Virus record (IMG/VR): IMGVR_UViG_3300043313_001341 | Span: 1 to 55,168 of that record | DNA: 55,168 bases | Reading direction: 5' to 3' (one strand) | Source: a virus | In this document: in pieces, positions 1 through 55,168 of the stretch | Layout: every line of letters begins with the position of its first letter | How positions within the stretch are numbered: position 1 is the first letter of the stretch | Notes under the pieces: model-generated | Database searches by the model: none | The model's input: the letters and a program-made list of their open reading frames with translations, nothing else | Told to the model about the DNA's origin: nothing | Program-made: the position numbers and the translations under genes

Positions 1-78
1 CCCGACCGGGAGCGCGAAGCGAAGTGGGTCGAGGAGCAGCCCGCCCGGGCGAGCGCCGACCGAACAGAATGGAAGTAA
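1..78 (+). CDS. C-terminal fragment of a small protein upstream of the tail tube gene (partial)
   Basis: An open frame enters from the left edge and stops at TAA 76-78, three bases before the tail tube ATG. The 25 visible residues are charged and hydrophilic and end in DRTEWK. Actinophages often have a small gene of unknown function between tail terminator and tail tube; this is probably its end, and the GTG at 55156 may be its start. The frames do not match across a direct end-to-end join, so bases are missing between the two ends if the molecule is circular. Confidence 0.55.
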   Translation, partial: PDREREAKWVEEQPARASADRTEWK

Positions 79-81
79 GCC

Positions 82-483
82 ATGGCGAAGGCAAGCGGCC
101 TCGGCCAGACCACGCTCTCGGTCGACACGAGCGCGGGCACACCGACGGACATCCGTAACGACGTCACCAACTGGCAGATGGCCACCCCGCGCGGGGTCCA
201 GGACGTCACCGGTGTCGACAAGAGCGCCAACGAGCGGCTCCTGTTGCTCGCGGACGGCTCCATCACGCTCAACGGCGTCTTCAACGCCACGGGCAGCCAC
301 CTCGTGTTCCGCACCGTCTCCTCGACGAGCGTCGCCCGCACGACCACGCAGACCGTCAACGGCGTCACCCTCGCGATGGAACTCCTCTACTCCGACTACC
401 AGCTGTCCCGCTCCGACAGCGGCGAACTCACCTGGTCCGCGCCCGGCAGCCTTGCTGACGGCGTCGTTCCGACTTGGTCGTAA
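82..483 (+). CDS. Major tail protein (tail tube subunit)
   Basis: 133 residues, short, beta-rich and without membrane segments, at the typical place between head-tail connector genes and the tail assembly chaperones. It begins MAKASGLGQTTLSVD and has the Thr/Ser-rich strands usual for tube subunits of actinophage siphoviruses. It should polymerise as hexameric rings around the tape measure protein. The ATG lies about 8 bases after a GGAAG ribosome site at 71-75. It is small for a tube protein, so it probably carries only the core fold. The assignment rests on position and composition. Confidence 0.8.
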   Translation: MAKASGLGQTTLSVDTSAGTPTDIRNDVTNWQMATPRGVQDVTGVDKSANERLLLLADGSITLNGVFNATGSHLVFRTVSSTSVARTTTQTVNGVTLAMELLYSDYQLSRSDSGELTWSAPGSLADGVVPTWS

Positions 484-555
484 GCCCAAGTCATGACGAG
501 CGTCCGGGAGTTGACCAATAGACTATCCAAGTCATCGAGGCTTGGAGGCCTGGTC

Positions 556-1317
556 ATGCCCGGAGCAGCGTCCGGAAAGTTCACCGTCAAGTCCTGCGGT
601 AACGCACACGCCTGGTGCGCCGAATGCCGCCCCGCACAAGCCGCCGCGCAGCGGAAGCCGAAGCCCCCGAGAAAGGAGCACGACAAGCCATGCAGGAACT
701 GCGGACGCTGCGACGCATGCCTCGGCCTCGCCGCGCCCGAGGGCATGAAGGTCTGTCGGGAGTGCCGGGAGACCAAGCCCCTGACGGCATTCGCCCGCAG
801 GAACGACACCGGCGGCTACCGCAACCAGTGCATGGACTGCCGGAACGGCGGCATGACCACGGCCCGCTGCGCCGGGTGCAACAAGCAGTTCTCGCGCACC
901 AGCGAGTCGCGCACTCTCTGCGCCACGTGCCGCCCCCCGGTGACGAAGCCGTGCACCAGGTGCGGTACGCGGTTCGCGGGGTCCATGGAACAGCGCCGCT
1001 ACTGCTCACCCGAGTGTCGCGATGCAACCTTCGACGAGCAGCGCCGGGAGGGCCGCCGCAAGCTCCGTCTGGAGGCATTGCAGGCATACAGCAGCGAGAC
1101 GCCTGCGTGCGTCTGCTGCGGCGAGCAGACGCTGTTGTTCCTCTCCCTCGACCACGTCAACGGCGGTGGCCGCAAGCACCGCACAGAGACGGGCGGCGGC
1201 GGCTTCTACACCTGGCTGCGCCGACACAACTACCCGGCCGGGTTCCGGGTGCTCTGCCACAACTGCAACCTCGGCCGACAGCTCAACGGCGGCACCTGTC
1301 CGCACCAGGAGAGATGA
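556..1317 (+). CDS. HNH endonuclease with several zinc-binding Cys pairs (homing type)
   Basis: 253 residues. The first two thirds hold repeated CxxC pairs (for example CRNCGRCDAC, CRECRETK, CAGCNKQF, CTRCGTRF, CSPEC), suggesting several small zinc ribbons for DNA binding. The C-terminal third has the nuclease signature SLDHVNGGGRKH followed by FRVLCHNCNLGRQLNGG, the H-N-H/CxxC arrangement of phage HNH enzymes. I prefer ATG 556 because GGAGG at 544-548 precedes it by 7 bases; an upstream in-frame ATG at 493 lacks such a site. Its end overlaps the chaperone start by 4 bases (ATGA). It interrupts an otherwise conserved tube-chaperone neighbourhood, as free-standing homing endonucleases do. Confidence 0.8.
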   Translation: MPGAASGKFTVKSCGNAHAWCAECRPAQAAAQRKPKPPRKEHDKPCRNCGRCDACLGLAAPEGMKVCRECRETKPLTAFARRNDTGGYRNQCMDCRNGGMTTARCAGCNKQFSRTSESRTLCATCRPPVTKPCTRCGTRFAGSMEQRRYCSPECRDATFDEQRREGRRKLRLEALQAYSSETPACVCCGEQTLLFLSLDHVNGGGRKHRTETGGGGFYTWLRRHNYPAGFRVLCHNCNLGRQLNGGTCPHQER

Positions 1318-1727
1318 CTATGGGATTCAGGCCCAAGCGGAAGATCTACAAGCTCGACTTCACCGGCACCGACTACGAGGGCCTCGAAGTCAGCATGCGC
1401 GGCCCGACCGTCGGCGAAGAGCTGGAGATCGAAACGCTCCGCAGTCAGGACGGAGGAGGCCGCGAGATCTTCAAGATGATGACCGGCCTCCTCGTCGAGT
1501 GGAACGTCGAAGACGAGGCCGGCGAGCCGGTGCCGACAACGTTCGACGGGGTCTGCACTCAAGAGGCCGTGTTCGTCATGGCGATCCTCAACGCCACCCA
1601 GCAGGCCGCATCGGGGGTCCCCGACCCTTTGCCGGACAGCTCGCCCTCTGGCGAGCCGTCCCAGGTGGTGTCGATTCCGATGGAGCCGCTGTCACCGAGC
1701 CCGGAGCACTCAGCCGTGCCCGCCTGA
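1314..1727 (+). CDS. Tail assembly chaperone, unshifted form (gpG-like)
   Basis: 137 residues. It starts at ATG 1314, overlapping the HNH stop, or at ATG 1320. It has the features of gpG-type chaperones: a short basic start (GFRPKRKIYKLDF), a helical acidic body and a Pro/Ser-rich tail after the slippery site. It sits between tail tube and tape measure genes and should keep the tape measure soluble during tail assembly. The last ~30 residues are the part replaced by the frameshift. Confidence 0.8.
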   Translation: MTMGFRPKRKIYKLDFTGTDYEGLEVSMRGPTVGEELEIETLRSQDGGGREIFKMMTGLLVEWNVEDEAGEPVPTTFDGVCTQEAVFVMAILNATQQAASGVPDPLPDSSPSGEPSQVVSIPMEPLSPSPEHSAVPA

Positions 1728-1852
1728 TCCTGCAGCTTTGCGAGCGCTTCGGCTGCCTGCCAAGTCAGCTGTACGACGAGCCATCCGACTTGCTGCGCTT
1801 GATCACCATCGAACAACTAGGCACACCAGAGGGAGGTGTTGACGGTGGGTAA
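1314..1852 (+). CDS. Tail assembly chaperone, -1 frameshifted fusion (gpGT-like)
   Basis: A slip at 1625-1631 would join the first 106 codons to the overlapping -1 frame, which stays open to TAA 1850-1852 and gives about 179 residues. The added part includes LILQLCERFGCLPSQLYDEP and LLRLITIEQLG, a helical segment like that encoded by second chaperone frames of Streptomyces phages. Production of G and GT at a fixed ratio is a conserved feature of long-tailed phages (established for lambda). The frame and the heptamer are seen directly; the ribosomal event is inferred. Confidence 0.75.
1625..1631 (+). other. Programmed -1 ribosomal slippery heptamer CCCTTTG
   Basis: C CCT TTG fits the X XXY YYZ rule in the chaperone frame (codons CCT 1626-1628 and TTG 1629-1631). 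After a -1 slip the tRNAs would face CCC and TTT, and the new frame is open to 1852. Another G-run at 1613-1617 fits the rule poorly. Confidence 0.65.
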
Positions 1853-4800
1853 CGACATCGAGATCCGCGTCAAGGTGTCCAACCAAACCGGCGCGGGCGT
1901 CTCCTCCGTCAACTCCTCCCTCACCACGCTCAAGAACCGGGCCAACGAAGCCGCGACCGCGATGGCGACGCTCCGGGCCGCGTCCGGCGACATCGACGTC
2001 ACCGCCCGCCTCGACAACCAGACTCTCGCCGGGTTCGCGGACATCGAGCGGTCCATCCTCGCCCTGCAAGGGCTCTCCCCCCTCAACATCGACGTCGGGA
2101 TCAACGACCAGACGGCCTCCGAGCTCGCTGGCATTCAGCAGACGATGGATGCCTTCCGGGCCGCCGCGCGCACCGACATTGACGTCGGCCTCAACGACCA
2201 GACAGCGTCCGGCTTCGTCGACATTCAGCAGTCCCTGACCGCCCTCCAGGCAGTAGGGCGCACCGACCTTGAAGTGAGCCTCGACGATCAGACGACGGCC
2301 GGGATCGCCAGCATCTCCACAGCGATCCGGGACCTCCGCGCCGAGTCCCCCGTCCGCCTCGCTGTCACCTTCGACGATCAGACCGGGCAGATCGCCAGTA
2401 CCACGCAGGCCATGCGGGGCTTGCAAGACGAGATCCAAGATGCTGCCCGCGCACTGACGACCCTCACTCTCCGCTCCATGACCGCTGCGGTCGCGCTGCT
2501 TCGCTTGGCGGGGGCCGCCGACGATGCGACTGGGGAACTACGCGGTCTGACCGGCGCGGCAGGAGATGCCACGGCGTCTCTCCTGCTCCTCCGCTCGGCG
2601 GCCAGCCGGGCGGCCACAGCAGTCGGCAGACTGGGGGATCGAGCCGACACCACCGAGGGTCAACTCAGCGACCTGCACATTTCGGTGGGCGGCCTGTCCG
2701 TCCAGATGGACGAGCTCGGACATGCCACCCGTGGCGCTGGCGGTGATCTGCGGGAGCTGCGCGGGAACCTCGGCAACCTCACAGTGTCTGCCAGCGGGGC
2801 GGCCAGTTCTCTCGGCGGGGGCGGAGGGGCTGGCGGCGGCCTGACGGGACAGTTGGTCGGTGTGGCCGCAGTTCTCGGAGCGTCGGTGCTCCCGGCGATC
2901 GGCGCGGTGGCTCCGATGCTCCTCGGGTTCGGGGCGGCTGGCGGGGCGGCTGCGCTCGCGGCGAAGGATCTGAAAGCAGAGTTCAAGAAGCTCAAGCCCG
3001 AGTTTGAGGATCTTCAGAAGGCCGCGTCGAAGGCGATCATGCCGGGCGTGAAGAAGTCCATGGACGACTGGCGTGGGGCGATGAAGGGCCTTACCCCGGT
3101 CGTGCGGGAGGGTGGCCAGGCGTTCGGCGCGTTCGTGGAGAAGGCTGCTGACTTCGCGAACTCGCCTGCGTTCCAGGGCGCGCTGTTGAAGAACGTGCAG
3201 ATGGGCACCGGGTTTTTCAACGGGTTCACCACGTCTCTGCTGTCGTTCTCGCAGGCGTTCCTCGACTTCGGCGCCAAGTCCCAGCCGTCGCTGGACGCGT
3301 TCGAGAATCTGTTCGGCGGGCTCCTCGACACCGGTCTGCCGGGCATGTTCAAGGGCTTGGAGCAGGGTATCGGCGGCGCCGCTGATGTAATCAACGGGCT
3401 CGCGTATCTCCTGAACGACAGCCTGCTGCCGTCGCTCGGCCGGATCTCCGGCTCGTTTGCTGATGCTTTCGGGCCGCTGCTCGGCGAGATGCTCCACGCG
3501 ACGGGCGATTCGATCACCGGCCTGTCGTACATTTTCGAGGGCCTGATGAAGGTCGTCGAGCCTGTCGCGGACGTCCTCGCGGACGGCTTCCGCGCCATGA
3601 ACATGATCCTCCCGCTGGCCGCGGACGCCGCGAAGAGCCTCGCAACGAATGTCGGCGGCGCCCTCCTCGGCGCGCTCGCTGACGTCGCCGGAATCGACCT
3701 CGGCAACCTGTCCGGCTTCACCGGCCTGTCGGACTGGGTGAAGGAGAACAGCACACAGATCCGCTCGGCTTTCTACGACATGTCCGGGGCGATCACTGCG
3801 TTCGTCGCAGCCGGCGTGGCCAGCCTGCCCACCCTCTGGGGCGTTTTCCGCATGACGACGGAGGGTGTCCTCGTCGCGGTCGACGCGCTCGTCTCTGGTC
3901 TGGCAGCCGCGTTCGGGAACTTGCCCGGCGGCGAAATTTTTAAGGACATGAACCGCTCGTTTGATGAGTCGGCTGGGAAGTTCCGCGACAACCTCGACAC
4001 GATGGGCAACGGGATCAACGGCTTCGTCGGTGAGGCCTTGCCGCGCCTGAACCGGGCGAAGCTGACGATGAACGTCGATGAGGCGAAGCAGAACCTGGCG
4101 GACCTCAAGTCGAAGCTGAACGACAAGAGCCTGACGCAGGAGCGGAAGGCGAAGCTGACGGCGGACAAGTCGGACGCGGAGGCGAAGCTCGCCTCAGCGA
4201 AGCGGAAGCTGGCCGAGTTCGACCGGTCGCAGGTGGAGGCGAAACTCCAGGCCAACGCGTCCGATTTCTTCGGGAAACTCGCGGCAGTCAAGGGCGCGAA
4301 AATGCCTACGAAGACCGCGCCCGTCAAGGCGAACGCGGGCAGCTTCTGGGCCTCCATCAACGGGATGATCGGCCGGTCGCTGGGCACGTCGTACATCAAC
4401 GTCGCCTACCGCCAGGTCGACTCCAGCCTGCAGCCGAAGTTCCGCGCGATGGGCGGCCTCGCACCGGGCTACGCCGACGGCGGCGAGGTGCAGTCGCACC
4501 CAGACGGTGGCCTCATTGCCGGTCCCGGCACTGGTACCTCCGACTCGATCCTTGAGATGTCGCCGAACGGTGGCGCGTACCGCACCTCGAACCGCGAGTA
4601 CATCGTGAAGGCGGCGTCGGTCGCAAAGTACGGTGTGCCCCTGCTCGACGCCCTCAACTCGGGCACGTTGAAGCTGGCCGGGTATGCGAAGGGCGGCCTC
4701 ACCAAGCGCCAGAAGGCAGCCCAGGCGCAGGCCAAGTCCGAAGCGACCGCCCGCCACGACGCACGCGGCAACCTGACCGTCTCCCACTTCGGGAGCATGG

Positions 4801-5882
4801 CCGGCTACCAGCGGAGCGAGATGCGGTCCGCGCTGGCCAAGCCGGACAGCATGTCGTCACTGGTCAACAGCTTGAACCAGTGGCGCGGCATCATCATGAA
4901 GGCCACCCACGGCGGCACCGAGCGGACGCTACTGAAGGCGCTCGACAGCGCCGGGAAGAAACTCCTCAGCTACGAGAAGTCCCTGACCAAAGTCACCGCA
5001 TCGTTGGACAAGGCGAAGTCGAAGCTTGACGACCTCAAGTCCGCAGCCGCGCAGCTGAGCAACAGCGTCAAGTCAGGCGTCCTCTCCAGCGCGAACATCA
5101 CCAAGAACGCCTCCGGCGGCCCCGTCACCACCAAGTCGGTGATGGCCGGCCTGACCGCATCCCGCGACAAGGCCACCAGCTTCTCTAAGGCGCTCGCCGA
5201 CCTGGGGAAGCAGGGCCTGTCGTCGTCTCTGCTGCAGCAGATCGGGGAGGCCGGCATCGAGGGCGGCGGGCTGGAGACGGCGAGCGCGTTGTTGCGGGCG
5301 TCGCCATCGGAGATCAAGTCGATGAACTCGCTGCAGTCGCAGATCTCGTCAGCTGCAGGTTCGGCGGGCAAGACGACCAGCGACGCCGTGTTCGGGGGGC
5401 AGATCAAGGCACAGCAGGGGTTGGTGACCGCGTTGACGAAGTCGCAGACCACGCTGACGAAGGCGATGGACAAGCTGGCCTCGTCGATGGAGAAGATGAT
5501 CGAGCGGGCGTTCGGGAGGAAAGCGGCGGGCGGGATCATCGGTGCCGCGTCGGGTGGTCTGCGCTCGGGCTGGACGATGGTCGGCGAGCACGAGCCGGAG
5601 ATCGTCCGCCTGCCGTTCGGGTCACGCGTCTACTCCGGCCCGGACACGCGGCGGATGATGGCGCAGCAGGCGCCGTGGGTGTCGATGCTCAACACCCCCC
5701 GCGGCGGCCGGTCCTACGCGGCCATGCCGGCGGGTGGCGGGGCGGACCGGCCCATCGTCATCAACGCGACGCTGACGCTGGACGGCCGGGTCGTGGCCCG
5801 CCAGGTGATTGGGCCGCTGCGGGCTGAGATCGCCCACCAGGGCGGCAACGTGCAACGCGCGCTGGGGCAGGGGATGAGCTGA
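1845..5882 (+). CDS. Tape measure protein
   Basis: About 1345 residues, by far the longest tail gene after the tip, placed just after the chaperones. The N-terminus has a 30-residue tandem repeat (separate entry), followed by helical Ala/Gly/Leu-rich sequence, a hydrophobic stretch near residues 340-375, Lys-rich coiled-coil regions near 750-800 and 1040-1080, and the C-terminal motif GEHEPEIVRLPFGSRV common in tape measures of this phage group. GTG 1845 is preferred over GTG 1836 because GAGG at 1833-1836 lies 8 bases upstream. No peptidase or lysozyme motif was recognised. It sets tail length and probably helps DNA entry. It overlaps the chaperone stop by 8 bases and the next gene by 1. Confidence 0.88.
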   Translation: MGNDIEIRVKVSNQTGAGVSSVNSSLTTLKNRANEAATAMATLRAASGDIDVTARLDNQTLAGFADIERSILALQGLSPLNIDVGINDQTASELAGIQQTMDAFRAAARTDIDVGLNDQTASGFVDIQQSLTALQAVGRTDLEVSLDDQTTAGIASISTAIRDLRAESPVRLAVTFDDQTGQIASTTQAMRGLQDEIQDAARALTTLTLRSMTAAVALLRLAGAADDATGELRGLTGAAGDATASLLLLRSAASRAATAVGRLGDRADTTEGQLSDLHISVGGLSVQMDELGHATRGAGGDLRELRGNLGNLTVSASGAASSLGGGGGAGGGLTGQLVGVAAVLGASVLPAIGAVAPMLLGFGAAGGAAALAAKDLKAEFKKLKPEFEDLQKAASKAIMPGVKKSMDDWRGAMKGLTPVVREGGQAFGAFVEKAADFANSPAFQGALLKNVQMGTGFFNGFTTSLLSFSQAFLDFGAKSQPSLDAFENLFGGLLDTGLPGMFKGLEQGIGGAADVINGLAYLLNDSLLPSLGRISGSFADAFGPLLGEMLHATGDSITGLSYIFEGLMKVVEPVADVLADGFRAMNMILPLAADAAKSLATNVGGALLGALADVAGIDLGNLSGFTGLSDWVKENSTQIRSAFYDMSGAITAFVAAGVASLPTLWGVFRMTTEGVLVAVDALVSGLAAAFGNLPGGEIFKDMNRSFDESAGKFRDNLDTMGNGINGFVGEALPRLNRAKLTMNVDEAKQNLADLKSKLNDKSLTQERKAKLTADKSDAEAKLASAKRKLAEFDRSQVEAKLQANASDFFGKLAAVKGAKMPTKTAPVKANAGSFWASINGMIGRSLGTSYINVAYRQVDSSLQPKFRAMGGLAPGYADGGEVQSHPDGGLIAGPGTGTSDSILEMSPNGGAYRTSNREYIVKAASVAKYGVPLLDALNSGTLKLAGYAKGGLTKRQKAAQAQAKSEATARHDARGNLTVSHFGSMAGYQRSEMRSALAKPDSMSSLVNSLNQWRGIIMKATHGGTERTLLKALDSAGKKLLSYEKSLTKVTASLDKAKSKLDDLKSAAAQLSNSVKSGVLSSANITKNASGGPVTTKSVMAGLTASRDKATSFSKALADLGKQGLSSSLLQQIGEAGIEGGGLETASALLRASPSEIKSMNSLQSQISSAAGSAGKTTSDAVFGGQIKAQQGLVTALTKSQTTLTKAMDKLASSMEKMIERAFGRKAAGGIIGAASGGLRSGWTMVGEHEPEIVRLPFGSRVYSGPDTRRMMAQQAPWVSMLNTPRGGRSYAAMPAGGGADRPIVINATLTLDGRVVARQVIGPLRAEIAHQGGNVQRALGQGMS
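1989..2435 (+). repeat. 30-residue tandem repeats in the tape measure N-terminus
   Basis: A unit centred on (L/I/F)(D/N)(D/N)QT, preceded by an alternating strand-like I-D-V pattern and followed by a helix-like segment, recurs at exact 30-residue (90-bp) intervals. The QT codons begin at about 2019, 2109, 2199, 2289 and 2379. A sixth, more distant copy (VSNQT) lies 45 residues before the first. Confidence 0.8.
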
Positions 5883-8800
5883 TGACGTTCCCTGAAACCC
5901 CGCTGCCGATCAAGGTGGAGCTGCTCGTGAACTCGGCGTGGACGGACGTCACGGCGGACGTGCGCGGCGAGCAGCAGATCCGCATCACCCGCGGCCGCTC
6001 GGACTGGGGCCAGCAGGTTGACGCGACGCGCTGCTCGTTCACGCTGGACAACAATGCGGGGAACTACACGCCGAAGAATCCGACCGGCGCGTACTACGGG
6101 CAGATCGGCCGGAACACGCAGTGCCGGGTGAGCGTGATGACGGGCCCCCCCTACCTGGACATGCCCGGGAACAGTGCTGCCGACTACGCCGAGACAGTCG
6201 ACACTGCCGCGTTGGACATCACCGGCGACCTCGACCTCCGTATCGACATGTCGATTGCGAACTGGATCCCGCCGACCGTGTCCGGTTTCACTGGCACCGT
6301 CGAGCTGATCGGGAAGATGACCGATGTCGGCAGCCGGTCGTGGTTCCTCGGCGCCCGCAACGGCAAGCTCTACTTTGAGTGGTCGGCGGACGGCACCAAC
6401 GTCCTGTCCGCGTCCTCGACGATCCCGCCCGTGATCCCGGGGTCGGGCCGTCTGGCGGTGCGGGTGTGGCTGGACGTCGACAACGGCAGCGGCGGGAACA
6501 CCGTCCGCTTCTACACGGCCGACACCCTCGACTCGCCGTGGTCGCAACTCGGCGACCCCGTCACACAGACCGGCACCACCTCGATCTTCAACAGCACCAG
6601 CCCGGTGCGGATCGGGAACGCGACCGGCTTCCTCCAGACGATGCCCGTCGGCCGCTGCCACTCCGCAGAGATCCGCAACGGGGAATGGGGCACCGTCGTC
6701 GCACAGCCCTACTTCTCCGACGAGACCATCGGCGCGTCCAGCTTCGTCGACGCCCCTGGCCGCACATGGACCATGCACGGCGCCGCCCAGATCACCAACC
6801 GCAGGACGCGGTTCATCGGCGAGATCAGCTCCTGGCCGATCCGCTGGGAGACGAAGCACGACGTCGTCGTCAACGTCGAAGCGTCCGGGGTGCTGCGCCG
6901 TCTCTCCCAGGGTGCGTCACCGGTCCGCTCCCCGATGTACCGGGAGTTCACCAACCCGTCCCGCACGGGCATCGTCGCCTACTGGCCCATGGAGGACGAG
7001 GCCAGCGCGACGACGTTCGCGTCCGCGCTCAGCGGGGCGACCACGATGGCGATCCCCACGACGGGCGGGGTGACGCCGGCGGCGTACTCGGACTGGGTGG
7101 GCTCGGCGCCGCTGCCGACGTATTCGTTCGGGGTGACGAAGGCTCCGTTGCCCGCGTACACGGCGAGCGGGTTCATCTTCACCCGCCTGTTCATTGCGGT
7201 GCCTGCGGGCGGCGTGAGCGGCACGGACCGTCTGTTCTCGTTCACGACGACGGGCACCGCCCGCACCTGGTCGCTGTTCATCAACACCGCCGGAAACTTG
7301 GACCTGAGGGCCTATGACGCGGATGGCGTGCAGGTCTTGTCGACCGGCTTCCTCGCCTTTGCCGTCAACGGCGTGCAGCGTTTCCTCGGCATCGAGTTGA
7401 CGCAGAACGGAGCGAACGTCGACTACAAAATCTATTCGTTCGCCATGGGCGCCACCGCCGTCACCGGCACGTCCACGTCGGGCACCCTCGCCGGGTACAC
7501 GTGCGGCGCGGCAACCGAGGCGCGGCTCGGGCAGGACGGCCTCCTGAACGGCACCGCCCTCGGCCATTTGGCGTTCGCGTCGTCGAGCACCGCATACGCC
7601 AGCACCACCGGCGCGATGATCGGCTGGAACAGCGAGATCACCTCCGCCCGCCTCTACCGCCTCGGCAACGAAGAGATGACGCCCTGCTACAGCGCATCCA
7701 TCAGCGACGAGCAGATGGGCGTCCAGGGACAGCAGACCCTGCTCGACCTGCTGCGGGAGGCGGAGGCCGCCGACGAGGGCATCCTCGTCGAACACCGCGA
7801 GCAGTTCCCCGTGTTCCGGTTCCGGGACCACGTCAGCCTGTACAACCAGGCCCCGAGCCTGGTCCTCGACTACACCGGTGACGACGGCCTGGTCACGCCG
7901 CTGGAGCCGACGGACGACGACCAGGGCGTCCGAAACGACATCACTGTCCAGCGTGCTGGCGGCTCCAGCACGCGCCGCACCCTCGACACCGGGGCCCTGT
8001 CGACGCAGTCCCCACCGAGCGGCGTCGGCCGCTACACCGACAGCGTCACCGAGAACCTCTACCAGGACTCGCAGACCGGTGACCACGTCGGATGGCGTCT
8101 CCACCTCGGCACCTGGGATGAAACCCGCTACCCCGTCGTACGGATCAAGCTCGCCAAGGCTCCCCACCTCATCGAAGACGCCGCCGATCTAGACATCGGC
8201 GACCGCATGCACATCACCAACCCGCCCGCCTGGCTGCCACCGGACACGATCGACCTGATGGTCCAGGGCTACGCCGAGGTCCTCGACCAGTTCACGTGGG
8301 ACCTCGACTTCAACTGCACCCCGGCCGGGCCATGGGATGTGGCGTGGGCTGGGAACGGCACCACGGCGTCGTCGTTCAGAGAGTTCCAGTGGATCGACAC
8401 CGATGGCAGCACCCTCGCCGAGGCCCTCACGGACTCGGAAACCGACATCGACGTCGGCACCACGACGGGCCCCCTGTGGACACCGAACCTGCGGGACACC
8501 CCGTTCGACTGGCGGATCGGCGGCGAAGTCATGACCGTCATCACACCCCACACCCTGGCCACCACGAACCCGTTCTTCGACACAACGATCACCGGCTGGA
8601 CACAGACCAACGCGGCAGCAGCCTGGTCACAGACCTACATCCACCCCCACCCCCGCGCACAAGGCTCCCTGCAGATCACACCGAACGGATCATCCGCCAC
8701 CGGTGGCGCCACCGGCACCATGACCGCGGCCAGCTCCATCACTGCCGGCGCCACTTACACGCTGTCCGGGTGGGTGTTCTCCCCGGACGGCTGGTCGGAC

Positions 8801-9739
8801 CTGCAAGTGTGCGTGGACTGGTACGACGCTGCGGGGACCACGCTGGTGAGTGCGGCGACGGGGACGGGCCAGTCGGTCGGTGCGTCGGTGTGGACGTATC
8901 TGGAGCAGCAGTTCACGGCGCCGGCGACAGCCTCGCGGGCGGTGCCGCGGCTGCGGCATGCGGGCACACCGTCGGCGGCGGACGTGTACTGGGCGTGGGC
9001 GGTGCGGATCGCCCGTTCCTCGTCGTCGTGGCTGTACGACGCGTTCGGGCGGACCGCGGCGTCCGCGTGGTCGCTGGCCGACTCGGGGCAGACGTGGCAG
9101 ACCGGCGGCGGCACCGCGGCGGACTACAACGTGACAGGCGGGTACGGGGCACACCGGCTGGCCACGGCGAACGTGTCGCGAAGGACGTTCGTCGACTTCG
9201 CGTACCCGGACTTCGACTACTACGCCGACGTCACTACATCCGCGACAGCCACGGGCGGCAGCCTGTTCGGCGGGCCAACGGCCCGCTACAACGACAGCGA
9301 CAACCTGTACACGGCGCGCGTGGAGTTCACCACGTCCAACACGGTCGTCCTGACAATCCGGAAGCGTGTGGCCGCAGTCGAGACGCAACTCGGCACGTAC
9401 ACGCTGGAGATGGCGTACACCGCAGGCACCTACATTCGCGTCCGGTTCCAGGGCACGGGGACGGCGCTGAAGGCGAAGGCCTGGCGGGCGACGGACAGCG
9501 AGCCGGGCGTGTGGCGCATCGAAGTCACCGACAGCTCCATCACGACTTCCTCGTTCATCGGGGTCCGCTCGATCTCCTCCAGCGCGAACACGAACGTCAA
9601 CCCCGAGGTCCGCTACGACAACGTCGCTGTGATCAACCCCCAGACGTACACGGTCACCCGGTCGCAGAACCGCGTCGTAAAGGCCCAAGTTGCCGGCGCC
9701 TCTGTGGCGCTGGCGTACCCCACTTACACGGCGCTCTAG
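5882..9739 (+). CDS. Large tail-tip protein: fused distal-tail/hub region with lectin-like modules
   Basis: 1285 residues. The order appears to be a distal-tail-like start (residues 1-75, VELLVNSAWTDVTADVRG), a concanavalin-like beta domain (about 80-290), a second one (about 365-600, beginning GIVAYWPMEDEA), a hub/baseplate-like region (about 620-840, including LLDLLREAEAADEG and DDGLVTPLEP), a CBM-like domain (about 895-1045, NPFFDTTITGWTQT), another lectin-like domain (about 1045-1245) and a short tail. It should close the tail tip and carry host carbohydrate binding. Its start overlaps the tape measure stop (TGATG). Domains are assigned by sequence character only. Confidence 0.75.
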   Translation: MTFPETPLPIKVELLVNSAWTDVTADVRGEQQIRITRGRSDWGQQVDATRCSFTLDNNAGNYTPKNPTGAYYGQIGRNTQCRVSVMTGPPYLDMPGNSAADYAETVDTAALDITGDLDLRIDMSIANWIPPTVSGFTGTVELIGKMTDVGSRSWFLGARNGKLYFEWSADGTNVLSASSTIPPVIPGSGRLAVRVWLDVDNGSGGNTVRFYTADTLDSPWSQLGDPVTQTGTTSIFNSTSPVRIGNATGFLQTMPVGRCHSAEIRNGEWGTVVAQPYFSDETIGASSFVDAPGRTWTMHGAAQITNRRTRFIGEISSWPIRWETKHDVVVNVEASGVLRRLSQGASPVRSPMYREFTNPSRTGIVAYWPMEDEASATTFASALSGATTMAIPTTGGVTPAAYSDWVGSAPLPTYSFGVTKAPLPAYTASGFIFTRLFIAVPAGGVSGTDRLFSFTTTGTARTWSLFINTAGNLDLRAYDADGVQVLSTGFLAFAVNGVQRFLGIELTQNGANVDYKIYSFAMGATAVTGTSTSGTLAGYTCGAATEARLGQDGLLNGTALGHLAFASSSTAYASTTGAMIGWNSEITSARLYRLGNEEMTPCYSASISDEQMGVQGQQTLLDLLREAEAADEGILVEHREQFPVFRFRDHVSLYNQAPSLVLDYTGDDGLVTPLEPTDDDQGVRNDITVQRAGGSSTRRTLDTGALSTQSPPSGVGRYTDSVTENLYQDSQTGDHVGWRLHLGTWDETRYPVVRIKLAKAPHLIEDAADLDIGDRMHITNPPAWLPPDTIDLMVQGYAEVLDQFTWDLDFNCTPAGPWDVAWAGNGTTASSFREFQWIDTDGSTLAEALTDSETDIDVGTTTGPLWTPNLRDTPFDWRIGGEVMTVITPHTLATTNPFFDTTITGWTQTNAAAAWSQTYIHPHPRAQGSLQITPNGSSATGGATGTMTAASSITAGATYTLSGWVFSPDGWSDLQVCVDWYDAAGTTLVSAATGTGQSVGASVWTYLEQQFTAPATASRAVPRLRHAGTPSAADVYWAWAVRIARSSSSWLYDAFGRTAASAWSLADSGQTWQTGGGTAADYNVTGGYGAHRLATANVSRRTFVDFAYPDFDYYADVTTSATATGGSLFGGPTARYNDSDNLYTARVEFTTSNTVVLTIRKRVAAVETQLGTYTLEMAYTAGTYIRVRFQGTGTALKAKAWRATDSEPGVWRIEVTDSSITTSSFIGVRSISSSANTNVNPEVRYDNVAVINPQTYTVTRSQNRVVKAQVAGASVALAYPTYTAL

Positions 9740-9748
9740 GAGACTCGC

Positions 9749-10270
9749 GTGTCCCAGCACCCGACGGTCTATACGGGCCAGCGCATCACCGGCACCGTGC
9801 TGACATCGTTCAGCTCGTTCGACTTCTGGAAGAACTCGAACACGGACCGGTCGTCGACGACGACGCTTGCCGACGACCCGGACCTGACGATGACCTTGGA
9901 AGCGAACGCCACGTACCGGGTGATCTTCTACATGCACTACGCCGCCCTCGACGCGGCCCGTTTCAAAACGGCGTGGACGGTGCCGTCCGGGTCCACGGGC
10001 GCCAGGACGGCGGTAGGCCCGGACCAGGGCGTCATCCTGTCCGGCACCTCGTCCGGCGGCACTGGCCGTTTCGGTGTCCACGCCTACGCGACGACCTGCA
10101 CGTACGGCACCCGCGACCACGCCACCAACCTGTGCAGCGCGGTGGAAGAGGCCGTGCTCACCACCTCGACCGCCGGGACCCTCGCCATTCAGTGGGCGCA
10201 GGCCACATCGAACGCAACCGCGACCCGCGTGGGCGCCGGTTCGTCCCTTCACGTCAGACGACTCGCCTAG
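9749..10270 (+). CDS. Minor tail / fibre-like protein
   Basis: 173 residues, beta-rich, Thr/Ser/Ala-heavy, no membrane segment. The ending QWAQATSNATATRVGAGSSLHVRRL resembles C-termini of small actinophage tail proteins with a C1q/TNF-like jelly roll, where trimers bind receptors. GTG 9749 follows an AGGAG site at 9738-9742. Its place directly after the tail tip and before lysis genes supports a tail role; the receptor is unknown. Confidence 0.6.
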   Translation: MSQHPTVYTGQRITGTVLTSFSSFDFWKNSNTDRSSTTTLADDPDLTMTLEANATYRVIFYMHYAALDAARFKTAWTVPSGSTGARTAVGPDQGVILSGTSSGGTGRFGVHAYATTCTYGTRDHATNLCSAVEEAVLTTSTAGTLAIQWAQATSNATATRVGAGSSLHVRRLA

Positions 10271-10279
10271 GAGGCAGCT

Positions 10280-10501
10280 GTGGCGGACATGCCGTACCCG
10301 TACTACAAGGTCCAGGCCGATGGCCGGAACGAGGGCGGTTTCACCCTCAAGTTGCAGATCGAGGAGGGCGCGGGCGGCCCCCTCGAAGGCCGCACGACAG
10401 AGGGCGTCCTCGACTCCCTGAAGGAACTCCTCGTCGGCGGCGACGACACGGTCACCGTGACTGTGACCCGCTACGAAATCACCACCACCAACGACCTGTA
10501 G
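10280..10501 (+). CDS. Small conserved-looking tail-region protein, unknown function
   Basis: 73 residues, acidic, soluble, beginning MADMPYPYYKVQADGRNEGG. The GTG start has an AGGAGG site at 10269-10274. It lies between the fibre-like gene and the endolysin and is probably in the same late transcript. No domain recognised. Confidence 0.6.
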   Translation: MADMPYPYYKVQADGRNEGGFTLKLQIEEGAGGPLEGRTTEGVLDSLKELLVGGDDTVTVTVTRYEITTTNDL

Positions 10502-10529
10502 GACACCCGCACCGTCACGCGAAGGAGGC

Positions 10530-11393
10530 ATGACCATGGCCTGGTACCCCGGGGCTAAGAAGATGGAGCTCCAGCCGGAGAGCGACAGTCAGCCGGCGAT
10601 CCGGCCGACGCAGTTCATCCTGCACAGCATCGTGGCCCCGTGGAGCGTGCAGCGGCTCTTCGAGTACTGGAAGTCTACCAATCTGGAGTCGCATTTCGGG
10701 CTCGGCTACGACGGGAGCCTCGGTCAGTTCATCGGGACCGAGACGCGAGCGGACGCGACGGGCGCGGCGAACCGGCGGGCGGATGGCACGGGCGCGGTGT
10801 CGCTGGAGTCCGCATCCAACTTGCAGGCGTCGGACGAGTGGACGGCGGCGCAGGTCGAGACGCTGATCAGGCTCGGCGTGTGGCTGCACGAGAAGCACGG
10901 CATCCCGTTGCGGATCTGCCGCAGCGCCTCGGATCCGGGCTTCGGCTACCACCGCATGTTCACCGCGTGGAACCCGGACGGCCATTCCTGCCCCGGGGAC
11001 GCCCGCGTGACGCAGTTCAAGGAAGTCGTGTTCCCGGGCATCGTCGCCCGCGCGAACGGAACCACCCCACCCCCCGAGGAGGACCCCATGGCGGGGATCA
11101 CCAAGCAGGACATCTTCGACGCGGTCTGGAAGACCGACGCGCTCGCCGCGCCGGCCGACGCCGGGGACGTGAAGACGAACCCGAACTGGGCAGCGCAGTC
11201 CATCCTGCGCGACATTCAGGCCCGGGTCCGCGCGAACACGGCGGCGGAGGCGGCGCAGACGGCGGCGATCTCGGCGCTGGCGAAGCTGGTCGGTTCCGGG
11301 GTGGACACGGCGGCGGTGGTGGCTGCGGTCCGTGAGGAGATCCGGGACGCGGTCGTGAAGGTGTCGGTCGACGTGACCGGCCCGCAGGGCTGA
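10530..11393 (+). CDS. Endolysin: N-acetylmuramoyl-L-alanine amidase (amidase_2/PGRP type)
   Basis: 287 residues. The catalytic domain spans about residues 10-175. Zinc ligands are likely H32 in ILHSIV, a second His in GYHRM or GHSCPG (H141 or H152), and C154 in HSCPG. This family cleaves the amide bond between muramic acid and the stem peptide. After a Pro-rich linker (about 178-186) a helical C-terminal region begins MAGITKQDIFDAVWKTD, typical of Streptomyces phage lysins and possibly for oligomerisation or wall binding. No signal peptide, so release should depend on the holin downstream. AAGGAGG at 10522-10528 precedes the start closely. Confidence 0.88.
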   Translation: MTMAWYPGAKKMELQPESDSQPAIRPTQFILHSIVAPWSVQRLFEYWKSTNLESHFGLGYDGSLGQFIGTETRADATGAANRRADGTGAVSLESASNLQASDEWTAAQVETLIRLGVWLHEKHGIPLRICRSASDPGFGYHRMFTAWNPDGHSCPGDARVTQFKEVVFPGIVARANGTTPPPEEDPMAGITKQDIFDAVWKTDALAAPADAGDVKTNPNWAAQSILRDIQARVRANTAAEAAQTAAISALAKLVGSGVDTAAVVAAVREEIRDAVVKVSVDVTGPQG

Positions 11394-11404
11394 GGAGGCT
11401 TGCC

Positions 11405-11635
11405 ATGACCGCCCCTCGGATCTTCGCTCTCCAACGAGACACCGACATCACCGGCGTCTCCGGGACGGGGATTGTCGCTGACGGCGTCGAGTGGCCCGAC
11501 GGCACCGTGTCGATCCGCTGGCGCGGCGACCGCCCGTCCACCGTGTTCTGGGAGTCCCTGGAACACGCCGAGTTCGTCCACGGCCACCAGGGAGCAACAC
11601 GCTTCGTGTGGGCCGACACCCCGAAGGAGAACTGA
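11405..11635 (+). CDS. Small protein of the lysis cassette, unknown function
   Basis: 76 residues, soluble, with a central TVSIRWRGDRPSTVFWESLEHAEFVHGH that looks like a small beta barrel. It lies between endolysin and holin with short gaps and a GAGGAGG site at 11391-11397. No catalytic motif seen. Small proteins of this kind occur beside lysis genes in Streptomyces phages, but the role is not known to me. Confidence 0.6.
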   Translation: MTAPRIFALQRDTDITGVSGTGIVADGVEWPDGTVSIRWRGDRPSTVFWESLEHAEFVHGHQGATRFVWADTPKEN

Positions 11636-11637
11636 CC

Positions 11638-11955
11638 ATGAACCCCACCGATGCTGAGCTGTGGGCCGCGGGCCTCGGCTTCGTCCTCCCACCCGTCATC
11701 GCCATCGTCAACCAGCCGAGATGGTCTGGCGCGGTGAAGGCACTGTTCATGCTGGCCGTCGCTGCGGTCGTGGGCCTGGGCACCGCCTACTTCAACGGCG
11801 ACTTCGACGGCAAGCCGATCGTGACGTGCATGCTCGTCGCCGCTGTAGTCATCGGCACCGCCTACCACACCGTGTGGCGGCCGTCCGGGATCGCCCCTGG
11901 AATCGAGCGGGCCACCTCGACGGGCGGCACGCCGGCGCCCGTCCGGGAGGCCTGA
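11638..11955 (+). CDS. Putative holin
   Basis: 105 residues with three hydrophobic segments: about 8-24 (ELWAAGLGFVLPPVIAI), 35-52 (ALFMLAVAAVVGLGTAY) and 61-78 (TCMLVAAVVIGTAYHTV), then a polar tail. Size, membrane content and position two genes after the amidase fit a holin that permeabilises the membrane to release it. ATG 11638 is preferred because the upstream extension of the open frame lies inside the previous gene, and AAGGAG at 11623-11628 precedes it. Assigned by context, not by a specific motif. Confidence 0.7.
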   Translation: MNPTDAELWAAGLGFVLPPVIAIVNQPRWSGAVKALFMLAVAAVVGLGTAYFNGDFDGKPIVTCMLVAAVVIGTAYHTVWRPSGIAPGIERATSTGGTPAPVREA

Positions 11956-11989
11956 CCCTGCCTCATGAGTGCGTCGGGAAGGTGGTGGC

Positions 11990-12256
11990 GTGGACGCGGC
12001 CATGGTGACGGCGATCGCAGCGGTGATCGGCGGTCCCGTGGCCGCGGCGGGCGTCATGTACGGAAGCCGCGGCGCGACCAGGGCGGCCCGGGAGGCGAAC
12101 GCGGTGACCGGATTCGACAGTCTGACCAAGGCTCTGGTCGCGGAGCGGGACAAGGCGGAGGCGGACCAGGCGAAGGCGGAGCAGCGCGCCGACGTGCTGG
12201 AGCTGGAGGTCGCGCGGCTGCGGCTGCTGGTGCAGCAGCTCGGCGGCACTCCATGA
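11990..12256 (+). CDS. Membrane-anchored coiled-coil protein of the lysis cassette
   Basis: About 88 residues from GTG 11990. One membrane segment near the N-terminus ([21 protein letters not shown]) is followed by a charged heptad-like coiled coil ([29 protein letters not shown]). This architecture recalls XhlA-type or second-holin lysis accessory proteins. The start is chosen from GGAAGG at 11977-11982; ATG 12002 is an alternative. It overlaps the next gene by ATGA, so the two are probably translated together. Confidence 0.6.
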
Positions 12257-12951
12257 ACCGGACCGAGCTGGTGCTGTACCGCAACCGGCGCCTGTTGCTC
12301 CTCGTCGCGGTCCTGCTGACGTTGGGTGGTGGTGTCGCGCTGTCGCTGCTCCTCATCGGCCGGGAGGCCGACGCCCGCCAGGACCTGGCCCGCGAGGCGG
12401 ACTTGCGCGGCACGGCCGTATCCACCCTTGCGGGTGACGTGCGAGCCCTGCGCCAGCAGGTGAAAGCCGGAGGCGAAACCCCGGTGGCGCCAGACCCGAC
12501 GACGGCGGTCGAGGACCTGCCCGCGCGGGCGGAGGTCCCAGTGCCGATCCCGGGCCCGGCCGGACCAGCCGGCAGCCCGGGACCGTCGGGGGAGCCAGGG
12601 GCGAACGGGGCGGCCGGCACCCGCGGTGCGAGCGGGGAGCCCGGAGCGCCCGGGGCGGTCGGCCCGACGGGCCCTGTCGGACCGCAGGGCGAGCCGGGTC
12701 CCGTCGGTCCCGCTGGCCCGGCCGGTCCTGTCGGCCCGGCTGGGCAGGATGGCCGGGATGGTGTCGACGGGCGCGACGGCACGGACGGGGCGGATGGGCA
12801 GTCCTGCCCGGACGGCTACAGCTGGCAGACGCCGTCCTACGACCAGTACGCGAAGGTGTGCCGCGAGGATGGGGCGCCGGATCCTGGGGATGGAGGAACG
12901 GTTCCTCAGGCGGCGGGTGGTCTGGATCCGCGGCGGACGCAGTACGTGTAG
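12253..12951 (+). CDS. Membrane-anchored collagen-like protein
   Basis: 232 residues. An N-terminal Arg-rich stretch is followed by one strong membrane helix (about 14-36, [20 protein letters not shown]), a short coiled coil (about 37-75), a Pro-rich linker and about 30 Gly-X-Y collagen triplets (residues ~97-178), then a C-terminal head with two Cys ([11 protein letters not shown] ... KVCREDG) that could form a disulfide. Expected topology is N-in with the collagen stalk outside. It is translationally coupled to the preceding membrane protein at the end of the lysis cassette. A virion role or an envelope/lysis role are both possible. Confidence 0.75.
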
Positions 12952-12958
12952 GCGGTGA

Positions 12959-12984
12959 GCCCCGTCGTCTTCGGGCGGCGGGGC
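12959..12984. terminator. Hairpin terminator ending the late operon
   Basis: An 11-bp stem with two G-T wobbles closes a TTCG tetraloop directly after the collagen-like gene. It has no U-tract, as is common in actinobacteria. It separates the late operon from the convergent small gene at 13001. Confidence 0.75.
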
Positions 12985-13000
12985 CTCGTCGTGCCCAGGG

Positions 13001-13180
13001 TCAGGCGGCTTTGACGATCCGTGCGGCGACGGCGGCCGCGTACTCGGACAGCAGCCGCCCATACTCGTCGCGCTGGCCGGGTGTGAGGACCCCGCCGGCG
13101 CGCTGCCACAAAGCACGGATGTCGGTGTTGATGTCGGCCACCGAGCGCACTGAACCAGGGAGGTGGGGGTCGGGGGACAT
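13001..13180 (-). CDS. Small protein, unknown function
   Basis: 59 residues from ATG 13180 (an in-frame ATG at 13213 is an alternative). The body, VADINTDIRALWQRAGGVLTPGQRDEYGRLLSEYAAAVAARI, is predicted as two amphipathic helices. It is convergent to the lysis operon and lies between two hairpins. No known domain. Confidence 0.5.
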   Translation of the reverse strand: MSPDPHLPGSVRSVADINTDIRALWQRAGGVLTPGQRDEYGRLLSEYAAAVAARIVKAA

Positions 13181-13254
13181 GCCCCCAGGATATCGAGCGG
13201 CAGCCCGAATCACTCATGCCGGGCCCGCCAATTTCCCGGCCCCCTCACACAGGA

Positions 13255-13288
13255 AAGGCCCCCACGGACCGTAATCCGTAAGGGCCTT
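13255..13288. terminator. Two-part hairpin, terminator-like
   Basis: Outer arms AAGGCCC and GGGCCTT enclose inner arms ACGGA and TCCGT around CCGTAA. It lies upstream of the 13353 gene and upstream of the start of the small (-) gene, so a leader/attenuator role for 13353 is also possible. Confidence 0.5.
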
Positions 13289-13352
13289 ACCCACGCACAC
13301 CACCGGCCGACCGGCGTACCGTTCCAAGTGGACGCAAGGAACGGAGACCAGT

Positions 13353-14582
13353 ATGACCCACGGTTCTGACATCCACCCCCCAGCCGAGAGCAACGGGCAA
13401 CGCCTCGCCCGGCTCCGCAAGCGCCACCGCTGGACACAACAGCGCCTCGCCACCGAAGCGGGATATTCCCTCGAAGCCGTCAAGAAAATCGAGCAAGGGC
13501 GCCGCAGTCTCGACCGGCCGGCCGTGATCCTCGCGTTCGCGCATGCCCTTGACTGCCACCCCACCGAAATCACCGGAGCCCCCTACGTGCCCGTCCATAC
13601 CGACCGCGACGGGCAACAAGCTGTCGCCTCGGTGGCCGCGGTCCGCCGCGCTCTCATGCGCCATGGACGCCCGGCCCGCCCCACCGAAGCTGAAGCCGCC
13701 GACGTCAACCTGCCAGACCTGCGGGCGCGGGTCGACGAAGCGAACCAGCACCGGCAGGCCGCAGCCCTCACCAAGTCCGGCGCCACACTGCCCGCACTGC
13801 TGCGGGACCTCCAGGTCGCTGCGGAACTCACCGAAGACGACGACCGCCGCCAGGTGTTCGGGCTGCTGGCCTCCGGATACGAGTGCGCCATGCAGTACCT
13901 GTACAAGCTCGGCCACACCTCGGACGCGACCCTCGCCACCGAACGTGTCCTGTGGGCGTCGCAGGAGACGGGCGACCCGCTGCGCATCTTGGCGGCCCGC
14001 TGGTACGACGCCGGAGAGTTCCTCACCATCGGCGAGCATGGCGAGGCCGGTGCCATCATCGACGACGCCCTCACTGACCTCGGCGCGATCCGTACTCCGG
14101 GCCCGGAGGCTGTGTCGCTCAGGGGCTCCTTCCACTTGAAGGCGTCACTGAACCTGGCCAGGTCCACCGACACGAAGGGTGCGATCCGCCATCTCAAGCA
14201 CGCGCAGCAGGCGGCGGAGGACCTCGGGGAGGACCGCAACGACTGGCAGATGCAGTTCGGCCCGACCAACGCCGCCTTGTGGTCAGTGAGTCTCCCCGTC
14301 GAGATGGGCCGGGGCCGGGACGCTGTCGCCCGGGCGGAGAAGGTGGAGCTCCCTGCCGACTACTCCCGCGAGCGCCGCTCGCACTTCCACATCGACCGCG
14401 GCCGCGCCTACTTCTACAACGGGCAGCGCGAGGAGGCCGTGCGCGCTTTCGTCGCTGCGGAGAGGCTGGCACCGCAGGCAACGCGCGCGCACGCAGCGGT
14501 CCGAGAGACGGTCGGTACTATGATCCGCACTCAGAAACGCGGTGAGCTGGTCGAGTTGGGCATCCGGCTCGGCGTTGTCTGA
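13353..14582 (+). CDS. XRE-family transcriptional regulator with C-terminal TPR-like helices
   Basis: 409 residues. An N-terminal XRE helix-turn-helix covers about 14-68 (GQRLARLRKRHRWTQQRLAT, then YSLEAVKKIEQGRRSLDRP). The rest is alpha-helical with TPR-like character (for example ALTDLGAIRTPG, KASLNLARSTDTKGAIRHLK). This is the layout of XRE-TPR regulators abundant in Streptomyces and, more distantly, of peptide-sensing RRNPP regulators. It stands alone after a hairpin and is followed by a near-perfect palindrome at 14591. It probably controls the following genes; no ligand can be named. Confidence 0.75.
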   Translation: MTHGSDIHPPAESNGQRLARLRKRHRWTQQRLATEAGYSLEAVKKIEQGRRSLDRPAVILAFAHALDCHPTEITGAPYVPVHTDRDGQQAVASVAAVRRALMRHGRPARPTEAEAADVNLPDLRARVDEANQHRQAAALTKSGATLPALLRDLQVAAELTEDDDRRQVFGLLASGYECAMQYLYKLGHTSDATLATERVLWASQETGDPLRILAARWYDAGEFLTIGEHGEAGAIIDDALTDLGAIRTPGPEAVSLRGSFHLKASLNLARSTDTKGAIRHLKHAQQAAEDLGEDRNDWQMQFGPTNAALWSVSLPVEMGRGRDAVARAEKVELPADYSRERRSHFHIDRGRAYFYNGQREEAVRAFVAAERLAPQATRAHAAVRETVGTMIRTQKRGELVELGIRLGVV

Positions 14583-14590
14583 TCTACAGG

Positions 14591-14613
14591 AAGGGGTACA
14601 GCCTGTACCCCTT
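14591..14613. promoter_or_regulatory. Near-perfect 23-bp palindrome (operator or terminator)
   Basis: Arms AAGGGGTACAG and CTGTACCCCTT flank a single central C, 8 bases after the XRE-TPR stop codon. With almost no loop it is a better operator than a hairpin, although it could also end transcription. The half-site AGGGGTACA recurs at 17330-17338 near the integrase. Confidence 0.5.
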
Positions 14614-14624
14614 TAGTGACCCTC

Positions 14625-14665
14625 TGGCCCCTAGCGTCGGTTGAGCAGCACAAACCGACAGGCCA
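14625..14665. other. Imperfect inverted repeat in the leader of the 14678 gene
   Basis: Inner arms GTCGGTT (14636-14642) and AACCGAC (14653-14659) lie inside outer arms TGGCC (14625-14629) and GGCCA (14661-14665). It could be an RNA hairpin or an extended operator just upstream of the ribosome site. Confidence 0.4.
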
Positions 14666-14677
14666 GGGGGTCATCGC

Positions 14678-15025
14678 ATGCCAGGCAGCAGCGTCCAGGG
14701 GACAAACAACGAGGTCTTGGCCCCGCTCTCCCTGCTGCCCCTCCCTGCCCTTGACGGGCTGTCACAGGAGCAGGTGCGCGGCGCGGAATGCGTCTGGTGC
14801 ACGGTGGGCCTCGCCACGGCCACGGCTGTCGATCTGGGTGAGCGCCGCCACAAACGCCTGGACGGCCATTACTCGACGTTCCCTCGCTGCTGTCGCCGCT
14901 GCGCTGGTGAGGCTGCCGTGCGGGCTCTCCGGGACCACGCCGGACAGTGCGAGCAGTGCACCGACGACGCCTCCCTGTGCGACACCCGCGCAACGTTGGA
15001 GCAGCTCGCACGGGAGACGCGATGA
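14678..15025 (+). CDS. Small Cys-rich protein, unknown function
   Basis: 115 residues with paired cysteines (CVWC, CCRRC, CEQC) suggesting a zinc-binding fold. ATG 14678 follows a G-run at 14666-14670. It is the first of three overlapping small Cys-containing genes (4-base overlap with the next) and so probably part of one operon under the XRE-TPR regulator. Confidence 0.6.
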   Translation: MPGSSVQGTNNEVLAPLSLLPLPALDGLSQEQVRGAECVWCTVGLATATAVDLGERRHKRLDGHYSTFPRCCRRCAGEAAVRALRDHAGQCEQCTDDASLCDTRATLEQLARETR

Positions 15026-15204
15026 GCATCGAGACACTGACCCCGGCGCAGCAGGCGCTCGGCGTACTCGCCGATCACTGCATTCTCTGCCCCGGCTGCA
15101 AGGTCGACCTCGACCGGCTGGACGAGCCGCCCAAGTGCCCGGAGGCGGAAGCGCTGTACCGGGCGTGGTTCATCCTCTGGCGCAAGGAAGTGAAGCCGTC
15201 GTGA
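15022..15204 (+). CDS. Small protein with a CxxC pair, unknown function
   Basis: 60 residues, starting at an ATGA overlap with the preceding gene. CILCPGCK suggests metal binding; the rest is helical (AEALYRAWFILWRKEVKP). No family recognised. The next gene begins inside its stop codon. Confidence 0.6.
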   Translation: MSIETLTPAQQALGVLADHCILCPGCKVDLDRLDEPPKCPEAEALYRAWFILWRKEVKPS

Positions 15205-15356
15205 TCTGCGCACGCTGCGATCTCCGCATCGACCCTGCCGAGCCGTACATCCGGCACGACCACGACGCTCCGACGACTGCTGGCATCACGGTGTTCATTC
15301 ACCGCTACCCATGCAAGCCGGCGCCTCACCAGAGCGCGCCCGCGCGCCGACACTGA
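15201..15356 (+). CDS. Very small zinc-ribbon-like protein
   Basis: 51 residues from GTG 15201, overlapping the previous stop (GTGA). It has CARCDLRI at the start, His residues in the middle and one C-terminal Cys (RYPCKP), an arrangement that could bind one zinc. It is the last gene before a strong terminator. Function unknown. Confidence 0.55.
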   Translation: MICARCDLRIDPAEPYIRHDHDAPTTAGITVFIHRYPCKPAPHQSAPARRH

Positions 15357-15357
15357 C

Positions 15358-15400
15358 CCCCGCCGCCCCTGCACCCCCGTGAGCTCGCGGGGGCGGCGGG
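15358..15400. terminator. Hairpin terminator
   Basis: Perfect 11-bp arms CCCGCCGCCCC and GGGGCGGCGGG around a 21-base loop that can itself fold. It ends the 14678-15356 operon. Confidence 0.7.
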
Positions 15401-15448
15401 TTTCAACGCCTCAACTCTGGGGCGTTCGTCCACAACAGGAGGCATCAC

Positions 15449-15913
15449 GTGACCATCGCGTTGGAACGTCCCGTGGGCACCACCGACCCGACCACCCTCA
15501 TCGACCCGGAGGTGACGAACCGGCTCGTCCGGCGCGTCACCACCGACCACCCGGAGATCAACACCGAGACCGCTCGCCGCATCGTCGGCCAGGCCGCCGC
15601 GTTCATCGCCACCTCCGGCCAGCAGCCCGGCCACTCCCTCGTACCGAGCGAACTGGTCGACTACGGCTGGCACGCGTTCATCCTGCACACCGTCGACTAC
15701 ACGGACTTCTGCCAGAAGACCGTAGGCCGGTTCGTCCACCACGTCCCCACCGACGAGAACGAGCAGACGCCCGGCGGGGCAGCGGCCGCACGTGAGCGGA
15801 CCGTGGCCGCGATCCAGACGGCCGGGTACACGGTCGACTCCGAACTCTGGGAGTCGACCGCCGACTGCAACCAGTGCCACCAGGGATGCCACGACAGTCC
15901 CAAGAGCGGCTGA
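15449..15913 (+). CDS. Glycine-rich-domain-type (GRDP-like) protein
   Basis: 154 residues. The central region resembles the conserved part of glycine-rich domain-containing proteins: VDYGWHAFILHTVDYTDFC followed by GRFVHHVP. The C-terminus has CNQCHQGCHD, a likely metal site. Homologs are frequent in Streptomyces genomes and mobile elements, but I know of no established reaction. The start is at 15449 (GTG) after AGGAGG at 15438-15443. Terminators on the upstream side and the methyltransferase 77 bases downstream suggest a two-gene cassette. Confidence 0.65.
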   Translation: MTIALERPVGTTDPTTLIDPEVTNRLVRRVTTDHPEINTETARRIVGQAAAFIATSGQQPGHSLVPSELVDYGWHAFILHTVDYTDFCQKTVGRFVHHVPTDENEQTPGGAAAARERTVAAIQTAGYTVDSELWESTADCNQCHQGCHDSPKSG

Positions 15914-15990
15914 CAACCAGCCCCTGATGTAAGACACTCCAGCCGTCCGGTGTCACAGCCGGGCGGCTGGCCCTACGAGCGGAGCAGGCA

Positions 15991-16656
15991 GTGACAGAAA
16001 CGGCGATCGCCTGGGACACCTACTCGCGCCAGCGGCCCGAGCGCCGGCCTACGAACGCCCGCGGCGAGACGACCTGGTTCAACTGGACGCAGTACCCCGA
16101 CCACGGCCCTGGCGCCGAGCTGCTCGAACTGCCTGCTGGTGGCCGCGTGCTGGATCTCGGCTGCGGGAAGGGCGGGAACGCGGCGCACTTGGCGCGGCTT
16201 GGCATGGACGCAGTCGGCATCGACGTGTCGGCGCAGCAGTTGCGGGCGGCCGAGGACCGGTGGGGCGGTATGCCGGGGCTCGACCTAGTGCGCGCGGAGG
16301 CCGTCTCCTATCTGCTCGGCGCTGCCCCGTTCGACGCGGTGTGCTCGGTGTCCGGGGCGGTGTGGTTCACGGACCCGGCAGTTCTGTTGCCGGCTGTGCG
16401 GGAGCGGCTGCGCCCGGGCGGCATGTTGGTGTTCTCGCAGCGGCCGCCCGTGGAGGGCTGCTACGGCTGTCAGGCGTCGTACATTCCGCGCGGCGCCGAC
16501 GAGGACCCGCTGGTGGTGCGGCGTTGGGACTACGAGCCGCATGTGTGGGAGCAGCTGCTCGGCAGGTTCGGCTTTACGGATGTGCGCACGCAGGTGTTGG
16601 CTGCGCCGCCCGGCCCGCGCACGGTGGGCACGCTGATCGTCCAGGCACGCGCCTGA
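15991..16656 (+). CDS. Class I SAM-dependent methyltransferase
   Basis: 221 residues from GTG 15991. SAM-binding motif I is VLDLGCGKGG (about 53-62), with an acidic end of strand 2 in VGIDVSAQQL and the later motif LRPGGMLVFSQR. Cys residues near 155-160 (GCYGCQ) are unusual. The substrate is not evident: it lacks the DPPY/NPPY motif of DNA N-methyltransferases and the PCQ motif of cytosine enzymes, so a small molecule, peptide or RNA is more likely than restriction-type DNA modification. It follows the glycine-rich-type gene and is probably cotranscribed with it. Confidence 0.8.
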   Translation: MTETAIAWDTYSRQRPERRPTNARGETTWFNWTQYPDHGPGAELLELPAGGRVLDLGCGKGGNAAHLARLGMDAVGIDVSAQQLRAAEDRWGGMPGLDLVRAEAVSYLLGAAPFDAVCSVSGAVWFTDPAVLLPAVRERLRPGGMLVFSQRPPVEGCYGCQASYIPRGADEDPLVVRRWDYEPHVWEQLLGRFGFTDVRTQVLAAPPGPRTVGTLIVQARA

Positions 16657-16711
16657 CCGCTGTCTCGTGTTCGCGGCCGGTGCTCTCTCCTGACGCTGGC
16701 GGCGGGCCAAC

Positions 16712-16945
16712 TCAGCGAACGAGGTCGGCGAGCGGCACGCCGAGGCCGTCGGCAATAAGGAGCAGATCGTTCAGGTCGGGAGGCCGGTGGGCGTTCTCCC
16801 AGCGGCTGATGCTCTTCACATCGCGGTTGATGCGTTCGCTGAGCTGTTGCTGGGTGAGGCCGACGGCGCGACGGGCGGCACGGATCTGTAACCCGATAGC
16901 CCGGCGGCGGGTGAGGACCCAGTCGGGCGGGCGGTTGCGGTGCAC
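16712..16945 (-). CDS. Small XRE-family HTH regulator
   Basis: 77 residues, essentially one helix-turn-helix domain: IRAARRAVGLTQQQLSERI then VKSISRWENAHRPPDLNDLL. It is convergent to the methyltransferase gene. A perfect 7-bp dyad lies 35 bases upstream of its start (16980-16995), suggesting autoregulation. It is a candidate second lysogeny regulator or controller of the integrase side. Confidence 0.75.
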   Translation of the reverse strand: MHRNRPPDWVLTRRRAIGLQIRAARRAVGLTQQQLSERINRDVKSISRWENAHRPPDLNDLLLIADGLGVPLADLVR

Positions 16946-16979
16946 CCGACCAGGCTTGAGTGATCTTGCTCAGAAGTCC

Positions 16980-16995
16980 TTACCCACTTGGGTAA
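16980..16995. promoter_or_regulatory. Candidate operator, dyad TTACCCA-CT-TGGGTAA
   Basis: Perfect 7-bp arms with a 2-bp centre, a size typical of XRE dimer sites, about 35 bp upstream of the divergent HTH gene that starts at 16945. Confidence 0.55.
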
Positions 16996-17094
16996 TTTCC
17001 TGATCTAGGGGAAGGGTTGCATAAATGCAGGCGCCTGACACCTATAAGCCCCCGCCTCGGCCGTAGTCCGGAAGCTACAGCTGGAGCGGGTATA

Positions 17095-17134
17095 TCCGCC
17101 TCGTCGGCGATCCGGAAGACGCTGACGAGGCGGA
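17095..17134. other. Strong hairpin 1 in the int-side intergenic region
   Basis: Perfect 11-bp arms TCCGCCTCGTC and GACGAGGCGGA with an 18-base loop. It is followed after 5 bases by a second hairpin. No gene is supported in 16996-17425; the interval holds these structures and the putative attP. Confidence 0.6.
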
Positions 17135-17139
17135 TTCAT

Positions 17140-17182
17140 GGGCCCAGCCCGTCCGGTACCGAGTATCGGACGGGCTGGGCCC
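17140..17182. terminator. Very strong hairpin 2 (20-bp stem, CGA loop)
   Basis: Perfect 15-bp arms GGGCCCAGCCCGTCC and GGACGGGCTGGGCCC are extended by GGTAC/GTATC (one G-T pair) to a 20-bp stem. It is probably a bidirectional terminator isolating the lysogeny module from the island; a structured RNA is the alternative. Confidence 0.6.
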
Positions 17183-17283
17183 TGCGCTGTGGCGGGCGCC
17201 AGCACAGGGGCCCTGCCGTCTCACACATCTCTCACAGACTGTGCGTGATACGGCAGCCAGACCCCACCACACCCGCCATCTAT

Positions 17284-17376
17284 AGCGGCTCTCCTGGACC
17301 CTATGGACACCATGGAAGACCCCTAAGCTAGGGGTACATCCTAGTGATCAACAGAGGACACCAGGTCAGAGCCGCT
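17284..17376. other. attP: Candidate phage attachment site (attP) region
   Basis: This lies just beyond the integrase stop codon. Outer inverted repeats are AGCGGCTCT (17284-17292) and AGAGCCGCT (17368-17376). Direct repeats GGACACCA occur at 17305 and 17356 and could be arm sites. In the centre, CTAGG-GGTACAT-CCTAG (17328-17344) has 5-bp arms and a 7-bp spacer, the geometry of a tyrosine-recombinase core, and overlaps the dyad CCCCTA-AGC-TAGGGG (17320-17334). No tRNA 3' end was recognised, so the bacterial target is unknown. Confidence 0.45.
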
Positions 17377-17425
17377 TTACCGGCCTAACCGACGGCCGAA
17401 ATCTCACAATCACTCACAGGCCCGA

Positions 17426-18613
17426 TCACGCCGCAGCCTCGTCGCCGAAACCCAGCAGCACCGTGAGGTGATCCGAAGCCGACCGCAGATCCTCCGGACT
17501 CGGATGGACGTACACGCGCTTCGTGAACGACGCGGAAACATGCCCCGCCCACGCCGCCAAGACGACGTCCTCCACACCATTCACGGCAAGGAACGTCAGA
17601 CACGAATGCCTCGCGTCGTACAGACGCACCTTCCGCAACTCCAGCGCATGCATCAGCGAGTAGGCGTGCTCCCGCAGATGCCGAGTCGTAAGCGGCTGCC
17701 CCAGATGGTCAACGAACAGATACCCAGACGGCACGTACAAGCCACCCATGGACATCTGCTCAATCTCCTGCAGGCCCTTGAACGCCACCAGCGCCTGCCT
17801 CACAGGCTCCGGCAGCGGCAAGACCCGCTCACCAGCCTCCGTCTTGGTGTCCTTCTCCAGCACCCGCGCATTCCCGATCATCGTGCGCGTGTTCGCAATC
17901 GCCAGCGTCCCGGCATCGACGTCGATGTCCTCCCACCGCAGACCGGCAACCTCGGCGGGACGCAGGCCCATGAGGCTGAGCATGAGCGGAGCGAAGAGCC
18001 GGTCGTCCCGGATGCCGACGAGGAAGTCCTTCACCTCGATGACGTTCCAGGGTGCCGGCCGCTTGTTGGTGCGCCGGTCTTCCTTCCACGCCTTCCGTGG
18101 AATGTCGACGTACTGGGCCACGCTGGCGTGAACAAACTTGCGGACGACCGCCCAGCCGAGTGCTTCCTTCAGGCGGGACAGCACTCCTTGCGCGGTGGAG
18201 GGGCGGATCCCGGTCCCTGCCTTTCCGCCGCGGCGGCGGGCCGCGACGAGGAGCCACGCCACCATGGACTCGATGTGGCCCTCTGTCAGCTCCTGCACGC
18301 GCAGATGCCCGAGGTACTCGTACACGTGGCACAGGGCGTTCTTGTAGCCCTGGATGGTGCTTTCCTCCAAGTCGCGTGCCTTCTTTTCGAGCCACATGTC
18401 GAGCAGCTCGGCGACGGTCATCTTGTTGGGAGGCACGAACGCGCCGGTGGCCTGCTGGTTGATGATGCGGGCCAGTTCGTTCTGTGCCTCCTTCTGTGTC
18501 TTCTTGGTGACGGTCAGCTGCTTGCGCTTGCCGTTCTCATCACGGCCGATGTCCACCACGAAGCGGTACCTCACGGCACCGCTTCCCAGCACGACCTTCC
18601 GGATCTCTGCCAC
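17426..18613 (-). CDS. int: Tyrosine-type site-specific integrase
   Basis: 395 residues. N-terminal AP2-like arm-binding region about 1-60, core-binding SAM-like domain about 65-170, catalytic domain from about 190. Catalytic residues: R218 in GLRPAEVAG, K257, R335 in YDARHS, H358 in AGHVS and nucleophile Y368 in RVYVHP. The usual first His of HxxR is Tyr (Y332), a substitution also found in other actinobacterial integrases. The GTG start follows an AAGGAG site. It should integrate and, with an Xis factor (candidate at 20568), excise the prophage. Confidence 0.93.
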   Translation of the reverse strand: MAEIRKVVLGSGAVRYRFVVDIGRDENGKRKQLTVTKKTQKEAQNELARIINQQATGAFVPPNKMTVAELLDMWLEKKARDLEESTIQGYKNALCHVYEYLGHLRVQELTEGHIESMVAWLLVAARRRGGKAGTGIRPSTAQGVLSRLKEALGWAVVRKFVHASVAQYVDIPRKAWKEDRRTNKRPAPWNVIEVKDFLVGIRDDRLFAPLMLSLMGLRPAEVAGLRWEDIDVDAGTLAIANTRTMIGNARVLEKDTKTEAGERVLPLPEPVRQALVAFKGLQEIEQMSMGGLYVPSGYLFVDHLGQPLTTRHLREHAYSLMHALELRKVRLYDARHSCLTFLAVNGVEDVVLAAWAGHVSASFTKRVYVHPSPEDLRSASDHLTVLLGFGDEAAA

Positions 18614-18643
18614 CTTCTCCTTCTCTCAGCGTCAGGCGATGGG

Positions 18644-19501
18644 CTATCCACCGCCCAGTAGACACGTCACCGCGCTGACGACCGGCATGACGGTGAGGCC
18701 CACACATGGCCCGGAAGAGTCCTGTGTTGGCTCGGGTTCGGCCGGCGGAGATGGTGACGGTGTCGTGTTGGGTGGTGGAGGTGCGTCGTCGCCGCTGGGG
18801 CTTGGGCCAGGGGCTGTCCCGCTGGCGGGCGGGTGGTCCGGCGGCTGCGGCCCGGGCGTCGTTGGTGTGTGCTTGCCTGACGGGTCCGTCTCCGCTGACG
18901 GGTCCGCCTCGGTACTCTCGGACATGGGCAGGGCGGAGCTGGCAGGCACTGTGCTGGAGGGGGAGGGCGACGGGCTTGCGCCCGTTTCCTGGCTCGGACT
19001 GGGGGACGGCGTGCGGGTGCCAGTGGGCGGCGGGATGAAGGAGGGGGCCGCCGTCGGTGCGGAGGACGGCGGACGCTGATCACCGTCCTGCCACGGCTGA
19101 TAGGTCAGAAGGACCATGGTGACCGTCGTAACCGCGGCCATTCCGACCACAGTCCCGGCGAGGTGCAGCGGGTGCGACTTCCACGTCTCCCGCATGGCTT
19201 GACTGACCGTCACCGTCATAGCCGCGAGGCCTCCGCCGAGGTAGAGCCCCAAGTGCTTCTTCCGGCGCACGGGGTGCGCGACGCCGGACAGAGCGGGCTC
19301 CGGATGGATACCGTTGGCCGCCCACACGGCCTGGTGTTGTGCCTCGGGCGCACCCTGGAGGGCGCGCAATATCTGTTCGCTGTTGCGCTCGGCACGCATG
19401 TCGCGCAGCTGCCGATTGAGGTTCTGCCTCAGCCGCCGGAAGAGCAGCACAACCACGATGAATTGCAGGCCGAGCCCAGCCGCGAGAATGAAATGAATCA
19501 T
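18644..19501 (-). CDS. Membrane protein with a long Pro/Ser/Thr-rich tail
   Basis: About 285 residues from ATG 19501, chosen because GGGGAAGA precedes it. Predicted membrane segments: about 2-21 (IHFILAAGLGLQFIVVVLL), possibly 83-100, and 112-135 (LAGTVVGMAAVTTVTMVLL). A ~130-residue low-complexity Pro/Ser/Thr region follows, and a hydrophobic end with two Cys (CVGLTVMPVVSAVTCLL). It sits between integrase and repressor, so it may be expressed in the lysogen. A surface role such as superinfection exclusion is possible but only inferred. Confidence 0.6.
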   Translation of the reverse strand: MIHFILAAGLGLQFIVVVLLFRRLRQNLNRQLRDMRAERNSEQILRALQGAPEAQHQAVWAANGIHPEPALSGVAHPVRRKKHLGLYLGGGLAAMTVTVSQAMRETWKSHPLHLAGTVVGMAAVTTVTMVLLTYQPWQDGDQRPPSSAPTAAPSFIPPPTGTRTPSPSPSQETGASPSPSPSSTVPASSALPMSESTEADPSAETDPSGKHTPTTPGPQPPDHPPASGTAPGPSPSGDDAPPPPNTTPSPSPPAEPEPTQDSSGPCVGLTVMPVVSAVTCLLGGG

Positions 19502-19640
19502 TCTTCCCCTATGACACGGTTGGTCTCGGTTGCCGCGCATGTCGGCGTATGCGCGGGCTACACAAAGTGCCTCCCGAGTTGACAGAAGTCACTCGAACAA
19601 ACACAGATTGTGGCCGAAACACTACTATCCGATCCAACTC

Positions 19641-20162
19641 CTAGCCAGCGCGATGCGGATGTTCTTCCACGGGATGCAACTTCGGTTCCGGAGTTGACGG
19701 TCCATCCGACTCCAGCTCCCCGGCCTCCACGCGCTCAGCGAGGCGACGCAGTGCCGGCGCCCGATCGGCCGCCGGAAGTTCATTGATCATGTCCATGATG
19801 ATGCGCTGTCGCTCTGACGTAAGCCGGGCCAGCGGGTTCGGAAGCGCATCGGATCGCTCCACGTCCTGAATCTCAATCTCACGCAGGATCGCCGCAGCCT
19901 CAGGCCGGAACTTGGCCAGTCGGGCGGACAGCACTCCGACGGTGTGCGCCATGTGCGCCAGCGTCTTGTCCGGGGCGTGTACGCGGGCGGAGGCGCCGAT
20001 CTTGCCTTTGAAACCAGTCTCGATCTGGCGCCATCGGAAGCGTCCGATCCGAACAGGGGTCATCTCTGCGGCCTCTTCGATGCTGAGGCCGCGCGCCTGA
20101 CGGGCAAGGCGGATGAGCTCTCCCTCGGGCGGCGGCTTGGGGGGGCCGTGCTCCGAGCCCAT
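19641..20162 (-). CDS. Putative phage repressor (HTH, immunity protein)
   Basis: 173 residues from ATG 20162, which has a strong AGGAGGGAAG site; the open frame extends 11 codons upstream. The N-terminal HTH-like part includes IRLARQARGLSIEEAAEMT and RWRQIETGFKGK; the C-terminus is helical and acidic without a LexA-type peptidase motif, so SOS autocleavage is not expected. It is transcribed divergently from a Cro-like gene across a repeat-rich 166-bp interval, the classic layout of a lysogeny switch. Confidence 0.7.
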   Translation of the reverse strand: MGSEHGPPKPPPEGELIRLARQARGLSIEEAAEMTPVRIGRFRWRQIETGFKGKIGASARVHAPDKTLAHMAHTVGVLSARLAKFRPEAAAILREIEIQDVERSDALPNPLARLTSERQRIIMDMINELPAADRAPALRRLAERVEAGELESDGPSTPEPKLHPVEEHPHRAG

Positions 20163-20190
20163 GACTTCCCTCCTACTCCTGTGAACTTTA

Positions 20191-20328
20191 GGCAACTTCA
20201 GTCAACTGTTGCAGGTTCGGCGCTACGCCCCAACTCCGGAACCCCTCAACACAACTCCTTCACAAACTCGTGGCTAGTACTGGCTACTTCACTGTTGACT
20301 CTTGGCTACTTCCGGCTACTGTTAAGCC
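20191..20328. promoter_or_regulatory. Lysogeny switch operator region
   Basis: Four direct repeats of (T/C)GGCTA(C/G)T begin at 20271, 20281, 20303 and 20313, that is, two pairs with 10-bp spacing set 32 bp apart. Inverted copies of AGTCAAC(T/A)GT lie at 20200-20209 and, on the other strand, 20291-20300. Both motif types lie between the divergent repressor and Cro-like genes and overlap the predicted rightward promoter. Confidence 0.6.
20295..20322 (+). promoter_or_regulatory. Predicted rightward promoter for a leaderless Cro-like mRNA
   Basis: TTGACT (20295-20300), a 16-bp spacer and TACTGT (20317-20322) predict a start of transcription at about 20328-20329, on the ATG itself. No ribosome site precedes that ATG, consistent with the leaderless mRNAs common in Streptomyces. 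Confidence 0.5.
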
Positions 20329-20568
20329 ATGGCCCCACGCACTCACGACCCCCAAAGACTCCAACGCCGCCGGATCCAAGCAGGGCTCAACCACCGAGAA
20401 CTGGCCGCACAAGTAGGCATCAGCAAGTCACACATGGGACGGCTGGAACGCGGCCTCAGAAACGCCTCACCCGGCCTCCTCAAGCGGTTCGCCGAACTCT
20501 TCGACTGCGACATCGCCGACCTGATGCCACCCGAAACCGGCATCAAACGCCAGGCAGGTGCCGCCTGA
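20329..20568 (+). CDS. Cro-like XRE HTH regulator
   Basis: 79 residues, one HTH domain: LQRRRIQAGLNHRELAAQVGI followed by KSHMGRLERGLRNASPGLLKRF. It is divergent from the repressor and is the first gene of the rightward early transcript. It probably competes for the operators at 20191-20328 and favours lytic growth. The next gene begins in its stop codon (TGATG). Confidence 0.78.
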   Translation: MAPRTHDPQRLQRRRIQAGLNHRELAAQVGISKSHMGRLERGLRNASPGLLKRFAELFDCDIADLMPPETGIKRQAGAA

Positions 20569-20780
20569 TGGCCACCACCAAAGAAGTCCCGACGCTCGCC
20601 GAAGTACGCGCCTGGCCAGCCACCGTCAGCGTCCCGCAGGCCGCAACCGCTCTCGGCATCTCCAAGAGCTACCTGCACGAGCTGATCAAACGCGACGAAG
20701 CACCGGTCAAGGTCCTGCCTCTGAGCGGACGCAACCGCGTCATCACCGCGTCGCTCGTCCGCCTCCTGGAAGCCGCGTAG
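20568..20780 (+). CDS. Excisionase-like / MerR-type HTH DNA-binding protein
   Basis: 70 residues. The winged-helix signature of HTH_17/Xis proteins is visible: VSVPQAATALGISKSYLHELIKR then VLPLSGRNRVITASLVRLLEA. A small DNA-bending protein co-expressed with Cro is a good candidate for the recombination directionality factor of the integrase, though a transcription factor cannot be excluded. It overlaps both neighbours. Confidence 0.6.
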   Translation: MATTKEVPTLAEVRAWPATVSVPQAATALGISKSYLHELIKRDEAPVKVLPLSGRNRVITASLVRLLEAA

Positions 20781-20896
20781 TGCGCGCCTTCCTGTGGGCC
20801 CTCCTCGGCTGGGCCTGCCCGACCTGCGAGCACCGCAACCCGCCCTCGCGGATGGAGTGCCGGCGGTGCCGGAGGAGCCGGCCGCTCGGCGCCTGA
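20780..20896 (+). CDS. 38-residue protein with a RanBP2-type zinc-finger pattern
   Basis: It starts at GTG 20780 inside the stop of the preceding gene (TAGTG). The spacing W-A-C-P-T-C-x3-N-x6-C-R-R-C matches the W-x-C-x2-C-x3-N-x6-C-x2-C pattern of RanBP2-type fingers, which bind RNA or ubiquitin in eukaryotes and also occur in small bacterial proteins. Almost the whole protein is the finger. Role unknown. Confidence 0.55.
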   Translation: MRAFLWALLGWACPTCEHRNPPSRMECRRCRRSRPLGA

Positions 20897-20986
20897 CCCA
20901 TCACACGCCGAGGGGCCGCTCCGACTTCCCGGCCTGAGCAGCCCCACGACTCGGCAATCCACCAGAACAAGAAGGAAGTGGATCAC

Positions 20987-21424
20987 TTGAGCATCAATCC
21001 TATCGACCTCCCCGGGGCAAGCACCCCCGTCCTGACGCTGGCGAAGGCGCCGCTCCCGGACGTGGAGAAGGCGCGGGAGCTGGACTGGTACGAGCAGGTC
21101 GAGCTGCGTGAGCGGAACGACTTCTCGTACCGCTGCACCGTCGACTACAAGGACCTGCCGCAGTCGGGGCATGTCGCCCATGAGGCGCTGGTGGACCGGG
21201 TGTTGGTGACGGCGACGGACATGAGCGTGCTGGCCGAGTGGCTGTTCGTGATGGGCGGCGCGGTGTCGCCGGTGGATCTGCCGTCGGGTCAGACGGTGTG
21301 GACGCTGGCGACGTCGACGTGGACGGACTCGCCTCGGTTCCCGGTGGTGCCGGTGTTCGTGTCGGTGGTCCAGTCGACGGACGCCCCGGTCATGCACGAG
21401 ATCACTGCGGCGGTGACCGCGTGA
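20987..21424 (+). CDS. Early protein, unknown function
   Basis: About 145 residues from TTG 20987, which lies 10 bases after AAGGA (20972-20976); GTG 20978 is an alternative but overlaps the ribosome site. Soluble, alpha/beta, with RNDFSYRCTVDYKDL and VSPVDLPSGQTVWTLATSTW. First gene of the long early operon. No known domain. Confidence 0.6.
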   Translation: MSINPIDLPGASTPVLTLAKAPLPDVEKARELDWYEQVELRERNDFSYRCTVDYKDLPQSGHVAHEALVDRVLVTATDMSVLAEWLFVMGGAVSPVDLPSGQTVWTLATSTWTDSPRFPVVPVFVSVVQSTDAPVMHEITAAVTA

Positions 21425-21867
21425 ACACCAAGAGCGTGAACTCTGCGGCGGGCGTGATCCTCGCTGCGCTGACGCAGAACCGTACGGCGGCCGGCATTGC
21501 GCTGGCGTTGGACTCGGCGCGGATGTTGATGACGCCGGAGATCGCGGCGGAGTTGGAGCAGATCCGGGTTCGGGTTGGCGAGCTGGAGGCGCAGCGCGAG
21601 GCCCTCGTCGAGCGTCTCCGTGCGGGCCAGCAGTGGAAGCGGGGCCGCAACCCGGAGTTGGTCAGCCAGAACTTCGTATCGCAGTCGGAGTTGCGGAGCA
21701 TCTTCGGCATCCCGCTGGCCGCTCCCTGGGACGACGCTGAGGCGTCGGCGGACGAGGTGACGCGGCTCCTCGCGCCGGTGCAGGCCCTGCGTGAGGAGCA
21801 GTACGAGTCGCTGCACCACTCGTACCGCGTGGGCCGGGACCTGCCCGAGATGGGCGGTGCCCTGTGA
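21421..21867 (+). CDS. Early protein with coiled coil, unknown function
   Basis: 148 residues from GTG 21421 (GTGA overlap). A helical coiled coil, EIAAELEQIRVRVGELEAQREALVERL, covers about residues 40-66. The C-terminal half is helical and acidic. Tight coupling to both neighbours supports that it is real. No function assigned. Confidence 0.6.
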   Translation: MNTKSVNSAAGVILAALTQNRTAAGIALALDSARMLMTPEIAAELEQIRVRVGELEAQREALVERLRAGQQWKRGRNPELVSQNFVSQSELRSIFGIPLAAPWDDAEASADEVTRLLAPVQALREEQYESLHHSYRVGRDLPEMGGAL

Positions 21868-22283
21868 CCGCCCTCGACCCCACGAAGCACCTGCTCGGCT
21901 ACGGCCGCCGTGACGCGGCCACGGGCATGCTGCACGGCCACATCCGCTGGCCCGACGGTCGGCCGCCCACTCCGTTCGGCTGCCGCTGGTGCGGCATCGC
22001 GCGGGGGTGGGACCACTGCCAGCTCTGGATCCCCGGAAGGGGTTTCCACGTGTGGCAGCAGCCGACGCAGGCACAGATCAAGGCGCGGATGCTGGCCCGC
22101 CGGAACGCCCGCAAGGCCGTGTGCCGGTGTGTGGAGCCGTGGGAGCAGCAGCCGTTCGCGCCCGTCGTCGACCCGTACCGGTGCGAGGCGGAGCACTGCC
22201 GGATGCATGACCGTCTGATCGGCGCGTGGCTGGCGCCGCTCACCGTCGACGAGGCCGTGGCGCGTCTGGCGGGTGGCCGCTGA
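21864..22283 (+). CDS. Early protein with Cys/His pairs, unknown function
   Basis: 139 residues from GTG 21864. Contains CRWCGIARGWDHC, CRCVEP and CEAEHCRMH, probable zinc ligands, in an otherwise Trp- and Arg-rich sequence. Proteins of this composition are common in Streptomyces phages, but I cannot name a family. Confidence 0.6.
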   Translation: MTALDPTKHLLGYGRRDAATGMLHGHIRWPDGRPPTPFGCRWCGIARGWDHCQLWIPGRGFHVWQQPTQAQIKARMLARRNARKAVCRCVEPWEQQPFAPVVDPYRCEAEHCRMHDRLIGAWLAPLTVDEAVARLAGGR

Positions 22284-22618
22284 TGTACAACACGCATTCG
22301 CCCGCTGAGTGGGCGTCCATGGTGTGTCTCGCGACGAGTGTGTACGCGGGCCTGAGTGCCCCGTACTTCGTGTTCGTCGACGCGGACCTCGCCGACTTCG
22401 ACCCGCGCCCGGCGCTGGCCCGTTCCCAGTCCCCGCTGTGGCAGGCCGCCGTGCATGCGGGCCACGACCTGAACCGGGCGATCGCCAGCGGCGAGCACCA
22501 CGCCCGCGAGTTCGCGACCAACGCCGGGTCCTTCGCCCGCTTGTCCCTGCGCGATGCCGCCCTCACCGCGACCGCGCTCCTCGCCCTCCTCACGATCACC
22601 CCGGGAGACGCCCGATGA
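22283..22618 (+). CDS. Early protein, unknown function
   Basis: 111 residues from ATG 22283, overlapping the previous stop (TGATG). Ala-rich, with a moderately hydrophobic C-terminus (LRDAALTATALLALLTITPG) that might touch the membrane. No domain recognised. Confidence 0.55.
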   Translation: MYNTHSPAEWASMVCLATSVYAGLSAPYFVFVDADLADFDPRPALARSQSPLWQAAVHAGHDLNRAIASGEHHAREFATNAGSFARLSLRDAALTATALLALLTITPGDAR

Positions 22619-22995
22619 ACCGCATCCGTCTGATCCTGCACCGTCTGTTCCGGCGCCCCGCGATCACCGAGCCCATGCGGATCTCCACCCGCCGCATCCC
22701 CGACGGGCTGCTCCTCGACTTCGAGGCCTACTTCGTCTACGTGATCGAGACGATCACAGACGATCCCGAACTCCTCGACCTGCTCATGGAGATCGTCGAG
22801 GACCGGGGCATGGCCCGCGAGCACGACGGGTGGGAGCCCGAGGCGCTGCTCGTTGAGCGGCTGGCGGAGCGGGTGGGGCACGAGGTCCCGATCCGGGGGA
22901 AGGCGCTGGCGTCGCTGGCTGCCCGGCTGGCGTCGGGTGTTCCGGCTCCGGCTGTGGTGATCCCGGCGCAGAGCAAGGGCGGTGCTGCCGCATGA
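22615..22995 (+). CDS. Early protein, unknown function
   Basis: 126 residues, ATGA overlap with the previous gene. A basic N-terminus (MNRIRLILHRLFRRP) is followed by an acidic helical middle (ITDDPELLDLLMEIVEDRG). Soluble; no motif identified. Confidence 0.55.
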   Translation: MNRIRLILHRLFRRPAITEPMRISTRRIPDGLLLDFEAYFVYVIETITDDPELLDLLMEIVEDRGMAREHDGWEPEALLVERLAERVGHEVPIRGKALASLAARLASGVPAPAVVIPAQSKGGAAA

Positions 22996-23495
22996 GCGCC
23001 CGTGCGCGTGTCCACGCGATGTTCCCCCTCGACGAGACCGCGGAGCAGGAACTCGACAAGCGGCTCGACGCCCACCGCGCCGAGGTCCTCGCCGAGGAAC
23101 TCCACCACGCCGCCGACGAAATCGACCAGGCACAGCAGCGGCTCGTCGTGAAGAAGACGGTCGTGAACCTTCTCCGGCGCCGCGCAAACCAGGCCGGGGA
23201 GAAGGCCACCCCGGCGGGGGCGCCTGCCACTCCCTCGCTGACCATCTACCGCGCATCACACGACTCGATCGTGATGGGGCTGTACACCACGGCAGCCGCC
23301 GCCCGCGAGCACTGCGAGACGGAGGAGCGCCGCTCGTGGGCGACCGGGACCAACCTCTCCTTCGACTGGATCGAGGACGAGGAGGACGGCATCGCCGAGC
23401 TGACCGCTTGGGTCGGCGGCGAGGAGTGCACGACGGGCTACGTCGTCACCGCGCTGGAAGTCGCCTCTGTGTACGACGAGGAGGCCGACGAATGA
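22992..23495 (+). CDS. Early protein with N-terminal helices, unknown function
   Basis: 167 residues, ATGA overlap. The first ~65 residues are charged helices (LDKRLDAHRAEVLAEELHHAADEIDQ). The C-terminal part, from SLTIYRASHDSIVMGLYTT, is a compact acidic alpha/beta region ending YDEEADE. A similar arrangement is common in actinophage early operons; function unknown. Confidence 0.58.
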   Translation: MSARARVHAMFPLDETAEQELDKRLDAHRAEVLAEELHHAADEIDQAQQRLVVKKTVVNLLRRRANQAGEKATPAGAPATPSLTIYRASHDSIVMGLYTTAAAAREHCETEERRSWATGTNLSFDWIEDEEDGIAELTAWVGGEECTTGYVVTALEVASVYDEEADE

Positions 23496-23728
23496 GCACG
23501 CTCCTCGACGCGGACCGCATGACCTCCCTGTTGGCTGCGATCCGTGAACAGCCCGACCTCCGCTGGAAGTCCGGTCGCGCCGTCCGCGCACTCCGGGGCG
23601 CGGGACATCACCCGGTCAGCCCCAACACCGCCAGCCACTACCTCCAGCAGCTCGCCGCCGCAGGCCACCTCACCCGGCACGAGCAGCTCGGCGTCCGCTA
23701 CTACCTCCTCCGGAAGGACAGCGAGTGA
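23492..23728 (+). CDS. Small winged-helix DNA-binding-like protein
   Basis: 78 residues, ATGA overlap. DLRWKSGRAVRALRGAG, TASHYLQQLAAAGHLTRHE and GVRYYLLRKD look like the helices and wing of a winged-helix domain. It directly precedes the recombination genes and could regulate them or assist DNA binding. Confidence 0.55.
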   Translation: MSTLLDADRMTSLLAAIREQPDLRWKSGRAVRALRGAGHHPVSPNTASHYLQQLAAAGHLTRHEQLGVRYYLLRKDSE

Positions 23729-24765
23729 GCATCACCGCGCAGGCCGGGACCAGCACGGTCCCGGCCGCCGGCCGCCGGGTCACACCCACCGGCCGCCTCA
23801 TCCTCCCCGCCGACGCCGACCGCGCCGACTGGCTAACCGCCCGCCGCTCCGGCATCGGCTCCTCCGACGTCCCCGCCATCCTCGGACTCATCCCGCTCAA
23901 CCCGCCGCTGAAGGTCTACTACGACAAGCTCGGCTTCGACGTCGATGACGCAGGCGAAGCCGCCTACTGGGGCACCGTCCAAGAGGAGCCGGTGGCCCGC
24001 CGCTGGGCCATGCAATCCCGCTCGGTGATCCGCCGCGTCGGCCTCGTCGCCCACCAGGACCACCCGCACCGGATGACCACCCTCGACCGCCGGGTCACCG
24101 AGTGCCCGCTGTCCGAGGACGAGCAGGCGCCGTGCGCGCTGGAGGTCAAGACCCGCTCCGCGTTCAAGAGTGCGCAGTGGCACGCCGGAGCCCCGGACGA
24201 CGTCACCGCACAGGTGCTGTGGCAGATCATCGTCAACGGCTACGAGCACATGCACTACGCCGTGTTGATCGGCGGCAACGACTACCACCAGGGCGTCATC
24301 CGCGCCGACCAGTACACCGACGTGATGGCCGACATCACCACCGCGGTCGACAAGTTCTGGTTCGAGCACGTGCAGGCCGCAGTGCCGCCGGAGCCGACCG
24401 GTGACGGTGAGGCCCTGACCCGGCTGTTCCGGCGCCTCCACCCCACCCGTTCCGGGACGGTCGACGTCGACCGCCACGACGACGCCCTCGATGCGCTCCT
24501 CGACTACGGCACCCACCAGCGGGCCGAGTCCGCCGCGAAGAAAGCGAAGGCCGCAGCGAAGGCCCGCATGATCGCCGCCCTCGGATCGGCGCAGTCCGCG
24601 CTGATCGGCGGCGAACGCGCCTACTCCCTGGAACCCAGCCAGGCCGCGCCGAAGGTCGACTTCGAGCTGATGGCCGAGCGCTACCCGGACGCCTACGCCG
24701 CATGCGTGGCCCCGAATCCGACCGAACGCATCGACATCGCCAAGCAGTACAAGGGGGGCATCTGA
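23725..24765 (+). CDS. YqaJ-family viral recombinase exonuclease
   Basis: 346 residues from GTG 23725. Family signs are WLTARRSGIGSSDVPAILGL near the N-terminus, the metal-binding EVK in CALEVKTRSAF (about residue 140) and QVLWQIIVNGYEH. These enzymes share the lambda exonuclease fold and chew back DNA ends, leaving single strands for the annealing protein encoded just downstream. A Lys/Ala-rich C-terminal helix (QRAESAAKKAKAAAKARM) follows the catalytic core. Confidence 0.88.
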   Translation: MSITAQAGTSTVPAAGRRVTPTGRLILPADADRADWLTARRSGIGSSDVPAILGLIPLNPPLKVYYDKLGFDVDDAGEAAYWGTVQEEPVARRWAMQSRSVIRRVGLVAHQDHPHRMTTLDRRVTECPLSEDEQAPCALEVKTRSAFKSAQWHAGAPDDVTAQVLWQIIVNGYEHMHYAVLIGGNDYHQGVIRADQYTDVMADITTAVDKFWFEHVQAAVPPEPTGDGEALTRLFRRLHPTRSGTVDVDRHDDALDALLDYGTHQRAESAAKKAKAAAKARMIAALGSAQSALIGGERAYSLEPSQAAPKVDFELMAERYPDAYAACVAPNPTERIDIAKQYKGGI

Positions 24766-24766
24766 C

Positions 24767-25549
24767 ATGGGCCTGCGCGAGAACGCAGCCGCGGCCGCCG
24801 GCCGGACCATCGAACCGGACGAGCAGGACACCACGCCGACGGGAGCCGAGGAGTTCATCCCGGCGCCGGACCCGATGGCCGGATACGAGCCCGGCGACGA
24901 CGACCCCGAAATGGTGCCCGTTCACCTCGCCTGGCTCCGGGTCCGTAAGGAAGTCCGCGCCATCGCCAAGGGCGAGCAGTACAACGGCGGCGGCACCCGC
25001 TTCAACTTCCGAGGCGTCGACACCGTCGTCAACACCTTCGGTCCGGTCACGCTGAAGCACGGCATCAACATCTTCCCCGTCGGCATCGAGGCGGAGCACC
25101 GGGACACCACCACGTCCAAGGGCAACAAGATGCGCGAGTGCACCGTGACCGTGTCGTGGATGGTCATGGGCCCCAAGGGCGACACCCTCCCGGCGCTGCT
25201 GAAGACGCGGGGCGAGGCCCTCGACTCGGCGGACAAGGGCACCGCGAAGGCGCAGTCCGTGGCGCTGCGGGTGCTGCTCCTGACGGGCGGTCTGACGCCG
25301 ACGCACGACAAGGATCCCGACTCCTCGAATGTCGAGCGTGGTGAGAACCCGATCCGTCCCGCGGCCACCTACCTCGATGAGATCTGCAACCCGCACACGA
25401 GCGCAGGCCGTCTGCGGCAGATCCACCACGAGCTCGGCAGTACCCGGCAGTTGGGTGCGCTGGTGACGAACGAGGTCGGCGAGGAAGAGCAGATCGGCGC
25501 GATGGTCGTGCGGATCGGCAAGGAGCGCGCTGCCGGGGGTGGCCAGTGA
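24767..25549 (+). CDS. ERF-family single-strand annealing protein
   Basis: 260 residues. After an acidic disordered start the ERF core begins near residue 50: GTRFNFRGVDTVVNTFGPVT, then GEALDSADKGTAKAQSVALR, matching the (K/R)FRGVDdV and DTADKATSKA patterns of the family. It should coat single-stranded DNA and anneal complementary strands, working with the YqaJ exonuclease in a Red-like pathway for recombination or genome circularisation. One base separates it from the exonuclease gene. Confidence 0.88.
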   Translation: MGLRENAAAAAGRTIEPDEQDTTPTGAEEFIPAPDPMAGYEPGDDDPEMVPVHLAWLRVRKEVRAIAKGEQYNGGGTRFNFRGVDTVVNTFGPVTLKHGINIFPVGIEAEHRDTTTSKGNKMRECTVTVSWMVMGPKGDTLPALLKTRGEALDSADKGTAKAQSVALRVLLLTGGLTPTHDKDPDSSNVERGENPIRPAATYLDEICNPHTSAGRLRQIHHELGSTRQLGALVTNEVGEEEQIGAMVVRIGKERAAGGGQ

Positions 25550-26298
25550 GCGCCTTCGCCGACGTCCGCAAGGCGGCATGGGACACGGAAACGACCGGCC
25601 CGAATCCGCTCGAAGACCGCATCGTCACCGCCGCGTTCATCGTCCGCGGCGGCGGCCACGAAGACCGTGACTTCTCCTGGCTGATCAACCCGGGCATCCC
25701 GATCCCGCCGGAAGCGACCGAAGTCCACGGCGTCACCGACGTCATGGTGCAGGCCAACGGGCAAGACTCGAAGACCGCGCTCGACGAGATCGCCTCCACC
25801 TTGGCCACCGCCATCGCGCACGGCATGCCGGTGATCGCGTTCAACCAGTCCTTCGACTGGTCGATCCTCCACTACGACCTGGTACGCCACGGCCTGGACA
25901 CCGTCCACGACCGCGTAGGCCCCGGCCCCCTGCCTCTGCTCGACCCGCACGTCATCGACAAGCAAGTCGACAAGTACGTCAAGGGCACCGGCATGCGGAA
26001 GCTGAAGCCGACCGCCGAACGCTACGGCGTCGCCCTGGAGGACTGGCACACCGCGGAGGCGGACGCGCTGGCCGCTCTGCTGATCGCCGAGGCGCAGTTC
26101 GCGAAGTACGGGCAGCTCAACTCGTACGGGCCGCAGCAGTTGTTCGCGGCGCAGAAGGCTTGGCGGGCGGAGCAGCAGGCCGGGCTGCAGAAGTGGTTCC
26201 GGACGAAGGCGACGGCGGAGCAGGGCGGGGCGCCGGACAAGGTCATTGACGGGTCTTGGCCGCTGATCCCGGCTCAGCGGGACGGGGGCGCGTCATGA
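25546..26298 (+). CDS. DEDDh 3'-5' exonuclease (DnaQ/epsilon-like)
   Basis: 250 residues from GTG 25546. The four DEDDh motifs are visible: D13/E15 in AAWDTETTG, D104 in FNQSFDWSIL, and H168 and D173 in DWHTAEADALAALL. After ~185 the sequence becomes helical. Such phage proteins act as proofreading-like or general single-strand exonucleases. Its place after the exonuclease/annealing pair suggests a role in DNA repair or recombination rather than in a polymerase holoenzyme; no phage DNA polymerase gene was found. Confidence 0.85.
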   Translation: MSAFADVRKAAWDTETTGPNPLEDRIVTAAFIVRGGGHEDRDFSWLINPGIPIPPEATEVHGVTDVMVQANGQDSKTALDEIASTLATAIAHGMPVIAFNQSFDWSILHYDLVRHGLDTVHDRVGPGPLPLLDPHVIDKQVDKYVKGTGMRKLKPTAERYGVALEDWHTAEADALAALLIAEAQFAKYGQLNSYGPQQLFAAQKAWRAEQQAGLQKWFRTKATAEQGGAPDKVIDGSWPLIPAQRDGGAS

Positions 26299-26666
26299 GG
26301 CTGCCCTTCCTGCTTTCCCGCCACCGTGTCGAGCGGCTCCTCGGCGGTCAGGCCCGCGGCTACGAACTCGTCATCAGGAAGATCGGCGAACAACACCAGG
26401 AGCGGCACGACCTGGTCGCCGAGCAGCTCGCCGACGTCAGCATCGTCAACGACTGCCTCACCCGCGACCTGCTCACCTCCCGCCGCCAGCGGGTCATCGC
26501 GCGGAAGGCCGGGGCTCGCATCCTCGCCGCGTGGGCTGCGGAGAAGCGGCGTGCCGACCGACTGCAGCAGCGCCTCGACGACGCGGTCGGTCTCCCGGCC
26601 GGCCGGATCACGGACAGCGGCCCGTGGCAGCCCGCCTATGTGGAGCCGAAGGCGGACACCACATGA
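26295..26666 (+). CDS. Early protein with coiled-coil character, unknown function
   Basis: 123 residues from ATG 26295 (ATGA overlap). Long amphipathic helices (IGEQHQERHDLVAEQLADVS; ILAAWAAEKRRADRLQQRLDDA). Probably a small helical protein or complex partner. Overlaps the next gene by 4 bases. Confidence 0.55.
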   Translation: MRLPFLLSRHRVERLLGGQARGYELVIRKIGEQHQERHDLVAEQLADVSIVNDCLTRDLLTSRRQRVIARKAGARILAAWAAEKRRADRLQQRLDDAVGLPAGRITDSGPWQPAYVEPKADTT

Positions 26667-26965
26667 GTAACACGGCTGTCTACGTCATCAACGGCGGGTA
26701 TGCCGTCGTGTTCGGCCTGCTTGCCGTGGCCATCTTCCGCCGTCGACCTGGTCGCCCGTCGGAGCAGGAGCGGGCTGAAGCCGCCGCCGCCCGTATCGGC
26801 CTCGTGCCGCCCGGCCCGGACGCGACGCCGGGCAGTGACGCTGCCGTGCAGGACGCGTGCGAGCTCCTGTACTCCATGCCCGCCTACTCCGGGGCCGACC
26901 TTGACGCCGGGCTGGCCCGGCTGCGGGCCGCGATCCGCGAAGAACAGCAGAAGGGGGAGCTGTGA
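26663..26965 (+). CDS. Small single-pass membrane protein
   Basis: 100 residues. One membrane helix near the N-terminus (AVYVINGGYAVVFGLLAVAIF) and a soluble acidic tail. ATGA overlap with the previous gene and GTGA with the next. Function unknown. Confidence 0.58.
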   Translation: MSNTAVYVINGGYAVVFGLLAVAIFRRRPGRPSEQERAEAAAARIGLVPPGPDATPGSDAAVQDACELLYSMPAYSGADLDAGLARLRAAIREEQQKGEL

Positions 26966-27558
26966 GCACCCTGTTCGACACCACCGAGGTTCCGGCCGCT
27001 CCGGCGGCTGGGCCTCGGCCCGGCTTGTACCGCGTGGCCGGGCTGGACATCTCGCTGACCGGCACTGGCATCGCCACCCTCGGCGGCACCACTCGCGTCC
27101 CCACCACCGGCCACCGCCGCGACACCATCGTCCAACGCAACCAGCGCATGCGGCACATCACCGACACCGTCCTCACCGACGTCGGCGACGTCCACCTCGC
27201 CTGCGTCGAAGGACCCTCCCACCACTCCGTCGGCGGCTCCGTCTGGGACCGCGGCGGCCTCTGGTGGATGATCGTCTCCGCGCTCTGCGCCCGGGACATC
27301 CCCGTCGCCATCGTGCCGCCCATGTCCCGCGCCAAGTACGCCACCGGCAAGGGCACCTCGCGGAAGGCCGCGGTCCTCGACGCCGCACAGGCGCGGTACG
27401 GGGCGATCCTCCCGACCGACGATGAGGCCGACGCGCTGATTCTTCGGGCGATGGGGTTGCACTGGCTGGGCCAGCCGTTGGCGGAGGTTCCGGACGGGCA
27501 TCGTGCGGCGCTGGCCGGTGTGCAGTGGCCGGAGCGCGAGGCGGTGACCGGCCGATGA
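26962..27558 (+). CDS. RuvC-like Holliday junction resolvase
   Basis: 198 residues from GTG 26962. The RNase H-fold acidic residues are visible: D29 in VAGLDISLTGTGIA, E83 in ACVEGPS, and the terminal cluster D153/D154/E155/D157 in PTDDEADALIL. The central region has SRAKYATGKGTSRKAAVL. Phage members resolve branched DNA during recombination or before packaging. It fits with the upstream recombination genes. Confidence 0.82.
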   Translation: MSTLFDTTEVPAAPAAGPRPGLYRVAGLDISLTGTGIATLGGTTRVPTTGHRRDTIVQRNQRMRHITDTVLTDVGDVHLACVEGPSHHSVGGSVWDRGGLWWMIVSALCARDIPVAIVPPMSRAKYATGKGTSRKAAVLDAAQARYGAILPTDDEADALILRAMGLHWLGQPLAEVPDGHRAALAGVQWPEREAVTGR

Positions 27559-28028
27559 ACATCCGCGCCGACATCGCCGAACTCCTCCACGCCGGCCACC
27601 CCCAGGCGTACATCGTCCGTGAACTCCACGTCGCCCCGCGCACCGTGCAACACACCCGCGAAGCCCTCGGCCTCCCGGCACCGCGATGCGGCCCGCCCGA
27701 CACCTACACCTCCGAAGAGGACGCCTACCGCTCGAACAGTAAAGCCATCGACGGCGGCCACCAGCGATGGACAGGACACACCGACACGAACGGCCATCCC
27801 CGGCTGAACTTCCGCCAACAGCGCCTGTCCGCCCGCCAGATCGCCTTCCGGCTGCACCATGGCCGCGACCCCCAGGGACAGCTCTCCGTGGGCTGCGACA
27901 TGGCCGGCTGTGTCGCCGGAGCCCATTTGGAGGACCAGCAGATCCGTGATGCAAGGCGCCGTCGAATCCGTGAGGCGAACCGGCGAGCGGACTCCGCCTT
28001 CGCAGCGATCTTCGGGGGTGGGGCGTGA
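27555..28028 (+). CDS. HTH protein with HNH-like Cys/His C-terminus
   Basis: 157 residues from ATG 27555. The N-terminus contains a helix-turn-helix (IAELLHAGHPQAYIVRELHV then RTVQHTREALGLP). The C-terminus, SARQIAFRLHHGRDPQGQL then CDMAGCVAGAHL, resembles phage HNH-fold proteins, with Cys ligands and an HL after them, but I cannot assign a complete catalytic set. It could bind DNA with or without nuclease activity. It directly precedes whiB. Confidence 0.55.
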   Translation: MNIRADIAELLHAGHPQAYIVRELHVAPRTVQHTREALGLPAPRCGPPDTYTSEEDAYRSNSKAIDGGHQRWTGHTDTNGHPRLNFRQQRLSARQIAFRLHHGRDPQGQLSVGCDMAGCVAGAHLEDQQIRDARRRRIREANRRADSAFAAIFGGGA

Positions 28029-28324
28029 GCTACACCGGCCAGACCCCCGACACCCTGCGTCCCGTCGACTGGCGCACGGCCAGCGCCTGCCGCGAGGTGG
28101 ACCCCGAGCTGTTCTTCCCCACCCCCGGCGACGCGCGCGGCGTCAACTACGCCAAGGAGATCTGCGCGAGCTGCCCGGTCCGTCGTACCTGCCTGGCTGC
28201 GGCGCTCGCCGAGGAGGGCGGCCGGGCCAAGAACAACCGGTTCGGGGTGCGTGGCGGGCTGACGCATGGCCAGCGGTACGCCCTGTATCACCGGCGCCGC
28301 ATGGCCGAGCGGAGGGCGGCATGA
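28025..28324 (+). CDS. whiB: WhiB-family iron-sulfur transcriptional regulator
   Basis: 99 residues from GTG 28025. The four cluster-binding cysteines C22 (SACREVDPELFFP), C47, C50 and C56 (CASCPVRRTC) and the turn FGVRGGLT that contacts sigma factor are all present, followed by a basic tail (YHRRRMAERR). WhiB proteins bind a 4Fe-4S cluster and the primary sigma factor; phage members can redirect host or phage promoters. It lies near the end of the early operon. Confidence 0.92.
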   Translation: MSYTGQTPDTLRPVDWRTASACREVDPELFFPTPGDARGVNYAKEICASCPVRRTCLAAALAEEGGRAKNNRFGVRGGLTHGQRYALYHRRRMAERRAA

Positions 28325-28563
28325 GCGGCGGCCGGCGCCGCCGCGCCCCGCCCGCCGAGCCCGAGTACCGGCCCGGCCAACTCCTCGACTGGCGCGACTC
28401 CTCGCACTGGTCCGACCGGCCGCTCCCGTGCCGCTACTGCGGATTCCCCGCACACACCCGGGACTCCCGGATGAAACCCGCACACAAGGTCTGCGCCGAA
28501 CAGGCGCTCGCCACACAGGCTGCCGAAGCACAGGCCGCCTACCAGCAGGAAGGAACCACGTAA
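28321..28563 (+). CDS. Small zinc-finger-like protein
   Basis: 80 residues, ATGA overlap with whiB. CRYCGFPAHTRDSRMKPAHKVC gives a C-x2-C-x4-H...H-x3-C set of likely zinc ligands. Proteins of this type are frequent in Streptomyces phages near whiB. Function unknown. Confidence 0.6.
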   Translation: MSGGRRRRAPPAEPEYRPGQLLDWRDSSHWSDRPLPCRYCGFPAHTRDSRMKPAHKVCAEQALATQAAEAQAAYQQEGTT

Positions 28564-29000
28564 TGCCCAAGCTCGGACCCGCCGACGTCCCCGAGGTCAA
28601 GCTCGACTCGGCCGCCGCCGTCGTCGAGGCCTCGATGACCCGCGAGCAGCGCCGCGGCCTCTTCGAGAAGCCCGGCACGGTCGTTTACGCCATCGTCGAG
28701 CTCACCTCCAAGTCGTACACCGGGCACGCCGAGGGCGAGGAGAAGCCCGCACAGGTCAAGGTCCGCGTCACCGGCTGCGAAGTCGCCCGCAACGACGAGG
28801 ACGCCAAAGCCCTGATCGACGCCCGCCGCGCCATGTACCGCGGCCGGCAGATCGACGGCACGTTCGACGAGGTCGGCCGCGGCCCGATCCACCCGGGCAA
28901 CCACCTCGACGAGCTGGCCGCGACGAAGCCCACCGAGGACGAGCTCCGGGACTTCAAGCGGCGCCGCGAGCAGGACCGCCAGGACGAGTTCGTCCGCTGA
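28563..29000 (+). CDS. Last gene of the early operon, unknown function
   Basis: 145 residues from ATG 28563, overlapping the previous stop (TAATG). Sequence such as TVVYAIVELTSKSYTGHAEG and KVRVTGCEVARNDEDAKALI suggests a small beta barrel with a charged helical tail (RDFKRRREQDRQDEF). A DNA-associated role is plausible from its position but unproven. It is followed by two terminators. Confidence 0.6.
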   Translation: MPKLGPADVPEVKLDSAAAVVEASMTREQRRGLFEKPGTVVYAIVELTSKSYTGHAEGEEKPAQVKVRVTGCEVARNDEDAKALIDARRAMYRGRQIDGTFDEVGRGPIHPGNHLDELAATKPTEDELRDFKRRREQDRQDEFVR

Positions 29001-29059
29001 CCACCTGACGGGGCGGCCGGCCCCTCGGCGCATCCCCCAGCGTCGCGGCCGCCCACCGG

Positions 29060-29099
29060 CCCGGGAGCCCGCAACTTCCCCCTACCGCGGGCTCCCGGG
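29060..29099. terminator. Terminator 1 after the early operon
   Basis: Perfect 13-bp arms CCCGGGAGCCCGC and GCGGGCTCCCGGG, loop of 14 bases. It lies 60 bases after the last early gene. Confidence 0.75.
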
Positions 29100-29113
29100 C
29101 GCCACAGCACGAA

Positions 29114-29138
29114 GCCCCGCACCAGCACGGTGCGGGGC
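29114..29138. terminator. Terminator 2, between convergent genes
   Basis: Perfect 10-bp arms GCCCCGCACC and GGTGCGGGGC around AGCAC. It can serve both the early operon (+) and the antitoxin-like gene (-). Confidence 0.72.
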
Positions 29139-29163
29139 CTGGAGGAGGAAGGAGCAGCCGGTG

Positions 29164-29448
29164 TCAGGTTCCACGTCGCAGCTCGTCGCGATACCTGGCC
29201 AGGTCGCTTTCCAGGTGCTCCCGGTTCTGCTCGCCGAAGGTGTCGTCGATCAGCCGCCAAATCGCCTGAGCGGTCAGCCGGTCCTCCAACGCCTGTTCGT
29301 AGAAGTCGACGGATACGACGGCGACTTGGGGCTTGTCCCGCCGGGTGAGCACGACGGGCGTACCGAGGAGGCGTACCTCGGCGATGACCTCGGTCATGTT
29401 CGCGCGAGCGTCGGACACACCCATGCGCTTCTCAGCGGGCTGACTCAT
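29164..29448 (-). CDS. Phd/YefM-type antitoxin-like protein
   Basis: 94 residues from ATG 29448 (an upstream in-frame start at 29463 is possible). The Phd/YefM pattern is clear: VSDARANMTEVIAEV followed by GTPVVLTRRDKPQVAVVSVDFYEQ, the N-terminal DNA-binding fold; the C-terminal half is charged and helical, as in toxin-binding tails. No toxin-like gene is adjacent on either side. It may be a regulator or an anti-toxin countermeasure against host modules. A 10-bp palindrome ATTGTACAAT at 29490-29499, about 42 bp upstream, may be its operator. Confidence 0.78.
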   Translation of the reverse strand: MSQPAEKRMGVSDARANMTEVIAEVRLLGTPVVLTRRDKPQVAVVSVDFYEQALEDRLTAQAIWRLIDDTFGEQNREHLESDLARYRDELRRGT

Positions 29449-29594
29449 GCGACCAGGATACACAGCAGACCAACATCCAAGTGCGTCGCATTGTACAATT
29501 CAGAAGCAGGGGAAGCCCACCGAAGACCGCCCTGAGAGGCCCTGGTTCCGCGCGCCCAAAACCCCTGATCAGCACGGCCGAGAGAAGACACTCC

Positions 29595-30464
29595 GTGGGA
29601 ATCCGCTTGATCGTCGAGGTGCTCACCAGCGCACCCGAAGCCCTGACGCACAGGGAGAAGCTCCTCCTCGTCGTCCTGGCCGAGGACGCCAACGACACCA
29701 CCCGCATCACGTGGAACAGCGTGGAGCGGCCCGAGGTGCTGCGCGGCGCGAAGCTCAGCCGCGCGCAGCTCTACGCCGTCCTGAAGTCCCTCGCGGCCAA
29801 GGGTGTCCTGGAGAAGCTGTCGTCCGGCCAGAAGAACGGCACGGCGAAGTACAAGATCCCCGCCTTCGAAGAGTCTCAGTGTCAGGGAATCCCTGACACT
29901 GACGGCCCGTCTCAGAGTCCCAGTTCTCCTGACACTGAGACCTCTCAGTGTCCCGGAACTCCTGACACTGACGAAAACGCTCAGTGTCCCGAAAACGCGG
30001 ACACTGACCCGTCTCAGTGTCAGGAAATCCCTGACCTCAGTGTCAGGGAATCCCTGACCCCTACCCCTCTTAACCCCTCCTCTACTACCCCCTCAGCTAG
30101 CCAGCAGGAAGAGCCCGCCCCCGAACGTCTCGGCTACGGCATCCCAGAAGCCGCCCGCCCCCTCGTCGACCAACTCACCGCAGCAGGCGTCGTCGTCCGC
30201 TGGCCCTTCACCGGCAACACCTGGTTCCCGCTCCTGGCACTCATCGAGAAGACCGGCATCCCCGCCCTCGTCGACCACGCCGTCCAAGCAGCCGCGCGAG
30301 CGTCCGAACCCGTCAGCTCCGCCAAGTACTTCATGCGCGGCTGGAGCGAACTCCCGCCCATGCCCGGGCACGGCACCGCCCGGCCGCCGCTGCGCGCCGT
30401 CTCCGGCGGATGGCAGCCCTACACCAACCCCGCCGACCACTCGGTCTACGAGAACGGATTCTGA
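29595..30464 (+). CDS. Replication initiator (lambda O-like) with embedded origin repeats
   Basis: 289 residues from GTG 29595. N-terminal winged helix about 10-85 (LTHREKLLLVVLAEDAND, KLSRAQLYAVLKSLAAKGVLEKL). Residues ~94-155 are a low-complexity linker (repeated SQC, PDTD) that exists because the DNA carries iterons. The C-terminal domain (~175-289) should contact the helicase loader encoded next. Position, architecture and embedded dyads parallel lambda O, whose origin also lies inside its gene. The upstream frame extension to 29481 lacks support. Confidence 0.75.
   Translation: MGIRLIVEVLTSAPEALTHREKLLLVVLAEDANDTTRITWNSVERPEVLRGAKLSRAQLYAVLKSLAAKGVLEKLSSGQKNGTAKYKIPAFEESQCQGIPDTDGPSQSPSSPDTETSQCPGTPDTDENAQCPENADTDPSQCQEIPDLSVRESLTPTPLNPSSTTPSASQQEEPAPERLGYGIPEAARPLVDQLTAAGVVVRWPFTGNTWFPLLALIEKTGIPALVDHAVQAAARASEPVSSAKYFMRGWSELPPMPGHGTARPPLRAVSGGWQPYTNPADHSVYENGF
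29876..30058. repeat. ori: Six dyad iterons: probable origin of replication
   Basis: Unit starts are 29876, 29912, 29945, 29981, 30014 and 30037; the first four are full 27-bp units and the last two lack the final bases. The first is perfect: TCAGTGTCAGGG, AAT, CCCTGACACTGA. Spacing alternates 36, 33, 36, 33, then 23 bp. A pyrimidine-rich tract with local A+T (30056-30094, including CTCTTAACC) follows and could be the melting region. Confidence 0.72.
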
Positions 30465-30467
30465 GCC

Positions 30468-31199
30468 ATGACCGACCCCAAGACCCTCACGGAACACCGG
30501 CCCTCCGCACTCGCCAACCTCATGGCCGGCGTCGCCGAGCGCCACCCGCACATCCAGCCCGGCCCCATCGACGACCAGCCCACCCCCGACGAACCGGGCC
30601 ACCCCGAATACCACCGCCGCCGACGCGCCGAATGGGCCCTCAGCCGCTGGACCACAGCCACACCGCCCCGCTACCGCCGAGCCGCCGCCGTCCACCCCGA
30701 CATCCAGCAGTGGGCCGACAACGTCGGCGCCGACCCTGAGACCGCCGGATCCCTCCTTCTTACCGGAACCACGGGCACCGGCAAGACCCACCAGGCGTAC
30801 GGAGCGCTCCGCCGCATCGCCGAAGCCGGACCTCACCGCTACGAGATCATCGCGACCACGGCCGCCGACATGTACGGGCTGCTCCGTCCCAAGGGATCCG
30901 AGCGGGGAACGGAAGCCGAACTCGAACGACTCGCCCGTATCCCACTGCTCCTCCTCGACGACCTCGGCTCGGCCAAGGCCTCCGAGTGGACCGAAGAGAT
31001 CACATACCGGCTCATCAACGAGCGGTACAACGCCTGCCTCCCCTCGATCTACACCAGCAACCTCCCCGCCACGTCATCCGACGGCCGCGACATCACCAGC
31101 GCGCTCGGCGAACGCATCGCCTCTCGCCTCTCCCAAGACACCCGCGTCGTCGCGATGACCGGCCCCGACCTCCGCCGCGGACTCCGGAGCGTCTCCTGA
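30468..31199 (+). CDS. DnaC-like AAA+ helicase loader
   Basis: 243 residues. Walker A is GTTGTGKT (100-107) and Walker B is LLLLDDLG (160-167), followed by a sensor region YTSNLPATS and a C-terminal Arg-rich end (ERIASRLSQDTRVVAM). The first ~70 residues are disordered and probably bind the initiator or helicase. Like lambda P/DnaC it should load the host replicative helicase at the iteron origin; no phage helicase or primase was found. Three bases separate it from the initiator gene. Confidence 0.85.
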   Translation: MTDPKTLTEHRPSALANLMAGVAERHPHIQPGPIDDQPTPDEPGHPEYHRRRRAEWALSRWTTATPPRYRRAAAVHPDIQQWADNVGADPETAGSLLLTGTTGTGKTHQAYGALRRIAEAGPHRYEIIATTAADMYGLLRPKGSERGTEAELERLARIPLLLLDDLGSAKASEWTEEITYRLINERYNACLPSIYTSNLPATSSDGRDITSALGERIASRLSQDTRVVAMTGPDLRRGLRSVS

Positions 31200-31561
31200 T
31201 GCCCATCCGTCCGGAGAACCGCCACCGCTACCCGAAGAACTGGCCGCAGATCAGCCGCCGCATCCGCTTCGAACGAGCAGAAGGACGCTGCGAGTGCACC
31301 GGCGAGTGCGGACGCGGCACCCACGACGGCCGCTGCTCCAACATCCACGGCCAGCACGCCTACAGCACCGGCTCGAAGGTCGTCCTCACCGTCGCCCATC
31401 TCAACCACACGCCCGAGGACTGCCGCGACGACAACCTCCGCGCCATGTGCCAGGGCTGCCACCTCCACTACGACCGCGACCACCACCGCGAGACCGCAGC
31501 CGCCACCCGACGAGCCGCCATCGAAGCCTCCGGCCAACTCGCCCTCGACGCCCCTCCGTGA
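31199..31561 (+). CDS. HNH-type endonuclease
   Basis: 120 residues from ATG 31199 (TGATG overlap). Basic N-terminus RPENRHRYPKNWPQISRRIR, Cys-rich middle (CECTGECGRGTHDGRC) and the nuclease motif VAHLNHTPEDCRDDNLRAMC then CHLHYDRDHH. It may be a homing nuclease or a packaging-associated enzyme; translation coupled to the helicase loader suggests early expression. Confidence 0.78.
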   Translation: MPIRPENRHRYPKNWPQISRRIRFERAEGRCECTGECGRGTHDGRCSNIHGQHAYSTGSKVVLTVAHLNHTPEDCRDDNLRAMCQGCHLHYDRDHHRETAAATRRAAIEASGQLALDAPP

Positions 31562-31722
31562 CCAAGCCGCCCGAGTGGTCCATCCGCTGCCCCTGGTGCC
31601 AAGCAGCCCCCGGCAACCGCTGCACCAGCCCCCGCGGCCGACGCCTCCCCATCGAATCCCACGACGCCCGCATCACCACATGGACCAACCGCCCCACCAC
31701 CGAGAACGGAGCCAACCAATGA
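31558..31722 (+). CDS. Small phage zinc-binding protein
   Basis: 54 residues from GTG 31558 (GTGA overlap). IRCPWCQAAPGNRCTSPRGRRLPIESHDAR matches the C-x2-C-x6-C...H pattern of the small phage zinc-finger family found in many actinophages. Likely a nucleic-acid-binding accessory; function unknown. Confidence 0.62.
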   Translation: MTKPPEWSIRCPWCQAAPGNRCTSPRGRRLPIESHDARITTWTNRPTTENGANQ

Positions 31723-32015
31723 CCACCATCCCCGCCGCAGCCATAGCCGTCATCGCCGCCGCCCTCGACGACTACCGCCTCACCACACCACCCCACACCC
31801 AGACCCCCCGCGCAGCCGCCGAACGCGCCGCCGAATACCTCGCCTCCAGCGGATGGGGCCTCCACGTCCCCCGCAGCATCCAGCCCCGCGCCCGCGCCGC
31901 ATGCCCCGCCTGCACCGTCCGCCACCTCATCACCCAAGCAGGCCGCATCCGACGCCACGGACCCCACGGCCACCCCTGCCCCGGATCCGGCAGCCCGGTC
32001 CGAGTCACCGCCTGA
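31719..32015 (+). CDS. Small protein with CPAC motif, unknown function
   Basis: 98 residues, ATGA overlap. Ala-rich N-terminal helices and a C-terminal set AACPACTVRHLITQAG with His/Cys later (HGHPCPG), a possible zinc site. No family recognised. Confidence 0.55.
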   Translation: MTTIPAAAIAVIAAALDDYRLTTPPHTQTPRAAAERAAEYLASSGWGLHVPRSIQPRARAACPACTVRHLITQAGRIRRHGPHGHPCPGSGSPVRVTA

Positions 32016-32056
32016 CCGCCGGCCACCACCCACCCCAGCCACACGAAACGGACACC

Positions 32057-32548
32057 ATGACCACCACCACCACCACCACCCACCGCGGACTCACCATCAA
32101 GCAGCCCTGGGCCTTCGCCATCGCCGAAGGCTTCAAGACGGTCGAGTGCCGCTCCCGCCGCACCCACTACCGCGGCCAGCTCCTCATCCACGCCGGACGC
32201 GCTGTTGACCACTCGGTGACGATCGTCAGCTACAGCCGAGACGCCGCAATCCGCTTCGACGAGCTCGGAGGCCGCTCGAACTACTGGGACGTCCGCGAGC
32301 ACATCCCGAGCCGCATCGTCCCGCCGCCGCCCACAGCGATGGCGTGCTCCGGAGTCATCGCCACGGCCCGCCTCGCTGGCTGCCACGAGGCCGCTGACGG
32401 CTGCTGCGCCCCGTGGGGCTTCCCCGACCAGTGGCACTGGGAGCTCGCCGACGTCCAGCCCCTGAAGCGGGCCGTGCCGCGCGCCGGCGCCCTCGGCTTG
32501 TGGAAGCCCGACATCGAACTCCTGGCTGCTGTCGCCGACGCCGCCTGA
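32057..32548 (+). CDS. ASCH-domain protein
   Basis: 163 residues. GLTIKQPWAFAIAEGFKTVECRS is the ASCH (PUA-like) opening motif, followed by YRGQLLIHAG and VIATARLAGCHE. ASCH proteins bind RNA and some hydrolyse N4-acetylcytidine; in phages they are frequent, with unclear roles. A run of six to seven Thr codons opens the gene; the exact start is therefore uncertain. Single gene, 41 bases after the previous. Confidence 0.75.
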   Translation: MTTTTTTTHRGLTIKQPWAFAIAEGFKTVECRSRRTHYRGQLLIHAGRAVDHSVTIVSYSRDAAIRFDELGGRSNYWDVREHIPSRIVPPPPTAMACSGVIATARLAGCHEAADGCCAPWGFPDQWHWELADVQPLKRAVPRAGALGLWKPDIELLAAVADAA

Positions 32549-32646
32549 CCGTGCTCATCCGGTTACGCCCACTCCACGCGATCACCACCACGCGCGAGCA
32601 CCCCACCCCACCCAACTCGCCCGACCACACCGAAAGGCCAACCACG

Positions 32647-33081
32647 ATGACCGACCACACCAGCCGCCCCGCGATGACCATGCGGCAGATCCGCCAAGCC
32701 CTCGGCCACACCGTCCCGCCGCCCGGCGTCCCGGAGCCGACCGTCCAGCCCACCGGCTACGTCGTCTCCTGCCTCCCGGAAGGCCACGACGACCGGTGGA
32801 CGTTCACCGTCCAGGTCCGCTACGCCGGACACGGCCTGTTCGCGATCAAGCACGGCATCCGCCAGTACGGCACCGACGGCACCTGGTCCTACGAGCCCGA
32901 CTTCGACGAGGACGACGCAGCCGAGGACGCCTGGCTGAAGGAGCACCGCTTCGACCACGACACGGCGCTGCGCCTGGCCCGCGAGTTGGCGCCGACGCTG
33001 ACGTACCGGGGCCAGTCGGTCGCCGACGTGCTTGCCGCCGCTGCCGCTGTTGTTGGTGGCGAGTCCGGGAACAACCAGTGA
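32647..33081 (+). CDS. Protein of unknown function upstream of the PAPS-reductase-like gene
   Basis: 144 residues from ATG 32647. Beta-rich middle (WTFTVQVRYAGHGLFAIKHG) and acidic, helical C-terminus. Its stop overlaps the next start (GTGA), so the pair is probably made together. No domain known to me. Confidence 0.58.
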   Translation: MTDHTSRPAMTMRQIRQALGHTVPPPGVPEPTVQPTGYVVSCLPEGHDDRWTFTVQVRYAGHGLFAIKHGIRQYGTDGTWSYEPDFDEDDAAEDAWLKEHRFDHDTALRLARELAPTLTYRGQSVADVLAAAAAVVGGESGNNQ

Positions 33082-33881
33082 CCGCCGCCCGGCAGCACGT
33101 CGTCATGTGGTCAGGCGGCATCACCTCCTGGGCCACCGCCCGCCACGTCATCGCCGAGCACGGCACGGCCAGCACGACCCTGCTGTTCGCCGACACCAAC
33201 GCCGAAGACGAAGACCTCTACCGCTGGAACAACGACGCAGCCGCACAGCTCGGCATGACCCTCACCAGGGTCGCCGACGCCCGCGAGCGCACCCCGATGC
33301 AGGTCTTCGAAGACAAGCGCTGGCTCGGCAACACCCGCCTCGCCCAATGCGCGCTGGAGCTGAAGCTGAAGCCGTGCGAGGACTGGCTCGCGGGCAACCC
33401 GGAGCTGACGTTCGACAACACCACGCTGTACGTCGGCCTCGACTGGAGCGAGCCGCAGCGCATCCCCGGCAACAGGGCCAGCTGGCTGCCCTGGCACGCC
33501 GAGTACCCGCTGACCGAGCCCCCGTACTGGGACAAGGCCCAGCTGTTCGCTCAGGCCCGGGAGGTGGGCCTAACGATCCCTCGCCTGTACGAGCTCGGCT
33601 TCGCGCACAACAACTGCGGCGGCGGATGCGTGAAGGGCGGCGTCGGGCAGTGGACGCGGCTGCTGAAGGTCTTCCCGGACCGGTACGCGAAGCACGAGGC
33701 GTTCGAGCAGCGGATGCGGGCCACGCTCGGCAAGGACGTGTCGATCCTCCGCGACCGCACTGGCGGAGAGACGAAGCCGCTCACGCTGGCCGCGCTCCGG
33801 CAGCGGATCGAAGACCAGCCCGACCAGCTCGACCTGTTCGACGAGGGCGGCTGCGGCTGCTTCACCGACGTCGCCGCCTGA
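33078..33881 (+). CDS. PAPS-reductase-like PP-loop protein
   Basis: 267 residues from GTG 33078. The PP-loop nucleotide motif is MWSGGITSW (SGG at 12-14). Conserved phage-family cysteines are C91 (RLAQCALELKLKP) and C180/C184 (NNCGGGCVKGG), a possible iron-sulfur or zinc site; the C-terminus ends in another cluster (GGCGCF). The superfamily activates substrates by adenylation (PAPS reductase, DndC, tRNA thiolases). No sulfur-assimilation partner or dnd gene is near, so the substrate is unknown; nucleic-acid modification is one option. Confidence 0.78.
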   Translation: MTAARQHVVMWSGGITSWATARHVIAEHGTASTTLLFADTNAEDEDLYRWNNDAAAQLGMTLTRVADARERTPMQVFEDKRWLGNTRLAQCALELKLKPCEDWLAGNPELTFDNTTLYVGLDWSEPQRIPGNRASWLPWHAEYPLTEPPYWDKAQLFAQAREVGLTIPRLYELGFAHNNCGGGCVKGGVGQWTRLLKVFPDRYAKHEAFEQRMRATLGKDVSILRDRTGGETKPLTLAALRQRIEDQPDQLDLFDEGGCGCFTDVAA

Positions 33882-33928
33882 CCCGGTCCCACCCGAACCC
33901 CCACACACCACCCCGACAGGAGAACCCG

Positions 33929-34198
33929 ATGAGCAAGCGCCTCCCACCCGGAACGCCCGTCGCCGTCCACCCCGGAGACGGCCACCTCCCCGAAGCCCAC
34001 TGGCACGGCACCGTCCTGTTCCACCACGACAACGGCGTCGGCGGACTCCTCGGCCTGACCGACGTCGAGTGCACCGACCCGCACGGCTTCCTCAACCAGC
34101 GGCCCGGCCACGTCACCACGGTCGAGACGAAGAAGCTCCGCCCCATTGAGGGAGCGCCAGCGGGTGCGCCCGAGCAAGGCGCGCTCTTCACCCCGTGA
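33929..34198 (+). CDS. Small beta-rich protein, unknown function
   Basis: 89 residues from ATG 33929 with AGGAGA at 33918-33923. GTPVAVHPGDGHLPEAHWHG and FHHDNGVGGLLGLTDVE suggest a small SH3-like barrel. It is followed by a perfect hairpin terminator. Confidence 0.58.
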   Translation: MSKRLPPGTPVAVHPGDGHLPEAHWHGTVLFHHDNGVGGLLGLTDVECTDPHGFLNQRPGHVTTVETKKLRPIEGAPAGAPEQGALFTP

Positions 34199-34212
34199 CC
34201 ACCCGCGCAGGA

Positions 34213-34244
34213 CTGGCCGGCCGCGTGGAGCCGCGGCCGGCCAG
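34213..34244. terminator. Hairpin terminator
   Basis: Perfect 13-bp arms CTGGCCGGCCGCG and CGCGGCCGGCCAG, 6-base loop. It lies between the 33929 and 34276 genes and argues against an upstream start of the latter. Confidence 0.72.
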
Positions 34245-34275
34245 AACCGCCACCGTACCGACCCGGAGGAACACC

Positions 34276-34770
34276 ATGAACAACCCCATGACCGAGCAGC
34301 AGCTCGACGAGTACGCCGTCCTCGCCATCACCGCCGACCACGAAGGCAACCGCATCGCCCCCGCTATCGTCACCGAGCTCGTCGACGAAGTACGGCGAGG
34401 CCAGCAGCAGCGACGGGTCCTGCTCGCCAGCATGGCCCGCAAGGACGCCCGCTCCGGCGACGGTAACCGTGCCCTCGCCGAGTTCCTCGGATCCGAGCCC
34501 GCCGAGCCGTCCCGACGTCTGGAGGACGGCAGCACGCACACCGTGCAAGCCCTCACCGACGCTGGCGAGGCCTGCGTCCAGCAGGAGTGCCCGGCCGCCC
34601 GGCAGGAGGCGCGACTGCGGCAGGAGGAGTACAGCCTGCGGGCCGCGGTCGAGGGAGTGCTCGACTCGGTGGGCCATATGGCCGACGACGAGCGGATTGC
34701 GGGCGACGTGGCGGGCGAGCTGCGGGGGCTGCTGCGTTCCGCGCTCGGCCTGGACCGCCAGCTGACGTGA
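34276..34770 (+). CDS. Helical protein, unknown function
   Basis: 164 residues from ATG 34276, which has GGAGGA at 34265-34270. Charged helices throughout (AIVTELVDEVRRGQQQRRVL; RQEARLRQEEYSLRAAVEGVL). Flanked on both sides by perfect hairpins, so it is a single-gene unit. No domain recognised. Confidence 0.6.
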   Translation: MNNPMTEQQLDEYAVLAITADHEGNRIAPAIVTELVDEVRRGQQQRRVLLASMARKDARSGDGNRALAEFLGSEPAEPSRRLEDGSTHTVQALTDAGEACVQQECPAARQEARLRQEEYSLRAAVEGVLDSVGHMADDERIAGDVAGELRGLLRSALGLDRQLT

Positions 34771-34786
34771 CCCGACCCCGCGCGAC

Positions 34787-34821
34787 GGCCGCCGCTGCTG
34801 TTGATGCCAGCAGCGGCGGCC
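34787..34821. terminator. Hairpin terminator
   Basis: Perfect 14-bp arms GGCCGCCGCTGCTG and CAGCAGCGGCGGCC around TTGATGC, directly after the 34276 gene. Confidence 0.75.
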
Positions 34822-34857
34822 TACCCCCAGCTTCCCACCGACCACCTGGAGCCGACC

Positions 34858-36084
34858 ATGACCGACCCGACCGAGACCACCCGCCAACTGCTGCGGCGCG
34901 CAGAGTCCTACCTGTCCGCCCTGCACGGATCAGTCGCCCGCCACGACAACCTCGCCGCGAACTTCGGCTGCGCGGGCTGCGAGTTGCGTGACCAGATTCA
35001 GGCTGCCCTGACCGCCGCCCCTGCCGGGCTGGTTGCCGTACCGCCCACAACCGCCGACCGCGACCGCATCGCCGAAGCGCTGTACGCCCACAACCACCCT
35101 GGCTGGGCTACCCGCTACATCGACCTCGACCAGGACGAGCGGGACACGTACCTGGCACGCGCCGACGCGGTGTTGAGGGTGCTGCCTGCCGAGTCCGGTG
35201 ACACAGTCGCCACCCGGGCCGCCGTCCTGCGGGACTTCCTGTGGCGCCTGGAACAGTCCGCCGGGGACGCCGCCGCCGAGAAGTTCCTCGACGACAACCC
35301 GGAGTTGCGCCGTCTGGCCGCCGAGACCCAGCCCTCGGAGGCGCCGTGGGCGACCGACGGGGCGCGCATCGGCCGTGCCCTCATCTGGTCCTGGGCCCGC
35401 GTCGGTGACTCCGACTTCGGGCAGGGGTACCGGACGGCGCAGGAGGATGTGCGGGCGATCCTCACCCGGCCGCTCCTCGGCGCTGAGGAGAAGCCCGAGC
35501 CGGAGCCGGACGCCCCACGGCGAGAGCCGCACCCGACCGAGGCGGACCTGCGCCACGCCCTCGCAGTCGCCGCCAAGTTCCACAGCCAGAACACCGACGC
35601 ACCCGCCGCCTTTGAGGCCGACCCTGCCAGCCAGACCAGCACCAAAGCCGACTCAAAGGCCGGGCCTTCGGCAGCCGACACCGCCGAGGAGCCGCGCCAC
35701 GTCGGCGGGAACGCGGAGGACTGCCCCGCCTGCGAGGGCACGAACCCGCCGTACCCGTTCATCTGCCCCGAACCGCCCGCCGCCGTGGCCCGGCCCAACA
35801 AGGCGACCGTCCCGTGCAGCGCCGTGGGCTTCCGGGTTCGCCACAACCCGCACAGTTGGGAACCGCAGCCCGAGATGGACCTCGTCCGCTGCCCCGGCTA
35901 CGCCGCACCCGCCGCCGTGTCTGCTGTCGGGCAGACCGACGAGGAGACCGCCAACCCGCGCACCGTCTGCGTTTGCGGCCACACCCGAGCCGAACACCTC
36001 CGCGTCAGCGGGCGCCTGCTCTGCGACACCTGCGACCCCGACTCCACCGAGAACCTCGTCTGCAAGGAGTTCGAGGCCCTGTGA
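34858..36084 (+). CDS. Multi-segment Cys-containing protein, unknown function
   Basis: 408 residues from ATG 34858 (GGAG at 34848-34851); the open frame begins earlier but inside the hairpin. N-terminal helical region with CAGCELRDQI, then a segment like host-associated small-domain proteins (DRIAEALYAHNHPGW), a disordered acidic middle (~205-290), and a C-terminal zinc-ribbon-like area (DCPACEG, CVCGHTRAEHLR, CDTCDP). It looks like several small modules fused, as is common in Streptomyces phage early proteins. Function unknown. Confidence 0.62.
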   Translation: MTDPTETTRQLLRRAESYLSALHGSVARHDNLAANFGCAGCELRDQIQAALTAAPAGLVAVPPTTADRDRIAEALYAHNHPGWATRYIDLDQDERDTYLARADAVLRVLPAESGDTVATRAAVLRDFLWRLEQSAGDAAAEKFLDDNPELRRLAAETQPSEAPWATDGARIGRALIWSWARVGDSDFGQGYRTAQEDVRAILTRPLLGAEEKPEPEPDAPRREPHPTEADLRHALAVAAKFHSQNTDAPAAFEADPASQTSTKADSKAGPSAADTAEEPRHVGGNAEDCPACEGTNPPYPFICPEPPAAVARPNKATVPCSAVGFRVRHNPHSWEPQPEMDLVRCPGYAAPAAVSAVGQTDEETANPRTVCVCGHTRAEHLRVSGRLLCDTCDPDSTENLVCKEFEAL

Positions 36085-36269
36085 ACCGCCCCCTGAACGC
36101 CTGCGGATTCTCCTCCGAGACCATCGCAGCCGAATACGAGACCGACGCCGCCCTCGCCGAAGCCGGAATGGACATGGCCGACCCGTACTTCCTCGCCGCG
36201 TTCGCCGCCGAGGACGAGCAGCGCGCCCTCGACAACGCCGCTGCTGCCGCGCCCGCGAAGGAGGCGTGA
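36081..36269 (+). CDS. Small acidic protein, unknown function
   Basis: 62 residues from GTG 36081 (GTGA overlap with the previous stop). Acidic and Ala-rich (YETDAALAEAGMDMADPYFL). No domain. Confidence 0.52.
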   Translation: MNRPLNACGFSSETIAAEYETDAALAEAGMDMADPYFLAAFAAEDEQRALDNAAAAAPAKEA

Positions 36270-36272
36270 GCC

Positions 36273-36524
36273 GTGGCCGAGATGGACTGCACGAACCACA
36301 AAGGCCACAAGCGGTGGATCGGCGGCTGCATGGACGGACAAGTCAGCCACCTCATCCACGCCGATCCGTCGGACTACCCGCAGACGTTCGGAACGATGCT
36401 CCGCAACGGCACCCGCTCCTGGTACGAGATCGACTACGAGGCCAGCCAGGGGACCGAGGTCATCTACCGGTTCATCGGGCATGGCCGCACGTTCCCCGGA
36501 CCGACTGAGGAGCAGCCGTCGTGA
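36273..36524 (+). CDS. Small protein, unknown function
   Basis: 83 residues from GTG 36273, with AGGAGG at 36259-36264. Contains MDCTNHKGHKRWIGGCMDG and a beta-rich end (YEIDYEASQGTEVIYRFIGHG). Its stop overlaps the next start (GTGA). Confidence 0.55.
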   Translation: MAEMDCTNHKGHKRWIGGCMDGQVSHLIHADPSDYPQTFGTMLRNGTRSWYEIDYEASQGTEVIYRFIGHGRTFPGPTEEQPS

Positions 36525-37039
36525 TCGGGGAGGCGGTCGACACCGCCGTCACCCTCGGCTGGGCACTCGCCGCATGGATCACCCTCCTCGCGCTCTCCGC
36601 GGGCCTCGCCCTCCACACGATCATCGCGGTCGTGTGGTGGGCGGGACGGACGGCTTGGACGCTGATACGGCGCGCGTGCGCCTACGCGGCGATCTCCGGG
36701 GCGCACAGCCCATCCGACGACTCTCCCCGCCACAACAGCCCCTCACAGCCCCACAGACGGGCACACACGCCCGCGCCCCTCATGGGCCACCGACGCCGAG
36801 GAAGCCGCATGACCGACCGCATCCAGGAAGACCCGAACCTCTGCGGCTGGGGCGACTGCCAAGAGACCGCCACCACGGCGCTCCGTTTCCGCGCGCAGCC
36901 CGGTCACGTCCACAACTGCGACCCCCACGCCGCGATCAACCGCGAGTGGTCCGACGTCATCGAGTCCGCAACCCTCCCGAACTGCCCCTTCCCACACGGC
37001 GGCATGTGGATCGAGATGCCCCGCGACCTGCCCGCCTGA
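36521..37039 (+). CDS. Membrane segment joined to a small Cys-rich domain, unknown function
   Basis: 172 residues from GTG 36521. Residues ~8-45 hold two hydrophobic segments (TLGWALAAWITLLALSAGLA and IIAVVWWAGRTAW). A disordered basic linker leads to a compact C-terminal domain starting MTDRIQEDPNLCGWGDCQET. ATG 36809 of that domain has its own GAGGA site 8 bases upstream, so a separate 76-residue protein may be made from the same frame. Two adjacent small genes may have fused, or both forms are made. Confidence 0.55.
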   Translation: MIGEAVDTAVTLGWALAAWITLLALSAGLALHTIIAVVWWAGRTAWTLIRRACAYAAISGAHSPSDDSPRHNSPSQPHRRAHTPAPLMGHRRRGSRMTDRIQEDPNLCGWGDCQETATTALRFRAQPGHVHNCDPHAAINREWSDVIESATLPNCPFPHGGMWIEMPRDLPA

Positions 37040-37051
37040 CCCCCGCCCGCC

Positions 37052-37081
37052 GGTCCGGCCCGCCCCCACCCGGGCCGGACC
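37052..37081. terminator. Hairpin terminator
   Basis: Perfect 11-bp arms GGTCCGGCCCG and CGGGCCGGACC, 8-base loop, 12 bases after the previous stop codon. Confidence 0.7.
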
Positions 37082-37100
37082 CCACCCACCGGAGCAACCC

Positions 37101-37631
37101 GTGACCGACCGCCGCACCATCGACCAGATCACCAGCGATCAACTCGACCAGCTGTACGACCAGATCGCCCGCGTCCAAGCCCTCGCCGAGGAACACCCCG
37201 CCGGCATCGACACCGCACTCATCCACGAAGCCCTCGCCGAACAACCCACCCGAACAACCCCGAACAACCCACCCACCAGCACCCCCGACACCTGGCCCTC
37301 CCGCCGCGCTGGCCTCCGCAACGAGATCGCCGCTGCAATCGAAGCCGCCGACTACAGCGGCAACATGCGCCGAGGCGACCTCGCCGACTCCGTAATGCCC
37401 GTCCTGTACCGCGAGTGGCCGTGGCTCCGCGCCGAGGCCGAGCCGAGCCCGGCAGCGACCGAAGCGACCGAGCAAGAGAAGGCCACCCGCGCCATCGCCC
37501 TGCACGAGCGGTGGGTGAAGGCCGGGCCGCCGCCGCTCGGCGTCAGCCTGTCCCGCTGGTGGGACGCCCGACTCATCGAGCTGCACGACGCGATCCTTCC
37601 GACCTTCGAACAGCCTGAGGAGCAGCAGTGA
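37101..37631 (+). CDS. Helical protein, unknown function
   Basis: 176 residues from GTG 37101. N-terminal helices (TIDQITSDQLDQLYDQIARV), a Thr/Pro linker, then a region resembling small actinophage proteins (AAAIEAADYSGNMRRGDLADSVMPVL) and a helical end. Overlaps the next gene by GTGA. Confidence 0.58.
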   Translation: MTDRRTIDQITSDQLDQLYDQIARVQALAEEHPAGIDTALIHEALAEQPTRTTPNNPPTSTPDTWPSRRAGLRNEIAAAIEAADYSGNMRRGDLADSVMPVLYREWPWLRAEAEPSPAATEATEQEKATRAIALHERWVKAGPPPLGVSLSRWWDARLIELHDAILPTFEQPEEQQ

Positions 37632-37753
37632 TCCGGGACCCCGACGTACTGCGCACCGTCTGGCTGTTCCGCCGGCCGTACTGGTGGGACCGCCTCCCGG
37701 ACGGATGCCTCACCTTGCAACACGCCACCTGGATCAAGGAGCCCAGCTCCTGA
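37628..37753 (+). CDS. 41-residue protein, unknown function
   Basis: Starts at GTG 37628 in the stop of the previous gene. Aromatic-rich and basic (VWLFRRPYWWDRLPDGCLTL). It ends just before a perfect hairpin terminator, which supports the reading. Confidence 0.48.
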   Translation: MIRDPDVLRTVWLFRRPYWWDRLPDGCLTLQHATWIKEPSS

Positions 37754-37760
37754 ACATGCC

Positions 37761-37793
37761 GCGGCCCGCTGCCGGTGGAAGACAGCGGGCCGC
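37761..37793. terminator. Hairpin terminator
   Basis: Perfect 11-bp arms GCGGCCCGCTG and CAGCGGGCCGC with an 11-base loop, 7 bases after the 41-residue gene. The interval 37794-38019 has no supported gene apart from the next terminator. Confidence 0.72.
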
Positions 37794-37955
37794 GCTATGA
37801 GTGGGCGCCCCCCCTCGTCAACGACCGTACGCCCGCCACCCGCTGAAGCGGAAGACCGCGTTCAGCCCTGACGTCACGTTGTCAGCCCCCGGGCGTACGA
37901 TCACACTGCGTCCACGGTTCGGCTGGCTGCCGCCGGACGCGCTGCTACAGCAAGA

Positions 37956-37984
37956 CGCCCCACCGGTCCAGGCCCGGTGGGGCG
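37956..37984. terminator. Hairpin terminator for the leftward operon
   Basis: Perfect 11-bp arms CGCCCCACCGG and CCGGTGGGGCG around TCCAGGC, 35 bases beyond the end of the 38020 gene on the minus strand. Confidence 0.68.
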
Positions 37985-38019
37985 TTGCTGCGTTGCGGGG
38001 CGGTCAGCCCCAGGTCGTG

Positions 38020-38523
38020 TCACTCACAGCGCCTCCTGTAATCGATGACGCCTGGCGTCCCTGCACGGTAGAGCTTGACGAGCTTCCACCCGTCGCGATA
38101 CCCCGGCCGATCCGAGTAAGGCAGAGCGAGCAGCCGGAGCGTGAGGCAAGGCCAAGTCTGCGCCTCACCGGGTGTCCGCGTGTGGCAGTACGACAGACAC
38201 ACAGTGCCGTCACCCACGGGCACGTGCTGCTCGACGATCTCCCGCTTGGCGTCGATCTCGCGCAGCACCCGAGCCGGATCATGCCGGGCCACGTGCGCAG
38301 CGTCGTTCCACACGTTGCGCGCCTCGTCCCACGGCTGCTGACTCATCGACGGGAACCACGCCCGGAGGTCGGTGTCGTTGCCGTCGCCGGACAGGACGGT
38401 TGCCGCGTAGCCGTACTGCCCGAGGTGGGTGTCGTGGTCGCGCCACGGTCCGGGCGTAGCTGCCTTCGCGGTCCGTTCGTCCTCGTCGAGCTGCTCGCCG
38501 AGCCACCGCACCAGCTCATCCAT
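38020..38523 (-). CDS. DUF6221-family protein
   Basis: 167 residues. The start MDELVRWLGEQLDEDERTAK and the following TPGPWRDHD are characteristic of DUF6221 proteins, common in Streptomyces and its phages; later WNDAAHVARHDPARVLREIDAKREIVEQH and CLTLRLLALPYSDRPGYRDGW also fit. No activity is established. Last gene of a three-gene leftward operon; its start overlaps the end of the previous gene by 8 bases. Confidence 0.78.
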   Translation of the reverse strand: MDELVRWLGEQLDEDERTAKAATPGPWRDHDTHLGQYGYAATVLSGDGNDTDLRAWFPSMSQQPWDEARNVWNDAAHVARHDPARVLREIDAKREIVEQHVPVGDGTVCLSYCHTRTPGEAQTWPCLTLRLLALPYSDRPGYRDGWKLVKLYRAGTPGVIDYRRRCE

Positions 38524-38737
38524 CCCGCGGCCCCGCCTTCTTCGCAGTCTCCCGCCACTGCTCGATCAGCCCCCGCACGCCCTGCAGCGACGCCGCCCCG
38601 ATACGGCCCGCGTCATACTCCGCTAGGCCGGCGGCTTGGGCCGCCCGGACCGCCTCCCGCTTGATCGCGGCCTGAATGTTCTCCTGCACCTCCGGCGCGA
38701 TCACCGGGCCAGGTTCGGGCTCTTCTGTCGACCACAT
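38516..38737 (-). CDS. Small helical protein, unknown function
   Basis: 73 residues from ATG 38737, with AAGGAG about 9 bases upstream; an earlier in-frame ATG (38785) lacks this. EVQENIQAAIKREAVRAAQAAGLAEY and LIEQWRETAKKAG are amphipathic helices. Middle gene of the leftward operon. Confidence 0.55.
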   Translation of the reverse strand: MWSTEEPEPGPVIAPEVQENIQAAIKREAVRAAQAAGLAEYDAGRIGAASLQGVRGLIEQWRETAKKAGPRDG

Positions 38738-38801
38738 GGCCGCTCCTTCGTCTCGTGAGGCGAGGTCTGTCCGCCGGTCTTCCACGCCGCTCGGCCGCTT
38801 C

Positions 38802-39077
38802 TCATTCGGGCGACGGCTTGGCCTCAGTAGCGGGGTCGTCGGCGACGATCTGTCGCACCCGACCGAAGCTGATGCCTGAGACGTCGGCGATCTGCCGGTA
38901 GGTCATCCCGCCCTCCACCATTTCCATCACGGCGTCACGGCGTTCCTTGCGGACCTTCTCGCCGACCGACTTCAACAGCTCGGTCAGACGCTTCGCTCTT
39001 GCTTCGGGGGGCTCCCCCTCAGTGAGCGCATCGATCGCATCGAGCACGCGCTGCACCTCCTCCGCCCGGTCGTCCAT
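38802..39077 (-). CDS. Sigma-region-4-like HTH regulator
   Basis: 91 residues from ATG 39077, which has GAGAGGAA upstream; an in-frame ATG at 39116 could serve a nearly leaderless transcript. The C-terminus contains an HTH like sigma-70 region 4: GMTYRQIADVSGISFGRVRQIV. Twin dyads lie just upstream (39125-39159), so autoregulation is likely. First gene of the leftward operon with DUF6221. Confidence 0.7.
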   Translation of the reverse strand: MDDRAEEVQRVLDAIDALTEGEPPEARAKRLTELLKSVGEKVRKERRDAVMEMVEGGMTYRQIADVSGISFGRVRQIVADDPATEAKPSPE

Positions 39078-39124
39078 GTCCGTTCCTCTCCGGGGCTCGG
39101 GAGGCGGATCACTCATGCCGTCTT

Positions 39125-39159
39125 GTGTAGGACCCTACACGTGTGTAGTGTCCTACACA
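39125..39159. promoter_or_regulatory. Twin operator dyads between divergent genes
   Basis: Site 1 is GTGTAGG-AC-CCTACAC (39125-39140), site 2 is TGTGTAG-TGTC-CTACACA (39142-39159); centres are 18 bp apart. Both have perfect 7-bp arms and overlap promoter-like elements in both directions. Confidence 0.65.
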
Positions 39160-39160
39160 A
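39132..39160 (-). promoter_or_regulatory. Predicted leftward promoter overlapping the twin dyads
   Basis: On the minus strand TTGTGT (39155-39160), a 17-bp spacer and TAGGGT (39132-39137). On the plus strand TTGTGT (39124-39129), 16 bp and TAGTGT (39146-39151) form a mirror promoter for the 39265 gene. Confidence 0.45.
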
Positions 39161-39200
39161 CGGCTCGGAGGGACCGCCTCCGACCGCAGCAACAAGTACG

Positions 39201-39230
39201 CCCGGCAGGAGATCTCACCCTCCTGCCGGG
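39201..39230. other. Hairpin in the leader of the 39265 operon
   Basis: Perfect 11-bp arms CCCGGCAGGAG and CTCCTGCCGGG with an 8-base loop, between the divergent promoter region and the first rightward gene. Could be an attenuator or a terminator that limits leakage. Confidence 0.55.
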
Positions 39231-39264
39231 CCAGCCACCGCCTGACTTCACCAGGAGTGACCTC

Positions 39265-39588
39265 GTGGATCGTATCGATCAGCACGCCCAACAGCCCACC
39301 CCCGCGACCATCGCCCACGCGAACGGACTGACCTTCACCATCATCGACGGCAACAGCAACTACGCCCGCGTCGCCCGCAACGTCCGCCAACTCACCATGG
39401 CCGACGGCACCCTGTGGACCGTCGGCCTCCCCATCGGCTGGCACGGACAGGAAGCCGCCTGGATCGCCCCCGAGACCGAAGCCGAGCGCAACACCCGCAT
39501 CCAGCGCTACGGCGCCTCCATCCGGCGCCGCGACCGCGTCCAGCTCGGCCTCCGCCTCACGAAGCGCACCCCGGCGGTGACCGCGTGA
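39265..39588 (+). CDS. Protein of unknown function, first gene of the rightward 39-kb operon
   Basis: 107 residues from GTG 39265 with AGGAG at 39253-39257. Beta-rich middle (GLTFTIIDGNSNYARVARNV; LWTVGLPIGWHGQEAAWI) and a basic helical end. Translationally coupled to the next gene (GTGA). Confidence 0.58.
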   Translation: MDRIDQHAQQPTPATIAHANGLTFTIIDGNSNYARVARNVRQLTMADGTLWTVGLPIGWHGQEAAWIAPETEAERNTRIQRYGASIRRRDRVQLGLRLTKRTPAVTA

Positions 39589-39731
39589 CCACCCAGCCCG
39601 CGCCCACGCACGACCCGCGCACCTGCCAGCTGTGCGCCATGTACCGGCACCCCGCGCAAGCCGCGAACCGCCGCAACCTCCGCGCGCACCTCGCCGCCCA
39701 CCCCTTCCCGCGCCAGGCGGTGCAGGCATGA
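39585..39731 (+). CDS. 48-residue protein with CxxC, unknown function
   Basis: GTG 39585, overlapping the previous stop. TCQLCAMYRHPAQAANRRNLRAHL contains a CxxC and following His residues that could make one zinc site. Ends AVQA, overlapping the next ATG. Confidence 0.52.
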   Translation: MTTQPAPTHDPRTCQLCAMYRHPAQAANRRNLRAHLAAHPFPRQAVQA

Positions 39732-39738
39732 GCGAGCA
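39716..39738 (+). repeat. Direct repeat, copy 1 (23 bp)
   Basis: A 23-bp sequence spanning the end of one gene and the start of the next (encoding AVQA-stop and MSE) is repeated exactly at 39958-39980. Confidence 0.8.
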
Positions 39739-39973
39739 GCCGAACACCACGCCCGACGACGGCACCCCCACCAACGACCCGGCCGCCGCCCTCCACTGGG
39801 CAGCCGTCGCCATCGGCCTCGCACAAGCCCGTGAGAAGCAAGGCCACTTCCTCACCACCGACGAGCATGCCGCGTTCAGCCGCTACCAGGCCGCCGCCCG
39901 CGCCCACGGGTTCAGCGACGAGCAGATCCACGAGCACGCGAAAACCCTGTCCGGCCCGGCGGTGCAGGCATGA
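39728..39973 (+). CDS. Small protein, unknown function
   Basis: 81 residues from ATG 39728. Helical, acidic (AAALHWAAVAIGLAQAREKQG; AAFSRYQAAARAHGFSDEQI). Begins and ends in the two copies of a 23-bp repeat. Confidence 0.55.
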   Translation: MSEQPNTTPDDGTPTNDPAAALHWAAVAIGLAQAREKQGHFLTTDEHAAFSRYQAAARAHGFSDEQIHEHAKTLSGPAVQA

Positions 39974-39980
39974 GCGAGCA
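39958..39980 (+). repeat. Direct repeat, copy 2 (23 bp)
   Basis: Exact second copy of 39716-39738, again at a stop/start junction, 242 bp downstream. Confidence 0.8.
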
Positions 39981-40083
39981 CTCCCGCCCCACCGGCAGCG
40001 AACAACAACCCCTCCCCGTACCCGCACCGCGCCCCCACCCCGAGGACACCCTCCCGCGCCGCACCCCCGGAGGCTCGCTGTGA
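39970..40083 (+). CDS. 37-residue Pro-rich peptide, doubtful gene
   Basis: ATG 39970 lies in the duplicated junction and gives MSEHSRPTG and a Pro/Arg-rich rest. The stop overlaps the next start (GTGA). It may be a decayed duplicate of the preceding start region and not a functional protein. Confidence 0.35.
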   Translation: MSEHSRPTGSEQQPLPVPAPRPHPEDTLPRRTPGGSL

Positions 40084-40196
40084 CCTGCTGCGGCAAGCCC
40101 ATGCAACGCCACGGCCAGCAACTCGTCTGCGGTAAATGCGGCGCCTGGATCGACCCCGGCACCAGCCCGGCCCACGCGCAGGGCGGTGGCCGCTGA
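40080..40196 (+). CDS. 38-residue zinc-ribbon protein
   Basis: GTG 40080. VTCCGKPMQRHGQQLVCGKCGAW has two Cys pairs spaced like a minimal zinc ribbon. Overlaps both neighbours (GTGA, TGATG). Function unknown. Confidence 0.55.
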   Translation: MTCCGKPMQRHGQQLVCGKCGAWIDPGTSPAHAQGGGR

Positions 40197-40384
40197 TGGG
40201 CCTCCGGGACTTCGCCCGCAGTCTCAAGCCGGGCAACGACCAACAACTCGCCGCCGACCTCAACCGGCAGCAGCGCGTCCAGCGCTCCCGCAGCGCTACC
40301 CGTGCCGCCCGTCAAGGCCAAGCGTGGGAAGACCGCGACCGCCAGCAGGACAACCGCGGCAAGTGGTACCGGCCCGCCCGATAG
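40196..40384 (+). CDS. Small basic protein, unknown function
   Basis: 62 residues, Arg/Gln-rich (LNRQQRVQRSRSATRAARQG), starting MGLRDFARSLKPGND. Probably nucleic-acid-associated by charge only. Last gene before a terminator. Confidence 0.52.
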   Translation: MGLRDFARSLKPGNDQQLAADLNRQQRVQRSRSATRAARQGQAWEDRDRQQDNRGKWYRPAR

Positions 40385-40400
40385 CCCCACCCCTGATCGG

Positions 40401-40444
40401 CCGGCTCCGCGCGCTTCCGTTCCCCCACGGCCGCGCGGAGCCGG
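40401..40444. terminator. Hairpin terminator
   Basis: Perfect 13-bp arms CCGGCTCCGCGCG and CGCGCGGAGCCGG with an 18-base loop, between the 39.3-40.4 kb operon and the membrane cluster. Confidence 0.65.
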
Positions 40445-40471
40445 TCCCCACCCCGCTCCCGGAGGAGCACC

Positions 40472-41278
40472 GTGAAGAACCCCCTGAGCCGCATCCGCCA
40501 CCGGATCGCGTCCCGCGCGGGACGCCCGTCCCACGTCGCGTCTCACCGCGTCCCATGGTGGGTGCGCTGGTTCACCAACGCGGGACGCCCCGTCGTCGCA
40601 GTCGTCGTCCTCATCATGTGCGCCCCCGGCGAGCACCACCTCGCCAAGCTCGCCGGGTGGGACGGGCGTCTCGCCTGGGGCATGGCCGCCGTCCTCGCCG
40701 CCTACGCAGGCATCGCAGCCTCCGTCGCGTCGAACCGGCCAGCCGGATCCCCGGGCAAGGTGTCCGCGGTGGTCGGGGCGTGCGTCTCACTCGGTGCAGC
40801 GATGGCCGCGCAGCCCGTCTCACACGCGTTCGTGACGGGGCATCTGTCCAGCTCACCCCGCACACCGCTGTGGCTCGTGGTCGTCGTGTCGTGCGTCCCG
40901 CCCCTGGTGTTCGGGCACTTGCTTCACCTCGCCGCGACCCCGGTCGCGAAGGCGGGTGAGACGCCGTCGGCACAGCCTGTCCCTGCCGCCGAGCCGCGTC
41001 TCACGTGCGCCGTCGTCCGCGTCCCGTCATGGCAGGCGCTCGTCCCTGCGTGCGCCAGTCTGCTGCCGATCGTTGCTGCGGAGGGTGAGACGCAGCGAGA
41101 CGACCCCGAGGCGCACCGCTTCCTCACCACGAGTGAGGTCGCCAAGCAGTACGGCATCAGCGTCTCAACCGTCCGCACGTGGAAGGACCGAGGGAAGATC
41201 AACCCCGCGTTCGTCGACCCGGCCCGCGGCGCCATGTACGACCCCGAGACGCTGCCCCGTCTCACCTCGGCCGGGTGA
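40472..41278 (+). CDS. Four-pass membrane protein with C-terminal MerR-type HTH (Spd-like)
   Basis: 268 residues from GTG 40472 with GGAGGA upstream. Predicted membrane helices: about 38-53 (GRPVVAVVVLIMCAPG), 68-88 (LAWGMAAVLAAYAGIAASVA), 97-115 (VSAVVGACVSLGAAMAAQ) and 130-150 (PLWLVVVVSCVPPLVFGHLL). After a linker, residues ~213-265 form an HTH: FLTTSEVAKQYGISVSTVRTWKDRGKI. A membrane-bound DNA-binding protein followed by more membrane proteins resembles Spd proteins that spread conjugative elements between hyphal compartments. Homology is inferred from architecture only. Confidence 0.6.
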   Translation: MKNPLSRIRHRIASRAGRPSHVASHRVPWWVRWFTNAGRPVVAVVVLIMCAPGEHHLAKLAGWDGRLAWGMAAVLAAYAGIAASVASNRPAGSPGKVSAVVGACVSLGAAMAAQPVSHAFVTGHLSSSPRTPLWLVVVVSCVPPLVFGHLLHLAATPVAKAGETPSAQPVPAAEPRLTCAVVRVPSWQALVPACASLLPIVAAEGETQRDDPEAHRFLTTSEVAKQYGISVSTVRTWKDRGKINPAFVDPARGAMYDPETLPRLTSAG

Positions 41279-41283
41279 GACGA

Positions 41284-41844
41284 ATGGCCGAGACGCCCGC
41301 CGCGCCCATCCCGCCGAAGCCCACCACGCGCCCGCGTGACTGGCTCGACGACATCCTCACCAGCCCGAAGCCCGAGCCCACCCCCGCCCCGGCCGCCGCG
41401 AAGCCCACGCCCGCACCAGCGCCGCAGCCCGTATCGAAGGCGCCGGCCAAGACGAAGAAGCAGAAGCAGAAGCAGCGCAAGGGGAGCAGGCCCAGCCCGG
41501 ACACCCCGCGCAGCGCCTTCGACACCCGGCCGCCGTCACCACGCCAGTCCCTCCTCGACGCCTGGGCGGGGGTGCCGTACCGGCTGAAGTGGCTCGGCTA
41601 CCACGCGGCAGCCGCCTACCTCGGCTGGTCGGTCGGCCTGGTCGGCTACGTCACCTACGTCACCACGTGGATCGCCGCCACCGGATTCGGCCCACAGGCG
41701 ATCTTCTGGTGCTGCGCCGGCGCCGCCACGTTCCTCCTTCACCACCGCACCCGCGCCTGGTGGTGGCCCGTCGCCTGGCTCGCCGCCATCCCCGCCACAT
41801 CCGTCGTCGCCGGCGTGCTCCTCTACGGCACGCCCAACCTGTAA
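41284..41844 (+). CDS. Membrane protein with disordered N-terminus
   Basis: 186 residues from ATG 41284 (GTG 41275, overlapping the previous stop, is possible). About 90 residues of Pro/Lys/Ala-rich sequence, then membrane helices near 108-130 (LGWSVGLVGYVTYVTTWIAA), 137-150 and 158-180 (WPVAWLAAIPATSVVAGVLL). Second gene of the membrane cluster; no enzymatic motif. Confidence 0.6.
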   Translation: MAETPAAPIPPKPTTRPRDWLDDILTSPKPEPTPAPAAAKPTPAPAPQPVSKAPAKTKKQKQKQRKGSRPSPDTPRSAFDTRPPSPRQSLLDAWAGVPYRLKWLGYHAAAAYLGWSVGLVGYVTYVTTWIAATGFGPQAIFWCCAGAATFLLHHRTRAWWWPVAWLAAIPATSVVAGVLLYGTPNL

Positions 41845-41853
41845 GGACCCACC

Positions 41854-42249
41854 GTGTTCGGCAACCTCGGCACCGTCGGCCTCGCCGCCGCCCTGACCTG
41901 CCTCCTCATCTTCGGGATCCCCGGCGGCGGCCAGCTCAAGCCGCTGGGCTGGTGGACCACCGTGTTCGTTGCGATGCTCGCCGCCAGCTCTTACAAAGCC
42001 GCAGGCGGCCCGTTCACGATCGTCCCCGACGCGGCCGGCACCGTCATCAACTTCCTCCAGGGCTTCCTCAAGGGGCTCACGATGCCTGCTCTCGCCCTGT
42101 GCGTTCTGATCTTCATGCTGTTCAAGAAGCTGACGACGAAGCAGGTCGGGTTCACCGCGCTGCTGTTTTTCTACATCGCGACCGGCGCGGGCGGCACCTG
42201 GACGTACCTGGCCGACGCGATTGAGAACGCCCGGGTGGGTCTCCAGTGA
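41854..42249 (+). CDS. Small multi-pass membrane protein
   Basis: 131 residues from GTG 41854. Hydrophobic segments near 7-24 (TVGLAAALTCLLIFGI), 33-48, 77-92 (MPALALCVLIFMLF) and 97-113 (VGFTALLFFYIATGAG). Overlaps the next gene (GTGA). Part of the same membrane cluster. Confidence 0.62.
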   Translation: MFGNLGTVGLAAALTCLLIFGIPGGGQLKPLGWWTTVFVAMLAASSYKAAGGPFTIVPDAAGTVINFLQGFLKGLTMPALALCVLIFMLFKKLTTKQVGFTALLFFYIATGAGGTWTYLADAIENARVGLQ

Positions 42250-42998
42250 CGTACTTCCACCTGCGTAAACGCGACTCGGAGCCTGAGCCGGACGACGTCC
42301 TCGACGAGGAGGCCGGCGGGGAAGAGGCCGTCGAGGTCGAGGCGTCGGCTGCTCGGACCGGGTTCGGTGGCGCGCTCTGGGCGGGTGTCGCCGGTCCGGG
42401 CAGGTGGCTCACCGCGCGCGGCCGGGCCGATGTGGCGTGGGCCCTGTACGTGGGGTCGCCTTGGGCGGTCGGCTTCTATGGCGGCTGGGTGGCCGCAGGC
42501 CTCATCGTCGCCTGGCTCGCTGCCGTGTTGCTGTTCCTGCCGCGCGACTTCAAAGACCGGGTCGCCGCGCGCGTCGAAGGCTGGAACGAGGCCCGCGGCG
42601 CAACCCTCGACGAGGCCGCCACCGATGCCGCGTCCGGCGCCCCGGCCGACCCCCGCACGGTGCTGATCGGCTGGCTCGACGAGCTCACCCGCGGCCTCTC
42701 CGGTATCCACCTCGACGAGCTGCACCAGGCCCTCACCCGGCACCCCCAGCTGGCCGACCTGAAGCGGCCGGAGATGAGGGCCTGGCTGGACCGGCACCAC
42801 ATCACTGTTGATCGCACCCTCCGTGTGGGCAAGTTGGCGGGCCGTTCGGGGGTCTCCCGGGCCTCGGTTGAGGCCCTTCTCAAGGGGCTTCCCCCGCTGC
42901 TGGAGAGTGCCGGTCAGGAATCGTCGGTCCACGCGTCTGACCTGCCCGGTTCTCCGGTGGAGAGTGGTTTGGAGAGGGGTGGAGAGCGTGCCGCATGA
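42246..42998 (+). CDS. Membrane protein with long cytoplasmic helical domain
   Basis: 250 residues from GTG 42246. Acidic N-terminus, two membrane helices (about 60-80, WALYVGSPWAVGFYGGWV and AGLIVAWLAAVLLFLP), then ~150 soluble residues including DELTRGLSGIHLDELHQALT and VGKLAGRSGVSRASVEALLKGL, a winged-helix-like region. It may be a second membrane-tethered DNA-binding protein of the cluster. Confidence 0.6.
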   Translation: MTYFHLRKRDSEPEPDDVLDEEAGGEEAVEVEASAARTGFGGALWAGVAGPGRWLTARGRADVAWALYVGSPWAVGFYGGWVAAGLIVAWLAAVLLFLPRDFKDRVAARVEGWNEARGATLDEAATDAASGAPADPRTVLIGWLDELTRGLSGIHLDELHQALTRHPQLADLKRPEMRAWLDRHHITVDRTLRVGKLAGRSGVSRASVEALLKGLPPLLESAGQESSVHASDLPGSPVESGLERGGERAA

Positions 42999-43236
42999 GT
43001 ACTTCTGCCGGGCCTGTGACGCGGTTTCGCCGGAGCAGCGCGAGCGTCAAGTGGACGCCGAGGACGAGCTCGTTGAGCACCGTCGTACGACGCACGGAGG
43101 ACTCCGGCCGGCCGCAGGGGACGGGGTGCGGCGCGTGCATGCGGATGCCCGGGGGGACGGGTGTCTGCCGTCCGGCTCGTTCTGGGCGCTGCTGTTCTTC
43201 CTGGCGCTGTTCCTGGCGAACTGCTGGGGCCGCTGA
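42988..43236 (+). CDS. Small Cys-containing tail-anchored membrane protein
   Basis: 82 residues from GTG 42988 (GGAGAG upstream), overlapping the previous gene by 11 bases. EYFCRACDAVSPEQ starts with a CxxC, followed by HRRTTHGG His residues, then a C-terminal membrane helix (FWALLFFLALFLANC). Similar small proteins occur in Streptomyces integrative conjugative elements as far as I recall; unverified. Confidence 0.58.
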   Translation: MPHEYFCRACDAVSPEQRERQVDAEDELVEHRRTTHGGLRPAAGDGVRRVHADARGDGCLPSGSFWALLFFLALFLANCWGR

Positions 43237-43331
43237 CCCCCATTGACCCCGGCGCGGGCCGCTCCATCCGCCAAGAGAGCGCGGCCCACGCCGGTCCACC
43301 CATCCCGATCACGAGATAGGAGACGCCCATC

Positions 43332-43496
43332 ATGGCGTTCAAACGGACCGGATCCCAAGAGGAACTGCGCGCGGCGGCCGACCCGGCGCGCCTCGCGAGG
43401 GACGCGACCACCTACCAGGCCAGCCGCGGCGGGCATTACCCCGCCGGAGACAAACCCGTCCCGGGCACCCCGCAGACCGGCCCGCGCACAAGCTGA
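43332..43496 (+). CDS. 54-residue protein, unknown function
   Basis: ATG 43332 follows AGGAGA at 43318-43323 with 8 bases spacing. Soluble, MAFKRTGSQEELRAAADPAR then Gly/Pro-rich. The interval 43237-43331 before it holds no other supported gene. A terminator follows. Confidence 0.5.
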   Translation: MAFKRTGSQEELRAAADPARLARDATTYQASRGGHYPAGDKPVPGTPQTGPRTS

Positions 43497-43525
43497 CCGC
43501 CTGCCACACTGAGACAGTCAGTGAG

Positions 43526-43557
43526 AAGACCCCGCCGCCCCCCGTCGGCGGGGTCTT
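43526..43557. terminator. Hairpin terminator
   Basis: Perfect 12-bp arms AAGACCCCGCCG and CGGCGGGGTCTT with an 8-base loop after the 54-residue gene. Confidence 0.75.
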
Positions 43558-43628
43558 CGCTGTTCCCGGTCCAGCTGCCCGCGCCGGCGGCTACGATCCG
43601 GGGCCACGAACTGTCCTTGGGGGGGACC

Positions 43629-43955
43629 ATGCATCAGCCGTCGTATCCGCCACCCATGCCGGCGCTGGCGCAGCCCCGGCCGCCGAGGTGGGGCCGGTTC
43701 GTCCTGTGGACGGCGGGTGCTGCGGTGGCGGCGTTCGCGATCGGTGGGGGTCTGGCCGTGTGGATGGACGATGACGGTGGGGATCCGGTCGCGTGCAAGC
43801 AGGCGCTGGCGGCCAACTACGCGGAGGCGGTGGCGGCTGGTCCGGATGCTCCGTCGGCTGCCGCGCCGCCGTCATGCAGTGGGCTGGATCAGGCGACGTT
43901 GCGGCGGATCACGGACGAGGTTGTCACGGAGTACGTGGGCTCGACGACACGGTGA
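43629..43955 (+). CDS. Single-pass membrane protein with small external domain
   Basis: 108 residues from ATG 43629 after a seven-G run. Pro-rich cytoplasmic start, one membrane helix (about 24-46, FVLWTAGAAVAAFAIGGGLAVW), and an external part with two Cys (VACKQALAANYAEAV; SCSGLDQATLRRI). Resembles small secreted proteins of Streptomyces; possibly a lysogenic factor. Single-gene unit between two terminators. Confidence 0.6.
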   Translation: MHQPSYPPPMPALAQPRPPRWGRFVLWTAGAAVAAFAIGGGLAVWMDDDGGDPVACKQALAANYAEAVAAGPDAPSAAAPPSCSGLDQATLRRITDEVVTEYVGSTTR

Positions 43956-43963
43956 CGTGAGAG

Positions 43964-43988
43964 AGGCCCCGCCGGTTGGGCGGGGCCT
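43964..43988. terminator. Bidirectional hairpin terminator
   Basis: Perfect 10-bp arms AGGCCCCGCC and GGCGGGGCCT around GGTTG, between the convergent genes ending at 43955 (+) and 43992 (-). Confidence 0.75.
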
Positions 43989-43991
43989 TCG

Positions 43992-44204
43992 TCATGCGGT
44001 GGGCTCGTCGAGCGCGGTTCGTACGGCACGGCGTACCGAGTCGGCAGCCCAGCCGATGCCGTTCGCTTCGATCACCTCGGCGACCGCGAGCACTTCGAGT
44101 AGGGCGGCCTCGGCTCGTTCGGCTCGCGCTTGGAGTGCATGGCGGGCGGCGTCGGCGGTCTCCAGCTCGTGCGCGAGGATGTGGGCGAACCCGTCGCTGC
44201 TCAT
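43992..44204 (-). CDS. Small helical protein, unknown function
   Basis: 70 residues, nearly all helix (AHELETADAARHALQARAERAEAALLEV). Last gene of a three-gene leftward operon; its start overlaps the previous stop (ATGA on the minus strand). Confidence 0.55.
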   Translation of the reverse strand: MSSDGFAHILAHELETADAARHALQARAERAEAALLEVLAVAEVIEANGIGWAADSVRRAVRTALDEPTA

Positions 44205-44443
44205 GTGGTGGGCTCCTCGTCCGGGCGCACCGGGCCCGCGCTTGGGTCGATCAGGTCGATGACGTCGCCCGCCGACACGATATCCCCGTCTTCCAACGGG
44301 ACACCGACCTCACGGGCGTAGGCCCGCTGCTGCTCGGCCAGCTCGTGCGCGTAGGCGTCGAGCAGCTCGGCCGCCTCGTCCTCGCGGAGGCCGACGAGCC
44401 CAGGGTTCCTCAGCGTCTCGGCGAGCCGCTCGCGTGCACTCAT
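44201..44443 (-). CDS. Small acidic helical protein, unknown function
   Basis: 80 residues from ATG 44443 (overlapping the previous gene's stop by ATGA). LREDEAAELLDAYAHELAEQQRAYAREVG suggests a helical bundle. Middle gene of the leftward operon. Confidence 0.55.
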   Translation of the reverse strand: MSARERLAETLRNPGLVGLREDEAAELLDAYAHELAEQQRAYAREVGVPLEDGDIVSAGDVIDLIDPSAGPVRPDEEPTT

Positions 44444-44721
44444 CCGGTCTTCTCCTCGCTGCTCGCCGGGCGCTCCGGCGCGAGCTTGCCAACCGTCGGC
44501 GGCCTCTTCCGCTCCACCCCGAGCGCGCGGGCTCGCCGGCGGAACACCTCCGGCGTGAGTCCGGTCCAGGCGGCGAGCTGGCCGACGGTGGCGCCGGCCT
44601 TGAGCTCGCGGTCGGCGAACTCCAGCATCTCGGGCTTCAGTTCGCGCTCGCCTTCGTAGTGGGCCTTGTAGCGGGCGAACGTGTCGGCGGCGTCTCGGGG
44701 TGGTGCGTAGTCCTTCGGCAT
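44440..44721 (-). CDS. HTH regulator of a divergent module
   Basis: 93 residues from ATG 44721, or 99 from TTG 44739 on a short-leader mRNA; GGAGG sits too close to 44721 to be ideal. The HTH is KAGATVGQLAAWTGLTPEVFRRRARAL. It is divergent from 44835 across a 14-bp inverted repeat and is probably an autorepressor that also controls that gene. First gene of a three-gene leftward operon. Confidence 0.62.
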   Translation of the reverse strand: MPKDYAPPRDAADTFARYKAHYEGERELKPEMLEFADRELKAGATVGQLAAWTGLTPEVFRRRARALGVERKRPPTVGKLAPERPASSEEKTG

Positions 44722-44760
44722 GCCTCCATCTTGGCACAACGGGTAGCCCTACCGTAAGAG

Positions 44761-44794
44761 CTACACGTAGCCCTATTGACAGGGCTACGTGTAG
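44761..44794. promoter_or_regulatory. Operator: perfect 14-bp inverted repeat
   Basis: Arms CTACACGTAGCCCT (44761-44774) and AGGGCTACGTGTAG (44781-44794) flank ATTGAC. Further half-sites GTAGCCCT lie at 44743-44750 and 44791-44798. The rightward -35 box begins inside the spacer. Confidence 0.72.
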
Positions 44795-44804
44795 CCCTCA
44801 TGAT
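44776..44804 (+). promoter_or_regulatory. Predicted promoter inside the operator
   Basis: TTGACA (44776-44781), a 17-bp spacer and CATGAT (44799-44804), with the right arm of the dyad filling the spacer. A repressor bound there would block RNA polymerase directly. Confidence 0.6.
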
Positions 44805-44834
44805 GGAGCTATCACCACGAACGAGGGGGCAGCA

Positions 44835-45176
44835 ATGCAGAACACCACCACCACCGAGCAGGCCCGCTGCCTCCACTGCCACCGCATCCTCACCAGCGCC
44901 AAGAGCATTGCCCTCGGCTACGGCCCCCGCTGCGCCCGCAAGATCCGCAACGCCGCCGTCGACCTCACCAACTACAAGCCCCACCAGATCACCAGCGCCC
45001 GCGAGCTCATCGAGGACGGCGCCATCGTCCCCTTCCGCTCCGTCGTCTTCATCACCGTCAGCACCGACGGCACCGAGACCTACAAGACCGCCCCCACCGG
45101 GTGCACGTGCCCGGCCGGCCTCAAGGGCTCGCGCTGCTACCACCAGTTGGCCGCCCGCCTGCTGCTCGCCGCCTGA
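44835..45176 (+). CDS. DUF6011-like zinc finger plus SWIM-type zinc finger protein
   Basis: 113 residues from ATG 44835 with GAGGGGG at 44822-44828. N-terminal CLHCHRILTSAKSIALGYGPRC matches DUF6011-type fingers. The C-terminus, GCTCPAGLKGSRCYHQLAARL, has the C-x-C-x8-C-x-H pattern of SWIM fingers, which bind nucleic acid or protein. It is driven by the regulated promoter upstream. Confidence 0.68.
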   Translation: MQNTTTTEQARCLHCHRILTSAKSIALGYGPRCARKIRNAAVDLTNYKPHQITSARELIEDGAIVPFRSVVFITVSTDGTETYKTAPTGCTCPAGLKGSRCYHQLAARLLLAA

Positions 45177-45190
45177 ACCGAGAGGACCCC

Positions 45191-45454
45191 ATGACCGCCG
45201 ACCGCACACGAGAGCTCGTCGCCAAAGACCACCGCACATGGGCCGGATACAAGCCGGGCAGCCAGACCGATGTGGTGTTGCGCTCCCTGTTGTGGGAGAT
45301 CGACCACCCCGCGCCCGAAGACCAGACCCCCGAGACGTACTGCGCATGGCTGGACAAGGTCGAGCCGCGCTTCCCGGACAGTGGGGAATTCCTCCACCCC
45401 GAGCACGTCGCCGAGTTGAAGCGCGTCTGCCAGGAAATCCACGGCCAGCACTGA
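45191..45454 (+). CDS. Small protein, unknown function
   Basis: 87 residues from ATG 45191 with a GAGAGGA site at 45180-45186. DRTRELVAKDHRTWAGYKPG and VVLRSLLWEIDHPAPEDQ are helical. Same rightward unit as the SWIM-finger gene. Confidence 0.58.
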   Translation: MTADRTRELVAKDHRTWAGYKPGSQTDVVLRSLLWEIDHPAPEDQTPETYCAWLDKVEPRFPDSGEFLHPEHVAELKRVCQEIHGQH

Positions 45455-45483
45455 CCCGGCCGCCTGAACTGAAGGAGAACCTC

Positions 45484-45972
45484 ATGGACTTCAACGACGC
45501 CCTCAACACCGTCATCGCCGAACTCACCCCCCAGCCCTGGGACTACACCACCCCCGACGGGGTCACCCTCCGAGTCATCCCCGCCGGACTGCGCGAGGAC
45601 CCCGGCCAGGCCACCGTCAACATCCGTATCAGCGGGCCCCTCGTCACCGGCCTGTACGACTTCGGGCTCACCGGGCCCGCCACCAAGGGCGCTGCCGAGG
45701 TCGGCGTCACCACGACAGACCTCCCGTCCCTGATCGCCGCTCTGGAGGAACGTGCTGGCTGGGAGCAGGCCGAGGGCTGGGGTGACCCGACCAGGATCGT
45801 TGTGACCCCGACCCTCGACGTGACGGTCACCGAGGGGCACCACGACGGCGGCCAGTGGATCCCCGCGACGGAGTCCGTGCAGCTCCCGGAAGCGCAGCGT
45901 CTACCGCTCGCCTCGGCGCTGCGCCGCGCCCTGGACGTCGCCCGCGGATGGGAGGACGCCCCGCAGGCCTGA
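45484..45972 (+). CDS. Protein of unknown function
   Basis: 162 residues from ATG 45484 with AAGGAGAA at 45472-45479. Beta-rich (GVTLRVIPAGL; ATVNIRISGPLVTGLYDFGL) with an acidic C-terminus. Last gene before the terminator that precedes the terminase genes. The same reading frame is open upstream from 44776, but that part is a shadow of other genes. Confidence 0.58.
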   Translation: MDFNDALNTVIAELTPQPWDYTTPDGVTLRVIPAGLREDPGQATVNIRISGPLVTGLYDFGLTGPATKGAAEVGVTTTDLPSLIAALEERAGWEQAEGWGDPTRIVVTPTLDVTVTEGHHDGGQWIPATESVQLPEAQRLPLASALRRALDVARGWEDAPQA

Positions 45973-45987
45973 CCCCACCGCACGCCA

Positions 45988-46034
45988 GAGGGCCTGCCCC
46001 TCGGAGCCACCACAGCTCCGAAAGGCAGGCCCTC
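45988..46034. terminator. Nested hairpin terminator before the late genes
   Basis: Outer arms GAGGGCCTGCC and GGCAGGCCCTC (11 bp), inner arms CGGAGC and GCTCCG. It separates the early/middle region from the packaging and head operon. Confidence 0.72.
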
Positions 46035-46079
46035 ACCCATGCGCCGCCACACCATCACGCACGCCGTTACCATCAAACC

Positions 46080-46679
46080 ATGCCAGCCAGTAACGGAGGC
46101 GACCCCGACAAGCAGAGCGCCCGCGCCAAGAACCACCCGCGCGGCGACAAAGCACGCTTCATCCGCAGCCCCGACACCGCCCGCCGCGACGCCGAAGCCT
46201 GCGAACTCCGCGCCCAAGGCTGGACCTACCAACGCATCGCCGACCACTTCGACATCACCCGCCGCGTCGCCTACGACGCCGTCCACAACGCCCTCAAAGA
46301 CATCATCCGAGAGCCGGCCGAAGCCGCCCGACAGTTCGAACTCGACCGCCTCGACGCCGAACTCGAACGCCTCGAACGCCTCGAAGCCGCCACCCGCGAA
46401 GTCCTCGACCGCCACCACGTCACCGTCGCCAACAACGGCACGATCGTCCACCACGACGGCGAGCCCCTCCTCGACGACGCCCCCGTCCTCCAAGCCGTCG
46501 ACCGCCTCCTGAAGATTGAGGAATCCCGGCGGAAGAACGGCGAGAGCAGACGCAAGCTCCTCGGCCTCGACGCGCCCTCCCGCATGAGCATCGAAGCGGA
46601 GCAGCTCGGCCGCGACATCATCAAACTCCTCGACGCCACCCTCGGCCCGGAAGACGACGGTGACGACGCCGACGCGTGA
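46080..46679 (+). CDS. terS: Terminase small subunit
   Basis: 199 residues from ATG 46080. An HTH region, ACELRAQGWTYQRIADHFDI then RRVAYDAVHNALKDII, is followed by a long coiled coil (DRLDAELERLERLEAATREVL) for oligomerisation and a C-terminal part ending GRDIIKLLDATLGP. It should recognise phage DNA and recruit the large subunit, which overlaps it by 20 bases. No ribosome site precedes the ATG, so the mRNA may be leaderless or very short-led. Confidence 0.8.
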   Translation: MPASNGGDPDKQSARAKNHPRGDKARFIRSPDTARRDAEACELRAQGWTYQRIADHFDITRRVAYDAVHNALKDIIREPAEAARQFELDRLDAELERLERLEAATREVLDRHHVTVANNGTIVHHDGEPLLDDAPVLQAVDRLLKIEESRRKNGESRRKLLGLDAPSRMSIEAEQLGRDIIKLLDATLGPEDDGDDADA

Positions 46680-48159
46680 ACAGGTGCGCCACCAGATCGA
46701 GCAACTGGTGCGTGCCGGCGACACGAAGGCGTTGAAGCAGATCCGCGACCAGCTGCAGCGGAAGGCCGACCGGCGCAGCCTGAAGACGCGCGCCCGCCTG
46801 TACGCGCACAACCCGGTCGGCTGGGTCACCGAGCGGCTACGGCAGGTCGTGTGGTCGAAGCAGCGGGAGATCATGCTGTCGATCCGCGACAACCGGCGCA
46901 CCGCCGTACGGTCCTGCCACGGCGTCGGCAAGTCCCACACCGCGTCACTGGTGGCGTCCTGGTGGCTCGACACCCACCCCCCAGGGGAAGCGTTCGTCGT
47001 CACCTCGGCGCCCACCTTCGCCCAAGTCCGGGCCATCCTCTGGCGGTACATCCGCCGCACCCACCGCCGCGGGAAGCTCGCCGGCCGGGTCAACCAGACC
47101 GAGTGGCACATCGACGACGAGCTGGTGGCGTTCGGCCGGAAGCCTGCTGACCACGATGAGTCCGCGTTCCAGGGCATCCACGCCCGCTACGTCCTGGTCA
47201 TCCTCGACGAGGCGTGCGGCATCCCCGAGCAACTGTGGATCGCGGCCGATGCGCTGACGACGAACGCGGACTGCCGCATCCTCGCGATCGGGAACCCCGA
47301 CAACCCGAGCTCGCACTTCCGGAAGGTGTGCCAGCCCGGGAGCGGCTGGTACGTCATCGGCATCAGCGCGTTCGAGTCGCCGAACCTCACTGGGGAGGAA
47401 GTCCCCGAAGACGTGGCGCAGGCCCTTGTCGGCCGCGAGTGGGTCGAGGAGAAAGCCACGGAGTGGGGCGAGGACAACCCCCTCTACAAGTCCAAGGTGC
47501 TCGGCGAGTTCAGCGAGGACGCCCCGAACAAAGTCGTCCGCGCCTCCGACGTGGCGAAGTGCCGCATCGACCCCGAGAAGAAGCACACCGCCGAGGAGCT
47601 CCAGCCGGTCGAGCTCGGCGTCGACGTCGGCGGCGGCGGAGACGAGACCGTCATCCGCGAGCGCCGCGGCCGGCGCGCGGGCCGGGAGTGGCGGGCACAC
47701 ACGGACCGGCCGGAGAAGATCGCCCCGATGGTGTTGAAGGCCATCAAGGAGTCCGGCGCCACCTCGGTGAAAGTCGACAGCATCGGTGTCGGCTTCGGCG
47801 TGATCGGTGAACTCCGCAACGCGGCCGGCCGGGGCGAGCACACGGCGCACATCCTCGGCGTGAACGTGGGCGAGAAGTCCAGCCAGCCCGACAAGTTCAA
47901 GAACCTGCGGGCGGAGATCTGGTGGGAGCTCGGCCGTGGCCTGTCGGAGCGGGGCGGCTGGGATCTGTCGGGGATGGAGAACGCGGACACGACGGTGGCT
48001 CAGTTGCTGGAGCCGCTGTGGCATGCGACTGCGGCGGGCCAGATCCAGGTGGAGCCGAAGGACGAGATTCGTAAGCGGTTGGGGCGGTCGCCGGACAATG
48101 CGGACGCGCTTTTGTTGGCTTTCTACAGTGCGGGTCGACCGCGGGTGAGGTGGCTTTGA
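46660..48159 (+). CDS. terL: Terminase large subunit
   Basis: 499 residues from GTG 46660. Walker A is SCHGVGKS (85-92), Walker B is YVLVILDEA (177-185), and the coupling motif is in CRILAIGNPDN. The nuclease domain has acidic residues at GVDVGGGGDET (about 322), VKVDSIGVG and a late D in NADALLLAFY. The ATPase translocates DNA into the prohead and the nuclease cuts it. The deviant P-loop (CHGVGKS) is common in this terminase group. Confidence 0.92.
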   Translation: MTTPTREQVRHQIEQLVRAGDTKALKQIRDQLQRKADRRSLKTRARLYAHNPVGWVTERLRQVVWSKQREIMLSIRDNRRTAVRSCHGVGKSHTASLVASWWLDTHPPGEAFVVTSAPTFAQVRAILWRYIRRTHRRGKLAGRVNQTEWHIDDELVAFGRKPADHDESAFQGIHARYVLVILDEACGIPEQLWIAADALTTNADCRILAIGNPDNPSSHFRKVCQPGSGWYVIGISAFESPNLTGEEVPEDVAQALVGREWVEEKATEWGEDNPLYKSKVLGEFSEDAPNKVVRASDVAKCRIDPEKKHTAEELQPVELGVDVGGGGDETVIRERRGRRAGREWRAHTDRPEKIAPMVLKAIKESGATSVKVDSIGVGFGVIGELRNAAGRGEHTAHILGVNVGEKSSQPDKFKNLRAEIWWELGRGLSERGGWDLSGMENADTTVAQLLEPLWHATAAGQIQVEPKDEIRKRLGRSPDNADALLLAFYSAGRPRVRWL

Positions 48160-48347
48160 TGGCGAGGAAGGTTCCTGTCCGCAGGTGGATGCAGGGATTG
48201 AATAGAGCTATGCCGGTTGTGCTTGACGCGGTTGGGCTTATGCTGTTGTCGGGTTCCGCCATGTTGTGGAACTTCGCCGCAGGTATCGCTGCCGCTGGAG
48301 CCAGCTGCTTCGTCCTGAACTGGCGGTGCTACAGCGCCAAGGAATGA
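48159..48347 (+). CDS. Small membrane protein between terminase and portal
   Basis: 62 residues from ATG 48159 (TGATG overlap). Basic start (MARKVPVRRWMQGLNRA) and two hydrophobic stretches (PVVLDAVGLMLLSGSAMLW and FAAGIAAAGASCFVL). Unknown; possibly a lysogeny or exclusion accessory inserted in the late operon. Confidence 0.55.
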   Translation: MARKVPVRRWMQGLNRAMPVVLDAVGLMLLSGSAMLWNFAAGIAAAGASCFVLNWRCYSAKE

Positions 48348-48359
48348 GGGGAGGGGTAG

Positions 48360-49847
48360 GTGGCCAGAACCCTCCTCGGTGCGCTGTTCAACCGCACCGC
48401 CACGGCCGCCGCGAACACCCCCGTCCCCTTCGCCAGCCGAGCCCAGTCCTACGGCGCGTTCGGCGCCCGCCGCGACGCCGAATCGCAGATGCGCGCCATG
48501 TCGGCGACGGGCACCCTCTTCTCGATCGTCGACCGCACCAGCAACGCCACCGCCCTGGTCGACTGGAAGCTGTGGCGTAAGGCCCGTTCCGGGATGAAAG
48601 AAGACCGGACCGAAGTCACCTCACACGCGGCCCTCGACCTGTGGAACCGGCCCAACCCCTTCATGCCGCGGCAGGAGTTCGTCGAGACGTCCACGCAGCA
48701 CTACGACCTCACCGGCGAAACCGAATGGGTCATCGCCAAGCGGCCCGGCATCAACCTGCCGCTGGAGATGTGGCCCGTCCGCCCCGACCGCATGACCCCC
48801 CAGCCAGACCGGGACAAGTTCCTGAAGGGCTGGGTGTACACCAGCCCCGACGGGGAGCGGATCCCCTTGGAGCTGGACGAGGTCATCCAGCTGCGCCGGC
48901 CGAACCCGCTGGACCCGTACCGCGGGCTGTCGCCGGTGCTGTCGATCCTTCCGGACCTGGACACGGGCCGGTACGCGGCCGAGTGGTCGCGGGCGTTCTT
49001 CATGAACAGCGCACAGCCCGGCGGGATCATCGAGGTCCCCGTACACCTGTCGGACGCCGAGTTCGACGAGATGCGCGCCCGGTGGGCCGAACAGCACAAG
49101 GGTGTTGGCAACGCGCACAAGGTCGCGATCACCGAGCACGGCGCGAAGTGGGTCGACCGCACCATCAGCCAGCGCGACATGCAGTTCGTCGAGCTGCGCG
49201 GCGCGACCCGGGAAGCAATCCGGGAGGCGTACGGCATCCCGAAGTTCGCCATCGGCGACCTGGAAGACGTGAACCGTGCGACCGCCGAGGCGGCGAAGGC
49301 CTGGTTTGCGGAGCAGCTCACCATCCCTCGTCTGGAGCGGATCAAGGGCGCACTGAACAACGAGCTCCTTCCCATGTACGGGGCGACCGCGACGGGCCTG
49401 GAGTTCGACTACGAGAACCCGGTGCCGGCGGACGCGGAGACCGAGGCGCAGCAGTTGACGGCCCGGTCGAACGCAGCCGCGGTGCTGGTGACTGCGGGGT
49501 TCGAGGCGAGGGGCACCTTGTCGGCGGTCGGTCTGCCGGACATTCCGTTCGTGGGCGCGCCTGGTGCGGCTCCGGCGGGGCCGGATGCGGCGTGGCGAGC
49601 GGCGGTCGCTGGCCTGACCGGTGGCGGCGAGATCGAGGCGGCGATGCGGTGGGAGGCCGTCGCGGTTGTCGACGACGACACCTGCCAACCGTGCATGGAC
49701 AACGACGGCAAGACGTACCGCAACCGGGCCGCCGCCTACAAGGACTACCCGGGCGGCTCCGGCTACGTGCACTGCGTGGGCGCGGAGTTCGGCAACGAGT
49801 GCCGCTGCAAGGTCGTCAAGCGCGGCCGGAAGGGAGAAGGGTCCTGA
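48360..49847 (+). CDS. Portal protein (HK97 type) with Cys-rich MuF-like C-terminus
   Basis: 495 residues from GTG 48360. HK97-portal features include DLWNRPNPFMPRQEF, ELDEVIQLRRPNPLDPYRGLSPV and EAYGIPKFAIGDLEDVNRAT. The last ~70 residues, VVDDDTCQPCMDNDGKTYRN ... GYVHCVGAEFGNECRCKVV, resemble the metal-binding core of MuF-type minor head proteins, usually encoded separately. No separate MuF gene is seen, so portal and MuF-like part appear fused. It forms the dodecameric DNA channel. Confidence 0.88.
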   Translation: MARTLLGALFNRTATAAANTPVPFASRAQSYGAFGARRDAESQMRAMSATGTLFSIVDRTSNATALVDWKLWRKARSGMKEDRTEVTSHAALDLWNRPNPFMPRQEFVETSTQHYDLTGETEWVIAKRPGINLPLEMWPVRPDRMTPQPDRDKFLKGWVYTSPDGERIPLELDEVIQLRRPNPLDPYRGLSPVLSILPDLDTGRYAAEWSRAFFMNSAQPGGIIEVPVHLSDAEFDEMRARWAEQHKGVGNAHKVAITEHGAKWVDRTISQRDMQFVELRGATREAIREAYGIPKFAIGDLEDVNRATAEAAKAWFAEQLTIPRLERIKGALNNELLPMYGATATGLEFDYENPVPADAETEAQQLTARSNAAAVLVTAGFEARGTLSAVGLPDIPFVGAPGAAPAGPDAAWRAAVAGLTGGGEIEAAMRWEAVAVVDDDTCQPCMDNDGKTYRNRAAAYKDYPGGSGYVHCVGAEFGNECRCKVVKRGRKGEGS

Positions 49848-50842
49848 TGCCGTTCATTGACCTGCCGGAGCGGATCCCGGGCCTGCGCGCTCAGGCCCGG
49901 AGCGACCGGCCCTGGTACCGCATCACCAACCAGGCCGCTGACGAGGCGGAAGTGATGCTCTACGACGAGGTCGGGGGGTGGCTCGGCGCCACGGCGGACG
50001 AGTTCATCAACGACCTGCGCGGCATCACCGCACCGAACATCCTGCTCAGGGTCAACAGCCCCGGCGGCTCGGTCACCGAGGGAATCGCGATCGCCAACGC
50101 GCTCCGCTCCCACCCAGCGAACGTCACCGTCCAAGTCGACGGCGTCGCGGCGAGCATCGCCTCGGTCATCGCGATAGCGGGCGACCACGTGCGGATGATG
50201 CCGAACGCGCTCCTGATGGTGCACGAGGCCAGCGGACTTTGCGTCGGCGAGGCAGCCGACATGATCAAGATGGCTGAAGTCCTCGACAAGATCTCCGACA
50301 ACATCGCCGGGGCCTACGCGGCCCGCGCGGGTGGCACTGAGGCCGAGTGGCGGCAGGTCATGAAGAACGAGACCTGGTATCGCGGGGACGAGGCCGTCAA
50401 GGCGGGTCTCGCAGACGAGGTCGTGTCGACACCCAAGCGCGGCGACGACGCGACCGAGCCGGAGATGCGCCAGGAGTTCGACCTCACGGCGTACGGCTAC
50501 ACCGGCCCGTCCGGCACTGGCGGCACCGTCGAGCAGCCGACAGCCGTTGGCGAGGACTCGTGCACGCTGACGATCCCGATCGGCTCAGCGCTCGGCGAGC
50601 AGCTGGCTGCCGCGCTCCGCGCCTCCGTCGCTCCGTCCGCCGAGCCCGAGCCCCCGGCCACTACGGCAGAGCCAGCCGAGGAACCCGCCCCCGAACCCGA
50701 GACGCCGGCCGAGCCCGAGCCCGCAGACGAGTGGGCAGCCGACGCCGCTGCCCTCCTCACCACCCCCGCGGACGACTGGGCCGCGGACCTCACCCATCTC
50801 ATCGGCCCCGATACGTCGTCCCGCGCGGCGACGGCAGCCTGA
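49847..50842 (+). CDS. Head maturation protease (ClpP/S14 type) with acidic tail
   Basis: 331 residues from ATG 49847 (TGATG overlap). ClpP-like core about 20-200: RVNSPGGSVTEGIAIANAL, catalytic S103 in VDGVAASIASV, H126 in LLMVHEASG and a likely Asp near GLADEV. The final ~110 residues are Pro/Glu/Ala-rich (EPEPPATTAEPAEEPAPE) with two short WAADLTHLI-like helices, and could act as a built-in scaffold. It cleaves capsid precursors during maturation. Confidence 0.88.
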   Translation: MPFIDLPERIPGLRAQARSDRPWYRITNQAADEAEVMLYDEVGGWLGATADEFINDLRGITAPNILLRVNSPGGSVTEGIAIANALRSHPANVTVQVDGVAASIASVIAIAGDHVRMMPNALLMVHEASGLCVGEAADMIKMAEVLDKISDNIAGAYAARAGGTEAEWRQVMKNETWYRGDEAVKAGLADEVVSTPKRGDDATEPEMRQEFDLTAYGYTGPSGTGGTVEQPTAVGEDSCTLTIPIGSALGEQLAAALRASVAPSAEPEPPATTAEPAEEPAPEPETPAEPEPADEWAADAAALLTTPADDWAADLTHLIGPDTSSRAATAA

Positions 50843-50852
50843 AGGAGGCAAC

Positions 50853-52232
50853 GTGCCCACTACGACCGTCCCGCGCAACAGCGCCGAACTGGCGGAGATG
50901 CTCGCCGACCCGACCAAGCGCAAGGAAGTCCTCGCGTCACAGGACTCCCTGACCACGTTCATCAACACGTACGCGCAGGGCCAGCAGGGCGACGGCACCG
51001 ACATTCAGCGCCTCGTCGACGAGCAGGTACAGGCCGGCTTCGCGAACTTCCTCCGCGAGAACGGCGTCGAGGACATCAAGCGCCCCGACCTGCGCGCCGC
51101 CACCCCCGACCCGTACGCGACCGTCGACGCCTCCCTTCAGGGGCGTGGCCTGTACAACAAGGCCGCCGAGGGCGCCAAGGTCGACGGGCTGTTCAACAGC
51201 TCCGGCGAACTGTTCCGCGCGATCGCCCGGACCGGCGGCGACGCCAACACCCCCGAGCTGTCGGCGAAGCTCGCGCAGCTGAAGAACTACAGCTCCGACA
51301 TCCCCTCCGACGGCGGCTACCTCATCCCGGAGACGCTGCGCTCCGAGCTGCTGCGCGTCGCGCTGGAGATGTCCGTCGTCCGCCCCCGCGCCCGCGTCAT
51401 CCCCATGGAGACGCTGCGGGTGCCGTTCCCTGCGATCGACTCCACCACCAACGTCAACAGCGTGTACGGCGGCATCGTCGGCTACTGGACCGAGGAGTCC
51501 GGCCAGCTCACCGAGTCGCAGGCCCGCTTCGGCCGCGTAGTCCTGGAGGCCCGCAAGCTCACCGGCTTCGCCAAGGTGCCGTCCGAGCTGATGAACGACA
51601 GCCTCGTCTCGTTCTCCGCGTTCATCAACCAGATGTTCCCCGAGGCCCTCGCATTCTTCGAGGACATCGCGTTCCTCACCGGCGACGGCGTCGGCAAGCC
51701 CCTTGGCGTCCTCAACGGCAACGCCGCCGTGTCCGTCACCCGGACCACCACCAGCAAGGTGAAGTTCGAGGACGTCATCAACATGTACTCGCGGATGCTG
51801 CCGCAGTCCCTGTCGCGCGCCGTGTGGGTCGTCTCCAACAACGTCCTGCCCGAGCTGCTGAACATGCGGATGGTGCAGCAGAACGTAGCCGGTACCGAGA
51901 ACGTCGGCGCCGCCTCGCCCGGGATGTGGCTCAACGGCGGCCAGGCCATCGGCGCCCCGCCCATGACCCTCATGGGCTTGCCGATCGTCGTCAGCGAGAA
52001 GGTGCCCGCGCTCGGCTCCGCAGGCGACATCAGCCTCATCGACTTCGGGTTCTACCTGGTCGGCGACCGGCAGGCGATGCAGGCCCGCCAGTCCGAGGAG
52101 CGGTACTTCGAGACCGACGAGATCGCGTTCCGCATCATCGAGCGCGTCGACGGCCGCCCGTGGCTGCAGTCCGCGATCACCCCCGCCAACGGCGGCTCCA
52201 CCCTGTCCCCGATCGTCAAGCTCGCCGCCTGA
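50853..52232 (+). CDS. Major capsid protein (HK97 fold)
   Basis: 459 residues from GTG 50853 with AAGGAGG at 50842-50848. The first ~130 residues are helical and charged, a delta-domain-like scaffold likely removed by the upstream protease; the HK97 core begins near SSDIPSDGGYLIPETLRSELL. Also ALAFFEDIAFLTGDGVGKPLGVL and the C-terminal ITPANGGSTLSPIVKL. It forms the icosahedral shell. Confidence 0.92.
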   Translation: MPTTTVPRNSAELAEMLADPTKRKEVLASQDSLTTFINTYAQGQQGDGTDIQRLVDEQVQAGFANFLRENGVEDIKRPDLRAATPDPYATVDASLQGRGLYNKAAEGAKVDGLFNSSGELFRAIARTGGDANTPELSAKLAQLKNYSSDIPSDGGYLIPETLRSELLRVALEMSVVRPRARVIPMETLRVPFPAIDSTTNVNSVYGGIVGYWTEESGQLTESQARFGRVVLEARKLTGFAKVPSELMNDSLVSFSAFINQMFPEALAFFEDIAFLTGDGVGKPLGVLNGNAAVSVTRTTTSKVKFEDVINMYSRMLPQSLSRAVWVVSNNVLPELLNMRMVQQNVAGTENVGAASPGMWLNGGQAIGAPPMTLMGLPIVVSEKVPALGSAGDISLIDFGFYLVGDRQAMQARQSEERYFETDEIAFRIIERVDGRPWLQSAITPANGGSTLSPIVKLAA

Positions 52233-52260
52233 CCCGGGCGCCGGAAAGGAACTCACAGCC

Positions 52261-52776
52261 ATGGCTATGGAAGCACTCGGGCGGCTCGTCGACATTTGCA
52301 TCGGCGCCGCGCCCGTCGACCTCTCTGCTGCTGCCGTCACCGGCAAGCGCGTCAAGCTCCGCGACTGCGGCGGCCTCACCATCGTCGTCTTCAAGGCCGC
52401 CGGCACCGCGGGCGACGACCCGACCGTCACGCTCAAGCAGCACACCGCAGGCTCGGGCGGCACCACGTCGAACCTCGCGGTCATCGACCACTACTACCTG
52501 AAGGACGCCGCGACCCTCGCGGGCACGGAGGCGTGGACCAGGGTGGCCCAGACCGCGGCGGCCACGATCGCCGACCCGGGCGGGGCCGGCACGTCGGCGG
52601 AGCACCAGCAGATCATCGTGATCGAGGTGGACGCGGCGCAGCTGTCGGACGGCTACACGCACGTCTCCCTCGACGTGGCGGACGTGGGCACGAACGCGCA
52701 GCTCGGAACGATCCTCTACCTGCGCCGTGACCTGACGGTGCAGCGGACGCCGTCGGCGCTTGCGGCGTCGCTGTGA
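52261..52776 (+). CDS. Probable head decoration or head-associated protein
   Basis: 171 residues from ATG 52261 with GGAAAGGA upstream. Beta-rich (KRVKLRDCGGLTIVVFKAAG; QQIIVIEVDAAQLSDGYTHVSL), placed directly after the capsid gene, where decoration proteins are often found. No sequence motif proves it; structural virion protein of the head is the safest statement. Confidence 0.55.
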   Translation: MAMEALGRLVDICIGAAPVDLSAAAVTGKRVKLRDCGGLTIVVFKAAGTAGDDPTVTLKQHTAGSGGTTSNLAVIDHYYLKDAATLAGTEAWTRVAQTAAATIADPGGAGTSAEHQQIIVIEVDAAQLSDGYTHVSLDVADVGTNAQLGTILYLRRDLTVQRTPSALAASL

Positions 52777-53204
52777 GCCTGTGGGTCTGCCTGGACTGCA
52801 CGACGGCGTACTCGGTTGGTGCGCCGTTGTGTCCCCAGTGCGGTTCGGAGAGGCAGGCCGAGGACGGCGAGGCGGCTGCACTCGGCATTCAGCACGGAGT
52901 TCCTATCGGCATCGAGGAGGAGGACGGCATGCCGAAGATCACGCGTCATGGCGGGGCATCCGTCGCGGGCGAGGAGTCCGAGGCGGTAGAGGCGGAGGGC
53001 GGTGAGGACGTATCAGCTGGGAGCAGCTCCGAGACATCGTCCGAGAAGCCGTCGCCGAAGCCCGAGCAGAGCGAGCACGAGAGCCCGTCGCCTGCCCGGA
53101 CTGCGGGGAGCCGCTCAAAGAAGGCGGCGACGGGCAGGGCCTCTTCTGCCCGTTCGACGGATGGCGGCCCGGCGGCCGATACGTCGGCGACTGACACCAA
53201 GTAA
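52773..53204 (+). CDS. Zinc-ribbon protein with disordered Ser/Glu-rich tail
   Basis: 143 residues from GTG 52773 (GTGA overlap). An N-terminal ribbon, WVCLDCTTAYSVGAPLCPQC, then a disordered acidic and Ser/Lys-rich region ending DTSATDTK. Small proteins like this lie between capsid and connector in several actinophages. Function unknown. Confidence 0.6.
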   Translation: MSLWVCLDCTTAYSVGAPLCPQCGSERQAEDGEAAALGIQHGVPIGIEEEDGMPKITRHGGASVAGEESEAVEAEGGEDVSAGSSSETSSEKPSPKPEQSEHESPSPARTAGSRSKKAATGRASSARSTDGGPAADTSATDTK

Positions 53205-53241
53205 CCCGCCCCGACAACGAGACGAGAGGAGGTGACGAGAG

Positions 53242-54309
53242 ATGAGCCAGCCACCGGTGTACGCGACCCGCGAGGACGTGATGCGGGCTCTCGACAGCAA
53301 GCTGACCGCACGCAACGCGGCACAGATCGACCGCGCCCTGCAGTCCGCAAGCCGTGACATCGAAGCCCTGTGCCACCGGACGTTCTACCCCGAGCAGGCA
53401 GAACGCTCCTGGGACTGGCCCGACAGCCAGCAACGCCCATCGTGGCGGCTATGGCTCGACGACCGAGAGCTGATCTCCCTCACCTCCGTCACCTCCGGCG
53501 GCACAGCCATCAACCCGGCCTCCGTGCTGCTCTACCCGCAGTCCGGGCCGCCGTACAACCGCCTTGAAATCAACCTCGGGTCGAGCGCCGCGTGGAGCAG
53601 CGGCGCCACCCACCAGCAGGCCATCACCCTCACCGGCCTGTTCGGGTACCGCAACGACGAGAGCCCGGCCGGCACTCTCGCGGGCGCAGTCGCCACGACG
53701 ACCGTCGCGACGGTGACCGTGGACGGGGCGGCAGCCGCAGCCCTCGGCGTGGGCAGCATCATGCGTGTCGACTCCGAGCGGATGCTGGTCACTGGCCGGA
53801 GCATGGCCGACAGCGGGCAGAGCCTTGGCGTGGACATCGACCAGCAGATCAAGACCGTCACCATCCCGGTCGCCTCCGCAGCCGCGTTCGCGATGGACGA
53901 GGTCGTCCTCATCGACGGCGAACGCATGCTCATTGTCGACATCGCGGGCAACAACCTGGTCGTGAAGCGGGCGTGGGACGGCAGCGCGAACGCCGCCCAC
54001 ACCAGCGGCACGGACATCTACGCCCTGCGCACCCTCACCGTCGAGCGGGGCGCACTCGGCACCACAGCAGCCACCCACCTGTCAGGCGCCGACGTGCAGC
54101 GCTGGGATCCGCCCGGCCCGGTCCGTCTCCTCACGATCGCCGAGGCCATCAACACCGTGACGATGGAACAGGCCGGATACTCCAAGGCCTTGCGCGCAGG
54201 GGAGTCCGGCTCCAGCTCCGAGCGGAACCGGGACCAGAAAGGCATCGAGCAGCTGCGCGAGCAGGTGTACGTCTCGCACGGCCGGAAGGGCCGGGTGAGA
54301 TCCGTATGA
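53242..54309 (+). CDS. Head-tail connector (gp6-like) with inserted beta domain
   Basis: 355 residues from ATG 53242 with GAGGAGGTGA upstream. The start, VYATREDVMRALDSKLTARNAAQIDRALQSASRDIEALCHR, is typical of the adaptor proteins of Streptomyces phages. Beta-rich central repeats (VDSERMLVTGRSM; LIDGERMLIVDIAGNN) are followed by a C-terminal helix (AEAINTVTMEQAGYSKAL). It should form a ring below the portal. Confidence 0.78.
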   Translation: MSQPPVYATREDVMRALDSKLTARNAAQIDRALQSASRDIEALCHRTFYPEQAERSWDWPDSQQRPSWRLWLDDRELISLTSVTSGGTAINPASVLLYPQSGPPYNRLEINLGSSAAWSSGATHQQAITLTGLFGYRNDESPAGTLAGAVATTTVATVTVDGAAAAALGVGSIMRVDSERMLVTGRSMADSGQSLGVDIDQQIKTVTIPVASAAAFAMDEVVLIDGERMLIVDIAGNNLVVKRAWDGSANAAHTSGTDIYALRTLTVERGALGTTAATHLSGADVQRWDPPGPVRLLTIAEAINTVTMEQAGYSKALRAGESGSSSERNRDQKGIEQLREQVYVSHGRKGRVRSV

Positions 54310-54692
54310 GCATCGAGATCCACTACGACGGGCCGTGGTTCGACGGACGCGCCGAACGGGCGATCGAGCGGGCGTGTGACGACGCCAGGGACGACGTAGC
54401 CGCGTACGCGGAAGAACGCGTCCTCATGGGTACCAGCGCCCACTTCAAAACACGGACGCCGTACTACGAGACCCGCATCACCACCGACCGCATCAGCGAC
54501 GAGGTGTCCCTCGTCAACGACCAGGGCGTCGTGTACGGGCCGTGGCTGGAGGGCGTCGGCTCCCGCAACCGCAACCGGCCCGGCTTCCCCGGATACGGGC
54601 ACTGGCGGGCCGCCAAGCAGGCCGTCGCCGCGCGCGGCCCGCAGATCGCCGAGGCTGCCGTACGGCACCGCCTGCCCGAGATGGGCGGGTGA
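54306..54692 (+). CDS. HK97 gp10-like tail/head-tail joining protein
   Basis: 128 residues, ATGA overlap. ERAIERACDDARDDVAAYAEERVL, TPYYETRITTDRISDEVSLVN and VYGPWLEGVGSRN RNRPGFPGY are the features of gp10/minor connector proteins: an N-terminal helix, a beta sheet and a Y-G-P-W-L-E-turn. Likely part of the joint between head and tail. Confidence 0.78.
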   Translation: MSIEIHYDGPWFDGRAERAIERACDDARDDVAAYAEERVLMGTSAHFKTRTPYYETRITTDRISDEVSLVNDQGVVYGPWLEGVGSRNRNRPGFPGYGHWRAAKQAVAARGPQIAEAAVRHRLPEMGG

Positions 54693-55159
54693 GACTCGTG
54701 GCCATCGACATCCTCGGCTTCACCGACGCGGCCATGTCCCACGCCGGGGCAACCGGCCGCTTCGACAAGGTCAACGGGCACGAACCGAAGAACGCTCCCG
54801 CCACCGGCGGCCTGACCGCAGCCGTGTGGACCGACCGCATCATCCCCGTCGCCGCCCGCTCCGGCCTCGACTCGGTGACCGCGGTGGTGATCCTCAACGT
54901 GCGGATCTACGCCAGCGCAGTCAGCGATCCCGCCGACGCGATCGACCCGGACATGGTCGCCGCCGCCGACGATGTGGTCCGCGCGTTCATCGGCGACTTC
55001 ACCCTCGGCGGCACGGTCTGCAACGTCGACGTCTTCGGCGCGCACGGCCAGGCACTCGATGTGCGTGCCGGCTATCTGACGCAGGACGGTGCTCCGTTCC
55101 GCGTACTCACCATCTGGCTGCCCTGCGTGGTCAACGACCTCTGGGAGGAGACTCCGTGA
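54689..55159 (+). CDS. Tail terminator-like protein
   Basis: 156 residues from GTG 54689, overlapping the previous stop (GTG 54698 is also possible). Alpha/beta sequence with TDRIIPVAARSGLDSVTAVVIL NVRIYASAV and a terminal strand-rich part FRVLTIWLPCVVNDLWEE. By position, last of the connector genes and directly before the tail tube, it should cap the tail tube and join it to the head. Confidence 0.68.
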   Translation: MRLVAIDILGFTDAAMSHAGATGRFDKVNGHEPKNAPATGGLTAAVWTDRIIPVAARSGLDSVTAVVILNVRIYASAVSDPADAIDPDMVAAADDVVRAFIGDFTLGGTVCNVDVFGAHGQALDVRAGYLTQDGAPFRVLTIWLPCVVNDLWEETP

Positions 55160-55168
55160 GGTCAACTG
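55156..55168 (+). CDS. Start of the next late gene (partial, cut by the right edge)
   Basis: GTG 55156 overlaps the tail terminator stop (GTGA), the same coupling used throughout the operon, and reads VRST before the window ends. Its continuation may be the small gene whose end is seen at 1-78. Confidence 0.45.

Follow-up and report, generated by a model that had tools for sequence, protein, structure and literature searches.

An array of dyad sites within a phage initiator gene as a probable lambda-like replication origin

Replication origins that lie inside a gene are textbook cases in phage λ, in SPP1 and in some plasmids. In oriλ, located in gene O, and likewise in lambdoid and Stx phages, the initiator gene carries the iterons in its central part; each iteron is an inverted repeat bound by a dimer, an easily opened region follows, and the gene of the helicase loader comes next (PMC5043065, PMC7466680). 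The Bacillus phage SPP1 carries an in-gene origin, oriL, in gene 38 with the loader gene next to it, while oriR, about 13 kb away, is bound by the same initiator and has been proposed to be a late fork-stalling site (PMC6316719). In staphylococcal RepA_N plasmids such as pSK41 the Rep boxes lie within rep itself and are bound by the winged-helix N-terminal domain of the initiator; the origin-encoded linker can be dispensed with, and in the pPR9 chimera the N-domain and the origin are exchanged as a block (PMC5703833).

The window analysed here, by which we mean the whole stretch of 55,168 bp, contains six dyad units in a single open frame, that of its replication initiator gene, and the loader gene lies directly downstream, a layout as expected of a λ-type origin. 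We consider the array to be the initiator-binding part of a phage replication origin located inside the initiator gene, as in λ, with a probability of about 0.87. A preceding sequence-only reading had placed the array in the linker of a winged-helix protein followed by a DnaC-like loader, in the manner of λ O and P, and this is in agreement with the PHROG matches and the structure model. The features are the following.

29595–30464, + strand: replication initiator gene, GTG start, ending with TGA at 30464, 289 amino acids
29595–29864, + strand: winged-helix N-terminal domain, residues 1–90 (AlphaFold2 model)
29876–29902: dyad unit 1, perfect palindrome TCAGTGTCAGGGAATCCCTGACACTGA, 13+1+13
29912–29938: dyad unit 2, TCAGAGTC-N11-GACACTGA
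29945–29971: dyad unit 3, TCAGTGTC-N11-GACACTGA
29981–30007: dyad unit 4, TCAGTGTC-N11-GACACTGA
30014–30035: dyad unit 5, right half cut to GAC
30037–30058: dyad unit 6, right half cut to GAC, 23 bp from unit 5 and hence in another reading frame
29911–30110: region of low duplex stability, the second least stable 200 bp stretch of the 55 kb record
30056–30096, + strand: conserved pyrimidine tract immediately following unit 6, GACCCCTACCCCTCTTAACCCCTCCTCTACTACCCCC...
30130–30464, + strand: C-terminal domain of the initiator, helical in the model and common to the initiators of SV1, SoJo, Eklok and Raleigh
30468–31199, + strand: DnaC-like helicase loader (phrog_50, E = 2.6e-32; Pfam IstB_IS21, E = 2.1e-11)

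The 55 kb record further contains integrase, RecE- and Erf-like recombination, terminase, portal and capsid genes, and by this gene content it is classed as a temperate phage. Its host is probably a Streptomyces, as the relatives of the C-domain are Streptomyces phages; one genome relative carries the label Saccharothrix sp. ST-888. Just upstream of the initiator, a divergent gene on the minus strand (29164–29463) encodes a Phd/YefM-type antitoxin, alongside which no toxin gene was recognised, and in another locus (L161) a protein that by eye resembles a Phd/YefM-type antitoxin also adjoins the initiator. The loader is followed by a putative HNH endonuclease gene (31196–31518), of which a segment is 81–91% identical to Mycobacterium phages; this is the main near-identical DNA in named phages for 20–44 kb of the window. 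Approximately three 24 bp repeats with GTAGCCCTA...AGAGCTAC at 44743–44811, upstream of a small leftward gene (44440–44721) and of a rightward ATG near 44835, are probably an operator array. At the initiator (29000–33000) the GC skew falls from about -0.08 to -0.30, and it stays negative to about 42 kb; this fall near 30 kb was set aside as evidence, since coding-strand bias could produce it.

The likeness to λ lies in the in-gene dyads and the loader gene that comes next, and possibly in the low-stability region at the array. The dimensions differ: λ has four 19 bp iterons and a 40 bp A+T-rich tract and the Stx phages have six iterons, whereas the window has six 27 bp dyads with a period of about 34.5 bp and a pyrimidine tract in a genome of 69% G+C. 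The loader is DnaC-like by its PHROG match and is not identified as λ P, and the similarity of the initiator to O-like replication initiation families of PHROG is weak (phrog_391, E = 2.8e-6; phrog_6643, E = 5.7e-7; phrog_345, E = 2.5e-5); the initiator of a relative, L127, matches PHROG 391 with an E-value of 6e-32. One record, G001, has both an in-gene and a distal array and in this resembles the oriL/oriR pair of SPP1. The SPP1 origins, however, consist of direct repeats with A+T-rich DUEs, while the window has dyads and no second array.

The GTG start at 29595 is kept among the relatives. In the AlphaFold2 model the N-domain consists of helices 3–12, 19–31, 46–52 and 56–68 and of strands 73–76 and 85–87, and its best fold matches in the PDB are annotated DNA-binding domains of plasmid Rep/initiator proteins (5kbj, 4pt7 and 4pql), all of them weak with an E-value of about 0.01. 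This likeness to the RepA_N plasmids is accompanied by differences, as the boxes and the partner genes are others and a Pfam search of the initiator returned no family above the cutoff, the RepA_N model included. A sequence search of solved structures gave two weak, apparently low-complexity matches, none of them convincing. The N-domain and the core of the C-domain are modelled with confidence, whereas linker residues 95–180 are predicted to be disordered (pLDDT < 50), and the array corresponds to residues 94–155 or thereabouts, under this disordered linker. An N-domain of the window type was found in none of the named phages searched, and the plasmids searched gave one distant Pseudonocardia match only; the putative iteron-binding domain thus appears to have no characterised relative among them.

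A C-domain homologous to that of the window is present in the Streptomyces phages SV1, Picard, SoJo, ToastyFinz and Eklok, in which the gene at the same position also carries a dyad array in its linker. In SV1, Picard, SoJo and Eklok the last two units are likewise 23 bp apart. The N-domain of this group is nevertheless unrelated to that of the window and the dyads are others (such as GGGCCGGAATCCGGCCC). Their records annotate the gene as a DNA-binding, helix-turn-helix or replication initiation protein, and the stretches viewed carry no origin annotation. In the open-access library searched, outside which most subscription journals lie, neither a published in-gene origin of this kind in Streptomyces-type phages nor a paper on the family of the window was found. 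In Darolandstone and Raleigh (about 2780–2930 in L013 and L014) another N-domain occurs with another linker array, made of GCGAATCGTCC repeats at 11 bp, and a GTCACACCGTGACGG-like dyad is seen there by eye.

The six unit starts reported earlier (29876, 29912, 29945, 29981, 30014 and 30037) are all correct, as are the perfect symmetry of the first unit and the truncation of the last two, in which the right half lacks CTGA. Inverted arms of 12 bp had also been proposed; these describe unit 1 only, and the part conserved across units is a pair of 8 bp outer half-sites. Similarly, the alternation of 36 and 33 bp describes the first four steps and not the last (36, 33, 36, 33 and 23 bp). A search of the whole 55 kb for the 27 bp unit with up to three mismatches finds sites only at the array, with an expectation of 0, and there is no second array of such sites in the record.

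From 101 units at 17 loci the consensus is TCAGNGTC-N11-GACNCTGA, an inverted repeat fit for a dimer, with the right half reduced in the last two repeats. Positions 2–4, 6–8 and 20–22 are essentially invariant, position 5 is free and the inner 11 bases are variable. In the window, units 2–4 pair at 7–9 of the 13 arm positions. The units could in principle act as RNA hairpins in the initiator mRNA, for translation control or attenuation, and the transcript indeed folds with z = -11 relative to shuffles, as is expected of any array of palindromes. Against this, in 32 of 55 distinct units the bases at stem position 5/23 do not pair, the inner arms pair in 49% of cells, which is the shuffled level, without covariation, and the arrays persist outside the initiator gene. 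RNA hairpins are therefore highly improbable and were rejected on the inner arms, no better than shuffles, and on the mostly unpaired stem position. The dyad thus amounts to two fixed half-sites about 19 bp apart and, as judged from this pattern, is a site for a symmetric protein dimer rather than a hairpin.

The constraint appears at the level of the DNA. With the protein kept and the codons redrawn, arm pairing is 39.0 ± 2.7 compared with 55 observed, a value reached in 0 of 20,000 draws; a milder null, in which the existing codons are only permuted, gives z = 2.1 for the arms and z = 3.3 for unit identity. Among 16 close loci, window included, diversity at the third codon position compared with the first is 0.24 versus 0.10 and 0.32 versus 0.19 in the two protein domains, where the third position varies most, but 0.17 versus 0.20 in the array and 0.03 versus 0.12 in unit 6. 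In 34 of 38 loci the last unit lies in a reading frame other than that of the preceding one, and in 33 of the 38 the step to it is 23 bp; many of the loci compared here are close kin, and counts over them do not represent independent events. As a consequence of the frame change, the peptide of unit 5 is SQCQEIPD and that of unit 6 is LSVRESLT, although their DNA is near-identical.

Selection at the protein level for a repeated linker peptide (SQCP..PDTD) would account for the similar peptides of the five units that share one frame. It does not account for the unrelated peptide of the last unit in its other frame, for the free variation of the amino acid at column 5 alongside fixed synonymous third positions, or for two relatives with an out-of-gene array that are without the peptide. 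We rejected this explanation, which we regard as close to negligible, on the frame shift of the last unit and the codon-position patterns. These patterns indicate that selection in the array acts on the DNA rather than on the peptide. That iterons should be kept while the encoded linker drifts had been put forward beforehand as a check, and it holds among the relatives compared.

Next, 2.9 million viral contigs were scanned with a pattern made up of one unit and the half-site that follows it, using DNA only and no protein information. The scan returned 44 stretches on 43 contigs, and a profile search placed the N-domain in the site-bearing ORF in 41 of the 44. In the other three (L131, L139 and L153) no initiator ORF runs through the array, and an N-domain initiator gene lies 14.4, 12.6 and 10.3 kb off, respectively. 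Since every distal array shares its contig with an N-domain gene, the pairing of domain and array holds for arrays inside the gene and outside it alike. The initiator linker of these contigs has no unit and is Pro/Ala-rich in two of three, while two units are kept in the third, and the SQC/PDTD-type peptide is found only where units are coding. The ordinary Pro/Ala-rich linker of these two distal-array phages supports the proposal that the SQC/PDTD linker is forced by the dual use of the sequence. Instead of an origin that has moved, the distal arrays could represent a second origin or a late-origin site.

Dyad arrays are also typical of parS-like sites, so a centromere-like or packaging site bound by some other protein has to be considered. 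This is very unlikely, as the array tracks the initiator N-domain even outside the gene and, in the part of the record that was annotated, no gene was recognised as a partition gene. The TCAGNGTC array pattern is absent from 70 bacterial genomes of the genus to which the Saccharothrix-labelled relative belongs and is not a common host repeat in that genus.

Directly after the last unit, the tract reads GACNCCTACYC in 23 of 24 loci and GACACATACTC in the remaining one. These loci were fetched without use of the tract and form an independent set for its conservation, while the perfect conservation of GACCCCTACCCCTC in an earlier set arose by construction and was left out of the counts. The frame in which the tract is read varies between phages, giving TPTP in the window, LPL in L004 and PYS in L135. 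In L171 a distant initiator with 37% identity in the N-domain has dyads of the type GACCCCC...GGGGGTC and yet ends in GGTCCTACTCC. L171, L172 and L173 are three contigs of one bacterial genome, each with a related initiator copy, dyads of the type GACCCCC-N6-GGGGGTC and a CCTACTCC tract. A+T enrichment is modest, with 43% in the array and 40% in the tract compared with 31% in the record overall; beside one distal array the next 60 bp reach 52%.

The sites might instead bind the initiator for control, through autorepression, copy number, titration or late fork stalling, with replication starting elsewhere. The array is far from the gene in three phages, and SPP1 has its in-gene oriL and distant oriR bound by one initiator (PMC6316719), both of which fit such a role. 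However, about 280–460 bp into the gene is a poor place for a promoter-operator, the conserved tract follows the in-gene array in 24 of 24 loci of the independent set, the region is thermodynamically weak and the record has no further array of such sites. We consider a purely regulatory role unlikely.

The predicted origin function is supported by the DNA-level conservation, the N-domain link, the low duplex stability and the adjacent loader gene. The sites, their conservation, the link to the N-domain, the linker predicted to be disordered and the loader gene next door were computed directly, and from them we infer binding, opening, helicase loading and replication start. N-domain dimers would bind each dyad via its two TCAGNGTC half-sites about 19 bp apart, and the cluster of bound dimers would strain the DNA such that the weak stretch opens at and immediately beyond the last two units and the CCTACYC tract. 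Opening and helicase entry would thus occur on the tract side of the array. The C-domain would then recruit the product of the next gene, the DnaC-like loader, and this loader would place the DnaB helicase of the host.

The dyad type follows the N-domain and not the C-domain. The window type shares its C-domain with SV1, SoJo, Eklok and Raleigh, which have other N-domains and other repeats. L136 and L004 have one other C-domain in common with dyads TCAGNGTC and GGGTCCGG, respectively, and L127 and L109 a third one with TCAGNGTC and GGGTCACC. The GTC-N11-GAC geometry holds across N-domains down to 33–40% identity. The neighbours of the C-domain vary between a DnaC-like loader, a DnaB-like helicase, both, or a PHROG 8924 zinc-finger protein. 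That the dyad type goes with the N-domain and the neighbours with the C-domain is predicted by a split into origin-binding and helicase-recruiting parts. Among the last residues of the initiators (L022, L026, L053, L128 and L138) two styles are common, ...NGF/RGIF and ...FDRAxARAxAR, and these residues may be a docking peptide. The second style goes with a following PHROG 8924/22143 gene and not with a loader or DnaB-like helicase in the loci viewed (L022, L128 and L138), an assignment tested for L022 and L128.

Among in-gene steps in the 27–36 range, 135 of 148 are 33 or 36 bp and five are not multiples of three, whereas in the non-coding arrays of three contigs 8 of 15 steps are 34 or 35 bp (Fisher p = 6e-7). 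This is suggestive of units that prefer a period near 34.5 bp and of a 33/36 alternation imposed by the codons. We give even odds to a portable origin module made up of the winged-helix domain and its dyad array, joined to at least four C-terminal or helicase-delivery modules and with the array moved in or out of the gene, its steps being forced to 33/36 by coding and relaxed to take in 34 and 35 where it is non-coding. If so, the coding constraint on an origin would be directly measurable.

The in-gene design itself is known, and what appears to be new is the N-domain/iteron family of the window with its consensus, tract and distal arrays. The exact consensus of the putative binding sites, the conserved adjacent tract and the natural out-of-gene arrays make the coding constraint on an origin testable, and the locus is a compact candidate replicon for Streptomyces vectors. 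The arrangement recurs in a large, little-studied phage family with hosts that are probably Streptomyces, and the array pattern can mark predicted origins in dozens of unannotated actinophages.
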